Source: Chaetoderma sp. LZ-2023a
Taxonomy: Eukaryota > Mollusca > Caudofoveata > Chaetodermatida > Chaetodermatidae
Assembly (NCBI GenBank): GCA_034401795.1
Contig: CM067372.1
Coordinates: 38,940,861 to 39,004,860, forward strand
Direction: 5' to 3'
DNA length: 64,000 bases
The notes below the pieces were generated by a model that was not told the origin of the DNA, ran no database searches, and saw only the letters and a program-made list of their open reading frames with translations. Below, piece after piece: positions 1 through 64,000 of the stretch; positions within the stretch are counted from its first letter, which is position 1; every line of letters begins with the position of its first letter. A program made the translations under genes and the position numbers.

Positions 1-500
1 CAAGCATCCAAGGTATTACATATAGAATGTGAAGTTGGCCTCTCGTTGGGATATCAGGTATTGAAGAAACATTGGCTCTAGTTTCAAGACTGAGCTCCAG
101 TACTTAAACTGTGCATGGTTCGCCAACATCAGTCTTCGTACCTTGGTGTGTCTGTTGATGTGGAATTACTATTGTAGGCATCATATGCATGTTTCTGCGA
201 TATATGGAATGCAGCGGATGTCATCTGGTGTGTACATTGACCTCTTGATGTATGTGAGCCCTTTTGAATGACGTCGGCTCTATATTTAGTCATGACATTT
301 GCTGATGCCATCGTAGCCACTCATCCACTGTTGCTTGGCAGTGAGTTGCGCTCTCTCAATTTGAAGTCCCCCCATCATCTCCACATACGTACCTTCAACA
401 TACTGAAGAACTCAGTACCATTGGATCCTCTTTGCAATGGCTTCGGATCATCAAGTAAGGCAATGAATATGTCAAGAATACAATCAATGTGTCTATAACG
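1..500. other. Unassigned AT-rich sequence
   Basis: No ORF longer than 76 codons, no splice-flanked exon and no repeat shared with the rest of the window was recognised here. Confidence 0.5.
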
Positions 501-612
501 ACTAATTCAAATTATTCAACAGAACCTGTATAATTTTCTGGAAATTGAGATTCGGAGAGTGCAGGGAGCGTAGCTAGGGGGTGTGGCATAGCTAAAACTG
601 GAACGGTTGATT
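501..612 (-). mobile_element. Family F element, partial
   Basis: The start carries half of the family F palindrome (ACTAATTCAAATTATTCAAC), followed by the flank that also follows the core at 30640 and 54640 (CTGGAAATTGAGATTC, then TAGCTAAAACTGGA). The other arm is missing. Confidence 0.6.
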
Positions 613-799
613 GCCTGAGAAAGTAAAATCCTGCCCTTCATGCCATTCCTCAGGAGGCCTGATCTGCCTTTATGCCCTGAATATAGTCAAATGCTGCCTT
701 AATGCCCCTAAAATTATGATTCCCATTAAGGCGTCATTTCCTTGGCATTTTTACTGACATCTTCACCTAGGTGCTGTAAGCAAATGTACATAAAGTATT

Positions 800-977
800 T
801 TAACCCTTTAACCCTCGATTTTTGTTCATTTTCTCCTAGAAAATGTCCATTCGAAGACCAGTAGACTATTTTTTCAACTTTACCACGAAAGATGGTGATA
901 AATTTTCAAATATAGTCTTCTCTTGGTCTGCAAGTGAACATTTATCAAGATCGCTGCAGAAGCAATTTAAGGGTTAT
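800..977 (-). mobile_element. Family A palindromic MITE, degenerate
   Basis: It begins TTAACCCTTTAACCCT and ends TTTAAGGGTTA, so the TTAA-CCC ends are visible. The outer arms (GAAAATGTCCATTCGAAGAC and AGTCTTCTCTTGGTCTGCAA) are recognisable. The central GACTGGCTCG hairpin has decayed. Confidence 0.7.
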
Positions 978-994
978 ATTTAAATGTATGCCTT

Positions 995-1150
995 GTTCCG
1001 CAGTTCATCCACTCACGAAGAGATATTATAAACATGCAATCTAGCCAACATTCATTCAGTCGTAGATAGATCTTATAATTATACATTCTGCTCGAGATTC
1101 ATTCACTTATAGGTAGAGGTTATATTTATGTCGCATACCCATAGTTTATT
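995..1150. repeat. Degenerate copies of the 44-bp minisatellite family
   Basis: Two or three diverged units of the type CAGTTCATCCACTCA...TAGATA...ATA...ACCCATAG. They match the better preserved array at 14547-14815. Confidence 0.45.
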
Positions 1151-1460
1151 AACTGTTGGGCAGTGTTTCTCAGAGCACCCACACCCTGAAACCTGTAGGT
1201 CCCAAACTGAAATATGTGGGTGGCAAACTGAAAAAGCTTGGTTCTCATACAGTTTTTGTGATCCATGCTAAAATTAGAAGGTACATGTACCACAGATTCA
1301 TAACTATGAATTAGGGGCTTCTCATTGCTAGGTTCGTTGGGTATTTTTGTGCAAAAACCTATGAAATTAATTAATATTTAATAATCATACAAGTTTTTGG
1401 AGTCCCAGGACCCACTGTCACTACTTTTGGGAGTCCCAACTTGCATGTTAAAACTTGGTT
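1151..1460. other. Unassigned sequence
   Basis: No gene or shared repeat was recognised. Confidence 0.4.
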
Positions 1461-1965
1461 TTTTTCAACAGTAACGTGTTGAGTTAAGCTGAACATCACT
1501 GTTTATATCTCGTGTTTGCTTGATCGTACTGTAGCACATGCTTCTTTATCATGAGAGAATGATACATGACACCTTGGAGTCAAAATGCCAATGGTCCAGC
1601 TCACTCTGTCCTTGCTAAACCCTAGTTGTTATCAAAACTAACATTTTGCATTTAGTTCAACTTAGCGGATTATATCTCATGTTTGGTTAAGCATACATCC
1701 ATGATACAGGGACATATTCTTCTGTATATTGAGAAAGCATGACACAATCACCTTGGCATCAAAGGTCAGTGTGAAAATGACAAAGCTCAGGGTTTTTTTC
1801 AACAAGACCATTTTGATTTTACCTTAACTTAGCATGTCATATCTCATGTTGTGTTAATCATGCTGCACCTAAACGTGGACACATGCTAAGCAAATGGGAT
1901 GAGACAATTACTTTGAAGTCAAAAGGTCAAAGGTCATGGTCATTAATAAGTGTATTGATAAGCCT
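1461..1965 (+). repeat. Tandem array, three units of about 167 bp
   Basis: Units start near 1463, 1630 and 1797 (TTTCAACA or ATCAAAAC). Each holds TATATCTCATGTTTG, a CATGCT block and a GTCAAAGGTCA-like end. The same unit type recurs at 57655-57960 and 58790-58950, where a hairpin start suggests the core of a HINE-like element. The last unit holds AGGTCAAAGGTCA at 1924-1936. Confidence 0.7.
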
Positions 1966-2060
1966 TCTATATATGAATTTTTTGTTTGAAGTCGAGCTTC
2001 TTAGTTCATTGCAAAGTCGTAGAGTCGAGCTTCATGTTAGCATTGCAACAACATTTGGGT
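1966..2060 (+). repeat. Dispersed repeat shared with 61545-61640
   Basis: GATAAGCCTTCTATAT, TTCATTGCAAA and CAACCACATTT-like blocks appear in the same order at both places. It is about 95 bp long and of unknown family. Confidence 0.6.
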
Positions 2061-2224
2061 CAGATAAAAAAGGTGTCAACCTCAGGGTTAAAAACCAATG
2101 TTTGATTTTGATCAATTTAATTTATTTCACACTCACGGTTAATAATCTAACTTTAAAAATCTGTAAAATAAAAAATTTTCGGAGTCTTCGTTAAGGCGTG
2201 ATGCTTAATTATAGCCGACACACT

Positions 2225-2610
2225 AATTATCTAGCGCTAGGGATGGGATATAGCATTTTATGCATCCTTCATTTTAATACACTGGATTATCTGGGGATTT
2301 TTCTTGTGAAAACATTTCTTTGCCAGGACTCTTTAAAATTGTGTGTGCAAAAATTAATTAACTTATTGCTAATTAGGGTATCGTTGATTTGAATAATTAG
2401 AATTTCCGTCCCTAGCGCTAGGAGTCATAATTACTTGTCCTGTGGTTTTAATAGACACTTCATGAAACCAGGTTTCTGTAGACGTCTAATGTTTAGTATT
2501 ACCATTCACCATGTAGTGGAATATTATGACTTGGACTGCAAGGTTCCACTGCATAAAGGTCAACCATAATTGTTAGGGATGGAATTGTGAATTGCGTTAG
2601 GGACGGAAAT
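2225..2610. mobile_element. Possible small inverted-repeat element
   Basis: TAGCGCTAGGGATGGG at 2232-2247 is inverted at 2406-2420 (CCGTCCCTAGCGCTA), and both flanks carry TAATTAT. Two further TTAGGGA(C/T)GGAA copies lie at 2573-2585 and 2595-2607. The motif also clusters at 5485-6049, so the two regions probably derive from related elements. Confidence 0.45.
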
Positions 2611-3235
2611 GGAAATGCCCATTCAACCAAATTTTATTGTGTGAAACAAAATTGCTAAAGAATAATTATAGCTTGAAATTTTCAAATAGATATTACAAGG
2701 TAACATAAAAGCCAGATAAGTGAGGTAATGAATGATGTTGCAATGTAACATAACAATAAGTAATGGTAAAACAATAATTATTTAAGTTCAAAAGTTAGGT
2801 ATTTTATGATTAAAAAATATTGTTAATTGTTTTATAAAATATAAATTATGCATAAAATTATTAAATGCTATCTGATAACAAATGTATGTAATTGTGTTTG
2901 TAACTCAACATTTCTTAATTCATCAATATTTCATCTTGGAAAATAAATTATGATGTGTCTTCATGACCATTAGCACTGTAGTAAAACACTATTCCTGTAG
3001 GTATTGTACCTTTCACCTGGACCAGGGATTTAGATTGCCTCAAAATCTGTGACTTTAAAAGGCTTGCTCAAATATGGCTTGAATGAAATTTGCCCAGATT
3101 AGTGAGCGCAAATTAAAATCCTCCAGGCAACTATGAACAGTAATTAACTGTTTTATCACACCACCAACATCTATGCCATTCAATCACTACACGCTAAATA
3201 CAACCCCACCAACATTGAGCTCTGGACAGAAATTG
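2611..3235. other. Unassigned AT-rich sequence
   Basis: Very AT-rich. No ORF, repeat unit or terminal inverted repeat was recognised. Confidence 0.5.
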
Positions 3236-4500
3236 AGAAGTATAATAAAGCAGAATAGCCATCATTTAATACCCAGATAGGTCGGAGGTATGAGAAGTTT
3301 GTAAACTATTAACACTGTCATGACTGTAACAAGGACAGGTTTAGTTTACTTTACTAATTATATTGTGTACATGTCCTTCTAATGATTGCATCAATGACTA
3401 GCTTCCCTCAGCACTGACTAGTGACTAACATGACTTAAAGCTATCATCAGGTCTGCAAACCAGCACTACAATAATAACATTATTTGGATCGAGTTATGAA
3501 GTAATTAGTCACCATATAAACGCTTACGCTCTTGGTCAGTCATTCAATAGACTTTGGCCTCAATGGCCTCTACTGTCGTACCAGATAATGAGGAATAAGA
3601 CTGATCCATTTCCATCAATCAAACACCACCATTCCCACCCCCCTGTTGTCATCTAATGCTGTCACAAACAAAATGATGTCTAGTAACGTACATGTAATGT
3701 TTGACATTAGTCAGGCTTTCTAGGAGAAACATGTTGATGTATGCCATTAAATATCCTGTTTCCAGGTGACAACAGACATCACACAGGGCAGATTCAGGGT
3801 CACTAATCAATTCCCTGTGCTCACCGTTCTATTTCATACATTAGAAATACAAAACCAGGAGAAGAAGTCATTGCATAAATATGCTAAGCATGCTACAGGG
3901 TGACCTCAACTAAGCAGGACTCTGTACATTCAAGTCAAGAATGGACTTAAGGAAGCTAAGGATTTCGGCTGAGGACAAGACACAGTGGGCTAAAGTGAAG
4001 GACTGATTGCAGCTTATGATGTTTCTACTACTACAGCCGCAGAATACAGTAATCATACATACATACATTAGAAATTGTCATACACAGCAGGATTTTGAAG
4101 CAAAGCCCTTTGGCTGCTAATTGTAATTTACTTTGCCTGTCTACAATGGTTTGCCAAACCAATGGAGACACCAAGTCAATAACAGCCAGGGCCCACTGAG
4201 GGATTTAGATTTACCTTAGTTGGACTCACCACCTATCAGACTCGGTATCCATCAATGTCACTCCAACCAGACAGTTTTGAAATCTGAGAGATGGATTTTG
4301 AGCGCTTTTAGTTTTAATAGCGCCATAAGATCTCTGAATGACAATAAAATGTCACAGAGTCCGCCTTTAAGTATTTAATCGACTGTAAATCTGCCATTGT
4401 TAGTCATGACAGTGTTAATAATTTACAAACTTCTAGTACCACGGACCCATCTGGATATTAAATGATGGCCATATTCTGCTTTAAGTACATTTATACTTCT
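3236..4500. mobile_element. Nonautonomous DNA transposon with TIRs of about 90-99 bp
   Basis: Bases 3236-3325 are inverted at 4402-4500: AGAAGTATAA, AGCAGAATA, GCCATCATTTAATA, AGAAGTTTGTAAA and TTAACACTGTCATGACT occur in order on opposite strands. The interior has no transposase and contains a non-LTR 3' end at 3858-4075, taken as a later insertion. The superfamily could not be assigned because no clear target-site duplication was seen. Confidence 0.7.
3858..4075 (+). pseudogene. 3' end of a non-LTR retrotransposon (C-terminal peptide plus CATA tail)
   Basis: Codons 3914-4006 give a 30-residue C-terminus containing MDLRKLRISAEDKTQWAKV and a stop. The block matches the tails at 51930-52150 and, inverted, 39981-40110. 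It ends in AATCATACATACATACAT, the short repeated tail typical of target-primed 3' ends. Only this 5'-truncated tail is present, and it lies inside the TIR element at 3236-4500. Confidence 0.75.
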
Positions 4501-5480
4501 ACATGTCTTTATCATAAAAATTACATATTGATGTTACATGTCCTTCTCAGGACAATGAAGTCAAATATGATGTTGCTTTGTAAAGAAAAGTTTGACGATG
4601 TTCCTTTGTTCAGACTTTAATTCAATTTTTGTATTCCAAAAGATATGGCAGTGTTGCACCGAGGGCGAGCCTGGTGAACTTGTCTGCACTTCCAAATTCA
4701 ATTCAGAATAATTTCAATCTCATGGAAAAGGGTGATAAATTCCGTTGACCTGCACCACTTTAAGCTTAACATAGGTCTGCTTGTTTCATCAGACTTCAAT
4801 AGGTACAGCCACATTATTAGAACTTAGCCGTGAGCTATATTTCTGGTAATCCATAAATTTAGACTTGGGGGAAACCATACAAAATAATCTAAGAGTGGAA
4901 AAGACGACTATCAAATCCTGATGTTTGCTAACCTCACCCAATAAAAAATCTATCACCATGAAAAAGAATGAAATGGATCAGAACAATATTTTAAAAGGAA
5001 TGTTTAACTCCGCCCATGATTCGTGTATATGACTCTAATGGTTAAAGCCATTTTGCCTGAACTAAAAATTCTTAATTATGACATCAACCAAGCCTTTGAA
5101 ATACACTGAACTGTATGCAGAGATCTATAGAAATGATATTTTCTATTACACTGATATGTTTTAACCATGGTGATTACATGTGTAGCTACTTGCTCCAGGT
5201 AAAGTACGGATTACTTTGAGAACAATTTTGCCGAGTTGTTTTTGACAGCAGCAGTCTACTTTCAAGCAAACTAATTTCAAAATATTTACCAGGTACACTG
5301 TACCACAACACGTTACCATTCAGCAGCAGAATTTGATAGTTTCATTGTCTCTTCCTTTAAAAAATGATACAGTACCTTCAGCATAAAAAACAATGGCAGT
5401 TTCACATTGCACAAAAAGGCATCTGAAGAGTATCTGTGGCAAGATTGAAACCTTTCCTGTAGAGCTTAGTTAATTTTTCC
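4501..5480. other. Unassigned sequence
   Basis: No ORF with recognisable content and no repeat shared with other parts of the window. Confidence 0.45.
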
Positions 5481-6052
5481 AGCTTTCCGTCCCTAACACA
5501 CATGATTATTCCGTCCCTAACAAAGTACGTTATTTGTGTTTCCTCAGCGATGCATGAATTGAATTGGCTTTTATTGCATGAGATGAAACCTGAGGTGTTA
5601 ACATTAAAGTTTATCAGAATGAATTTGAGATTTGAGAATGAACTATTTGTGGACAAAACCTTCCATTCCTAACAGTACAAATTCCGTCCCTAACACAGCT
5701 TTTGGTAGATGTAGTGGGCTAAATGAGTGAGATACAAGGAGATGAATGGTATTGCATGAAAGCCAAGTTAACAGTCCTGGGATACATAGAGAACATTATT
5801 TTTAATTCCTCTGAATTTCACAGACTTTTACATAAATGTATGGAAGAGTGGAGAAAACCAGATTTTCCAATTCCGTCCCTAACACACACAAAATTTGCAT
5901 ACCTGAATTAATTACGTGGCGGTTCATTAATTTTTGTTAGGAATATTGTAGACCTAACTATGCTTCTATGATGTAAAAACAAGTAGTCATTTCCTACATC
6001 CATAGTGATTTTGATTTGACATTGTTCTTTCAAATTCCGTCTCTAACACTAA
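5481..6052. repeat. Cluster of six ATTCCGTCCCTAACAC motifs
   Basis: Copies start near 5485, 5508, 5661 (variant CCATTCCTAAC), 5681, 5870 and 6034 (variant CCGTCTCTAAC). All have the same orientation, with irregular spacing (about 23, 153, 20, 189 and 164 bp). The sequence between the motifs is not repeated, so this is not a simple satellite. Related inverted copies lie at 2232-2607. Confidence 0.6.
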
Positions 6053-6570
6053 TGGGACTTTTTGATCGGACCCATTTCTGGTTACAAATTTATTATAGGA
6101 TCAGATATTATCACTAAATTTAGGCAGATTTAGAAAAATAAAATAAAAAAGGCCTCCAATCAGATTGGTCCAAACTTTATTCATACTTATTTAATAAAAA
6201 AAGAATAAGCTAAGATTAATGTGTGAATTACTATGAACAAAAGTCTGACCCAAAATGTCCCATGCCAAAAATTAAGTAAGTCTGGGGAATTTTGGAAATT
6301 TGTGTGCATCTAGTTAGAAATGGAGTTAGAGTTCAAATTTGTTAGTATTTTGTTAGTCCCATATGTTGATATTATGCATAAAAAGTATTGAAGCTCTATC
6401 ATCATTCTGATTTAGTTTGTCTTACAAATGAAAAGTTCTAAGCTTTACAATGGTGTTTTCTGTTTGCAGATATGATAAATTGTAAGAAAGTTATCATTAA
6501 TTTGGTGAAGCTAAGTTCATAAATTTGCATGTTACGTAGTGGGACATCTAATCTTGGGATTGGCATGCAG
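6053..6570. other. Unassigned AT-rich sequence
   Basis: Nothing recognised. Confidence 0.45.
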
Positions 6571-6850
6571 TATTGGGTAGATATTTTTGTGTCTTCTACC
6601 TACAGTTCAACCACACATGTATATATGTTTATATGCCTTGTACCCGCATGTCGTGTTCATTATTTGATTACTACACAATAGTTTGTTGGTTAACTGGTTA
6701 TTATATTTATTGATAACTATCTATTGCTAATTACTACTAACTAAGCAATGTGGTACATGACACATGGAGTCCAATATATACATGTCCATCTCTAGTGATG
6801 GCCCGTCCATGACTGCGGTACTTCGGGTGTTTCCGGCAGAAGTCGTATCT
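6571..6850 (+). repeat. Left copy of a dispersed repeat (direct repeat with 14334-14530)
   Basis: Bases 6652-6850 match 14334-14530 closely, sharing CATTATTTGATTACTACACA, GGTTAACTGGTTATTATATT and CCATCTCTAGTGATG. Bases 6571-6650 also hold two degenerate units of the 44-bp minisatellite. The two copies flank about 7.5 kb that includes the split minisatellite and its insertion. Confidence 0.75.
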
Positions 6851-7239
6851 CATTGTAAGCCCTAGACTGGAACACCACATCCCTCCTCTTTCAGTTTAAT
6901 GATACCGATTTATAATTCATGGATGATACAGAATTCTAATTGTCTAGGGCATATCACATCACATATCCACGGGATGGCACGCTGTACTCCTGTGCCAGTG
7001 GACTCTTATACAATAAATGCATTTATTATGAGCTTAAACATGCATTATTTCTTTTGCTAATAGAAGTAATAAACACTTATCCACAAAGACAGCACCAACG
7101 TAATCCATGCCAGTGGACTTTTGATAAAGCATGTTTGAATATCGCTCATAGAGAAACTATAAATAGAGCATGGTCTATAATTGTCCACGGCATGACACAC
7201 AGCCATTACGGGTTAACAAACAGACATCCAGGAGATTGA
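6851..7239. other. Unassigned sequence between repeats
   Basis: It holds two related stretches with the wording CCAGTGGACT (near 6997 and 7109), which suggests an old local duplication. No coding content was recognised. Confidence 0.35.
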
Positions 7240-7335
7240 TGGATTGACACACAGTCGTTGATGGATTGACACACGGTCATTGATGGATTGACACACAGTC
7301 TTGATGGATTGACACACAGTCGTTGATGGATGGTG
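7240..7335. repeat. 22-bp minisatellite, left part
   Basis: Four units of GTTGATGGATTGACACACAG plus TC. The array stops in mid-unit after GTTGATGGAT at 7324-7333 and resumes in mid-unit at 13630, so the sequence between is an insertion. Confidence 0.85.
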
Positions 7336-7868
7336 TAGTTCGGATCGACCGGTCGGATACCGGCCGTACCAGCTGAGCTGGGTACGCGCTGCCCGTCCTG
7401 GATTCGTTTCCTGAACACACCCCTCTGGGTAGAGCCATAAGCGTATATGGGCCTATGGGAGAGATAGCGTGTCGAAAAACGACTAATTTCATTAAAACGC
7501 ATGATGCGCATGCGCGCTAGGATGCTGTTTATATGGAGCGCATAGTTACGACCTAGATAGGATGGCGCTTTTAGTGTACCGAGATGGTACCCTGTAATCC
7601 TTATTGATTGCCTGTTCCCGTTAAATCTGGCAATAATCAAGACCAGAATTCAACGGGCTTTTCAAATCTGTAAACCATTTCAAAATCGGTTGAGAAATGG
7701 CTGAGTTATCCAGGGAAAAGTTCATGATTATCTTCAAAATATTGCCGAGACGTCATAACCACGTGGACGCAAAGCTTCTAGAATGTTGTAGAACGTTCAA
7801 CTGCGCTATTATTAGGTGCGCGCTGATTGGCTCTTGCTCGAACGATGATTAGATGAAGCCTGCGCCTG

Positions 7869-7892
7869 TGACGTCGCGAGGAGTATAAAAGG
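7869..7892 (+). promoter_or_regulatory. Putative element promoter: CRE-like site and TATA box
   Basis: TGACGTCG at 7869-7876 is followed by TATAAAA at 7884-7890. The spacing is right for a pol II core promoter firing at about 7915, upstream of the gag ORF on the same strand. This is a sequence match only. Confidence 0.5.
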
Positions 7893-7991
7893 AGAAGCGA
7901 TCCAGTGATCGAGAGCATCCTCGGCCAGGGGACGAACAGGTTGGATCTGTACCAGCTACTACAAGCGCGACAGACAATACGCGTCTTCTTT

Positions 7992-8032
7992 CTACTTCAA
8001 ATAATACTTACCAGATGTACTATTATGATAAT
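7992..8032 (+). repeat. Leader copy of the CAGATGTACTATTAT motif
   Basis: TAATACTTACCAGATGTAC followed by TATTAT at 8002-8026. With its flanks it is the reverse complement of 10620-10661. It lies between the putative start site and the gag ORF. Confidence 0.75.
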
Positions 8033-8055
8033 GTCTATTATCTAGTCTAGCTCAA

Positions 8056-8061
8056 AATAAA
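8056..8061 (+). promoter_or_regulatory. Possible polyadenylation signal AATAAA
   Basis: AATAAA lies about 150 bp downstream of the TATA box. That geometry would fit an LTR R region, but no second copy of the region was found, so the role is uncertain. Confidence 0.25.
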
Positions 8062-8778
8062 CAATTAAAACTCCGCACTCTCCTGGTCCTGCCCATACTG
8101 TGCCCGGGAATTACCATAGCCGCAGGTACCGAGTCAGTTCCCAATCATAGTCAGATTCGTCTATTTTGCGACTTTGTCAAGTCACGTTTTTCTAGAGCTC
8201 TTAATTTTCAATTTTACTGCGTATCTAGAGTTGTTTGGAGTGCGTCGTCTGTGACATCATGGAGGACAAAGGGAAATCATCACAGGGGCAGGTTGTATCA
8301 ATCTAGAATTTATACATTCGTGCCATAATGACTGTTTGAAATTTCCTTAAATTGGCACATTATTCTAAAATGGTAGCCATTGTTGGAGTCGCCCGGTACC
8401 CGTTAGCTTATTAGTGTTAATCCGGGTACTCGGTTCTTTCTCTCTGCGACTCAGTTCTTTCTAAGATGGATGCACTCTTAGCCAAGATGGCGGCACCCAT
8501 GATGTTTATTCCGCTTGGCTTCGCGTGTCTATGCACTCTATTTATGCCGATTTTTAGCCCTCACTTCATTGTCGAGGGTGTTTGTAGCGATCGGCAGTTA
8601 TTTCCTGGTCGTTTTAACGTTAGTTAACGTCTAGGTTGTGTTTTTAAAAATTTCACTCAAACAAGTTTCAAATATTTCTGCCTGAGGCTTGATTATCATT
8701 AATTGAGAGAAAGTTAATGTTTTCCTAGTAATTCAATTTTACTATCAGGTCTATTGTGCGTATTGCTCGTCATCTGTC

Positions 8779-10659
8779 ATGTGCAGCGTTTTAATTCTTC
8801 TTTGTGTTCGCAGAAAGCCAAGAACCAGGACACTATGTCAGAAGTGCAACAGGTTCATGAAGCGCAAATACTCTGGTCATCACTGGGTAGCTTGCGCGAA
8901 GTGTAAACTGGGAATCCCATGTGATGTGTGCGCCAAGTGGTCGTCCGAGATGGTGGTAGGATTTGATCGGGATCGACGTGTGCGCTTGGAGAGGATCGCG
9001 AGGGACAAGGCGGCCAAGCTGGATCAGGCGTCGTTGAGAGGACTGGAAGGTCGTCTGAATACACGTATGGATTCAGCACTGGGTGTATGGGTGGCCCAGT
9101 TCAAGGCAATGTTCGACTCATTGCAGTCCACGGTCCCATCGATGCAGGCTGGTGCAGGGCAACCTTTAGGTGGTCCGGCTAGTTCTGCGGAGGGACACGC
9201 ACCTGTCCCGTCTCTGTCCTTGGCTCAAGAGCCGACGGTGGAGGAGGAAGATCTTCTCATGGAAGATTCCGGCATGCCGGATATTTCGATGACTGCAATG
9301 CCCAGTACTTCCCAGGGGTCTCCCTCGGGATTTGTACGGGTTTGCCAGGCGTTCCGTCGGGCATTTTCCATCCAGGGTTTGTGCAACCCGTGGTGTCGGT
9401 GGAGCAGTGTTTTGCGGTTGCTACCGGCATCCCGGCGGCGTTAGGCGTGGCTCCTATCGGATTGCCGTTGCCTGCCGTAGGCAAAGCGGTCGTGGTCCCG
9501 CCTCCCGTGTTGGAGCCGATGGACTGTAGGGAATCCGTGTCTGGCGATTCGCTGGACACTGGTGCCGCTGGTGGTCGGGTTATGGATGCGCCCTATGTTA
9601 GTAGAGGTGCATCCCATAGCTCACAGCATGGATCGTCGGTGGCCTTCTCATCCAAGGGAGAGAGGGAAAATGAGAACGGTAGTTCTTTAATGGACAAATC
9701 CATTTTCTGCACCGAAGCTGAATGGGTGCAGGTCCTTGGCTGGATATCCGACCGTCTCGGGTTGGCATCTGAGCTTGGATCTCAGCGCGATCCGGCGATG
9801 GAATGGATGTCAGAGCGAGCGGCTAGCGCTCTGTCAAGTGGCTCTTCTGCCATGCCGACACTCCCGTTGGATACGCAGACTTCCGACATGCTGGAAGTTG
9901 TGGCATACCGTCTGGTTCAGCCGGAGTATGCACTGTCCAAAGCCCCCAAGGGGGTGAGGAGTAGGGTCCATTTTCCGGAGCAGGCCTACCATCAGTATGC
10001 CCGGGTTCCACGGCTTTCCGTCGGGGAGCGAGAGGCGCTGAACAGGCCATTGGCTGGGAAGTCTAAGGGCCATTCTCTTCCTTTGGTTTCCCAGACCAAT
10101 AATGATCCGTTTAATGAGCTTACGCTCATTGAAGATGCGGCGAGGGCAGCCATGGCTGCGCTCTCGCATGGATGTACCCTCCTGCAGGGAATGCTGTCCT
10201 GCGCGGAGGAGGGTGGGCAGGTGCCAGAGGCTGTTCCCGGAGTTATTCGGGACACCATGCGCCTGTCTCAAGATTGCCTGGCCAGGGTGATCACCAAGAC
10301 ATTGGCAGAACGACGGATAATGGTTCTCGATTGCGTAGAACCAGGACCAGAGATGAGGGCTGCGTTGTCATCTGCGCCTTTCATCGGTCCAGGATTGTTC
10401 GGCGGCTCGGCACGACAAGTTCTCTCCAAGGTCGCGTCAATGGTTGCAGAGCAGGAGGTAGTCGGCAAGCCGTGGAAGTCGACTAAGAGGACACAGCCGC
10501 AGCAGCTCTCAAGGACCTGGCCGTTCATCTTCATATAAATCCTCTAATAAGAGGCCGTATGAAGATGACAGGAATGGTGGCGGTTCGGGCCGCGGCGGTT
10601 CCTGGCTGTCAAAATCCGGAGTTTATCATAATAGTACATCTGGTAAGTATTATTCGTAG
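8779..10659 (+). pseudogene. DIRS-like retrotransposon ORF1 (gag), broken by two frameshifts
   Basis: The first segment (8779-9444 frame) encodes a cysteine cluster: CQKC at residues 20-23, HH at 34-35, CAKC at 39-42 and CDVC at 48-51 followed by W54, a zinc-binding arrangement. A Pro/Ser-rich linker with an acidic run (EEED) follows. Near 9330-9345 the reading shifts to the frame open to 10538, which ends with a block containing APFIGPGLFGG. This resembles the conserved PF.G..LFG region near the end of DIRS-type gag proteins, as I recall the family. Near 10500 a second shift reaches a basic Gly/Arg tail (KRPYEDDRN, GSGRGG) ending at the stop at 10657. A splice acceptor-like TTTGTGTTCGCAG ends at 8813, but the upstream ATG at 8259 would join in the wrong frame. 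The true start is unclear; ATG 8779 is the first in frame. The frameshifts may be decay or assembly errors. A programmed shift cannot be excluded. Confidence 0.6.
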
Positions 10660-10661
10660 TA
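10620..10661 (-). repeat. Inverted copy of the element leader at the end of gag
   Basis: Reverse complement of 7992-8032 with only a few mismatches. It supplies the last codons of the gag tail and its stop, so gag runs directly into a copy of its own 5' leader. This looks like a deletion junction or part of an internal complementary region. Confidence 0.7.
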
Positions 10662-10793
10662 GAATAAAAAAAGCATCCGCTTTTGTTTCTATGAGAATTC
10701 TTAATACTTACCAGATGTACTATTATTATAATAGTACATCTGGTAAGTATTAAGAATTCTCGTAGAAACAAAAAGCGGATGCTTTTTTGATTC
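10662..10793. repeat. 132-bp near-perfect palindrome
   Basis: Left arm 10662-10726 and right arm 10728-10793 are reverse complements with about three differences, around a single central base. The inner part is again CAGATGTACTATTAT and the outer part is AAAAAGCATCCGC. Such a sequence could form a cruciform, and it could also arise by template switching. The right arm contains the strong donor-like CTGGTAAGTAT. Confidence 0.9.
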
Positions 10794-13629
10794 GCTATGT
10801 GTCAGGTTTTTATCCCGTAGCGTGCAGTTCTTCAACCCACCGCACTAAAACAATTTTGTAACTCCCCATTTATGGGAGTAATTTGGAACTTCTGATAATT
10901 GTTCACGAATACTAACAGCTACATTCGGAACACAAATTTGCGGTGAGAGCCAGATTATGTGAGTCTACAGATGTAGAGACGGGATGTTCTTTGATGAATG
11001 ACTCGCCAGATCTGCCGGCCACGCCTAAGAGTGGTATTTCAATCGCCGCCGCACTAATATCGTGTCGGTTCTTTCGACTTTCGACCGCAGCAAGTAAACT
11101 CTGCCCGGTGCGTCTTCAGAGCTGGCTGACGTACCCAGCACCGTGGAGCTTTGTTTTGTATCCTCATTTGCCTCTGACAACACCCGCTAGTGACTGGTTG
11201 TTTACACCTTCCTTTTACTGACTGCTCGTTAGACATTCTATTAGGCCTACAGCACTAAGCGATGCACTCCCGCCATGAGTGTTCTTGCGGAAGTCTAGTT
11301 TGCGGGAAAACAGCTTGCGGGAGCCAACCTGGAACTTTCCAGCTTCCGGAGAGCGGATCATTTCACGTCGACTACGGATCGACGTATCAATTTCAGTAAC
11401 ACGGTAGCCTAACTTAGGAATGACTTCCAAGTATTCAATAACTATACTTCACAGTTTAATTATTTCTCTATATAAGTTTTGTTAATTATATTGTATCCGC
11501 AATAACGGTCCCGATGACTAAAAGGAACCGTAACGGTCTTAGGACCGCTAGTTATAATTTCTGTATTTGTTGATAATTATTCTCATTTTCCTCAATGTGT
11601 TGCTAACCGCACTATGGTAGGTTCGTTAACCTGTACTGTTATATATATTTTAATCACCTGACACCGTACTGATTGTTCAGGTTAGATTATGTATATATAT
11701 GGCCAGTGGCCATCCGTTCATATGTTTTGTTTATTCATAGAAAATATATGACTGCAGTGCACGTAGGAAACACTATACAGCAATACTTATATATGCAACA
11801 CTCTCCCGCCACCAACAATTTTTCACTGAGGTCGCTGTCCATGCTATAACTCTGTTTAGCCTGGCATGCTACCGACTAAACCTTTTCTATTCAGCTCAAT
11901 AGGATAGGTTCAAAATGATTAGAGACACTTCATTACATACTGTGTAATATACTCTTCTCTTCTGGTAGTGCGATAATCTAGCCCCGCACTCCGGTAAGAC
12001 TCATAACTAAGATTTTGTCTCTCTTCGTGTTCCACTCAGCCTTGTGGCTTCTTAATTATTTGGATGTCCCTATCCGCACCATGGGCTGATCCGACTGGGA
12101 AACTATTGGGGTTTCCGAGCGGTGATGGCCAGGGTGTGGTGTCACATACACATTCCCGTGTATCTTCGGATACTTAGTAGTTAGCACTTTGAGCCAATGT
12201 AGGAAAGCACTGCGAAAACACATGTATTAATTATTATCTTATTTACTGACGATCCTCCCCCCGCACCGCAGTGCAAAACTGGCAACTTGTATATAAACCT
12301 AATGACAGGTAAAACGGTTAGTTCCATAGGACCCGGTGATGGGCGAGATGCGCATCCCCACCGAATTCTGTTAAAATGTCTGGGCATGATATTTAGATCT
12401 GCCAAGCCCTTACGGGAAGGACATTTACGGTGGGTATTCGTCTCTCTTACCCCCACCATAACGATAAGAGAGATGGTCTAATAATGCTTGTGTGAAATGT
12501 AACCCCTGTCTTGTAATGTTTTATGTGGCTGCGGGGCGGGATGTCCGGATTCTTATCCAGTTCGGAGATCCTGCTACGTAACATGTATGAGCACTGTCTC
12601 TAGTATTGATGTCTTGGGGCGTCTGTTCTCCGTGACAGCCGTGTCTAATAGCTAGGTAGATATCAGCCAGTTGCGGCCTAAAATAATTCTTCTTCTGAAA
12701 ACAACTAAAGGGAATTAAGCAAAGCCGAAGGCCCGCAGAAATAAAGCGGCAACTACTAATACAGCAAACCAAGAACTACATAAGACGGTGACAAGGGAAT
12801 CCATCGGGAATCTTCCGTCCTGTCTTCACGTAAAACAGTACGCATCCCTATAGTCATAATCTCACTAGGTATGGTCTTTTCTTTCTAAAGCATTTTTGAT
12901 TGAAATATTACGGTAGGCCCATTTTTACCTACCTTTCTTCTTCCGCTTTAAGCAGTGGTGACACCTTCCCGAGACGGAGGCCCGCGCGAGGCACTTGCCT
13001 CTCGCAAGGATTCAGCGACGACGGTCCATGGCAGGATAATACTCCTCATTCAAAACTTGCATTAGTAGTGCCCGTGTGAGACACCAGACTTTTCGTCCGA
13101 GATAATCTTCTTTCCTTTAAGCTTAGAGGTATAATAACTTATATTAAGTTAACTAGGTACGTCTCGTGTACGGGAGCCTCCCTTGCGGGGATACCTCTGC
13201 AGACCTACGAGTCTTTGTGGTACCTCCGGTAGCCCCATGTTTAAAAGTTCATCTACCTGTCTCTGTCTCGTATTTTCGTATGCTCTGATTGTAGTTTTAT
13301 CTAGCATTAGCTTATATTTTTAGGTCACCAAATCAAATCTTGTAAGTCCATAGATCACGAAATTGCTATGGACAGGCACCTGGTGACACAAACTCGTGGG
13401 ATAAGACCGTTGTGTTTAACGTTCGCGACGATGGTCGCACGGCCCCACCGGAATGATTGAGTTCCACCGGCATTAGGAGCCAGTTTTTGTTTCCCGCAGG
13501 GCAATCTCGTACACGGTCCGTCACTCTGAGACCGGATGCTAACCAGCATCATCACTCGTCGTGCCCTTGCGGTGCGGCGAGTCAACATGATACACCGGAA
13601 CGGCCCAACACTACCCGGCGAGCTACAAT
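10794..13629. other. Unassigned CpG-rich half of the insertion
   Basis: All six frames are closed by frequent stops (longest ORF 92 codons). I saw no YADD or YVDD box, RNase H or tyrosine-recombinase motif. A small hairpin GCGAGGCACTTGCCTCTCGC lies near 12986-13007. In a DIRS element this is where ORF2 and the recombinase should be, so the region is either very old, unrelated or a structural region. Confidence 0.4.
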
Positions 13630-13812
13630 TGACACACGGTCATTGATGGATTGACACACAGTCGTTAAGGGTTGACACAGTTGTTGAGGGTTGACACATA
13701 GTCTGTGTTGATTGACACACAGTCGTTGAGGGTTGACACACAGTCAATGTTGGATGACATGCAGTTGTTGATGGTTAACACACAGTTGTTGATGGTTGAC
13801 ACACAGTCTTTT
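13630..13812. repeat. 22-bp minisatellite, right part
   Basis: About eight units of the TTGACACACAGTCGTTGATGG type. The first is close to the left array, and later ones diverge (GAGGGTTGACAC, GATGGTTAACAC). It continues the array broken at 7335. Confidence 0.85.
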
Positions 13813-14333
13813 ATGCCCCTGCAATTGATCTGATCCACTGAATTTGGTATTGATTATTAATCCAAGGTGATGCGTTAATAACGTGGTGTAACTAATGTTT
13901 CTATCACCTCCGCCTTCTTTCAGTGGCTCATTGCGTTTAAGATATACAAAACAAAGTTTTTTCTCAAAACCTTTTGATCAGTCTGTTCCGGATTATAATG
14001 AGTTTGCACTAAGCGATAATATGGTTCACACAATAAATCCCGTTAGAAAAATATTTGGATCAGTCTGTAGCCCCTATCTGCACAGTGTTGGATGGAGCGG
14101 ATGAATTTCGCTGAGGAAGTTTATTAATCTGAACAATTTTCTACTGGCTGACAGTTTAATGTCTTTGACCAGGGCACACTGCATGTTGAATTTTTGTTTG
14201 TTTACTAAACTGACTTATGTAGTCTGAATCTGCTTGTTTGCCTGGCGAAAGTTCTGCCATGTTGCAAATGTTGATTAGTTTGATTCCGAAAGTTTTAACA
14301 CAAATTCCAACTTTTATCCTCATCGCCATTGTC
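13813..14333. other. Unassigned sequence
   Basis: A 69-codon ORF here has no recognisable features. Nothing else was seen. Confidence 0.4.
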
Positions 14334-14530
14334 GTATTCATTATTTGATTACTACACAACACTGTTGGTTAACTGGTTATTATATTTATTGATAACTATC
14401 TATTGCTAATTACTACTAACTAAGCTGTGTGATACATGAGACACGGAGTCCAATGTATACGCGTCCATCTCTAGTGATGACCCGTCTGTGACTCGGGTAC
14501 TTCAGGTGTTTCCAGCAGAAGTCGGGTCTA
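14334..14530 (+). repeat. Right copy of the dispersed repeat at 6652-6850
   Basis: Nearly colinear with the left copy for about 190 bp, and again followed by or associated with 44-bp minisatellite units. Confidence 0.75.
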
Positions 14531-14546
14531 GTCGTACGCAGTTCAG

Positions 14547-14815
14547 CCACTCATGGGTAGATATTTATATGCCCTTTACCCGCAGTCCATTGACTCATAG
14601 GTAGCTATTATAAAGATGTCTTATACCCGCCGTTCAACCTCTCATGAGTAGATATTTATACACTGTGTACCCACAGTTCAACCTCTCATGAGTAGATATT
14701 TATGTGCTATGTACCCGCAGTTCAACCTCTCACAGGTAGATATCCTGATGCCTTGTACCCACAATTCATCTGCGCACGGATAGATATTTATATGCCCTGT
14801 TCCTGAAATCATAGG
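14547..14815. repeat. 44-bp minisatellite, about six units
   Basis: Units read TTCAACCTCTCATGAGTAGA, then TATTTATA, a variable block and GTACCCGCAG. Degenerate relatives lie at 995-1150, 6571-6650 and 15174-15305, so the array and the neighbouring 190-bp repeat belong to one larger family. Confidence 0.8.
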
Positions 14816-15412
14816 CTCCGGAAGCAGGGACGACATGTTCCCTCAATCATGACCTTGAGAGGATGCCTATATACTCATATCCCTCTCAATATTTAGTCTT
14901 TCTCGATAACAGTCCCAGTCATTCCAATTGTAAACCCTCACAAATAGTCTTCTCTTGATCTACAAAATGACATCTGCATGTGATTTAGTTCATATTCACC
15001 CCCAAAATGCAGGAGAAGCCACCTGAGAGCATCCAGATTTCAAAATGTTGCGGTTGAGGACCCCCGGACACCCAACATTTGTGGGAAATGGACATTCCCT
15101 CTCTGCAATCCCGGGCCCACACTCAATGTGTCCCCTCCAACCAAAATTTCATTCCAGTGCTACTGACTGAAACTCATCCATTCATCTGTAGATAGTTATG
15201 TTGGTTTGTAGCAGCAGCAGTTCATGCACTTACAGGCAGATATGTATATACATGTATGACATTGTTATATGCGCTGTGGTCTCATTCAGGTGCTTACAGG
15301 TATTCAGTGTTTTGCTTGATAGAACATGATCTATTATTATGATTATTCTATTAATACTGACGTTGTCCTGAGTTGACTTGAGTCAGTAGTCTCATGCATA
15401 ACCAGGTTATTA
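14816..15412. other. Mostly unassigned, with degenerate 44-bp units
   Basis: Bases 15174-15305 hold two weak units (TCATCCATTCATCTGTAGAT and TTCATGCACTTACAGGCAGA). The rest shows no gene or repeat. Confidence 0.4.
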
Positions 15413-15590
15413 ACCCTAGGAACTCCAGCAATTTCAAGACAGCTATGCAGAGAAATGGCTGTATATTTCGAAACTAATTTAACTGGAACATGTTGCTGCA
15501 GTGATTTCCAGTCAAATTAGTTACAAAATAGTCAACCGAAGATTCCATATATGATAAAGAATAATTTTTTTCTGTTCTGTGAGGTTTAAC
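15413..15590 (+). mobile_element. Family F, short TTAA-type copy, diverged
   Basis: It begins TTAACCCTAGGAACTC and contains TTTCGAAACTAATTTAACTGG...CCAGTCAAATTAGTTACAAA around a GTTGCTGCAG loop. It ends near GTTTAACC. Confidence 0.65.
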
Positions 15591-15842
15591 CAGTGACCTA
15601 TGGAATGTTGACATATTTAATAAATAATATCATTTTAATAAAACAGAGAGAACATAAACATTTCATCATAATACACTCAAACCTGCATGAGAGCCTGCCT
15701 GCCTTTTGGAGCCGGAATATGCTGCTTCTTCAAGCAGGTGCTCAAAATACTATTAATCTTAAAGAACCCCCACCCCACCCCACCCACCCCCATCACATGT
15801 CTATATCATATAGCAAGTTACTTATGTATTAAGCATCCACCA
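15591..15842. other. Unassigned, with a C-rich tract
   Basis: A CCCCACCCCACCCC-type tract lies at 15768-15792. Nothing else was seen. Confidence 0.4.
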
Positions 15843-16050
15843 TTTAACTCTTTACTGGTCAAGCCAACCATAGCCGGCCTCTGCACTGGTCTTGAGGAAG
15901 GTCCATTTGCAGGCCAAAATAAGACTATTTTTGAAAATTTACCACGCATGACTGGCTCAATAATCGAGCCAGTCATTCAAGTGGTAGATTTTCAGTCTTA
16001 TTTTGGCCTGCAAATGGACATTCACTAAGCAATAATGAAAATTTTCTATG
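15843..16050 (+). mobile_element. Family A palindromic MITE with matched arm variants
   Basis: The core GACTGGCTCAATAATCGAGCCAGTC is intact. Both arms carry the same variant, CAGGCCAAAATAAGACT on the left and AGTCTTATTTTGGCCTG on the right, where most copies have CAGACCAAGAGAAGACT. A paired change suggests conversion between arms or a distinct subfamily. Confidence 0.85.
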
Positions 16051-17431
16051 GATAATAGTGAGTAATTGTTAGGGCTCCATAAGGCGGTCACTTAACACAG
16101 ATTTTATTGTATCTTCCTATGTGGTCCACACTGACGGCACAGTTATAAGCTGGTTTGTATGAGTGACCTCCCCTTAGCTAGTACGCTGCAGAATAATTCC
16201 TTCTGCTCCCCCCACACACACACCCATACCCTTACACCGACCCCCCACCCCCAGGCCATTGATGTGATTGAGCTGACAGTTTTAGGACAGTAATGTTGTT
16301 TTGTTATTTATAAACAGGATCGCCTACCTTGTTCTATATTGTATCCGGATAAAGGTTGCTCAGATTTAGTCTGGCTCACCCCCTCTGCAGATGTGTTGTA
16401 TATTGTTGCTTTTCTTTCTTCTTTAACTATTGTATCTTTATTGCTGTTGTTGTTACTGCTGTCCCCAATATATACCTTTTATAACCATCTAGTTATATAA
16501 TATCTGATTATTATTACTCACTCCACTGAAGGCTGGTATGAGTATTGAGGTTGGTTCCATCTGTTTGTTTGTTTGTTTGTCTGTCAAAACGCAGAATCAC
16601 CAAATTGTGCTTAACCATTCATCTAGGTCACTGGGTCACTATGTTCAGATCAACATGTTACTAAGTGCATGCCATAACTGCGGAATGAAAGAAGCTAAAA
16701 TCACCATACTTTGTATATATACATTCATATAATGGGGGTTGGGGCTAGAAATATTGTTGGTCAAAGGGTCTAGGTCACGGCCAGCAAATGTTTATTGTCA
16801 AAAAAGGGAACAAATGCATAAGTCTGTGTCTCCTCTGAGTGCAGTCAACATAGATAAAGAAACTAAGAATTTGCCTTATAAAATGCAGGGTAATCTAGAT
16901 CTAACTTATGATAGTGAATAATAATACTTTACTGAGATATGAAAATTGTTATAAATACATTTAATTATTTTACGGATCTTCAACAACTTGTCACTTGTTG
17001 TTTTTCGATTGTTTAATGCTGTGCTCGGGTTCCATGTCCTTACTGGTATTCTGTTCTATATTTAGTGTTGTTTGGAGGCTCTTTTTGTCATTTCATTCTA
17101 TACTAGTATTTAGTGGTTAATTTTAGCCATGACATTTCACATTCAATCTGCTGCCCCCCCCCTTCACTCACTATAACCCCAGTTTGCAATACTGAGCTGT
17201 CTTCATCATTCATTCAAGTTCTGCTTCAATGTGGGTCAGTTGTCCCATGAAATCACATGATTCGTATTCACATATCGGGTAATCTCATTCATTGGCCTCC
17301 CTTTTCTAGGACAGGTTCAGCCCATAAACCAGATATAAGCTAATGCTTTTATTTTGTAAGAAAAATGACTTAGAATATTCTTAGGCCTAAGGCCTCAATT
17401 ATAAATTTAATTTATCAGAACCTATTTTTAT
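16051..17431. other. Unassigned, with simple-sequence tracts
   Basis: A C/CA-rich tract lies at 16206-16255, a (TTTG)n run at 16562-16580 and a C run at 17153-17162. The segment 16530-16830 has the TCTAGGTCA style of the HINE-core units but no clear repeats. No gene was recognised. Confidence 0.4.
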
Positions 17432-18180
17432 ATGCCGGAGCAAAGCAGGGTCGTATTATGTGATGGTGCTCGCCGTCCATCAGATTTCTTGTCCTGACCA
17501 GATCTCGAAGAGTTTTGAACTTACACTAACAATTTTTTATTCAGCAGATGTGTTAGTGGTAGACAGAGCGTTATGATTTCGTTGCGGCAAAATCAGCCTA
17601 TATTTGGCCGAGTTATTTCCCCTGAAAAGCTAGTTTGTCAAGATTTTCTTCACCAGGCCATATCGCGAAGAGTTTTGAACTTACACTCACAATTTTTTTA
17701 GCAGATGTGTTAGGGATGGACGAAGTGTCATGGCTTCATTTCGGCAAAATCTGCCCGTATTCACCTGTGTTATCTCCCTTGAAAAGCTCAAATTCATCAA
17801 AATTTTCTTCTCCATGCCAGATCTCGAAGAGGTTTGAACCTACACTCACAATTTTTTTAGCAGATGTGTTACGGATAGACGAAGTGTTATGATTTCATTT
17901 CGGTAAAATCCGCCAATATTTTCCAGAGTTATCTCCCTTGAAAAGCTAAAATTTGTCAACAATTTCTTACAAATCTGAGCCATATCTCGAAGAGTTCTGA
18001 ACTTACACTCACACTATTTTTTAGCAGATGTGTTAGGGATGGACGAAGTGTCATGATTTCGTTTCGGCAAAATCTGCCCATATTCGTTAGAGTTATCTCC
18101 CTTTCAAAGATAAAATTCATCTAAATTTTCTTGTCCGTTCCCGATCTTCCCTGAAAGATAAAATTCATCAAAATTGTCTT
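17432..18180 (+). repeat. HINE-like element core, four to five units of about 157-164 bp
   Basis: AGCAGATGTG recurs at 17543, 17700, 17859 and 18023. Each unit has ATCTCGAAGAGTTTTGAAC, a GACGAAGTGTCATGATTTCG block and TTATCTCCCTT. The head at 17432-17500 (ATGCCGGAGCAAAGCAGGG, then CCGTCCATCAG) looks like the non-repeated start of a pearl/HINE-type element. The 3' end is not clear. Confidence 0.7.
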
Positions 18181-18491
18181 ATTCGTTTCTGTTAACTGTA
18201 TTGATGAGAACCTAATGGAAATTGAATTTCAGTTCTGTGAATAAACAATGCTTATAAATTACAATGGGTAACAAATTTTGGGTTCCATGATTTCGCTCAC
18301 ACGATATCGACGCACTACCGAAACCGTGAAATATCAAAGCCTGACTTAACACCTCTTACTAGCTGTGTTTAAAACCTAGATAATAGGAATTCAGAGATGA
18401 CAGTGTATGGTATAGCAGTTTGACAAATCTATTTGGATGCACGCTTCTGTGATATCAGCCCAGTATTTTGTCTTCCAAGATACCATGTACT

Positions 18492-18717
18492 TTTAACACT
18501 AAGTCTCTGACTGGCCAAAGCATCTTCTGCAGTGAGCTTGAGAAATGTTCATTTGCAGACCAAGAGGCTATTTTTAAAAACATATCACTGGAATGACTGA
18601 CTCGATACCCGAGCCAGTCATTCCAGTGATAAAATTTCAAAATTAATCTCTTGCTTTGCAAATGGACACTTCTGTGAGAAAATTTTAATTTTCTTGAAAG
18701 AATTTAAAGGGTTAATC
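18492..18717 (+). mobile_element. Family A palindromic MITE
   Basis: TTAACACTAAG start, core ATGACTGACTCGATACCCGAGCCAGTCAT and an AAGGGTTAA end. The left arm is slightly eroded. Confidence 0.85.
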
Positions 18718-18842
18718 CTTTAAGGCTAACGGACCAGATACAAGAAATTCTTTTTGATGTACGGAATAGTATACGTTGAGCCACTGTGTGTGAGGGATTC
18801 TAAGGGCAACAGCGGTGGTCTGTGTTTGGACATGTTCTTTGA

Positions 18843-19134
18843 ATGCCAGAAATTTATGCATGTGCTCAGAAAGCACTACGATTTCTAGTCTTGTGTGCCA
18901 ACAACTATCAGAACCGCAAAGGAAGCCACAACATCAGCTTGCTAAGTGTTTTGCGATCAGACCTCAATGAATATAATCGAGGACCACTAAAGATGAGAAA
19001 CAACCTAAAGGAGCGCAGGACACTGGCAGTGGACAAGACACAGTGGAGAAAGTTGACTACAAACTGATTGCAGATGAACGAAGTTCTTCAGCTGCAGAAC
19101 ACAGTCACTATCATCATCATCATCATCATCATCA
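18843..19134 (+). pseudogene. Non-LTR retrotransposon C-terminus with (TCA)n tail
   Basis: An ORF of 74 codons (18843-19067) ends in a segment with VLRSDLNEYN, LKERRTLAVDKTQWRKL and a stop. The DKTQW block is shared with the tails at 3914 and 51986, although the rest differs, so this is a related but separate lineage. About 40 bp later comes (TCA)n at 19109-19133, a typical tail. The 5' part is truncated. Confidence 0.7.
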
Positions 19135-19693
19135 ACAATATTATGTTGAATATTTTGAAACTAATTCGACCTAGGGATTGATACAATTTCACGCATTAAG
19201 TCTTAACAAATATGTGTATGTACATCGTCTCTTGTCTTATCTGCCCAGTATATTGTGTTACAAGAGGTTTTATAAGTATTCAGAGTTACTATTTTAAAGT
19301 ACAAACATCTTGAGTAATAACAGATTGTAAACCCACGTCCTTCCATTTTTGTCACATTGTAAAGAGTTTTTTGATTTTCCAGAATCTTTTGGATTATTAT
19401 GTTTTTCGGCTCACCTCAAAAATTGTATCATCCTTGTGCAAAGTCACACCCTTTTTTGTGTTAAGATTGGATCCAAATCGGACCAGTTGTTTCTGAGATA
19501 CCCTTAAAGCCAGAATTTGATCCAATCCGGATCTGGGTTATTGTACCTGGATCACAGGAAATCATCTTATTTGGTAATTTTTTTGTTGTTTACAAATTTG
19601 AGCCAAATCGGAGAAGCAGTTTTGGTGCTATAGCTGTGGATACACACACAGATTTAAACTAAAGCGTGATTTAAAAAACGGTATGATTTGAAC

Positions 19694-19694
<1 letters not shown>
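19135..19694. other. Unassigned sequence
   Basis: Two loosely similar segments (near 19475 and 19595, with GAGCCAAATCGGA-type wording) suggest an old tandem unit. Nothing coding was recognised. Confidence 0.35.

Positions 19695-19755
<61 letters not shown>
19695..19755. repeat. (TTA)n microsatellite
   Basis: About 20 uninterrupted TTA/ATT units. Confidence 0.98.
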
Positions 19756-19757
<2 letters not shown>

Positions 19758-20476
19758 GAGTGAATGAAGATTTAACAGTTGATATTTCATGTTACCATTA
19801 GCCACTCTTCATCTTAAGTGATATATAACGATCATTCTTTCAACACCATATTCTTTCAACGCTACAGAATATACACATGCCAAAATATGCTATGTAAGAA
19901 AGAATATTTAAAAATTATTTTGACAAGCTTCAAGTAAAATTATTTATATATTTAAAATATTCGTCAAAATTTTCTTGTCTGTGAAAGTTTTCTATCCTAA
20001 GCTTGCCTGGAAAATAAAGACATCTGTATTTCAAAGTCGAAAGCATTAAATTCTGTGCACAAAACTCAGATTTTCCATTAAATTCTGTGCACAAAACTCA
20101 GATTTTCCTGGAATTACTGTGGAGAAACACAGGTTCATTTTGAAGATATGGTTGTCCCCTTTTCTTGGTGTCTCGACTCTGCGACAGTGATGCTAAATTC
20201 AGCGGTATAAGTGTGTCTATAGTGAGAGCTGTATAGGACTGTCACCCACACAGGAAGTATTCGTGAAGTTATGAGGGGATACTGTCAAAACAGCTAATTC
20301 ATACTGATAAACACTTCCTGTCTAGTGGAGCGCTGACTGAAACTCATGCTGAGACCCATCTTGTGGAGGGCGGGGCACTATTTGATCAGAGACACTACCG
20401 CCTAAGCACTCCTGCCACTGCAGTTACACCTCTCCCCACCCTACCCTAAATTTGTATACAGCAGGCGTATTTATTT
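19756..20476. other. Unassigned, with a 32-bp tandem duplication
   Basis: Bases 20045-20076 and 20077-20108 are identical (ATTAAATTCTGTGCACAAAA, then CTCAGATTTTCC). The rest holds no recognisable gene or repeat. Confidence 0.6.
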
Positions 20477-20640
20477 TAACCCTTTGAAAACCTGTGCTCC
20501 CAGAATCGCAATTTTAAAATCATTATACAGGTAAGCTGTTCAGTATTTTGAAACTAATTTGACAGGAACCCATTGCTGCCCTACCTTCCAGTCAAATTAG
20601 TTTCAAATTACTCAACAAAATAAGGATTAAATCATAAAGT
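20477..20640 (+). mobile_element. Family F, short TTAA-type copy
   Basis: It starts TTAACCCTTTGAAAAC. The core CAGTATTTTGAAACTAATTT...AAATTAGTTTCAAATTACT surrounds a CATTGCTGCC loop. A further half-copy lies at 20784-20832 (TTTGAAAACAGTTTAACTG). Confidence 0.7.
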
Positions 20641-20832
20641 ATTTAGGTGTTTTGGCCTTTCGGGTGTGTATGTGTATAGTAGATCTTATTCGCATCTGTT
20701 ATTTTTACATTTGTCCCAGTTTTGTAACCCGCTTCATTCTATATACTGTAAATGACATGTATTATTTGTCATTATTAAAATTATATTGATTATTTTGAAA
20801 ACAGTTTAACTGAAGATAATTGCTGCTATAAT

Positions 20833-21664
20833 TGCTGTTATTTTCATTGTAATCTGCCAGTTGTATATTTCTCTCTTGATCCACGGCTTCATGGATATCA
20901 TGAAGTATTTTAAAGGGTTGATAAAATTACCACCAAATAATGAATCATTTATTTAGTAGGACAGGAAAACATTTTATAATCTAGACCTGCATGCACCCAG
21001 GTCCACATTCCACAGCTTAAAGTGATAATTTAGTGTGGCAGTGGTGAGAAAAGTATTTCTAGTTATTTTTGTCACCCAATAACATAGTAATTTGTCTCCT
21101 ATCTTGGTATTTTACTACGCCCTCCCCACCCCATCATCCCTTGCCCTACATACAGACATGTAACTCTCCTATTGGGAATGTGATGAGTGAGGAAGGGGGA
21201 GGGAGGGTGTATGTTTAATGTTTGATTTATGAAGCATATTATTGTGGTATTAAGAGGGCAAGTCAGACAAGCTCACAAACTGAATAGAAATTTAATTTTC
21301 ATTCATGCTTCATATCTGTTTTAAAGAACAGATTTTAATCATATTTAGATAATTGATTCCATATGGTCAAATGGGAAAACTTTAGCTCCCCTGAGTGACC
21401 TTATGTAATGCCTGGCAATTTTTTTGTCATCATTTATCTGTCAGTAATGCCTGTCTGTTAATGATTTTGACACATTTAGCCATCTGTTGATGGATTAAAA
21501 CCAAATTTGGCACCTTTGGTCCTCCAAGCAATATCTAGGTTAGAGAATTTGAACATTGAAATCGCTTATTTCAGAGGTAGCTCTAAAAGTAAGATCTTTT
21601 GTCTCGAGGTCTATCAGTCTATAGCGCTACAATGTTGAGACTCTTAATGTCATTTCTTATGCTC
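20833..21664. other. Unassigned sequence
   Basis: No ORF, repeat or regulatory array was recognised. Confidence 0.4.
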
Positions 21665-21925
21665 CTGCGAAATACTGATCATGGTCGAACATGATTTGAC
21701 TATGGTCAATCTTGAAAATTGTCAAAATCTGACTGGTGAATGTTTACCATGGTTGTTTTGAGTATGGTACTGACAGATAATATGCATTGACCATGTCTTG
21801 ACAAACAATTTTATGAAAACTGTATATGACCTTAGTCAACCATATTTTGACCATGGTCAAACAAGGTTTGAGAACAAATTTGACTATGGTCAACCATGTT
21901 TTTACCATGGTTGACATAATTTACT
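21665..21925. repeat. CCATGGT-rich cluster, left
   Basis: At least nine versions of ACCATGGTCAA or TTGACCATGG on both strands within 260 bp, including GACCATGGTC at 21851-21860. The spacing is irregular. Confidence 0.6.
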
Positions 21926-22306
21926 AGGGGAGACAGCTCTTTAATTATAAACATGTATTTTTGCATTTAAACAGTTAATTATTCAATATTACACATAAAT
22001 TATGTAATCATCATTAAAACTGACATTTGAATACTGAATAGTAAATGCCATGTACATAGAAACATAATGTAAACACTGAATGTATAAATTTTATCCCAAA
22101 CAATGCTAAGGTAGATCAACTATTGCAACATTTTCATAGTCTTTCATATGCAGAAATCGTGATTGTTATCATATATCTTCATGACTATTACCTTAGCTCA
22201 TGACTTTGTTTTTCAAGATCGTAGTCTCAGTCTGGCACATGTTCACTTTTTCTTTTATAAAAGTGGACTTAGATGCTGACTTAATGGAATATATTTACAT
22301 AACAGC
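21926..22306. other. Unassigned sequence between CCATGGT clusters
   Basis: Nothing recognised. Confidence 0.4.
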
Positions 22307-22541
22307 CCTTTAACACTCATATCAGCAAAAAATGGCTTCTGCAGTGGTCTTGAGAAATGTCCATTTGCAGACCATTAGAAGACAACTCTTGAAAATTTAC
22401 AACTGGAATGACTGGCTCGATGACCGAGCCAGTCATTCCAGTGGTAAAATGTCAAAAATAGTCTTCTGGGTCTGCAAATTGACATTTTCTTGGAGAAAAC
22501 AGAAATTTTCTTGAAACGGTTTTACGGCTTAATGGGTTAAA
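22307..22541 (+). mobile_element. Family A palindromic MITE
   Basis: CTTTAACACTCATATCAGC start, core TGGCTCGATGACCGAGCCA and an AATGGGTTAA end. It lies between the two CCATGGT clusters and probably inserted into them. Confidence 0.88.
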
Positions 22542-22544
22542 TAT

Positions 22545-22775
22545 CCTATTCCAAACCATGATCTTTCTGACCATGTTTGAGCTATCGGCTAAGCTTGGTC
22601 AAAACATGGTCAAACTATTAAGTTTAACCATGGTCAAAGTTGTCTGACCATATTTGACTGTTCGCACCATGGTGAGCCTGCGACCTCGAGCCAATTTCTT
22701 TTTTTGTATCATGCTGACCCCTGTTGACCATGATGTCATTTACCACCCATGGTCAACCATGGTAAAAACTGAATG
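22545..22775. repeat. CCATGGT-rich cluster, right
   Basis: ACCATGGTCAA-like words recur near 22594, 22630, 22672, 22747 and 22756. It resembles the left cluster, and the two may be one element split by the MITE. Confidence 0.5.
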
Positions 22776-22813
22776 ATATGGTAATTTAACATGTGTGGGA
22801 CCAGTTTTGACCT

Positions 22814-22978
22814 AAAATCAGCCTCTGCAGCGGTCTTGATAAACGTCTATCTGTATGCAAAGAGAGCCTGGTTTTTTTTAATTGACCAATGGAACAGACA
22901 GTTTTGTAAATTCTAAAAAAGAAAAGCTTCTTGACCCGCAAATGGACATTTACTGAGAAAACGGCAATTTTCATGCCT
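22814..22978 (+). mobile_element. Family A MITE, strongly diverged
   Basis: The outer arms remain (CAGCCTCTGCAGCGGTCTTG and CCGCAAATGGACATTTACTG). The central hairpin is gone. Confidence 0.65.
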
Positions 22979-23389
22979 AACCTTGAGAATCACAGAGATT
23001 AGGTGATTGTAGAGAGTGCTTTGTAATGCTCCGTGATTGTCTAGCAGGATTACCTGTAGATCTGTCTTACACTGATACCACACACCGCTAGCATCACCAG
23101 CATGCCTGCCATGTCCTGGATGCAGATGTACATGCTGGTTTATGCATATTAGCATCTCTGTCTGTATCTTATGTAATTCTTGGAATGTATATGGCCTCTG
23201 TGCAGAATGTTGTCATGATATGTAATTGTTAGCTGAGGGAAATGCAATTAATGCATGTGACCTGAAAACATGCACTATGCTAGGAATATGGTGTAACTAT
23301 GTTATTATTCTTTAGTAGTGCTACTAGTTCTGTGCACTCTTGATCTGTTTTTCTGTATTCTAGTAAATGGAAATTAATGGACCTATTTC
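22979..23389. other. Unassigned sequence
   Basis: Nothing recognised. Confidence 0.4.
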
Positions 23390-23800
23390 GAGCCATGCTC
23401 CGCCAATTTACAGATTAGCTCCACCCACGTATCCATGTTCAAATCGATTAGTAACTTTCTCATAATTCTCACAATCTAAATTTCAAGGTAACTGCACGTA
23501 AGCTGTTGAATATTTTGAAACCAATTTGACTATAAGGAGGCTGTTGCTGCGTATGGCAGCAAGAGCCTCCTGGCAGTCAAATTAGTCTCAAATAATCAAC
23601 AGAACCTTTATTAAATTGTAAATTCGTCAAAGACATACAGTTCGTACAATTTTGTGACTGACTTCAATTTTCATGACAGAAGTCAAGATTATGATGGCAT
23701 CATGATAATGTCAGGACTCGGCAGACATGTGACATATTTGATTATGATGTCAGGTACTTACTTGAGTGACAGATCGGATCCCTCAGGTGCTAGATAATCT
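23390..23800 (+). mobile_element. Family F, long form
   Basis: A TAGCTCCACCCACG flank leads to the core TTGAATATTTTGAAACCAAT...TTAGTCTCAAATAATCAAC. Its loop has matched arms AGGAGGCT and AGCCTCCT. The right flank has ATCAGATTATGATGTC-like and GTGACAGATCGGATCCCTC blocks, as at 53090-53150. Confidence 0.75.
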
Positions 23801-23879
23801 GTGCTAAAGTCCTATGTTACAAAGTTGAGCAAAAACAATGCATTACAGTACAGTTAGAAAACTAGAATTCACTCGAGGG

Positions 23880-24760
23880 AGATGCTGATTCATGCCTTTT
23901 GCGCTGTGTCTTAGCATTGCACTTAGTGACCCCGTGACCTAGATATTTGATCGGTTGACCTCGAACTGCAAACAATCATGAAGTCTCGTAGTATGAAGGT
24001 GTGTGCTCAATCTGTGAGCTAGAAATTTAATGCTTTGTCCTGAAGCTGATACAACTTCTAATGACCTAGAATATGAATGAATGTATCAGATTTGGTGCAA
24101 CCTACTTGCATTCCGGATATAATGGCTAAAATTGTGTATGTCGGTATGCACTAAGTGACCCTCAGACCTGGATTTTTGCCTTGTTCCGAAACTAAGAATT
24201 TTTCTAGCCACTCATAATATCAATGTATGTGCCGAATTTGATGATTCTACCCGCTTGCGTTCCCGATTTATGGCTAAAAATGTGTATCTCGGGATGCACT
24301 AAGTGACCCAATGACCTTGATTTTTTTACCTATTAACCCCAAACTAGGATATTTTTAGCCACTCGTAATATCAATGTATGTACCGAATTTGGTGATTCTA
24401 GCTACCTGCATTCCAGATTTATGACTAAAAATGTGTATTACGGGATGCACTAACTGACCCAGTGACCTCAATTTTTTACCTGTTGACCCTCAAACTAAGA
24501 TATTTTTTAGCCACTCATAATATCAATTTATGAACCAAATTTAGTGATTCCAATTTATGGCTAAAAATGTGTTTCGTGATGCAGTAAGTGGCCATGTGAC
24601 CTTGATTTTTTACCTTTTGACACCCAACTAAAATATTTCTAGCCACTCATATGAATGTATGTGCCAAAATTTGGTGTTTCTACCTTATCGGGTACAGACG
24701 GACGGCACCAGCCGCAATACTCGCACCGACCTTCGGTGGCGTGAGTAATAACTGATCATG
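23880..24760 (+). repeat. HINE-like core, five to six units of about 150-160 bp
   Basis: Each unit has GCACTAAGTGACCCA, GACCTTGATTTTT, TAGCCACTCATAATATCAAT and TTTATGGCTAAAAATGTGTA. It ends near GGGTACAGACGGACGG. Relatives lie at 29900-30395. Confidence 0.75.
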
Positions 24761-24963
24761 CATCATTCACTCGAGTAAAACTTGAGAGAAACGGAACAAA
24801 AATGTGTTAGGATGCTTGAGAGAAAATGTTTGAGAGCGCAATTAACAAACAATACAAGCACAGTCCCAAAAAGGAGAATCTGCTCGATTTTTAACGTGTC
24901 TCACAAAAGACCCTGAAATGTATCGGAACCTGAACTTGAATCTAAGTGTACTGGTAATATTTA

Positions 24964-27322
24964 TTAGTCCCCTACTGGTAAAACCGTGGGGGGGGGGGGG
25001 GGGGGGAGGGGGTGGAACTATAGGTTTGCACTGCGTCTGTCCGTCTGTCGCAGTTGGTTTGCCGCACTTTTTTTCGCAGTCCTTCAAGGCATTTAACTGA
25101 GAATTGGTATATTGCTTTGTTATGAGAAGTTACAGAACAAGTTCGAGTTTCAGGCATATACGTCAATTTTTTATGGAGTTATGCCCCCTTTCGAGTTAAG
25201 AAATACAAAAAATATCAGCTTTCCGCACTTATCCGCACTCCTTCAAGATATTTAAGCGAATATCGGTGCATCAGTTTAGTATAAGGACTTACTGAGCAAG
25301 TTCGAGTTTCAGACATTTTCGTCATATTTTCATGGAGTTATGCCCCCTTTCGAAAAATATTAGTTTTCTGCACTTTTTTTCGCAGTCTTTCAAGATATTA
25401 TACTGAGAATTGCTACATTGCTTTGGTATGAGAAGTTACAGACCAAGTTCGAGTTTCAGGTGTATGCGTCAATTTTTGATGAAGTTATGCCCCCTTTCGA
25501 CTTAAGAAATACAAAAAATATTAGCTTTCCGCACTTTTTTTCGCACTCCTTCAAGATATTTAAGCGAAAATCAGTGCATCGCTTTAGTATAAGGGGTTAC
25601 AGAGCAAGTTCAAGTTTCAGACATTTTCGTAAATTTTCATGGAGTTATGCTCCCTTTCGACTTATGAAATACAAAATATATTAGTTTTCCGCACTTTTTC
25701 GCAGTCTTTCAAGATATTATACTGGGAATTGCTACATTGCTTTGTTATGAGAAGTTACAGAGCAAGTTCGAGTTTCGGGTGTATGCGTAAATCTTTGATG
25801 GAGTTATGCCCCCTTTCGACCTATGAAATATGAAAAATATTAGTTTTCCGCCCATTTTCTCGCAGTCTTTCAAGATATTCAACTGAGAATTGGTACATCA
25901 CTTTATTATGAAAAATTACAGACCAAGTTCGGGTTTCAGACATTTTCGTCGATTTTTCATGGAGTTATGCCCCCTTCAACTTATGCAATATGAAAAATAT
26001 TAGGTTTCCGCACTTTTTTCCGCAGTCTCAAGATATTATACTGGGAATTGCTACATTGCTTTGTTATGAGAAGTTACAGACCAAGTTCGAGTTTCGGGTG
26101 TATGCGTAAATTTTTGATGGAGTTATGCCCCCCTTTCGACCTATGAAATATGAAAAATATTAGTTTTCCGCCCATTTTCTCGCATTCCTTCAAGATATTC
26201 AACTGAGAATTGGTACATCACTTTATTATGAAAAATTACAGACCAAGTTCGGGTTTCAGGCGTTTGCGTCATTTTTTGATGGAGTTATGTCCCCTTTCGA
26301 CTTAAGAAATACCAAAAAGATTAGCTTTCCGCACTTTTTTTCGCACTCCTTCAAGATATGTAAGCGACAATCGGTGCATCGCTTTAGTATAAGGGGTTAC
26401 AGAGCAAGTTCAAGTTTCAGACATTTTCGTAAATTTTCATGGAGTTATGCTCCCTTTCGACTTATGAAATACAAAATATATTAGTTTTCCGCACTTTTTT
26501 TGCAGTCTTTTAAGATATTATACTGAGAACTGCTACATTGATTTGTTGTGAGAAGTTACAGACCAAGTTGGAGTTTCAGGCATATGCGTACATTTTTGAT
26601 GGAGTTATGCCCCCTTTCGACTTAAGAAATACGAAAAATATCAGCTTTCCGCACTTTCTTTCACACTCCTTCAAGATATTTAAGCGAAAATTTGTGCATC
26701 GCTTTAGTATACGGAGTTACAGAGCAAGTTCGAGTTTCAGACATTTTCGTCACTTTTTCATGGAGTTATGCCCCCTTTCAACTTATGCAATATGAAAAAT
26801 ATTAGGTTTCCGCACTTTTTCGCAGTCTCTCAAGATATTATACTGGGAATTGCTACATTGCTTTGTTATGAGAAGTTACAGACCATGTTCGAGTTTCGGG
26901 TGTATGCATAAATTTTTGATGGCGTTATGCCCCCTTTCGACCTATGAAATATGAAAAATATTGGTTTTCCGCCCATTTTCTCGCAGTCTTTCAAGATATT
27001 CAACTGAGAATTGGTACACCACTTTATTATGAAAAATTACAGACCAAGTTCGGGTTTCAGGCGTTTGCGTCATTTTTTGATGGAGTTATGACCCCTTTCG
27101 ACTTATGAAATACAAACATATCAGCTTTCAAGACTTTGCTTCTCCTTCACCATATATAACTGAGACTTGGTTTATTGCTATGTTATGAGAAGTTACAGAT
27201 CAAGTTTGAGCTTCAGCTGCTTTTGACAATCTTTAATGAAATTTTTGACTGTCAATCTCTAAAGATTTATATCACCAGGTAGGGGACACATGTATTGCAA
27301 AGCAATACTTACAGAATGCTTG
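24964..27322 (+). mobile_element. Family D HINE-like (pearl-like) element, 13 internal units
   Basis: It starts TAGTCCCCTACTGGT and ends ACCAGGTAGGGGACA, a subterminal inverted pair. A 3' hairpin TATTGCAAAGCAATA and GCTTG|TT follow. The interior is about 13 units of about 159 bp marked by GGAGTTATGCCCCCTTTCGA (near 25177, 25336, 25482, 25641, 25800, 25960, 26120, 26282, 26441, 26599, 26763, 26922 and 27081). Alternate units resemble each other more, hinting at a 318-bp dimer. Short ORFs inside are products of the repetition. There is no Rep/helicase, so it is nonautonomous. Confidence 0.8.
24988..25006. repeat. 19-bp G run
   Basis: Nineteen consecutive G followed by AGGGGGTGG, inside the 5' end of the family D element. 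Its length is probably polymorphic or assembly-sensitive. Confidence 0.95.
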
Positions 27323-27452
27323 TTATAAATAGTGCTATCTTGAGCAATCAGAATCCCTCTTACCAAATTTAACATCACATCAAACACATAAATGTGTTGT
27401 CAGACAAGGTTTGTCATTTATGATCACAAAGACAAAACGCTGGCACATTATT

Positions 27453-28647
27453 AGCTCACCTGGCCAGAATGGCCAAGTCAAGTGAGCCTATGCCATGGCA
27501 ATCTTCTGTCCATCGTCTGTCCGTCAACCTTTGTTCAAAAACGCTACTCCTTGTTAACCACTTGGCAGATTTCAACATAATTTGGCTGGAAGGACCCTAT
27601 GGGGTTTTCAGAACATGTTTACAGAATTTTGATTGTTCAATTCCTTTGGGTGAAAATCTTAGATTTTATGAAAAATTTACTGAAGATTGTCAAAACGCTA
27701 CTCATTAACCGCTGGGTGGATTTAAAACCTAATTTGGCAGGATGGACCCTATGGCTCTAGGCTTTAGAACTTGTATACAGAATTTGGATTGGTCAATATG
27801 TTGCGTGAAGATCTTATGAAAAATTTACCAAAAATTGTCAAAACGCTACTCGTCATTAACCGCTTTTCTGATTTCAGCTTACTTTGGCTGGAAAGACTCT
27901 ATCGCACTAGGCTTCAGAACTTGTATACAGAATTTGGATCAAATTTTGGTCAATTCTTTTCGCCCACCATTTTCCGAACAATGGCGGGAAATCATTTAAA
28001 ACGCTACTCATTAACTGTTGACCGACTTCAACCAGACCTGGCTGAAATGACCTGAGCATGGTAGGCTTCAGAACTTGTATATAGAACTTTTATTGGTCAA
28101 TCTTTCTGGCGGCCATCTTGGATTTTCTGAAAGTTTTGTGAAATCAGTTATAATGTTACTCCTCATTAACTGCCTGGCCAATTTGAACCAAACTCGGCTG
28201 GAAGGGACACTAGGTGGATAGGCTTCAGATCTATGCAGAAGTTTTACGATGGCCGTCTTGGATTTTCCAGAAATCCTTTAAAACACTTAAACCAATGGCC
28301 AGTTTTAATGAAACCTGACTGGAAGGATCTCATGGTCATCTGATTCCGAACTTGTATACAGGAAAAAGATTTGTTAATTTTTTCCACAGCCATCTTGGAT
28401 TTTCCAAGAATTTTCCAGAAGCCTTTAAATCACTACTACTACTTAATCAACAGCTCGATTTCAACCAAACATGGGTGGAATGATCCTATGATGATAAGCT
28501 TCTAGAAATTAAATGAGAATTAGATTTATAATTTTTAGTTTTAAATGCGCATCTTGGATTTTCCGAAAATTATCCATCATGTATATTTAAATGCAAGTCG
28601 TTCAAATGCTAATGGTCCAGGTGAGCATCACAGGCCCTTGGGCCTCA
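27453..28647 (+). mobile_element. Family B HINE-like element
   Basis: It starts AGCTCACCTGGCC followed by GGCCAAGTCAAGTGAGCC. It ends GGTCCAGGTGAGCATCACAG plus the hairpin GGCCCTTGGGCC, so the ends form a subterminal inverted pair GCTCACCTGG / CCAGGTGAGC. Inside are about seven units of about 153 bp (ACGCTACTC near 27540, 27693, 27845, 28001). The usual CTTG terminus is missing at the 3' junction. Confidence 0.8.
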
Positions 28648-28735
28648 CTGAGCCACTCATTTTAGTGAATAATTTTCAAAAATTGTCTTCTGATGTTGTG
28701 CAAATGAACATTCACTGAGTATTGTTTGGATTTTA
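28648..28735 (+). mobile_element. Family A MITE, right half only
   Basis: ACTGAGCCACTCATTTTAGT, TTTTCAAAAATTGTCTTCT and CAAATGAACATTCACTGAG match the right arm. The left arm is absent, the copy being truncated at the family B junction. Confidence 0.7.
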
Positions 28736-29899
28736 TGAACAAATTTTGACCAGTAAGTGGTAAAGGTGGTTGATTTGGCCAGGTTTAATGTGTTATCAAA
28801 AGGTCATCTCATCTGACCATGAGCTACATAATAGTGCTTAACCACTTATATCCTGATCCGAGTCCTTTATATGAATATTTGATTAATATTTATAGCGCCA
28901 TTTAACTGAATGTCATTAATGTATAGCGAATCAATTATTTTCAGCCAAATTGTTTTTTTTAGAAAAACAAGAGTCTTGTTATCACAATTCATCAATATCA
29001 TGCCACATGTGTAGGCTCAACTATGTTAACTTGATGCTCTGGTATGTAGATCTGTTGTTTAGTCTCAGACCACAGGAGATCTGTCTGACCTAGTGCTGGT
29101 TATTCAACTATTCTGACAAAACATTGAGTTATTTTATCTTCCACTACTATTACTACTACTGTGTGTCTAGCCTACTCTTGTCATCTTGCATTGGCTGCTA
29201 CTGGTCTATTTGGCCTTGATCCGGCCACCACCTCACCAAACCACTGACCATTCACCCAGGCAAATGTTTATTCAAATGAACATGTGAGCTTAGTTGATTA
29301 ATAAGCCCCATGTGAGAGACTACTTGTGGTTATTTGTAACCAATGTTTGCACATGTATGTCAGTTAAATACAACTTCTGATACAATTTCACAAATCTTTT
29401 GACAGATACTAAATATTCCTCCTTCCCTCTGATTATGAAAAAGATATGTATATATGAAAATTGTGTTAAATTTTTCAAGTTTGCAAATCGCTAGCCAATT
29501 TTTGACCACGCTAATAGTTTTACATGTATGATTATTCATTTATTGGCTAGTAAACATGTTTATGCAAGACAGTCTTGTCTTACTTCCTGAGCAATACAAT
29601 CCTACCAGCCCCCACCCGTCATCTTCATGACTGTCCCAGTTTATATGGAAGCACTTTAAGAAGACGCAACAATACCTACCACAAGTATAAGGCAACAGAT
29701 TGAACAGAATAACTGTCCTGCGTGAGGCAAGGTGGCTAAGCCCTGACTGATGGAATGAAGACGAGCAATCAGCATTTGTGGTGACACGAGAACGCGAAGT
29801 TTATATCATACTATGGGACAGGTTTATATATCAATAATAATGTCACCCCTTGTTTATAAAGAAATATAAAAATACAAAGAACTAGACCGCCCTTGAAGG
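28736..29899. other. Unassigned sequence
   Basis: No ORF of interest and no repeat shared with other parts of the window were recognised. Confidence 0.45.
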
Positions 29900-30395
29900 A
29901 TGTGCTGACTTACATGTACACCTTTGTGCTATGTTTTGCCAATGAACTTGGTGACCCCATGACCTAGATATTTGACCACCAACTCAATCTACATCTATCG
30001 CAACCCCAAATTTGGTGACTACCTACATGTATTCCTGAAAAATGTCCAAAAATGTGGATTCCAGTATGCACTTAAGTGACTCCATGACCTAGGTATTTGG
30101 CCCTTCGAACTGAAACACAAGCGCCCTTTAGCCAGCAGCAATGTGAATGGATGTGCTAAATTTGATGATTCTACATATTTGAATTCCCAAGTTATGGCTA
30201 AATATCTGTTTTCTGGAATGCTCTTAAGTGACACTGTGACCTAAATTACATTGGACATTTTGACTTGAAACTCAAAATTTCTTCTAGCCAGACATGATAT
30301 GAATAGACGTGCCAAATTTGGTAATGCTACCATCTTGCATTCAAGAGATAGATATGCTGCAGATAAACCGACAAACAGACAGAAAGATGTCGGTA
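29900..30395 (+). repeat. HINE-like core, three diverged units of about 130-150 bp
   Basis: GTGACCCCATGACCTAG, GTGACTCCATGACCTAG and GTGACACTGTGACCTAA near 29950, 30077 and 30229, each with TAGCCA and GTGCCAAATTTGGT-like wording. It ends with ACAAACAGACAGAAAG. It is the same class as 23880-24760. Confidence 0.6.
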
Positions 30396-30494
30396 TGTGA
30401 AACATTTTGTACCCAGGTCCTTTAACAAAGCCCTGGCAGCCCAGCAATGCTTAATAGTCTGTCATGTGTACAAATTGTCTTTACTAAGTACTGT

Positions 30495-30765
30495 GAATAA
30501 CCATGCTGTTGAATATTTTGAAATTAAGTTGACTGCAACAACACCGAGTCAAATTAGTTGCAAAATATTCAAGAGCTATGGCAGCAACAGCACCCAATTA
30601 AATTATTGTTTCAAAATATTCAACAGCTTATGCATATAGGTTTCTGGAAAATGAGATTCAGGGAGTTTAGGGTTCAATCGATCCCAGCACAGGCAAAGCA
30701 TGGGTGTAGCTTAGGTAGAGATGAGTGGGGAATAGCTAAAACTGGATTCCCCATGGAATCAATTG
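30495..30765 (-). mobile_element. Family F, long form, inverted
   Basis: Two partial cores (TTGAATATTTTGAAATTAAG and AATTATTGTTTCAAAATATT) precede CTGGAAAATGAGATTC and the block CGATCCCAGCACAGGCAAAG, which on the other strand is the left flank of the + copies at 48870 and 62770. Confidence 0.7.
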
Positions 30766-30987
30766 CTGCTGCTATCTCAAGGCCAGATGGTAATATCAGA
30801 CTCATTCTTGCTGGGTTGACTGTCAAAGATCATATGGTATATTTAGAGATAATGTTTCAGATATGGATCCGAGATAGAATGTTTCAGATATGGAGCCAGA
30901 TAAATTGGTCACACACGATTGCTTTAGGCTTTAAAAGCATTTAGCATTTTCCATTGAGTAATGCAGGCTGTTTAATGTATGATGACC

Positions 30988-31226
30988 TTTAACCTTTTAA
31001 GACTTATCAGCCAAAAACGGCTTCTGCAATGGTCTAGACAAATGTCCATTTTGCAGACCAAGAGAAGACTATTCTTGAAAATTTATCACTGGAATGACTG
31101 GCTCGATAACTGAGCCAGTCATTCTAGTTGTAAATTTTCAAAAATAGTCTTCTCTTGGTCTGCAAATGGGCATTTTCTATGAGAAAATTGAAATTTTCTT
31201 GAACAAATTCAAGGGTTAAATGGTTT
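30988..31226 (+). mobile_element. Family A palindromic MITE, near-consensus
   Basis: Arms CAGACCAAGAGAAGACTATT and AATAGTCTTCTCTTGGTCTG are exact reverse complements, and the core TGGCTCGATAACTGAGCCA is intact. It ends in AAGGGTTAA. Confidence 0.9.
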
Positions 31227-31912
31227 AAGGTGGTCGCCTAGCTTGATGGTTGCTGTGTCTGTACAAGCAGGCTCTCGGAGTCACGGTTAGCTCTCAAAAA
31301 GTTGCCTTCAAAGCTTATAGAGTTTCTAATTAACTGAAAAAAAGCTGTTGAAATCCTCACAGATTGTATTTTCTCTTAATATTTAATGTGATTTCCTTAT
31401 CCATATCTTTGCAGCGTATGAGTAAGCTTATAAATTTATATATGATAATATAGAATTGGTGGCCTTTACTAAGGCAAATTGAGCTTCAAAGAAGCAGATG
31501 TAGTGCCTTGTTTGTAAGTTAAATTGGGCCACTCATTTTGTTGTCTGTGGTGAGAGAATAATGATAGTTCTTAGTTACCTTACAGCATCATAACTTTCAC
31601 AAGATTCTACTGACTATAGTGACATCACACCCAACATGTAATGGCTGCTTATCCTTTCAGTAGTAAATCAATGCTGCTTGGTAAGCGCAGCCTTACTGGC
31701 AGCTACATCTACATTGCAGCAAGATGGCTGCCCGCTGAAGCAGATTATGACAAACCTAATACAATGGCACTGTATCCAATCTATCCTGAAATGTGCTAAG
31801 AGGGTATCAGGTGAAACTGTTCATCCTCCATCTTGCTAACAGGAGTTTATCACATTTAGATTTCCCTGGGATATAACTTGATAGATTTCTCTCCAGTTTA
31901 TAGAGCATGCCA
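31227..31912. other. Unassigned sequence
   Basis: Nothing recognised. Confidence 0.4.
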
Positions 31913-32121
31913 TTAACCCGTACCACTCTGATGTCAAAGCTTTTAAGTTTTAAATTAAATTAAAAGATGAGCTGGTGTCTATTTTTTAACAAATTTGGTA
32001 GAAGACCGTGCTGTCATAGACAGCAACGTCGTCCACCAAAATTGTTGAAAAATGTGCACCAGTTTCTTTTCTATTGACACAGTAAAAGATAGAATATTGA
32101 CATCAGAGCGGTACGGGTTAA
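31913..32121. mobile_element. TTAA-flanked, fully palindromic MITE (third family)
   Basis: The ends are TTAACCCGTACCACTCTGAT and, inverted, the same with one change (ATCAGAGCGGTACGGGTTAA). The whole 209 bp is an imperfect palindrome with GCTGGTG...CACCAG, ACAAATTTGGT...ACCAAAATTGT and a CTGTCATAGACAG centre. The TTAA-CCC ends fit a piggyBac-type nonautonomous element. No other copy was seen in the window. Confidence 0.85.
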
Positions 32122-32354
32122 TGCATTGAGGACCAGCACATTGACGTCTCCACTCTGCGATCAGTATAGGTTTGATTCATCAAAATTCTTTCCCCCTGTT
32201 GGTTGTGAGCAGAATAATGCATTTACCTTTTACAAAGATGCATCTACCTTTATATAGACGTTGACAAAATGTCTTCTCTTTTTGTTTACTGCTATAGTAC
32301 TTGTTAACATTTCCTCAGTTCTTCTTTTACAGTTGGTTTGGGTGATTTGTATCG

Positions 32355-32680
32355 CCACACTATTATAATTGTAACATGCCCAAGTGCTATTGTTTTCTAT
32401 CAGTATTGTAACATAATTGTAGCATCCCAAGGCATGGTGCTATTGTTTTCTATCAGTATTCTAACATCCCAGGGCATGCTATTGTTTTCTATCAGTATTG
32501 TAATATAATTGTAACATCCCAAGGCATGCTATTGTTTTCTATCAGTATTGTAACATAATTATAACATCCCAAGGCATGCTATTGTTTTCTATCAGTATGC
32601 TAACATAATTGTAACATGCCCAAGGCATGCTATTGTTTTCTATCAGTATTGTAACATGCCCAAGGCATTCTATTGTTTTT
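32355..32680. repeat. Minisatellite of about 50 bp, about seven units
   Basis: Units read CTATTGTTTTCTATCAGTAT, TGTAACATAATTGTAACAT and CCCAAGGCATG, with internal deletions. It abuts the family C element exactly at TTGTTTTT|GTCTC. Confidence 0.85.
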
Positions 32681-35341
32681 GTCTCACCTGCGAAGCAGGA
32701 TCGAGACATAGGTATCACTTTTCCGGCGGCGGCAGTGGCATAAACTTTTAAGTTAAGTTTATATCTCAGCAATGCCTGATCCAATTGGAACCAAACTTGG
32801 GTGCATGGTAATATACATCAAAAGGAAGCAGCCCGCCTATAAAAAGACCATGAGATCAAGGTTACAGGGGTCAAAGGTTACAGTATAATCTTTGTTAATA
32901 TTTTACGTAAAGTTTTTGCGTTAAACAAAAGTTATTGCCTTATATCTCAGCAATGCCTCATCCAATTGGAACAAACTTGGGTACATGGTGATATACATTG
33001 AATAGAAGCAGCCCACCGATAAAGCGGTCATGATTTCAAGGTTATGGGGTCAAAGGTCACAGTATAATCTTTGTTAATATTTTATGTTAAGTTTTTGCGT
33101 TAAACAAAAGTTATTGTCTTATATCTCAGCAATGCCTGATCCAATTGAAACCAAACTTGATACATGGAGATATACATCGAAAGGAAGCAGCACACTGATG
33201 CAGGCATCATGCATTCAAGGTTATGGGGGGGTCAAAGGTCATGGTACAATCTTTGTTAATATTTTACGTTCAGTTTTTGTGTTAAACAAAAGTTATTGTC
33301 TTATATCTCAACAATGCCTGATCCAATTGGAACCAAACTTGGGTACATGGAGATATACATCAAAAGGAAGCAGCATGCTGATGCAGGCATCATGAGGTCA
33401 AATTTCTGGTGTCAAAGTTCACGGTATAATCTTTGTTAATATTTTATGTTAAGTTTTTGCGTTAAACAAAAGTTATTGCCTTATATCTTAACAATGCCTT
33501 ATCCAATTGGAACCAAACTTGGGTACATGGTGATTTACATTTAACGGAAGCAGCATGCTGATGCAGACATCATGAGGTCAAGGTTATGGGGGTCAAAGGT
33601 CACAGTATAATCTTTGTTAATATTTTACGTTAGGTTTATGAAACTTCATAGGGTGGTTGGACTAGGTCTTGGGAAGAAGCATCGAAATTGACGATGATCC
33701 GAAATCCAAGATGGCCACCGGCGGCCATCTTGAAAAATGGTTGCCGGATGATAACTCCGTTACCGTTTATCGGATCGCTTTGAAACTTCATAGAGTGGTT
33801 GGACTAAGTATGCAGAAGAAACCTATCGAAATCAATGATGATCCGAAATCCAAGATGGCCGCCAGCCACAGGCGGCCATCTTGAAAATTATTTTCTGGAT
33901 AATAACTCCGTTACCGGTTAGCGGATTGCTTTGAAACTTCATAGAGTGGTTGGACTTTGTCTGCGGAAGAAACTTATGGAAATCGTTGATGATCCGAAAT
34001 CAAAGATGGCCGCCAGCCACTGGTGGCCATCTTGAAAATTGGTTTCCAGATGATAACTCCGTTATCGTTTATCAGATCGCTATGAAATTTCATAGGGTGG
34101 TTGGACTACCTCTGGGGAAGAAACCTATCGAGATTGACAATGATACGAGCTCCAAGATGGCTGCTAGCCACCGGTGGCCATCTTCAAAATTGGTTTCCAA
34201 ATGATAACTCTGTTACCGTTTATCGGATCCCTTTGAAATTTCATAGGGTGGTTGGACTAGGTGTGGAGAAGAAACCTATCGAAATTGACGATGATCCGAA
34301 CTCCAAGATGGCTGCCAGCCATGGGCTGTCATCTTGAAAGTTGGTTTCTGGATTTCATTTATTGGATCACTTCCTACGGTCGTTGGAATATGTATGGTGA
34401 AGAAACTTATCAAAATTTATGCTAATCCAAAATCTAATATGGCCGCCAGTCAGCGGCAGCCATCTTGAAAATTGGTTTCTGGACGATACCTCCTTGGCCA
34501 TTTAGCGGATCGCTTTGACACGTAATAAGGATTGCTGGTCTGAGGGGGCTGAGGAAGAAATAAATATTTTCTGATAGCGCTCATTCATTGGCTTGTCATC
34601 ATGGCGGGGTATTATGCGCCGTTTGCGGAGCTCTTGTTCAACATTAAGTTTTTGCGTTTAGCTAAACTTCAGCTTATATTTCAGTCTTGGTTAAGCCTAT
34701 TGCAACTAAACCTGGCTATGTGGTTGCCTATACTATTAGGAAGCAGCATGATGATAATGAGGTCACACAGTCAAAGGTCAAGGCCAGTGTGACCTTGATA
34801 CAAAATTCAATGTTAAGTTTTTGCGTTTAACAAAACTTCTTAGCTTATCTGTCAGGATTGGTTAATCCTATTGGAACTAAACTTGGATACATTGTTACCT
34901 ATAATGTTAGGAAGCAGCATGTTGATACTAAAGTCACAACCTCGAAGGTCACGGTTATTCTGCCCTCTACAAAACTTTATTATTCTTCAAAGTTAATTTT
35001 TTAGGCTTATTTAAGTTATCTGGTTATATTTTGGGACTGCTTAACCCTAATGGAGCACAAGTTGTGTACATGGTTGCTTATGCCAAGAGGATACAGGATG
35101 GTGATATGGAGATCACCAGGTCAAAGGTCAAGGCTATTCTAATATTTCTATTTTTCAACCTTAACGTTTTTCCATTCTGCAAATCATTATATTTCAGGTT
35201 CGGTTAATCATGATGGAACTAAACTTGGATACATGGTTACCTATAATGTTAAGAAGCAGCATGATAACAGGGAGGTCATAAGGTCAATGCCACTGTGACA
35301 AACACGAGACATGCGAGACATTTAATTCCGCGGAATTCTTG
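32681..35341 (+). mobile_element. Family C HINE-like element, interrupted
   Basis: The 5' end is GTCTCACCTGCGAAGCAGGA followed by TCGAGACAT. The 3' end is GCGAGACATTTAATTCCGCG plus GAATTCTTG|T, with the 14-bp palindrome AATTCCGCGGAATT at 35324-35337. GTCTC / GAGAC form the subterminal inverted pair. Five units of about 180 bp lie at 32761-33640 (TATATCTCAGCAATGCC near 32761, 32942, 33121, 33303 and 33483), and four more diverged units of about 170-180 bp follow the insertion, to about 35300. A second HINE-like element (33641-34636) sits between. The two unit sets differ enough that they could instead come from two elements. Confidence 0.75.
33641..34636 (+). mobile_element. HINE-like element nested in family C
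   Basis: Units of about 151 bp start with GAAACTTCATAG (33640, 33782, 33933, 34084, 34235). They contain GATGATCCGAAATCCAAGAT, a GGCGGCCATCTTG inverted pair and GATAACTCCGTTACCGTTTA. The 3' end is GGCGGGGTATTATGCGCCG, GCGGAGCTCTTG|TT, with a CTTG terminus. The hairpin 5' start is missing, so it is 5'-truncated or joined by recombination. Confidence 0.75.
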
Positions 35342-35370
35342 TCTATCAGTACTGCCATTGCGATTTTACT

Positions 35371-36392
35371 TAACCCTTTAACACTCAAACCGGGCAAAAA
35401 CTGCGACTAGTGATCTTGGGTCCATTTACAGATCAAGATAACACTAATTTTTTTAATTTCCCACTAATGACTGGCTCGATAACCGAGCCAATCTTTCCCG
35501 TGATAATTTTTAGCTCACCTGCCAAGACTGGCCAAGTGAGCTTATGCCATTGCGACCGTCCGTCATCCGTCAACTTTTGCTTAAAAACGCTACTCATTAA
35601 CGACTTAGCGGATACTAACCTAATTTGGCAGGAACAACCCTAGGGAGGTAGGCTTCAGAGCTTGTATACAGAATTTTGATTGGCCAATTTATCTGATGGC
35701 CATCTTGGATCTCAGAAAATTTTGGGAAATAAGATAAAAGCGTACTCATTTAACTACTTGGCCGATTTCAAGCAAACTTGACTGGAATGACCATAGACTG
35801 CTATGATTCAGAACTTGTATACAGAGGTTTAGATTGATCAATTTTCTCAGTGGCCATCTTGAATTTTCCAAAAAATGGCTGAAAATTGTTTAAAACGCAA
35901 CTCTTCATTAATTGATTTGGCAATTTCAACCAGAATTGGTGTCAGGAATACTATGTTAAATTGGTTTCCGACCTTGTATACAGAATTTTGATCGGTCAAT
36001 TTTCCAGTGGCCATCTTGGATTTTCCGCCCTCTAGAAAATCTATTCCGAATGTTGATACGCCAATGTTTTAGTGTCCATCTTTCATTTTCTGAAAATTAT
36101 CCGGAACCATTTAAAGATGGTACTCCCTAATCAATAGTTTGATTTCAACAAAACTTGGATCGAACAATTCTATGATGGTAGGCTTCAAAATGTCAAATGA
36201 GAATCTGGATTGGTCTATTTTCTTGTTGGCCATCTTGGATTTTCCGAAACTTATCCATGTCTATTTAAATACAAATGGTTCAAATGTTAATGGCCCAGAT
36301 GAGTGTCACAGGCCTCTTGTTAAAATAATCTCTTGATCTGTAAATTGACATTTTTAATTTTCTTGAACAAATTTGAAAAATAAACATCATCT
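35371..36392 (+). mobile_element. Family A MITE split by a family B element
   Basis: The left part, 35371-35511 (TTAACCCTTTAACACTC to GTGATAATTTTT), contains core and left arm. The right arm resumes at 36320 (TAAAATAATCTCTTGATCTG, AAATTGACATTTTT). The split is exactly at the ends of the family B copy 35512-36319. Confidence 0.85.
35512..36319 (+). mobile_element. Family B HINE-like element inserted in a MITE
   Basis: It starts AGCTCACCTGCCAAGACTGG with CCAAGTGAGC and ends GGCCCAGATGAGTGTCACAG, GCCTCTTG. It is flanked by T on each side, as expected for T|T insertion. About five units of about 150 bp carry GGCCATCTTGGATTTTC. It is 808 bp with no coding content. Confidence 0.85.
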
Positions 36393-36845
36393 AGTCACAC
36401 GAAGCAAAATCTCTGTGCTTTCATGCTTATGCTTGACTTCTGTCTCCCATTAATATGGTTTTGGTAAATATTGTGCATTGTTTGCCACTCTTTTGACGTT
36501 TGTTTACTCTTAATTTTCTCATTTGAACTTAATTTGTCTTGTTGTGTATTTGCAGATTATAATGTCATCAGGAGTTGGATCTGATATGTGCTTGACCACG
36601 AGATGTACATTTAATAATAAAACAGTAAATCACTGTCACCCCCGACGATGAGTTTCTGTTAAAATACCATGCATTCTCAATTCCAAATATTATCTGTGAT
36701 CGATAAGTATCAGGAGATTCATCATTTGGTTTATCCATTTCATCTTGAATTCACTGTGGAATGTGGTATCAGCAAAGCTACATAGGAAACCTGAATGAGT
36801 ATTTAAAAAACTAACTGAACGTTGTCATTACGTAGAGATATTGGT
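36393..36845. other. Unassigned sequence
   Basis: Nothing recognised. Confidence 0.4.
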
Positions 36846-37025
36846 TTAGCCCTTTCACTGATGAAAGAAAACCGTTGAATATTTTGAAATTAATTTGACT
36901 GGAAGCCATTGCTGCCTTAAGCAGCAACAGCTTCCAGTCAAATTAATTTCAAAATATTCATCAGAATAAGTTTTTATCGTAAAGAATATATATTTTTCCC
37001 CGGAATTTGTTGGTGAAAGGGTTAA
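36846..37025. mobile_element. Family F, short TTAA-type MITE, complete
   Basis: The ends are TTAGCCCTTTCACTGA and TTGGTGAAAGGGTTAA (inverted). The core TTGAATATTTTGAAATTAAT...ATTAATTTCAAAATATTCA has inner matched arms GGAAGC and GCTTCC around GCAGC. At 180 bp it shows that family F has piggyBac-like ends. Confidence 0.85.
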
Positions 37026-37339
37026 AGCAGAAACATCATGTAAAAATATTAAATAAACCACCAACAACATTCAGTCAAATTGTTTTCAAAATACTCTGCA
37101 AGTCTAGAATATCTGCTCATTAAAATTATTGTCTTGTGGCTTGCAGGAGTGAGACAGTTAATAGTTTAATCTGTTCACCTAGAACCATTAAACCGAAAGT
37201 CAAGGACATTGGGAGTAGCAGTTTATGAAGTTTTACAACAGAACACAATAGGTGTGTTCTTGGTCTGCAACTAGACATTCGTGAAGACTGCTGCAGACGC
37301 CATTTTTGTCTGGTTTCACTGTTAAAGGGTTGAAATAGT
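37026..37339. other. Unassigned, with half a family F arm
   Basis: CAGTCAAATTGTTTTCAAAA at 37074 is one F arm. Nothing else was recognised. Confidence 0.4.
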
Positions 37340-37342
37340 TTG

Positions 37343-37383
<41 letters not shown>

Positions 37384-37573
37384 CGTGTGTGGTGTGCGTG
37401 CGTGCGTGCGTATGTGTGTGTGGTGTGCGTGCGTGCGTGCGTGTGTGTGTGCGTGCATGTGTGTGGCGTGCGTGCGTGCGTGCGTGTGTGTTTGGTTTGG
37501 AAGATAACCACGTGTATTTACATGATAAAAGAGTTGATAGTGAAACGACTAACATATTTAGCTCTGTAGTTTG

Positions 37574-37612
<39 letters not shown>

Positions 37613-37621
37613 CGTGCGGTG

Positions 37622-37678
<57 letters not shown>

Positions 37679-37783
37679 TGTGTGGTGTGCGTGCGTGCGT
37701 GTGTGTTTGGAAGATAACCACGTGTATTTACATGATAAAAGAGTTGATAGTGAAACGACTAACATATTTAGCTCTGTAGTTTG

Positions 37784-37824
<41 letters not shown>

Positions 37825-38004
37825 CGTGCGGTGTGCGTGTGTGTGTGTGTGTGGTGTGTGTGTGTGCGTGTGTGCGTGCGTGTGTGGTGTGCGTGCGTGC
37901 GTGCGTGCGTGTGTGTTTGGAAGATAACCACGTGTATTTACATGATAAAAGAGTTGATAGTGAAACGACTAACATATTTAGCTCTGTAGTTTGTTGTGTG
38001 TGTG

Positions 38005-38064
<60 letters not shown>

Positions 38065-38143
38065 TGTGTGTTTGGAAGATAACCACGTGTATTTACATGA
38101 TAAAAGAGTTGATAGTGAAACGACTAACATATTTCACCCTGTA
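37340..38143. repeat. Higher-order repeat of about 210 bp with (GT)n/(GTGC)n cores
   Basis: An 82-bp unique segment (GGAAGATAACCACGTGTATT, GATAAAAGAGTTGATAGTG, ACTAACATATTTAGC) recurs almost unchanged at 37496-37577, 37706-37787, 37915-37997 and 38071-38143, each preceded by about 80-150 bp of GT and GTGC dinucleotide runs. The long ORFs on both strands (up to 265 codons of CV or HT runs) are only a property of the microsatellite. Confidence 0.95.
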
Positions 38144-38228
38144 GCAAAGCTCATAAATTAGTTAACATGTTTCCAAAACAAAAACTGAAACATTTTAGTT
38201 CTTGCAATTTCGAACACGTAAGAAATGT

Positions 38229-38360
38229 ACTGTTAAATATTTTGAACTTAGTTTCACTGGAAGCCATTGTTGACATATTTTGAAACTAATTTGACTGGGT
38301 GCTGTTGCTGCCATAGGCAGCAACAGCACCCACTCAAATTAGTTACAAAATATTCAACAG
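38229..38360. mobile_element. Family F core, with a partial second copy
   Basis: TTAAATATTTTGAACTTAGT (partial), then a full palindrome with loop arms GGGTGCTGTTGCTGCC and GGCAGCAACAGCACCC. It ends ATATTCAACAG directly against the next MITE. Confidence 0.8.
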
Positions 38361-38549
38361 TTAACACTCATAACAGTCAAAAACGGCTTCTGCAGGGTCT
38401 TGAGAAACGTCCATTTGCAGACCACGATAACCAAGCCAGTCAATCCAGTGGTAAATGTTCACAAATAGTCTTCTCATGGTCTGCAAATGGACATTTCCTA
38501 TGAGAAAATTTAGATTTTCTTGAAACAATTCGAGGGTTAAAGGTTTAAA
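38361..38549 (+). mobile_element. Family A MITE with deleted left inner arm
   Basis: TTAACACTCATAACAG start. The left arm jumps from GCAGACCA to CGATAACCAAGCCAGTC, about 45 bp being lost. The right arm is complete, and it ends GAGGGTTAAAGG. Confidence 0.85.
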
Positions 38550-38895
38550 CATCAATGGCTTCTAATCAAATTAAGTCCAGAATATTGAACAGTACATCTT
38601 ATTTTTGCATTCTGAAGAAAGTACTGTATGTGCGTGTACGTATATTCACGTTCTTACATTCCCACATATAAATCAATAGATAGTACAGGTGATCTGGTTG
38701 TAATGTATTTATTTGTTCTAGTAGCCTTCAATTGATTCCATGGGGAACAATGATTGTCACATATATAGTTAATTATGCATGTCATTTTAATTAATAAAAC
38801 TTACATACAATGACTACAGCAGTCACATATAGGCATTTATTCTTAATTCACCTATATTACTGCTAAGCAGTCAGCTTCTTTTCTGTAACACCATC
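38550..38895. other. Unassigned, with one F half-arm
   Basis: CTAATCAAATTAAGTCCAGA at 38566 is a diverged F arm. Nothing else was seen. Confidence 0.4.
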
Positions 38896-39129
38896 TAACC
38901 CTTTAATGGCCGGGGGGAGGTTGTCAAAGCCAGCCTCTACCGCTGTCTTGAGGAATGTTCACTAGGATAAGAGAATTTAAAAAAATTGACCACAGAATAT
39001 GTGGCTCGATGATCGATCCACTCAATCCAGTGGTAAATTTTCAAAAGTGCTCTTATCTTGCCCCGCAAATGGACACACGCTGGGGAAAAATTTTAATTTT
39101 CTTTAAAAATCATGACCATTAAAGGGTTG
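38896..39129. mobile_element. Family A MITE, diverged
   Basis: TTTAATGG and CCATTAAAGGG ends, outer arms CCTCTACCGCTGTCTTGAGG and CGCAAATGGACACACGC, and core GGCTCGATGATCGATCC. Confidence 0.8.
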
Positions 39130-39980
39130 TCGTCTTCAAGGCTGACACTCATATCGAGAAATACAAAATTAGTTTCTAGTTCGTCCTACACAATAACTGA
39201 TTTCAGAAACGGTTTATTGCTGAGTATATCTGTATTCCCCTTGTCAAAGTGTTTGAACAAACATTCAGGATTTCAATAGGAATCCAACTTGGGCTCTTCT
39301 AGCATATTAGCTTAAGCAATGGCGATTCTAGGATTCTTTGTGGTAAATGTACGAGCAAACTGTAGAAAATTTCACCAATTTGGTAAATGTGGGCCAATTT
39401 GGGTACAATTTTAGGGAAATGAGGTTAAAATCTCGAGAGGCTATTTCTTGCACTCAGAGTGATAGAATTTGGTCTAAATATTCTGCGCAAATATGAATTT
39501 CCCCAAAATATTACCAACATCTTTTTTCAGGTAATGCAGATTGTCTCTGGTTACCCATCCCTCCCCCTTCCCCTGCTGCTCCCCCCCCCCCCCTCCCTCT
39601 CCCAGTAGCTATGCTACTGATCTTAAGGTAACAGGGTTGTGAGCTACACTAATCAGAACTAGATTGATCGGCCAATGACGCGTCATCAGTTCCTCTACAG
39701 CAGGAGTCCCTTTTCAGTCTGGGACTCCTTATTCCATAAGGACATTTGGAAAATTGTTTAAAACAAGTGTTTGAATCACAACCACATGTTTATTCACTGT
39801 CTGTGATTATCGGGTCAAATGTTAATCGACTCATGTAAATAAGGAATCTTATAATTTCTAGAACTTGTGATCCTTGGGACTTTTGTGAACCAAGTTCTAC
39901 AGGTAAAGCTAAAGAATATCATAGGATTCCAAATACGTGAGAATATTACTTCTCCAATATTCTTACTTTTCCAAGTCAGT
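39130..39980. other. Unassigned, with a C run
   Basis: Bases 39579-39593 are a C run. No gene was recognised. Confidence 0.4.
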
Positions 39981-40905
39981 GTATGTATGATTACTGTATT
40001 CTGCGGCTGTGGTAGTAGAAACATCCTACAGCTGCAATCAGTCCATCTTCGCTTTTGCCCACTTTGTCTTGTCCTCAGCCGAAATCCTTAGCTTCCTCAG
40101 GTCCATTCTTGACATGAGTGTACCGAGTCCTGCTTTCTTGTGGTCACATCGTAGCACGTAGCAAATTTATCCAATGACGTCCTCTTCTGGCTTTGTATTT
40201 GATGGCTCCTAGTAGAATGAATTCCAAGGCTCTCTGTGCCGGTGTCTCTTCTGGCATCCTTAGCACATGGCCAAACATGGACCATCTTTGCTGGGCATAT
40301 TTTACAGACAGCGGTGACGTATTACACATCTTGTATAGTGCATCGTTGGCAATTATGCTGTCTGGTCATCGGTGTCCAGTGATGGTGCATAGGTGTTTGC
40401 GGTGGCAGGCATCGAGTTTGTGTAGAGCTGCCTTTGGCGCTGGCCACCTGTTACAGTTATACAGCATCAAGGATTTGTGGGTTTCTCTGTATAAACGTAG
40501 CCTTTTAATCAAGGGCATCTTCAATCCACAAATCCATAGCTTCCAGAAAGACTGAAAAGCTATGTTCCCCACGTCGCAGCGTGCAGCAATGTCAGCAGTA
40601 CTGCAAAGCAGTGAGCCCAGGATTTTACTTTTCTTCCATGGTTCGCAGCCACGAAGTGGATCGTCATTTTCTTGAGTTTTATGCTTTGTAGATAGGTATA
40701 TGTGGGTGAACTCTGTTTTGGATTCATTCATAAAGAGATTCTCAATTTTTAGTTTGCTTGCAGCTATTGGGAATAGTTTGTCACATGGTTTCTTTTCCTT
40801 GTCTATGAAGTCCATATCATCGGCATATGCCATCTCTAGCGGCATACCCAGTATTGACACTGGGGGCGTTTGGTCTTGTGGAAGTCAGGTGTGAGATGTA
40901 GGAAT
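39981..40905 (-). pseudogene. Non-LTR retrotransposon reverse transcriptase, 3' fragment
   Basis: Read on the minus strand, the frame 40860-40366 (164 codons) begins next to LEMAYADDMDFID, whose YADD is the catalytic box of reverse transcriptases. Next come NESKTEFTHI and the conserved tail WKKSKILGSLLCSTADI, LYNCNRW and KLDACHRKHL. A second frame, 40329-40144, continues with RWSMFGHVLRMPE and RRGRHW. The C-terminus (KTKWAKAK, stop near 40045) and an AATCATACATACAC tail follow, matching 3858-4075 and 51930-52150. Catalytic boxes upstream of YADD and the endonuclease are missing, and the frames are broken. It is a 5'-truncated dead copy; the clade was not determined. Confidence 0.85.
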
Positions 40906-41089
40906 GTTTGTATTGCAGATTCTAGGAAATCTAGAATTTTTGTTTAAGCTTGAAATTATCCAGACGTATTTCACCAGTCTTGTGTACCCTGGTAATAGAA
41001 AATAACAGCAGGAATTTGTAAATGTCCTTAGGGCCCCTCCCAAGAAAAATGACAATTATATGCCATTTGAGATGCAATTCCACGATTTC

Positions 41090-41539
41090 TATTGGTCGAG
41101 GCTGAGGAAAACGGATGGTGACCATCCGTCGTGTGTCCGTCATCCATCCATCGGTCATCTGTCCGTCGATTTTTCCTTTAAACGACTTCTCAAGAACCAC
41201 TGGGCCGATTTCAATTATATTTGGCAGGAAGCATCCTTAGGGCATAGGGATCCAAGTTTGTTCAAACGAAGACAGTCGGCCAATTCAGACGGCGGTCATC
41301 TTGGAATTTGGCTTATTTTTAGAAACGTCTTTAAAATTCTCTGAAACTGCTTGGGGGAATCAATTCAAGACTTGTGAAACATCATCTAGGGCAAAAGCTA
41401 ATCCAAATTTGTTTAAAAGCCATCTTGAATGACCTAGTTTTCGCAAAAACAACTCCAGAACCTCTACTTTTAGCCAATCGCCTTTCTAGTTTAAATAACT
41501 ATGTTCCAGGTGAGCGGTACAGGCCCCTTAGGCCTCTAG
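41090..41539 (+). mobile_element. Family B-like HINE remnant
   Basis: Unit wording ACTTCTCAAGAACCACTGGG, TTTGTTCAAACGAAG and GGTCATCTTGGAATTTGG. The 3' end is CAGGTGAGCGGTACAGG, CCCCTTAGGCCTCTAG|TT. The AGCTCACC start is replaced by GGTCGAGGCTGAGG. Confidence 0.65.
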
Positions 41540-43052
41540 TTTAAAATTGTCAGTCACAACATGTCATATCACCATGACGCAGGACTGACTTGTGAGACTT
41601 CAGAATTGAAACGGGCAAGATTTGTGCCATATCTTCTCCAGTGATCAATGTTGCTAAGCTTGCAGTATACCCATCATGCATCAGTCATCCACTGTCCATG
41701 AACACGTTAGATTGCAGATTTCTTGTACGGTCATACTGAATAATGTCATGCTATGTTGGTGATTTTCTATGCTGAGGGGAAAACTCATATAAATAAATTG
41801 TATATAGTCAGTAATGTGAAAGGAAATAGTTGTTTTGAGAATTTCACTGATATTATGGGCTCTGTAAAAAGACTCGTCTATTATTGGCATATTTTCAGAA
41901 ATGGGTTCTTTACGTGGAATAGTTACATGGGTCCACAGATTTGGATAGATATGTGTGCATCTATAAATTGCCCCACTGCAGCCCTTCCTCCCTTCCCCTC
42001 ACTGATTTTCAGAAAAAGCATGGTTTATAGAGTCCATGTCTTGATAACCACTTGAAATATTGATGTGAAATTCACAATTCATTATTATATCATGCACCAC
42101 AGTCCACTTTCTATCTCTAACTATCTATTAATATTAAACTATGTTGATCTCGAAAATATTAAATATATCTATGCATAACTCACCAGCTAATTAAACTATA
42201 TATCAGTGTGAACTAATGTTGAGAAATTATTGGCAAAATGCTCTTGGAAAGATTGTGAAAGCATTGAATCGTATGCGTGTACGTGCGTGCACATGTATGT
42301 GTGTACATGTGTGTGGAATTCCCCTCAGTGACTCTACAGTTTGTAAAAAATTGTATTTTCCTATGTTGGAATGTCAAAGGATGTATATATAATATGATGA
42401 AGAGGAAGGAAAAGGGAATTACAATGTGTCATTGACATACATTTGGGCATAGCATTTTTATAAAAAAAATTATTTTATTCATTGATGTATTGACAAATTT
42501 ATCCTCATTGAACGCTGTAAATTAATAATCTCTAGCCAGTTAAGCAGTGAAAGGTACAATTGAGTTCAGTCATGAACCAAATTCAGTCGTGAGCTGAATT
42601 AAGTCATGGGCCTAGTTCAGTCGTGAGCAGAAGTTAACTATGCTAATGACCATCAGTGAAACAAGGTCATTAAGGTCTCACCATTTTGGTCAAGCATATA
42701 TTATCAAGTACATGTAGCATTGGTGATAGTGCAGCCCACAATTGAAATCTCAGCAAACACTAAACAGTTTGGGAAAAATTGCTGAAGCGTATCCACACAC
42801 ATTTTATGTAGAGTACAGCTATTATAATTGATGACAAGCTTTTTCAAATTTATGGACACACCTGAGCCATTCTAGTTTGGTGTGTTTATTAATAATCGGA
42901 GCTCACCGGATAGAACTCACCAAAACACCAGTTCCATACCAGCAAAGGCCGCACTTCCGAAACGTCTGATCTGATCGCCTGTTCCACCTTCTCAAGCTTC
43001 TTGCATGATTTTCCGTGAGTGCACATAAGATGATGATATTAGCGGAGTGAGT
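41540..43052. other. Unassigned, with a short imperfect tandem repeat
   Basis: Bases 42550-42625 hold four versions of AGTTCAGTCGTGAGC, about 22 bp apart. The ORF at 41753-42055 shows no recognisable features. Confidence 0.4.
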
Positions 43053-43400
43053 GCTTAAGCCTATGACAGACAATCCAACATGTATGATTATACATGTATG
43101 ATTTGACAAAGTCGGACGATGTTTGATCGTGTGTCATAGCTTAAGACAAGTCAAATCATACACGCAAAAAAGTCGGACGATGTTCAACTTTCGTCCGACA
43201 GCGTCCAACATGTTGGATGAAACAGCCAATCATATACCTGAATTTAAATCACATGATTTTGGTGGTATAACTGTTTGGTAAATGCATCCAACAATGTCCG
43301 ATGCTGTGTGATCGTGTATGATGAACATGTATGCCATACAAATGTATAATCATACATGTATAATCAGACATGTTGGATCATCTATCACTGGCTTATAAGC
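43053..43400. mobile_element. MITE of 348 bp with TIRs of about 55 bp
   Basis: GCTTAAGCC...AATCCAACATGT, GATTATACATGTATGATT on the left is matched, inverted, by the right end (AATCATACATGTATAATC, ACATGTTGGATCATC, GGCTTATAAGC). The interior has TCGGACGATGTT twice and its near-complement TTTCGTCCGACAGCG, so it is largely palindromic. No coding capacity was seen. Confidence 0.8.
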
Positions 43401-44509
43401 TGATGGCGGATCTTAAATATTGCTAATAGATTAAACCGATCATGGTCTCGGAAATTCCAACTCTGTTGCATAAATATATAGTCTTACACTGTCTTACCAC
43501 AATGATAAGCAGTGGTATTTTCTGTCAGGAAAACCTTTCACCACAGCAAATCTAAACCATTTCACACAAATGAATGATATCATCATAAATGCCACCATTT
43601 TTTTTACAAACTATCTAGAAGTGACAATGGCAGTATGCCTTAGATGACATTATATCACCCCAAGATTGCCTGTTTTTGTCTGTCATATATGCTAATATCA
43701 ATTCCTCTATGGTTGTCCAGCGTAACCTCAGAATATTAATAGATAAGAAATGAAATTGTAAAAACTGTCAAAAGTAAATATGCATGGATATCCATGGTGC
43801 ATATGAATAGCTGGTCAAAGGTTAAGAACTATAAAGTGGCTGTTTTAGAAAGATTTCTAAGTCTCCTCTCCATATCAAATGTGTCCTCAGCAATTTCTTC
43901 ACATTTTCTCTGTAAATTCTCTCCATTGAAAAAAACATCTGTATCTTTTACATTTCAAGAATTACGATGTCCTAAATTTCGGAGCATCTCCGCATCCTTT
44001 CTGCTACTGAAACAAAAATCTGCATATTTTTTTATATTAATAAAACCCGAAAATCCACAACTCTGTAACATTTCCACATGTCTGTATGCATTCCTTACTA
44101 ACTCCACATTTTTCGTGGGGAAGAGCGACTTCCGTAAAATTTCTACATATTTTTGTGACAAATTAACAGAGAATAGCTGAATTTTTTAATTGTGGGTGAC
44201 CTATTTTAATGTCTGGCTAAATGTACAAAACACATCTGCGCACATGCATACACCATCCATAACCACATGGTATGGGAGGTCATACAGCTTCATTAGAACA
44301 TGTATCTCTTAATCATATGTACTTTGCCACATTTAGCATAGGATGCCATACATAGCAATGGAGGCATCCACTCCATAACTCAAGTATATGATGTCATAAT
44401 GAAATATGTCACTTAAGCTAGCTGACATCACAATCATAATGATGTGATGACATATCCATCATGCAAATCAAAATTCTGTCATGAAATTGACAAAGACATA
44501 CAAATTGTA
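43401..44509. other. Unassigned; contains an unrecognised 128-codon ORF
   Basis: The + ORF at 43794-44180 has loosely periodic content (ATTTC.ACAT-like words about every 60-70 bp, with Phe- and Ser-rich translation) and resembles no family I know. The periodicity suggests a decayed tandem repeat rather than a gene. Confidence 0.35.
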
Positions 44510-44645
44510 TGTCTTTGATGGATTTTCAATTTAATAAACATTCTGTTAAAACTAATTTTGAAACTAATTTGACTGGGAGGTGTTGTTGCCATAGAAATCA
44601 CCAATAAACATCATTTGTTATTTCCATTTTCCTTTCCTTTAAAAT
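44510..44645 (-). mobile_element. Family F, partial, inverted
   Basis: ATACAAATTGTATGTCTTTG and AATAAACATTCTGTTA match the right flank of long F copies on the other strand. The core stops at GTTGTTGCCATAG. The next 45 bp (CACCAATAAACATCATTTG, TTATTTCC) recur at 58748-58795. Confidence 0.65.
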
Positions 44646-44880
44646 GGGGCATAGCTAGAAATGGACCCCTTGATTCATTCCTTGACTGACTATATGATGT
44701 GTGTGGATTAGTGGGTATTCATGAAATATATATGCACGCTGTGGTCACAGGCCGGATGTTTTCAGAGACACGTCTCATTCTCAATAGAGGTTGTATTTGT
44801 GAAGATAAACATAACACTATGGTAATGTTCTAATTTGGTCATTCGTTATTTAGTATGCTCTGGATATCTAATTGATGCTC

Positions 44881-45284
44881 TGTTCAGATAGGGCCCATTA
44901 GTGTTCAGATAGGGCCCATTAACCTTGGTCAGTCCATCTTGGAGAAGGTAAACTCTAATTTCAAATCCCACTTCCCTGTGAGAAAGATTTTGGCTGAACA
45001 TGGGCTAAGGAAACACTGACTTTCAGAAAAGTAGGTTGATGTCTGAGGTACTGGGCCGAAAAGTGCAAATAGACCAGTAGGTTGTAGCGGACGAATGTCA
45101 AATTGTGCCACACACCTCAATTCCATCATGTCAGGAGTGGCTGAACATGGGCTAAGGAAACACAGACTTTCAGAAAAGTAGGTTGAGGTCCGAGGTACTG
45201 GGCTGAAAAGTGCAAATAGACCAGTAGGTTGTAGCGGACGAATGTCAAATTGTGCCACACACCTCAATTCCATCATGTCAGGAG
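44881..45284. repeat. Two local tandem duplications
   Basis: TGTTCAGATAGGGCCCATTA occurs at 44881-44900 and 44902-44921. A 146-bp segment (GGCTGAACATGGGCTAAGG to CCATCATGTCAGGAG) occurs at 44992-45138 and 45139-45284 with about five differences. The second duplication is young. Its ORF of 115 codons on the minus strand simply repeats. Confidence 0.9.
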
Positions 45285-45920
45285 CTGGTTTATGCTGTCA
45301 TTATGTTTATACCTGGAGTATACCTGGATCAACACTATATGAATGAACCTGGCGTGCAGAATATGCCTGAAGGTGATGTAATGTGGTATGATGTATACAG
45401 ATAATAAAACTGGTTATGGTATATATAGTCTGTGAATTTTATTATAATAGTCTGTGTCAAATAACAAGTTCAGTTATCCATGCGAACCACTATATATACT
45501 AAAAACAAAACATAAATGTAATATTATGCACAGTTTCTACTGATGTAGTGAACCATTAAAATATAGGTTACGGATTAAGTACAAATGTGGATGTCCATGT
45601 TAGTATATAAATATAAGCCACACACTCATTCCTTAGTCAGTCACAAACAATCTAGCTACACATAGCCATAATTCTTGCATTCACATATGTTGTGTTAGAT
45701 TGTTATGCTGCGGTTAGCCAGTAGGCATTTCACTCCAGAGCCATGATGAGACACAGCCCTTCCTCTTGGGACTATAATTATTTGACTAGTAATCCATGGC
45801 TGCTCTATGATAGATTTGGGAATACAGAAAAGGAGAATCGTGAACTTGTACAGCTGTTGTCATTTGTTAAATACACTTTCAGTTAAGATACTGGCGTTTT
45901 AACATTGTAAAGACCAGGAC
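45285..45920. other. Unassigned sequence
   Basis: Nothing recognised. Confidence 0.4.
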
Positions 45921-46334
45921 CCAGATTCACAAAGAAGTGTAAGTTATGCCTGGTGTAAGTTACAGTGTTTGACTTAACCAGGATTCATGAAGACAGGCGT
46001 AAGTTTTTTGTCGTAAATGAACACAGTTCTCTAGTATGTAGATGCGCAAATCGTCATTCTGACAAGAATGCGGAAGCGCAGGCGACCTTGAATCTGACAG
46101 CGCTGTCAGAATTAAAGCGATTTTTTTCGAGCGTGAATTGGATTTGTTTATTGGTAGTGTTACGAGAATAACAAACACCAAGATACTTATTTATACATGC
46201 GCTGCGGACACATGAGCATAGGAACGTATTTTTACCAGGGGGTGGGAGAGGGCAAATAATAAGCGCTACCAAGTTTTTGAAGAATGATATCATTTCAAAG
46301 AAGTTTAGCTTGATTCTTTCCAAGAATCAACAGT

Positions 46335-46511
46335 ATGGAATCAGCAAGCACGTCTTCCATCAACCCAGCGGGATTCACAGAAACCATTGTGAAGCCACGC
46401 CACGACCCTGACAGCACGGAAGCAACTGCTTTCCACAAGGATCGTGAAGAATTCTGGATCCATCAATCACATTGCATGTATCATATAGGCATCAATCACG
46501 CTGATTGGTAA
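46335..46511 (+). CDS. Possible 58-codon ORF, truncated by an insertion
   Basis: ATG 46335 to TAA 46509. The translation begins MESASTSSINPAGFTETI and ends near DREEFWIHQ, HIGINHADW. The wording E.FWI.....YPIG.N recalls the C-terminal helix of GIY-YIG-like endonuclease domains in retroelements, but this is weak. Codon content looks more protein-like than its surroundings. The stop lies about 25 bp before a HINE-like element. It could be chance. Confidence 0.25.
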   Translation: MESASTSSINPAGFTETIVKPRHDPDSTEATAFHKDREEFWIHQSHCMYHIGINHADW

Positions 46512-46534
46512 TCTCACTCTACCTCTGGTAGTAA

Positions 46535-47527
46535 AACAACTAATCTTTAAAAATCTTCTCTGAAACCGTTTGTGGAATTGATGCAAACCTCATGAAATAT
46601 GATGTAGGGCAAGACATGAACCAAGTTTGTTCAACGGAACTTGATTGGTCAAATTGTTCAGCAGCCATCTTGGTTGACCTAGTTTTAGCGAAAACGACTT
46701 CTCCAGAACCGCTGAAGGGATCGGGTCGAAATTTTGCAGATTTGATTAGGGACTAAGGGCCATTAAAGTTTGTTCAAGGGAAGTTGAACCGTAAAAAAAA
46801 CATGGCCACCGTGGGCCAATCAAAATATAACGTGTTTGGCAGCCATATTGGATTTTTTTACTTGATGGATTTTGAGGACAGAATTGGTTCTATATATGGT
46901 TTTGGGTATTCTGAGCTCAAATTTACCATTTTCGAAACTGTTGGATGAACGGTTTGGCGGCCATCTTGGATTATTTTCCGCCAAGGCGCCCATACTAAAG
47001 CAATGGGAAATTTAAAATGTCTTCTCGAGAACTACTAGGCCAATTTCAATTATATTTAGCAGGAAGCATCCTTAGGGCATAGGGATCCAAGTTTGTTAAA
47101 ATTAAGCCGATCGGCCAATTTGGCCAGTGGCCATCTTGGATTTTGGTCGATTTTTAGAAATGTCTAAAAATCTTAGCTGAAACCTTTTGAGCGATTGATT
47201 CAAATCTCATAAAATATGGTTTATGGATGAGCTGAACCAAATTTGTTCAAGAGAACTTGATTGGTCAAATGGTTAGGCGGCCATCTTGGTTGACCTAGTT
47301 TTAAAACGACTTCTCCAGAACCGCTGAACGGATTGGGCTGAAATTTGGGAGACTTGAAATTGATAACTAAGGACCAATAAAGTTTGTTCAAGAGAAGGTG
47401 ATACATAAAGAAACATGAAACATGGCCTCTGTTTTCTTGTTACAAGTCTGCTCAACTCATTAGAGTTCTACTTATTGTTAATGACCATTCTAGTTGAAAT
47501 GCCTATAGTCCAGGTGAGCGATCTTGT
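46535..47527 (+). mobile_element. Family B-like HINE remnant
   Basis: Units contain GGCGGCCATCTTGG, ACGACTTCTCCAGAACCGCT and AAGTTTGTTCAA. The 3' end is GCCTATAGTCCAGGTGAGCG, ATCTTG|T, with the GGCCC hairpin deleted. It is closely related to 49131-49769 and 41090-41539. Confidence 0.7.
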
Positions 47528-48005
47528 AATCAATTTGACCTTTTGACCCCTGCCATGCCCCCTTTGGGGCGGAGCCTAATCTAAATGTTGTCCTGCAAAT
47601 TGCATTCCTATGGGTAACCTACTTAACAAAGTTGGTTGAATCCCTCCCAACAGTTTGGGAGGAGTTAGCATGACGGACAGATGGATAATCAATTTGACCT
47701 TTTGACCCCTGTCACACTCCCTTGAGGGCGGAGTCTAATCTATATCTTGTCTTGCAAAGCGCATTCCTATTAGTAACTGACATACCGAATTTGGTTGAAT
47801 TCCATGCAACGCTTTGGAATAAGATGCATTATAATCAATTTTACCTTTTGACCCTACCATGCCCCCTTGTGGGCGGGACCTAATCTAAATGTTGTCTTGC
47901 AAAGCGCATTCCTATGGGTAACCAACCAACAAAATTTGGTTCAATTCCACCCAATGGTTTGGGAGGAGTTAACATGACGGACAGAAGGACAGACGGACAG
48001 AGGCG
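47528..48005 (+). repeat. HINE-like core, three units of about 165 bp
   Basis: ATCAATTTGACCTTTTGACC, ATGCCCCCTTTGGGGCGG, GCATTCCTATGGGTAAC and TTTGGGAGGAGTTA recur. It ends with GACGGACAGAAGGACAGAC. A family different from its left neighbour. Confidence 0.75.
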
Positions 48006-48034
48006 ATTACAATATCCCCAACGTCTTTTCAAAA

Positions 48035-48131
48035 CGTGTAACTAATTAATGGTTCGTGGCCTGCAAATGAACATTTTATATGACAAAATGGACATTTTAT
48101 TGAACAAATTTGAGGTTTATGAAGAGTTAAT
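48035..48131 (+). mobile_element. Family A MITE, right end only
   Basis: GGCCTGCAAATGAACATTTT, GAACAAATTTGAGG and AGAGTTAA match the right arm end. Confidence 0.6.
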
Positions 48132-48559
48132 ACGTGCTTGTCAGTTACAATTTTTAGAAATCAGTAATGGTGGTGACCGTATTTTGTCTAGATGTGTGCA
48201 TGGAAGGGCATTGGAACAATTACATAGATCTTCAACTATAAATTTTGACATGAATTACGCATGTGCCAAATAACAGGTTGAATTGTCAAAATGATGCACA
48301 ATATGCCTGTAATAATTTATTAATAATGCTCATTCAAACGAGTAATTTGACAAAAAATTCATATTTTGGTAGTTTTATTAACAGTCAATTGATCGCATAT
48401 ATATCAATCTACGCGCTACACAAATCTAGAACAGCTGTTGGCTTTCACTACAGTCCGCATGAGTTCAAAGGTCACATCACGGCATAAAATGTCAATTCAC
48501 TTTTCTAAATTCGTCCAGTCACTGCTATTTTGCCAAAGTTACAAATTTTTCCCAGACCT
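48132..48559. other. Unassigned sequence
   Basis: Nothing recognised; it lies inside the long-TIR element. Confidence 0.35.
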
Positions 48560-48809
48560 ACACGTGGTACATATACAGGTGTAAGTTACGCCAATATTTG
48601 GGCTAATTTATGTCATTGTTGTAAGTTACGCCTTTTTGTGAATACGGATTTACGCCCATTTCTAGATTTATGCCTTTTTTTAGACGTAAGTGTAACTTAC
48701 ACACTTCTTTGTGAATCCAGGCCATGGTGCCTTATTTTAAGAGTAAATATGCACCAAACTTTATGGTACATTCTTCAATTACAGCCCAAACTCATAATGT
48801 AGAGCTGAT

Positions 48810-49130
48810 GATATGATCAATGGTGGAATCCAGTTTGAGCTATGGCCCGCACATATCTAGCTAAGCTTCACCCATGCTTTGCCTGTGTTGGGATCGATTG
48901 ACTCCTGCACACACACACCCCGAATCTCAATTTCCAGAAACTTATACACGTAAGCTTTTGAATAATTTGAAAGTAATTTGATTGGGTGCATGGCAGCAAC
49001 AGCGCTCAGTCAAGTTACTTTCAAAATATTTAACAGAATGTTTATGAAATAGTAAAGACATACAATTCGTACAACTTGACAGACTATTAAGCATTTATGA
49101 CGGACTAAATCACGTCATTCATGACAAAAT
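48810..49130 (+). mobile_element. Family F, long form
   Basis: TGGAATCCAGTTTGAGCTAT, CATGCTTTGCCTGTGTTGGG and ATCGATTGACTCC, then a shortened core (TTTTGAATAATTTGAAAGTA, GGCAGCAACAGCG) and the TTTATGAAATAGTAAAGACA flank. Confidence 0.8.
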
Positions 49131-49769
49131 TTGGCAGATATGATTAGGGACTAAGGGCCATTAAAGTTTGTTCAATGGCCGCCGTGGGTCAATCAAAATA
49201 TAGTGTGTTAGGCGGCCATATTGGATTTTTTTATTTGACAGATTTTGAGGCTGATATTGGTTTTATATATGCTTTTGTTTATTCTGATCTCAAATTTGCA
49301 GTTTTCGAAACTGTTGGATAAACGGTTTGGCAGCCACCTTGGATCATTTTCCCGCCAAAAGCTCCCATACTAAAGCAATGGGAAATTTAAAATGTCTTCT
49401 CGAGAATTACTGGGCCGTTTTAAATTATATTTAACAAGAAGCATCCTTGGAGTGTAGAGATTCAACTTTGTTCAAACGAAGCCGATCGGCCAGTTTGGCT
49501 GGTGGCCATCTTGGATTTTGGCCGATTTTTAGACAGGTCTTTAAAAATCTTCGAAAGCACTTGCGGAATCAATTCAAGACTTGTGAAACATCATCTAAGG
49601 CAAAAGTCCAAATTTCTTGGATGACCTAGTTTAGTCAGTCACCTTTCTAGTTTAAATGCCTGTGTTCCAGGTGAGCAATGCAGGCCCCTTGGGCCTTTTG
49701 TTCTTATTGACCATTCTAGTTGAGATGCCTATGGTCCAGGTGAATGATACAGGCCCCTTGGGCTTCGTG
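49131..49769 (+). mobile_element. Family B-like HINE remnant with two successive 3' ends
   Basis: Core wording as in 46535-47527. A first 3' end (CAGGTGAGCAATGCAGG, CCCCTTGGGCCTTTTG|TT) ends at 49700. A second (GGTCCAGGTGAATGATACAG, CCTTGGGCTTCGTG|TT) ends at 49769. Two ends in series imply one element inserted near the end of another, or slippage of the terminus. Confidence 0.7.
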
Positions 49770-49954
49770 TTGAATTATTCCGCCATGTTAAATTCCGCCA
49801 TTGTTTTCTTTTCAAACTCAAATTCCAGGGCACTGAACCCAGTGCCATATCACCCAAGAAGCAAGAATAATTTGGCCAGTCATATCAATGTTTTTCAAAA
49901 TATACACTTTCTCTAAACATAAAATATTGCACAATGCAGGTTCTGTGTATTCAG

Positions 49955-50174
49955 TTAACCCTTTAACACTTAAATCTGCTCTAGAACATTTCAACTTTCT
50001 CATAGAAAATGTCAATTTTCAGACCATGAGAATACTATTTTTGAAGATTTAGCCTTGAATGACTGGCTCAGTTATCGAGCCAGTCATTCCAGTGGTTAAT
50101 TTTTTTAAATAGTCTTCTCTTGGTGAGCAAATTGACATTTCTCAAGACCACTGATAAGAGTGTTAAAGGGTTAA
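49955..50174 (-). mobile_element. Family A palindromic MITE, complete ends
   Basis: GTTAACCCTTTAACACTT on the left and AGTGTTAAAGGGTTAAC on the right are inverted repeats at TTAA. The core is TGGCTCAGTTATCGAGCCA. It is the clearest case for the family ends. Confidence 0.92.
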
Positions 50175-51565
50175 CATCTATGTTTGACCAAAATATAGAC
50201 AAGCCTGTTAGAGAAGTATGTTGCTCTGCACCATGCTTAGAAACCACTGCGCCACACCTAGCTGAATTTTCATTTCTCTTCTGCTGTGTAGGTCTCGCCA
50301 GATTGTATCGATATTTGTGTTCAAAAATTGTATTCTGATATTTATAATAGCAATTTATTAATTGTGATTTCTGAACACCTATTACTCTCTCGCAATTAGA
50401 ATAGAGGCTTTTTAGTGGTCTGGTCAATGATACCAATTTCATTCTTTTAGCATTAGTGTTAGCTATTCATGTTTGGAGTAAAGTTTGTGGTTCTTTTCAG
50501 ATATCATCAATGCTAGAGATTTTGAAAGCTTTATGCCTCCCAAATGCACCGGCCACCACCAGACTGACTATGTATAATTAATTGAATAATCGTGATGATC
50601 TAAAACGATCGCGATTATAAAAGTTGCATAATCGTACAAGCCTTGACTGGTGACATATTTTGATTGTTGACAGGTGACAACTTTTGCTAATGTCAGTTAA
50701 CAGAACATATCATTTAATCGTGACAGGTGACATCTTTCGATAGTGACATCAGTTCAAACATCTGCTTGAGTGACGGATTGTATCCAAGTATAGCTCACGA
50801 TTACACTGATCATTGTCACTGTCAGTACTAGTCAATGTTTACCTGGATAGGCATCTGTATATAAGCATGGACTGGCTACTGGCCCATGCATTCAGTATGA
50901 ATTTCTTTCAATTAACATTCTCCGGGAACATTGCCATATACTAGTTCACATGTACCCAGGCAGACAGAAGCAGTGAAACTCAGTTCTGACATTGGCTGTA
51001 TTTTCATTCCATGTTTTTTGTTGTTATGCCATGATAACATCAGACGAGACATAGGGATTACTTATAGATCTGCAGCAGGTAAACATAGATCTTAATGTTT
51101 TTATGGACCTGGATGGTGTGGTATGTCTGTGCATTCAGGCGCTAGAAAACTTGTCTTAGGATGATAAACAGAATCCAACAGCTTTAGCACATCAGTCACC
51201 TTAGTTAGCCAGCATGAGATGGTGGGGTGGTGGTGTTCGATGGTATGAGATGGGATGCTTCTCATGTGTTATTTAAGCAGATCATTGCAACATAGTTTTT
51301 AACATTGACAGACACATACCATAATTTCCCATAAAGGCCACCCTCATGTATAGGACACGGGCCTAAATTTAACTAAAATCTGTCCAGGAAAGTCCTATAC
51401 TCATGTATAAGGTGATGTGAACTTTAGAAAACATAATTTTAAAGACAGCGAACACTGGTGACATAAAATTACTATAACCAACTTACAAGCCCTTACTATA
51501 TCCGAGCACATTGATGCATATTTTCAGAATATAATCTATTGATTGCACACTTCTGTCATGAAGAT

Positions 51566-51567
<2 letters not shown>
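50175..51567. other. Unassigned sequence
   Basis: No ORF with recognisable content and no shared repeat were seen. Confidence 0.45.

Positions 51568-51615
<48 letters not shown>
51568..51615. repeat. (AT)n microsatellite
   Basis: About 24 AT units, ending exactly where a family A MITE begins without its TTAA end. Confidence 0.97.
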
Positions 51616-51616
<1 letters not shown>

Positions 51617-51814
51617 GGCTTCTGCAATTGTCTTCAGAAATGCCCATTTGTAGACAAAGAGAAGACTATTTTTGAAAATTTACACGTGGAAGGACTGGCT
51701 TGATTACCGAGCCAGTCATTCCAGGGGTAAATTTTCAAAAATATTCTCTTGGTCTACAAATGAACATTTTCTAAGAGAAAATTTGAGTTTTTAAAACAAA
51801 TTTGAGGGTTAAAT
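51616..51814 (+). mobile_element. Family A palindromic MITE, left end replaced by (AT)n
   Basis: CGGCTTCTGCAATTGTCTTC, core GGCTTGATTACCGAGCC and a GAGGGTTAAA end. The first 25 bp of the consensus are missing. Confidence 0.85.
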
Positions 51815-51929
51815 TGTTACTTATTCAATGTCACAAAGTTGAGAGTTAGCAATAAAATTAGGAGCATCTTTATAAGCAGCTTAATTTCTATCAGCTGTCG
51901 TGTCTACTCACACCACTTATTTGAACTTG

Positions 51930-52150
51930 TAGATCTAGGACAGGACGTCATTGCATAAATCTGTTATGCGTGCTGCGAGATGACCAAGAAAGCAGGACTC
52001 GGTACACTCAGATCAAGAATGGACCTGAGGAAGCTAAAGATTTTGGCTGACGTCAAGACACAGTGGGCGAAAGCGAAGAAGGACTGATTGCAACTGTAGG
52101 ATGTTTCCTACTACTACGGCCGCAGAATACAGTAATCATGCATACAAGAG
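51930..52150 (+). pseudogene. 3' end of a non-LTR retrotransposon
   Basis: Codons 51986-52087 encode a 33-residue C-terminus (KKAGLGTLRSRMDLRKLKI, KTQWAKAKKD, stop). GACTGATTGCA, CTACTACGGCCGCAGAATAC and AATCATGCATAC follow. It matches 3858-4075 and 39981-40110 closely and is 5'-truncated. Confidence 0.8.
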
Positions 52151-52530
52151 ATGTCACGTTCCAGAAATCATAGATACCATTCCTGGAACTGATGTAAAGT
52201 TAGACAATAATGGATACAATACATACAGAAATTAAATCTGAAAAGTTTGGGTGTAAAATATCCTTAGGATTGTTAGATAGCCAAGGATATATAGTACATA
52301 TTGCAGATAGGAGTATATGCATACTGTTAGGACAAAATGACAAGCAATATCAAACAAGACCATCCTGATTAGGAAGATATCCTGGGAGCAACAGAAGCAC
52401 TTTGCCACCAAGAAGCATCAAGAAACCATAAAGAAGAGTTAAACTTAGTGATAAAAAGTCAGTATTTCAAACCGTGAATGACACCGCCCCCACCCCCTTC
52501 AGAAGCATGAGGGAAATGAACTCATATCCT
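52151..52530. other. Unassigned, possibly retroelement-derived
   Basis: It precedes the RNase H-like segment in the same orientation. I could not read a conserved motif in it. Confidence 0.3.
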
Positions 52531-52532
52531 CT

Positions 52533-53378
52533 ATGATAGAATTTGGACCAAGTTACCCTGAAGCTAAGCTCACAATACAATGGATCTTAGGGCACAGACC
52601 AGGAAACATGACCGCAAATGAACTTATTGAAAATCTGCATGAAAATAATGTGAGTTACAGTTAAATAATTACTATCATCAAAGCCATCATGATGAACCAG
52701 TAGATGACCCATAAAGAGTGTATACAAGCGGATGCATATTGCAAAGTGTCTCATAAATGACAGACCGGCAGCTGAAAACTGAACATAACATCTGAAACAA
52801 CACAATAGAGGGTTCCCTATCTAGCTATGCCCCCCCCCCCCCATTTCTAGCTAAGCGCCACCAACTTTATGCGCATTGGTGCTGATTTGAAACTTTGAAG
52901 CCTGAATTCGCAGAATCTAAATTCAAGGTAACTATGCAGGTAAGCAGTTGAATATTTTGAGCAACAGCTCAAAGGTTGATTAGTTTCAAAATATTCAACA
53001 GATCGTTTATTAAATTGTAAATTCATCAAAGATGTAAATTTGTACAGCTTTGTGATAGACGCCAACTTTTTTGAAGGAGCTTATGATTATGATGTCAGCG
53101 AACATGTGATGTATTCTACTATAATGTAACAGATCAGATCCCTCTAAGATATATGTACCTAAATTTCAGGATTAGAGACTGCTGAATGTCATTGTAGTAT
53201 AGCCCATAAGACAGCTGAACATGTGCTGCTAAAATCTGTGCTGTATGATGCTCATATGACTGACAAGCAGAAGATTTGGCTTAGAAGCACAAAGTATGGG
53301 AATCTAGACACACCGAAAACATGCTATTCTTTATTGGGAACACTGAATCAGATTATTGAGGAAAGAAAAGACGAATGA
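52533..53378 (+). pseudogene. Retrotransposon RNase H and C-terminal domain, split by a MITE
   Basis: Frame 52533-52670 contains IQWILGHRPGNMTANE, which resembles the WIPGH..I.GNE.AD signature of RNase H domains in non-LTR elements. After the family F copy (52805-53160), frame 53184-53378 contains ECHCSIAHKTAEHVLLKS and LYDAHM. This is the C.C....TAEHVLL.C..Y motif that follows RNase H in such elements. It ends with a stop at 53376. The last Cys of the motif is Ser and the domain is cut, so it is dead. Confidence 0.55.
52805..53160 (+). mobile_element. Family F, long form, inserted in the retroelement remnant
   Basis: TAGCTATG plus a 14-bp C run, TTTCTAGCTAAGCGCCACC, a shortened core (TTGAATATTTTGAGCAACAG, TTAGTTTCAAAATATTCAAC), then TTTATTAAATTGTAAATTCA and GTAACAGATCAGATCCCTC. 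The last part parallels 23390-23800. Confidence 0.75.
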
Positions 53379-54095
53379 AGAAAAAGATAAAAAAACAAGC
53401 ATTTTTACGGGAGCCAATGAAAATTCTACTAAGACTGAAGTACATATTCCCAATGACGAGTGTTTTATGATAATCTGTCAGTCCTTTCATCCTTCCATCT
53501 CATGTTTCTCTACCTGGTCATAGTGATTAGATATTATAGTATTAGATCCAATGATTTCAGTAAGAAGGTTCTCAAAAGAATCTGCAAGACTAACAAAAAA
53601 AGGGGGCTATGTAGTACATGCAAAAGCTTCGGACTAATGTTAAAAATGTATTTGTTAGAAGTCACTAACCATAGCTGTGGTTCCTGTGCTGCCACTCATT
53701 GCTCGTGAGTATCAAATACATGTATGCTTGTAGTGATGTAAATCCTAACTCATGTTACAGGTGATAAAGGGAAAAGGGTGAAGGTGGAAAAGGGAGGAAT
53801 AATTAGTGTGGGCTGTGTGGCGGCAGAACGTTTTATACCAAACAAGCATGATTTCCATGATTCTAAATCTACATGATACATTTTCCCTTGACAACTTTCA
53901 TAGTGAGCTGAACTGAACTGGAGACTGAATATAACTGCTTTATTCAAAGTCTAGACGGAGATAAGACACAATGTTAATTATGTACTTTCAATTGTAAATG
54001 TCTGGCTACCATAAAAATGCTTAATGTGCATCAAATATATAAATAACATGAATTCAGCGTCAAGGAAACGGGTCGTATTGTTACAGTATGACCTA
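53379..54095. other. Unassigned sequence
   Basis: Nothing recognised. Confidence 0.4.
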
Positions 54096-54280
54096 GTTAA
54101 CCTTTAAGTAGTGCAAAAACTCCAGCTTTTACAGTGCACTTGGAAAATATTTATTTACAGAAAAAGATTATTTTTGAAAATTTATAACTGGAATCAAATG
54201 CCAGCATTAACTTATCCAAAATAGTTTTCTCTTGGCCTGCAGATGGACATCAATAAGGAGAAATCTCGATTTTCTTTTAC
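54096..54280 (+). mobile_element. Family A MITE, core lost
   Basis: GTTAACCTTTAAG start, TTTTTGAAAATTTATAACTG and AGTTTTCTCTTGGCCTGCAG arms. The central hairpin is replaced by GAATCAAATGCCAGC. Confidence 0.65.
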
Positions 54281-54439
54281 TATTATTAGTAGTCATAATG
54301 TGGTTGTGCTTTTGGCCAGCATCGAGCACCGTATTGCATTATTGGGAAAGGCATTTGGTACTTATAAATGTTCTGTCATTCTTCACATCATGCATAGGAC
54401 ATTACAATGTACATGAGACTATTAATTATTTTTCCAGAT

Positions 54440-54770
54440 TCTCAGTCAATCATGTGACGTCATAATCAACTACGTGAAGGGAAGGATGCCGGAGGATGAT
54501 GTAGCTAAGTTCGTCACGAATGCATAATTGATGACGAACTAAGCGTTGTACGAATTGTATGTCTTTACTATTTAATAAACATGCTGTCTATCACCCAGTC
54601 AAATTATTTACAAAATGTTCAACAGCTGAGCTGTATACATTTCTGGAAATTGAGATTTAGGAAGTGTAGGGAGTGATCGATCACAACATGGGTGAAGCAT
54701 TAGTGGAGCTTAGCTAGAGATTGGTGGGGAATAGGTAAAACTGGATTCCTCGATTGCCATTCAATACATG
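54440..54770 (-). mobile_element. Family F, long form, inverted
   Basis: Left part CATGTGACGTCATAATCAAC, ACGAATTGTATGTCTTTACT, one core arm (CAGTCAAATTATTTACAAAA), then TTTCTGGAAATTGAGATTTA and AAACTGGATTCC. Confidence 0.7.
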
Positions 54771-54837
54771 TTACATGTGATACCATCTTATGTTACATTG
54801 GTCAAGATAATATACATTTTTGCATTGAAAATCTTCA

Positions 54838-54950
54838 TTTGTTGTCCAAGATTAGAGTATCTTTGATAATTTGTCACTGGATTGACTGGCTCGCTTATTG
54901 CGCCTGTCCGCTATTATACTGACAAATTAAAAATTATTCTCCAAACATAT
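54838..54950 (+). mobile_element. Family A MITE, degenerate inner part
   Basis: TTGATAATTTGTCACTGGAT, GACTGGCTCGCTTATTG and AATTAAAAATTATTCTCC keep only the inner arms. Confidence 0.5.
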
Positions 54951-55059
54951 GCTAGGTACAATGACATCAAACTATAGATCTGACCTCAAGAATACCCACT
55001 CCAAGACAGATTGTAGGGTAACAGAGACGACCTGCATCGAAACAATGCTTCTCTCCAGT

Positions 55060-55440
55060 TAGGTCACTGGATGGAAAACTGACAGCAGATGACCTACAAT
55101 GGATGAATCCACTTTTAGCAATGTCCTGCCCATCTGAAACTAAGCTCCACCCACACTTTGCCCATGTTGGGAGCGATCGAATCCTGAATATCAATTTCCA
55201 GAAAACTGTACATGTAAGCTGTTAAATATTTTGAAACTAAAGAAATACTCAAAATATGAAAACAGAATCTTTATTAAATAGTGAAGACATACAATTTTGT
55301 ACACTTGACAGACTTAAAAGTTCATAACGGACTTAGCCACGTCATCATTATGCATTTTGATTGTGACGTCGGCTTACATGTGACGTAATTGATTATGACA
55401 TAATATACTTGATGGACTGATTGGATTCATCAATTGGACA
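55060..55440 (+). mobile_element. Family F, long form, core arms shortened
   Basis: AATGGATGAATCCACTTTTA, GCTCCACCCACACTTTGCCC, then TTAAATATTTTGAAACTAAA joined to a short opposite arm. The right flank ATAGTGAAGACATACAATTT, ATGCATTTTGATTGTGACGT is well kept. Confidence 0.75.
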
Positions 55441-55577
55441 TGTCTCATTGTAATGTCTTTAATTATGACTAAGCGTGGCATCAAAGTATTATCCATAACA
55501 ACACTGACGCTAATCTTCTCTTCTCTAATTGTTCTGGAAAGGGTTTGTGCGCAAACAAGTGTATGGATACTTGTGAT

Positions 55578-55880
55578 AATTAGGGCCCCAGTACCTTCCG
55601 GTGCGGATTGCGGAAGCCCTATAGTAATCGCCGCATTTGTCTGGGCATCAGTCTGTCTGTCCATCCACAATATTTCGTAAACAACATCATACAGAACCAT
55701 CCACAATATTTCGTAAACAGCATATCGTACAGAACTGCTTCAGATATTTTAATGAAACTTGGTATATGCCTGAGTTATGATACGCAGATGTGCCTTGTGA
55801 AGAATTCACGTTTATAGGTCCAATATTTGGGGGGAAACTGGGCCTTTTAATGCACAAACTCACGATTTTTGTGAATTTCA
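55578..55880 (+). mobile_element. HINE-like 5' end, partial
   Basis: TTAGGGCCCCAGTACCTTCC and GCGGAAGCCCTATAG form a hairpin start, followed by CTGTCTGTCCATCC and ATTTCGTAAACA twice (37-bp duplication near 55665 and 55703). About one unit remains; there is no 3' end. Confidence 0.5.
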
Positions 55881-56399
55881 TCATTTCGTGCTGGAATGAC
55901 TGGTTTGGTAGGTTTGGTAAAATCATTCATTCTAATGGTAGTTACATGTAAGTTTATAAAGTACAGTTTTTTTCATGTTTTCTTATATAAACTATAAACA
56001 CAAAGTGAAGGGCAGAAGAAGCATTATGTTTTCCTAGAAAATGTGCCTCGGATATAAGCGTTCCAATCTACATCACCTCCCTCATAATCACGATTCTGCG
56101 CTAGGCCAACATATTCGTTGTATAACAACACACTTCGTAGATTTATTTATATGTTTTATACATGTGTACAATGGCCAAGCCTTACCAGATAGAATACAGA
56201 TCATTGTAACCAAACATTTACCTTGGGAACAAGTCAACTCACTGACTGACAGTCTGCAGCCTTTTTTCTGTCTAGGTTTCCGCATAAGCCAGACAGTTTG
56301 AATCTCAATTTCAGGATGGGAGTTGCCAAGTGCAGGGAGCAGATCATCAACCTAGACAATGCTTGTTTACCTGATTTATAGTGCAAAATGTTATACCTT
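55881..56399. other. Unassigned sequence
   Basis: An 86-codon ORF at 56041-56301 has no recognisable features. Confidence 0.4.
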
Positions 56400-56596
56400 C
56401 ACCCTTTAACCGTTGAATTTGTTTTAAAAAATTAAATTTTTGAAAATTTACCACTACAATATGACTGGCTCGGTTATCGAGCCAGTCATTCCAGTTGTAA
56501 ATTTTCAAAAATAATCTTATCTTGGTCTGCACATGGACATTTCTCAAGACCACTACAGAAGCCATTTTTGGCTGATATGAGTGTTAAGGGGTTAAC
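56400..56596 (-). mobile_element. Family A palindromic MITE
   Basis: ACCCTTTAACCGTTGAATTT start and GTGTTAAGGGGTTAA end, core TGGCTCGGTTATCGAGCCA. The left outer arm is partly deleted. Confidence 0.88.
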
Positions 56597-56939
56597 ATTG
56601 GCTTGCTCAGAATCAAGGATAGATCTGGCAGGTTATTTCCAGCATTAATGGTCACTGGTGCTTAACCAATATGGGGTGCTAAACATTATTAGCTACACAT
56701 TAATCTATAATTAGCAACACTTTATCTTTCTGTCAGACACTGATAGCATCTTTAAAGCACCGAGCAAATGAAAGCCACCGCCCACCATGATGCCATGATC
56801 TGGTGGCTGGGTGCGCAACAGTTATCCTGTCAGAAATTATACCTATAGCAGACTTTCAAACATTCTCCATTCGAGGACTGGTATGTCACAAATAAAAACC
56901 TTTTGTACTTGCTGTACAGGTAATTAAGGGTCAAGGTGG
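56597..56939. other. Unassigned sequence
   Basis: Nothing recognised. Confidence 0.4.
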
Positions 56940-57120
56940 CCAAAACTGACCTCTGTATTGGTCACAAGGATTGTCCATTTATAGATCAAGAAGACTATGT
57001 TTGAATATTTACTAGTGCGAGCCCCTCATTCCAGCTATAAATCTTCAAAAATAGTCTCCTTATCCTGCAAATCTACATTGACTAAGCAGAAATCTCAATT
57101 ATCTTGACCAACATTGACCA
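56940..57120 (+). mobile_element. Family A MITE, diverged, core deleted
   Basis: GGATTGTCCATTTATAGATC, AAGAAGACTATGTTTGAATA and TTCAAAAATAGTCTCCTTAT arms remain. Confidence 0.7.
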
Positions 57121-57295
57121 CTAACATGATAGTGAGTGATGGTCATCATCGGCACATTAGATGCGCTGATATTTACTGACATATTCTACAACATATATTT
57201 GTATTTATCACCTTGACTGTTTTAACATCATGTTTTCTGTGTATGTGTTCATCAGCATGACAAGTGTTTAGCGCTTTATAACACCGAATCTAGCC

Positions 57296-57455
57296 CAAAG
57301 GGCTATTACAGCGGTCTTGAGAAATGTCCATTTGCAGTCCAAAAGAAGACTATTTTACCACTAGAATGACTGACTCGGTAATCGAGCCGGTCATTCCAGT
57401 GGTAAATTTTAAATAATAATTTTCTCTTTGCCTGCAAATGAACATTCAATATGCA
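57296..57455 (+). mobile_element. Family A palindromic MITE
   Basis: AGCGGTCTTGAGAAATGTCC, core GACTCGGTAATCGAGCCGGTC and CCTGCAAATGAACATTCA. The ends are eroded. Confidence 0.82.
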
Positions 57456-57654
57456 AGCATCAAGCAGGTGTGGTAAACCACTGGCCAGTAGCCAGATATT
57501 GGGAAAAGTGAAGAGATTTAAATCTGTCTATAAGGGGCATCTGCCTTTAGGGCCACATGCTAGACGTTCTTCAACACTGATTCTCAAGATTTTTCATTAG
57601 AATTAAAATATTTTTCTTAGTGAATGTCCTTATCCAGGCTCAGAGATGACAATT

Positions 57655-57960
57655 TTTAGCTTGACGTTACGAAGTAAAACGAGATTGCGATACCCTACAC
57701 GTTGTCCGGTGGTGGCGGCGGCCAATTTGCGTTTAGCTCAACTTTTGTGTTTATATCTCATGTTTGGTTAATCATATTAGACCCAAACTTGGGCACCTGC
57801 TTCCTTAAAATGACACGCCATCACACAATGACCTTGAGGTCAAGGTCACTGTGACCTTGGTAAAAATCTTTTTTTCAACATTAATATTTTCCATTTAGCT
57901 CAACTTTTCTTTTTGTATCTTATGCTTGGTTAATTATACTGGACTCACCTTGGTAACAAA
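57655..57960 (+). mobile_element. HINE-like element, partial (167-bp unit family)
   Basis: It starts TTTAGCTTGACGTTACGAAG with the hairpin-like partner CGAGATTGCG. It then holds one and a half units of the type in 1461-1965. AGGTCACTGTGACCT, a perfect inverted pair, lies at 57843-57857. Confidence 0.6.
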
Positions 57961-58254
57961 CTTGTTTTCAACTTAAAAGGAAAGAATCGGGGAACAAATA
58001 TATGCTCTTGAATGACAGCTTTGTATAATAATCAACCTATACCCACCAGTGAAAAACAGAAATAAATTGGAATAATTAGAAAAAAGCAGCTAAATACCAT
58101 TTATGTCATTCTGGCGGGAACCAATTAGCGACGAAGCTGGACCCACGCATTGTGGTGTATGCCGAGCGAATAAATAATTCTCGCTACAACCGGTCATATA
58201 AGATCAATTATATTCGTGCTAAGCTGATTAGCCACTACGTTCTACAGGGAACAT
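57961..58254. other. Unassigned sequence
   Basis: Nothing recognised. Confidence 0.35.
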
Positions 58255-58450
58255 ACTGTCTAGTTTTAAAACAATTTGACTGAAAGCCGATGTTTCCAGA
58301 GACAGGGTCTACATTCAGTCACATAAATTTTGAAATATTCAGTAGGCATCATATTGCGGCCTTGGAAATGAGCAGTGTGTTTTAAAATCATTTTGACTGA
58401 AACTTGTTGCTTTAACCAGAAAAAGTTACTTTCAAATACAACGTTTTCAA
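58255..58450. mobile_element. Family F-like cores, strongly diverged
   Basis: TTTTAAAACAATTTGACTGA...TTCAGTCACATAAATTTTGA and a second set at 58380-58440. They keep the GACTG/CAGTC pairing only. Confidence 0.45.
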
Positions 58451-58789
58451 AAGGATCAATAGTGAATTAGCAGTAGTGAGTTAATCACTGGACAACCACC
58501 GCGCCTATAGAGAATACTATTCATACCGCTTACAAAACTATATTCAGGTGTTCTTTCGTTATATTCTGGTAGGCCTGTGCGGTACACCTGCACACACAGT
58601 TGACACATGGCGGAGTGCGAAGCACCAGCGTGGCCACTATTTGGCTCCAAGTTAAGCGCTCCTAGATTTAGTAAATGCTTTTTCTCAAATAATCCTGATT
58701 CATTTCCATTTTTTACCGGTGGTAGTTTATTTAATATTGTATGAAATTACCAATAAACATCATTTGTTATTTCCCTTTTCCGTTCCTTT

Positions 58790-58950
58790 AACATTTTCCA
58801 TTTAGCTAAACTTTTCTGTTTATATCTCATATTTGCTTAATCGTACTGAACCCAAACTTGGACACATGCCTCCTTATAATGACATGGCAAACCACACAAT
58901 GATGTTTAAGTCAAAATGTCAATAGTCAAGGTCACTGATATGCATGTCGA
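58790..58950 (+). repeat. One unit of the 167-bp family
   Basis: ATTTTCCATTTAGCTAAACT, TATATCTCATATTTGC and CAAGGTCACTGATATGC match the array at 1461 and the unit at 57860. Confidence 0.65.
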
Positions 58951-59033
58951 TCATCTGTCATTCGTCGTCCCTCCATAAACTTTTGTTTAAAAATGCTACT
59001 GCTCATTAACCGCTTGGCGGATTTCAACCTAAT

Positions 59034-59564
59034 AGACCTTTCCCATATTAGCGTATTTTGGGAAAATACATAGCAAACAGCATTATTTTACCATTGGAAT
59101 CTGATACAACGCACTTTAAACAGTTTATATGAAGAACTAATTTCATAATAGTATTGAAGTCATACATCTTTGGAAAGCTAAGCCAATTTTCCATACATTT
59201 CTGTATTTGTTTTTATAGTTTTGAAAAATTTAATACAGTTGATTGTAATTTTTAAAAAAGGCCCTATTGTCCACTTGATTGGATGAATTTAGGTATTATG
59301 GTATATTCTATACACGCAGATAACCCAATGAAAGATTTACACAAATATAAAAAATAATGCATTAATGTTAGACAATTGAATCCGCTTTCCAATAATATAG
59401 TGATTTTACTTTATCATAGGAACGGATTAAATTGTGGTGTATTTTAGTGCAATAGTAACTCAATGTGGGTCAGCTGCATGGTGGCGGCGTTACCAGGCAG
59501 CAGTTTTGCTCAAAGCATGATTTAGGGGAATCCAGCCGTAATGACATCAATGTGGGAAAGGTGT
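59034..59564. mobile_element. TIR element of 531 bp inside a family B element
   Basis: AGACCTTTCCCATATT at the left and AATGTGGGAAAGGTGT at the right are inverted (14 of 16). AT flanks both sides. Removing it restores CCTAATTTGGCTGG, the normal family B wording, so the boundaries are reliable. No coding capacity was seen. Confidence 0.85.
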
Positions 59565-60233
59565 ATTTGGCTGGAAGGACCCTACGAGGGTAGGCTTCAC
59601 AATTTATATACAGAGTTTAGATTGCTCGATTTTTTGTGTCAAAATCGAAACAATTTTATGAAAAATTTACCGGAATTTGTCAAAATGCTACTCCTCATTA
59701 ACTTTTAAATTACCTTGGCTGGAAGACCCCTATGGGGCTAGGCTTCAGAACTTGTATATAGAATTTTGCTTAGTCAAGTTTTTGGGTGAAAATCTTAGAT
59801 TTTATGAAGAATTTACTGGAAATTGTCAAAATGCTACTCCTCATTAACCGATTGGTGGATTTCAACTTGCTGTGGCTGGAAGGATCCTACGGGGCTAGGC
59901 TTCAGAACTTTTATACACAATTTTAATTGGTAAATTATTTTGGTTGAAAATCTTAGGTTTTATGAAAAATTTACCGGAAATTCTCAAAAAGCTACTCATC
60001 ATCAACTGTTTGACAGATTTCGACTCCAGTTGGCTGGACAAACCCTATTGCGTGTTCAGAATTTCAATGGATAAATTTTTGTGTCAAAATCAAATTTTAT
60101 GAAAAATTTATCAGAAATTGTCAAAATGCATCTCCTCCATAACCGCTTCGTGCATTTTATCCAAATTAGGCTGCAAGTATTCTATAGTGGTAGGCTCTAG
60201 AACTACTATTCAGAATTTGGGTTGGCCATTTTT

Positions 60234-61289
60234 AGCTCACCTGGCCCGAAGGGCCAAGTGAGCCTATGCCGTAGTGACCATCCGTCGTTGTCCGTACGTC
60301 ATCCATCCATCAACTTTTGCTTTAAAACACTGCTCATTAACCACTTGACCAATTTCAACCAAATTTGGCTGGAAGTACCCTATGGTTGTAGGCTCCAGAA
60401 CTTCCATTCAAAATTTTGATTCATCAATTTTTGGGGTGAAAATCTTAGATTTTATGAAAAATGTACCGGAATTTGTCAAATTGATTCTTGTCCATACCAT
60501 TCTGAACGAATTTAACCAAATTTGGCTGGCAGGATCCTAGAATTTCCTTTTGGAATTTTGATACATGAAATTTTTTGGTGAAAATCTTAAATGTTATGAA
60601 GATTTCCTGGAAATTGTCAAATTGCTTCTTCTCCTTAACATTCTGAACGATTTCAACCAAATTTGGCTGAAAGGATCCTGTGGTGATGGGCTCTAGAACC
60701 TCCATTCAGAATTTTGATACGTCATTTTTTTGGGTGAAAATCTTAGATTTTATGAAAAATTTATCCAAAATGGTCAAAATGCTACTCCTCCATAGCTACT
60801 TGACATATTAAAACCAAATTTGGTTAGATGGATTCCTATGGTGGTAGGCTCCAGAACATCCATTCAGAATTTTGATTGAGCTGTTTTTTTGGTGAAAAGC
60901 TTAGATTTTATGACAAATTTACTGCAAATTATCAAATTCCTTCTGCTTGTCAACTTAACTGATTTCAAGCAAATATGGCCAAAAGGATCCTATGATCATA
61001 GGCTCTAGAACTTGCATTCAGAACTTTGATTCATCAAATGTTTTTGGGTAGAAATATCACATTTTATTACAAATTTACTGGAAATTGTCTTCTAATACTA
61101 CTTTGAGCAATTTCAACCAATCTTGCCTAAAATGATCCTATGGTCATAGGCGCCAGAATTTCCATTCAGATTTTTGATTGGTAGATTTTTTCCTGTAAAA
61201 ACTTTTTCCCATCTTGTTTAATGTAATTAAATGCAAATGCTTCAAATGCTAATGGTCCAGGTAAGCATCACAGGCCCTTGGGCCTCTTG
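60234..61289 (+). mobile_element. Family B HINE-like element inserted in a family B element
   Basis: It starts AGCTCACCTGGCCCGAAGGG, CCAAGTGAGCC. It ends GGTCCAGGTAAGCATCACAG, CCCTTGGGCCTCTTG|TT. About six units of about 150 bp carry GGTGAAAATCTTAGATTTTA. Flanked by T on both sides. Confidence 0.85.
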
Positions 61290-61544
61290 TTTTGGTGGCC
61301 ATTTGGATTTTAAAATATTTTCCAGAACATTGAAAATGCTTCTTAATTAGTGGCCCGATTTCAACAAAACATGACTGGAATATCATATCTCATATTAAAC
61401 GAGAATTTTGATTGGTCAATTGCTTTGGTGGTCATCTTTGATTTTTCAAAATTATCCATCATGTCTACCAGTATTTAAATACAAATGGTTCAAACGCTAA
61501 TGGTCCAGGTGAGCATTACAGGCCCTTGGGCCGCTTGTTGATAA

Positions 61545-61640
61545 GCATATCGATAAGCCTTCTATATTTATTTTATGTTTGAAATCAAGTTTCATAGTTC
61601 ATTGCAAAATCGTAAAGTCAAGCTTCATTAGGTTGCATCG
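61545..61640 (+). repeat. Dispersed repeat shared with 1966-2060
   Basis: GATAAGCCTTCTATAT, ATAGTTCATTGCAAAATCGT and CAACCACATTT match the earlier copy. Confidence 0.6.
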
Positions 61641-61649
61641 CAACCACAT

Positions 61650-61805
61650 TTCTGGTTGGAAAGTATCCCCGGAATGAGTGGCTTGATTATTTATCAAGCA
61701 ATTCATTCCACTGGTAAAAGTCAAAGATAGTCTTGACTTGGCTTGCATATGGTCATTCATTAGACAAAATTGTGGCTCTCCTGGGACCAATCTTGACCAT
61801 TAAAT
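61650..61805 (+). mobile_element. Family A MITE, diverged
   Basis: AATGAGTGGCTTGATTATTT, ATCAAGCAATTCATTCCACT and AGTCTTGACTTGGCTTGCAT keep core and right arm. Confidence 0.7.
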
Positions 61806-62238
61806 GGGTAATAGACTTCCATCTTGTGAACAATAGGTACTCACTGTGGCAGATGGATAGCTTTAAGTTGCCACCTGTGTTGTGTGACCACATGTGTTGT
61901 GTGCCTACCTGTTAATGATGCCAGGGTGTTCAGTATAGACAGTTTTGACCCTGATGCTGGCTGGCAGCCAGACAGGGAAAAGTGCACAGAAGCGTGTAAA
62001 GATATACCGTCTGCCATTCCCAGATATTACATAATGCTTACTGTTCTAGCAGACTGGTAAAGGTTCTTGCTATAGAAAATGACAATGAGATACAATAAAA
62101 CCTGTTTAAAGGGACCACGTTATGGCGCACAAACATTTAGTCTTAATTGAGAGGTAATTTGTTATAGCATATGCCTTTAGGAGTTAAAATCTGGTGGTTC
62201 TTGCGAGATGTTCAGTTACTGCACCACCTGCCTTAATT
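61806..62238. other. Unassigned sequence
   Basis: Nothing recognised. Confidence 0.4.
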
Positions 62239-62455
62239 TCTAACACTCATATCCCTTCTGCAGTGGTCTGGAGAAAGATCCATTTGCAGACCAAGTGAAG
62301 ACTATTTTTTGAAAATTTACCACAGGGATGACTGGCTCGATAACCGAGCCAGTCATTTCAGTGGTAAATTTTCAAAAATAGTCTTCACTTGGTCTGCAAA
62401 TTGACATTTTCTATGAGAAAATTGAAATTTTTAAAAACAAATTTGACCAGTAAAT
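62239..62455 (+). mobile_element. Family A palindromic MITE with matched arm variant
   Basis: CTAACACTCATATCCC start and core TGGCTCGATAACCGAGCCA. Both arms carry AAGTGAAGACT / AGTCTTCACTT in place of the usual AAGAGAAGACT, a second case of paired change. Confidence 0.9.
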
Positions 62456-62694
62456 GAAACACCACTCATTCGCTCCGGAAGTCAGATGGTCTCACTGGAG
62501 AGGTGGCTTGATGGGAATGATATATATCTGTTCTCAAAACAGTAAATTATGTGTAAATACACTATAATTGGAGCATTGACTTTTCAGAATTTGCTGATGA
62601 ACAAGCCATCATTATTATTGGAAGCAACTTGACACATTTCCTACTTAATGATTGAGCTTGCCTTATTCACTTCTTGCACTAAAATAGATGAATT

Positions 62695-63060
62695 GATGCA
62701 TTCAATACAATGGATGAATCCAGTTTTAGCTATGCCCTTCCCCTTCTCATCTCTAGCTACCCTCTGCCCATGCTTTGCACGTGTTGGGATCGATTAACAT
62801 ACTTTGATCCCAGAATCCCAATTTCATAATAACTACAGCTAACCTCTTGGATATTTTGAAACTAATTTGTCTCGGTCCTGTTGCTGCCTATGATAGCAGC
62901 AGCGCCCAGTCAAATTAGTTTCAAAATATTCAACAGAATGTTTTTTAAATAGTAAAAGCATAGAGGTCGTACAGTCTGACAGAGTTTTAAGTCTTTGACA
63001 GACTTATAGCTACATCATTCATTACGCATTTTAATTGTGACGTCAGCCTGCATGTGATGT
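62695..63060 (+). mobile_element. Family F, long form, complete
   Basis: AATACAATGGATGAATCCAG, TTTGCACGTGTTGGGATCGA, core TTGGATATTTTGAAACTAAT...TTAGTTTCAAAATATTCAAC around GTTGCTGCC/AGCAGCAGC. It ends ATTGTGACGTCAGCCTGCAT, GTGATGT. It abuts the 39-bp satellite. Confidence 0.85.
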
Positions 63061-63062
63061 AT

Positions 63063-64000
63063 AACATTTACCTATTGTTAGTAAGTGACAATAACCCAGA
63101 TAACCTTTATCTATTGTTAGTAAGTGAAAGTAACCCATATAACCATTATCTATTGTTAGTAAGTGAAAGTAACCCATATAACCATTATCTATTGTTAGTA
63201 AGTGAAAGTAACCCATATAACCATTATCTATTGTGATTAAGTGACAATAAATAACCCATATAACCATTATCTATTGTGAGTAAGTGACAATAACCCATAT
63301 AACCATTATCTATTGTGAGTAAGTGACAATAACCCATATAACCATTATCTATTGTTAGTAAGTGAAAGTAACGCATATAACAATTATCTATTGTGAGTAA
63401 CTGACAATAACCCATATAACCATTATCTATTGTGAGTAAGTGACAATAACCCATATAACCATTATCTATTGTGAGTAAGTGACAATAACCCATATAACCA
63501 TTATCTATTGTTAGTAAGTGAAAGTAACCCATATAACCATTATCCATTGTTAGGAAATCACAATAACCCATATAACCATTAGCTATTGTTACAGATAACC
63601 ATTATCTATTGTTAGTATGTGAAAGTAACCCATATAACCGTTATCTATTGTTAGTAAGTGAAAGTAACCTATATGACCGTTATCTATTGTTAGTAAGTGA
63701 CAATAGTCCATATAACCATTATCTATTGTTAGTAAGTGACAATAACCCATATAACCTTTATCTATTGTTAGTAAGTGATAATAACCCATATAACCATTAT
63801 CTATTGTTAGTAAGTGACAATAACCCATATAACCATTATCTATTGTTAGTAAGTGACAATAACCCATATAACCATTATCTATTGTTAGTAAGTGAAAGTA
63901 ACCCATATAACCATTATCTATTGTGAGTAAGTGACAATAACCCATATAACCATTATCTATTGTTAGTAAGTGAAAGTAACCCATATGACCATTATCTATT
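63063..64000. repeat. 39-bp satellite, about 24 units, continuing past the window
   Basis: Units read TTATCTATTGTTAGTAAGTG, AAAGTAACCCATATAACCA, with variants GAGTAAGTGACAATAACCC. One unit near 63580-63600 is shortened and one near 63245 has a 4-bp insertion. Because 39 is a multiple of three and one frame lacks stops on each strand, the array yields ORFs of 13-residue peptide repeats on both strands. These are not evidence of a gene. Confidence 0.97.

Follow-up and report, generated by a model that had tools for sequence, protein, structure and literature searches.

The window analysed here (a single stretch of 64,000 nucleotides from the mollusc Chaetoderma sp. LZ-2023a) raises the question of how an inverted repeat and a palindrome came to lie at the end of a gag gene. 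A first-pass annotation, made from the letters alone, saw a gag frame that reads directly into an inverted copy of its own 5' leader, followed by a palindrome of 132 bp. Two readings were offered – an internal complementary region (ICR) of a DIRS element, or what was left after ORF2 had been deleted – together with the remark that the arrangement had not been seen described.

The repeats themselves are real. The inverted leader copy pairs 7990-8031 with 10623-10664 (42 nt, 95% complementary), two to three bases away from the coordinates first given (7992-8032 and 10620-10661). The palindrome is likewise present after the leader copy: its arms are complementary at 94.7% over all 132 bp, from which it follows that some differences have since accumulated, and it comprises inner arms (10681-10726 and 10728-10773; 46 nt, 98%, with a 1-nt centre) and outer arms (10662-10684 and 10771-10793; 23 nt, 96%). 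The inner arms do hold further copies of the word found in the leader: a 15-base word occurs in four exact copies in the 64-kb window (0.32 expected; four reached in 0 of 100 shuffles), and no additional copy was found in the window when up to two mismatches were allowed. The longest inverted repeat (up to two mismatches) in 7989-10792 is 46 nt, whereas 200 dinucleotide shuffles averaged 14.2 and never exceeded 19, and the fold of the strand at 10620-10800 is far stronger than that of its own shuffles (z = -18.6). As to gag, an open frame does enter the repeat, but this frame (open from 10462 to a TAG at 10657) differs from the main gag frame (9183-10535), which stops earlier, at 10536-10538.

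In published DIRS1 anatomy the ICRs are complementary to both ends of the element and overlap by 3 bp, and the right end bears an extension (PMC3266345, in part). The reverse complement of 10623-10727 consists of the right end (10728-10793), a shared TTC and the left end (from 7990 onward); 100 of the 105 ICR letters match the joined ends, and the alignment contains four substitutions, one single-base gap and an additional base at the end. The two ICRs overlap on 3 bases that jointly spell the circle junction, and alignment of the ICR with the termini shows the right end to exceed its left-end equivalent by 26 bp. The first reading of the repeats, as a DIRS internal complementary region, is thus borne out base by base (Table 1). 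The left terminus starts at the base where the family copies also start. The inverted terminal repeats (ITRs) of the window copy are inverted with respect to each other (8002-8032 vs 10722-10752, 97%), unlike the split direct repeats of PAT/Ngaro-type YR retrotransposons; the right partner of the conserved left ITR, kept in relatives, is mostly gone. DIRS1-like elements have a block of at least 10 nucleotides common to both ITRs and both ICRs (PMC3266345, in part), and it is to this block that the four word copies correspond.

Table 1. Coordinates of the window element and its parts (positions in the 64-kb window).
Feature	Position	Strand	Basis or remark
Full extent of the DIRS1-like element with its two deletions, 2,804 bp	7990..10793	+	Ends from ICR matches and family alignments
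Element ends: left xTTCTAC, right NTC after T-run	7990 and 10793	+	ICR matches, family alignments
Left terminus (lTer), start of left ITR	7990..8032	+	Over 7990-8031 reverse complement of 10623-10664, 95%
Conserved left ITR, 161 bp	8002..8162	+	Inverted at right end of L039-L043, 95.7-97.5%
Long leader	8033..8814	+	Common to full-length relatives; aligned within about 7990-10505 of L039-L043, L048
gag (ORF1), broken	8815..10598	+	Similarity to gag of relatives; frames; 89-bp gap vs L040
Junction of deletion 1	10598..10599	.	Lost compared with L040: 3,688 bp with the end of gag, RT/RNaseH/Dam and the recombinase-like frame
3' tail directly upstream of ICR	10599..10622	+	Same tail in L039, about 590 bp past end of recombinase-like frame
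Left ICR (lICR)	10623..10664	+	Reverse complement of lTer
3-bp circle junction common to both ICRs	10662..10664	.	GAA; AAT at 10663-10665 in published register (PMC3266345, in part)
Right ICR (rICR), left arm of palindrome	10662..10726	+	Reverse complement of 10728-10793; 62-nt arm in relatives
Junction of deletion 2, palindrome centre	10721..10728	.	198 bp of inner right ITR gone; aligned to L039 7799-7996, L040 7737-7934
Right terminus (rTer) including its extension; forms the right arm of the palindrome	10728..10793	+	Inverted match to rICR; family alignments

The element belongs to a large family. Over the genome (2.44 Gb) the 15-base word was found at 12,079 places (6,030 forward and 6,049 reverse), as against 20 places (6 + 14) for a control in which the pattern was read backwards; assuming three exact words per complete copy, this suggests an estimated family of about 4,000 copies. 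Among the first 100 places listed, 66 form 22 triples in the order +,-,- or the reverse (defined by spacings below 400 and below 9,000) and 34 lie outside triples. The spacing from lICR to rTer is 289-300 in all 22 listed triples, and that from lTer to lICR is 6.1-6.4 kb in 19 of them (5,314, 4,852 and 4,481 in the rest).

Fourteen longer loci (L039-L052) were fetched, several of which had been selected as complete or as unusual. The elements in L040-L043 and L048 align to that of L039 over 6.75-6.81 kb at 91.7-98.1%, and these full-length relatives carry gag, RT-RNaseH-Dam and recombinase-like frames. In L039 and L040 gag is a stop-to-stop frame of 683-688 aa, and the pol frame matches RVT_1 (E = 1.1e-22 and 4.2e-22) plus RT_RNaseH and, weakly, Dam (E = 0.11 and 0.022). 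The recombinase-like frames, 935 and 1,127 aa stop-to-stop, overlap the RT-RNaseH-Dam frame; their phage-integrase SAM-like matches (E = 2.5e-4 and 4.5e-4) lie under the Pfam score cut-off, and L040:6300-7022 gave no Pfam match. Of the two enzymes for which the first-pass annotation had proposed to look in relatives, reverse transcriptase was thus found in L039 and L040, while tyrosine recombinase is represented by a match below cut-off; relatives devoid of the leader and ICR repeats, named there as contrary evidence, did not turn up, nor did any full-length relative whose ICR fails to complement its own ends. Reverse transcriptase, RNase H and methyltransferase, present in L039 and L040, are missing from the window copy; because it has neither reverse transcriptase nor recombinase, its membership of DIRS rests on anatomy and relatives. 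The remaining loci are less complete: L046, L047, L051 and L052 have lost internal sequence, L050 matches in part only, L044 and L045 (apparently one sequence in two contigs) match in their 3' part only and have a different short right ITR, and L049 has a right end only. L046 (G000 C14 near 13.14 Mb) holds two internally deleted copies with a 5,315-bp period, apparently a tandem duplication, and in L012 and L013 (G000 C4 near 39.769 Mb) the ICR segment is tandemly duplicated, 306 bp apart, within one element.

DIRS1-like elements of molluscs and other eukaryotes, such as AcaDIRS and LgDIRS, have the same order (lTer-ORFs-lICR-rICR-ITR-rTer), a right extension, the same 3-bp ICR overlap, and the gag, RT/RH/MT and recombinase-like frames seen in the full-length relatives of the window copy (PMC3266345, in part). 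The ICRs measure 42 and 65 in the window and 39-46 and 67-88 in the mollusc elements listed in the same source, while the relatives, at 6.75-6.81 kb, compare with 3.8-6.3 kb in its table. Unlike AcaDIRS and LgDIRS as described there, the window copy is without pol/YR and inner right ITR, and the right end of its family is usually NTC. Dictyostelium DIRS-1 resembles the window copy in having an ICR complementary to both ends, which has been proposed as the template for missing terminal sequence, with a circular cDNA (PMC5633606, in part); it differs in host and in its longer conserved ITR (304 bp for DIRS1-2; table in PMC3266345, in part).

Comparison with the relatives shows what the window copy has lost. 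In the alignment with L040, 3,688 bp are missing from it after 10598, 198 bp after 10721 and 89 bp (in gag) after 10504; the 198-bp loss is also seen against L039. Alignment to L039 with free gaps splits deletion 1 into pieces, whereas BLAST and the L040 alignment give a single junction: in BLAST the gag match runs to window position 10598 and the match to the 3' tail starts at 10593. The recombinase-like frame of L039 ends at 7085 and its left ICR word lies at 7705; the ICR being well outside this frame, the fusion of gag to ICR in the window is a product of deletion 1. The second reading, a scar left by removal of ORF2, therefore holds as well, about 3.69 kb having gone between gag and ICR relative to the relatives.

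Deletion 2 accounts for the palindrome. In L039-L043 and L048 the right ICR and the right end form 62-nt arms around a spacer of 204-205 bp, and in the window this spacer has been cut to 1 nt. No second spacer-less palindrome of the family was found in the 14 longer loci, and no opposite-strand word pair closer than 196 bp among the 100 places listed (the window pair is 16 bp apart); the count of triples is no test for palindromic copies, since these have four words in the order +,-,+,-. The arrangement as a whole is not new: a leader copy, two ICRs and an inverted end make up the usual DIRS1 plan, and what sets the window copy apart is just that right ICR and right end have lost the spacer that separates them.

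The near-perfection of the 132-bp palindrome might be taken to mean that a separate, MITE-like hairpin was inserted beside gag. However, the arms are the right ICR and right terminus of the family, in order and register and about 93-98% identical to most of the complete relatives, where 62-nt arms enclose the spacer; such an insertion is refuted by these facts, and its probability is vanishingly small. The palindrome might also be a product of assembly, the right ITR having been collapsed or folded back, for near-perfect palindromes are hard to sequence and a polymerase or assembler could skip the loop at the centre. Against this, the two arms are mismatched at several bases, normal spacers were assembled in other copies, and deletion 1 and the lesions in gag are independent of the palindrome, all of which makes an artefact very improbable.

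Those lesions are several. The window gag shifts frame somewhere in 9183-9441 and again near 10504, where the 89 bp are absent, and is for these reasons considered broken. It is 83-85% identical to the gag of L039, L040, L042, L043 and L048 and 80.5% identical to that of L041. This modest identity to the six fetched full-length copies, together with intact termini and ICR and the existence of internally deleted copies (L046, L047, L051, L052), would be in keeping with a distinct gag-only DIRS subfamily that has the palindrome built in and multiplies as such, non-autonomously. Yet a 261-base query over both junctions was matched end to end by the window alone (40 of 2,364 candidates scored), and L044/L045, with their other short right ITR, have no matching gag: a subfamily of this kind is decidedly unlikely. 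We are highly confident, on the strength of anatomy and relatives, that the window element belongs instead to an abundant DIRS1-like family, as a non-autonomous copy with internal deletions.

Gag has no Pfam match, and searches of gag pieces or of a 25-base word against viral and prokaryote collections gave no confirmed relative. The LAP2alpha domain (in TMPO and ZNF451) is a domesticated DIRS1 gag, from ORF1 of a DIRS1-like element (PMC4495291, in part), an origin that it shares with the window gag. Two structure searches with the window gag gave weak local similarity to LAP2alpha (PDB 2v0x; E = 0.37 and 0.9); this match was rejected, being non-significant, ranked below unrelated allergen chains and absent with the full-length gag of L040.

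How might the internally deleted copy have arisen? In the DIRS1 model of the literature the transcript would be without terminal sequence, the ICR pair (complement of right end plus left end) would act as a template or splint on which the ends are restored and the cDNA is circularised, and tyrosine recombinase would insert the circle with no target duplication. In the window copy, deletion 1 would have fused gag to the pre-ICR tail, gag then ending on ICR codons without selected meaning. Deletion 2 would have taken almost exactly the loop of the single-strand hairpin formed by right ICR and right end, leaving the palindrome; the near-exactness of this loss suggests that a polymerase crossed the base of the fold-back, most likely while the cDNA was being made or in subsequent repair. 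As it has no enzymes of its own, the window copy could move only by way of proteins from full-length copies.

The ends of 26 other elements bear on insertion. On the left, a variable base (A/T in 23 of 26) is followed by TTCTAC; on the right, the T-run is followed by NTC in 22 of 24 unbroken cases (TTC 11, GTC 9, ATC 2; the others are one TGC and one ATT), a count that leaves out the broken L055/056 and L067/068. The common flanks of L061/062 and L063/064 mark them as one event. This pattern fits what recombination over 3 bases without duplication would produce. Templating of the ends by the ICR is addressed by two comparisons. The lTer and lICR are identical over 39 bases in 21 of the 26 other elements (the window copy differs at two), 15 of the 39 being fixed since copies were found by exact word. 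Between ICR and own right end, 22 mismatches were counted in 23 elements (after removal of the window copy, a duplicate and two elements with broken ends), as against 28.0 with shuffled partners (P = 0.0044). A second set of 29 places, selected for resembling the window copy, gave no templating signal (105 vs 104.4); it includes the window, copies from the first sample, misread partners for L012/L013 and the truncated L010/L011. Identity of ICR and right end within an element weakly suggests templating. At right-end alignment position 58, by the junction, several ICRs have T and their own right end G, which is unexpected if the end was copied from its own ICR, unless there is a mutation hot spot beside the A-run.

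One locus may preserve end synthesis itself. In L049:454-999 (G000 C8) the right end is followed directly by an ICR and pre-ICR tail in reverse complement, giving 168-nt arms around a 210-nt spacer, and the variants are held in common with the upstream tail of the same locus. It looks like a right end extended on the ICR, and so like a fossil of end synthesis, as a single case that may have another cause; end extension on the ICR belongs to a DIRS mechanism that is called proposed and not fully proven (PMC5633606, in part).

The core of the termini and ICRs contains a further motif. GGTAAGTAT occurs in the window only in the four word copies (8004-8012, 10642-10650, 10704-10712 and 10742-10750) and presumably pairs without mismatch to the 5' end of U1 snRNA, matching the full target at 10 of 11 positions with its neighbours; one unrelated site (61258) likewise matches 10 of 11 of the target. 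Scored with a weight matrix, 17 of the window's 7,165 GT sites, among them the four word copies, are equal or better, which makes GGTAAGTAT a strong predicted donor, though not the best in the window. L049 also carries two 3'-end copies from another DIRS-like family, whose pol region is about 66% identical. Its ICRs are built in the same way (55-58 nt arms and a spacer of 230-231), and its core reads TATTAGGGAGGTAAGTAT; GGTAAGTAT lies in this locus near 1186, 1447, 1509, 6667, 6909 and 6981. Ungapped, motif-anchored comparison of the right ends of the two families gives agreement at 9 of 9 motif bases and at 19 of 55 others. In the window and L039-L052, 66 of 66 occurrences fall in DIRS termini or ICRs; the loci having mostly been chosen for holding the word, the informative part is the count of zero elsewhere in 366 kb, both strands. 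A search of the literature for splice sites in DIRS inverted terminal repeats returned nothing, and a single review came up for splice donors. That the core carries a selected, outward-facing U1-type 5' splice donor is a speculation that we think unlikely to be right, with a companion reading that takes L049 as a genomic fossil of right-end extension on the ICR; binding of recombinase or of a nucleoprotein would explain the conservation of GGTAAGTAT as well.

The surroundings of the element offer several observations. It lies within a larger segment (7332-13628), on either side of which stands part of a 21-22 bp minisatellite (7236-7331 and 13629-13808) that the segment interrupts. The segment has the ends TGTAG...CTACA with a possible 4-bp duplication ATGG/ATTG, and has a G+C content of 0.45-0.48 as against 0.36-0.38 around it; perhaps it is a mobile element of greater age that later received the DIRS copy as an insertion. 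Just upstream of the left end, facing the element, a CRE-like GTGACGTC and a TATAAAA box were noted by eye (7868-7890). Pfam scans of selected window ORFs gave no match in the element, including the two leader ORFs scanned, or in the flank ORFs scanned, and two weak matches elsewhere; a remnant at 40369-40884 resembles reverse transcriptase weakly (RVT_1, E = 0.029). Neither Rfam nor tRNA scans found anything in the window.

What was found in the window is ordinary: a broken copy of a known type of retrotransposon. Its family, estimated at about 4,000 copies, could nevertheless test the DIRS replication model from sequence alone, by comparison of termini with the ICR of the same copy, by the rate of fold-back loop loss, and by ICR-based end extension of the kind that L049 suggests. 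If the companion reading of L049 is true, that locus would be direct evidence for ICR-templated end extension. If the donor is real, it would let transcripts that exit the element at either end be spliced, or shielded by U1 from early polyadenylation; it would then serve the life cycle of the element or offer a route to exonisation of gag. Confirmed in other species, the motif would give a further role to a region that has until now been accounted for by complementarity.
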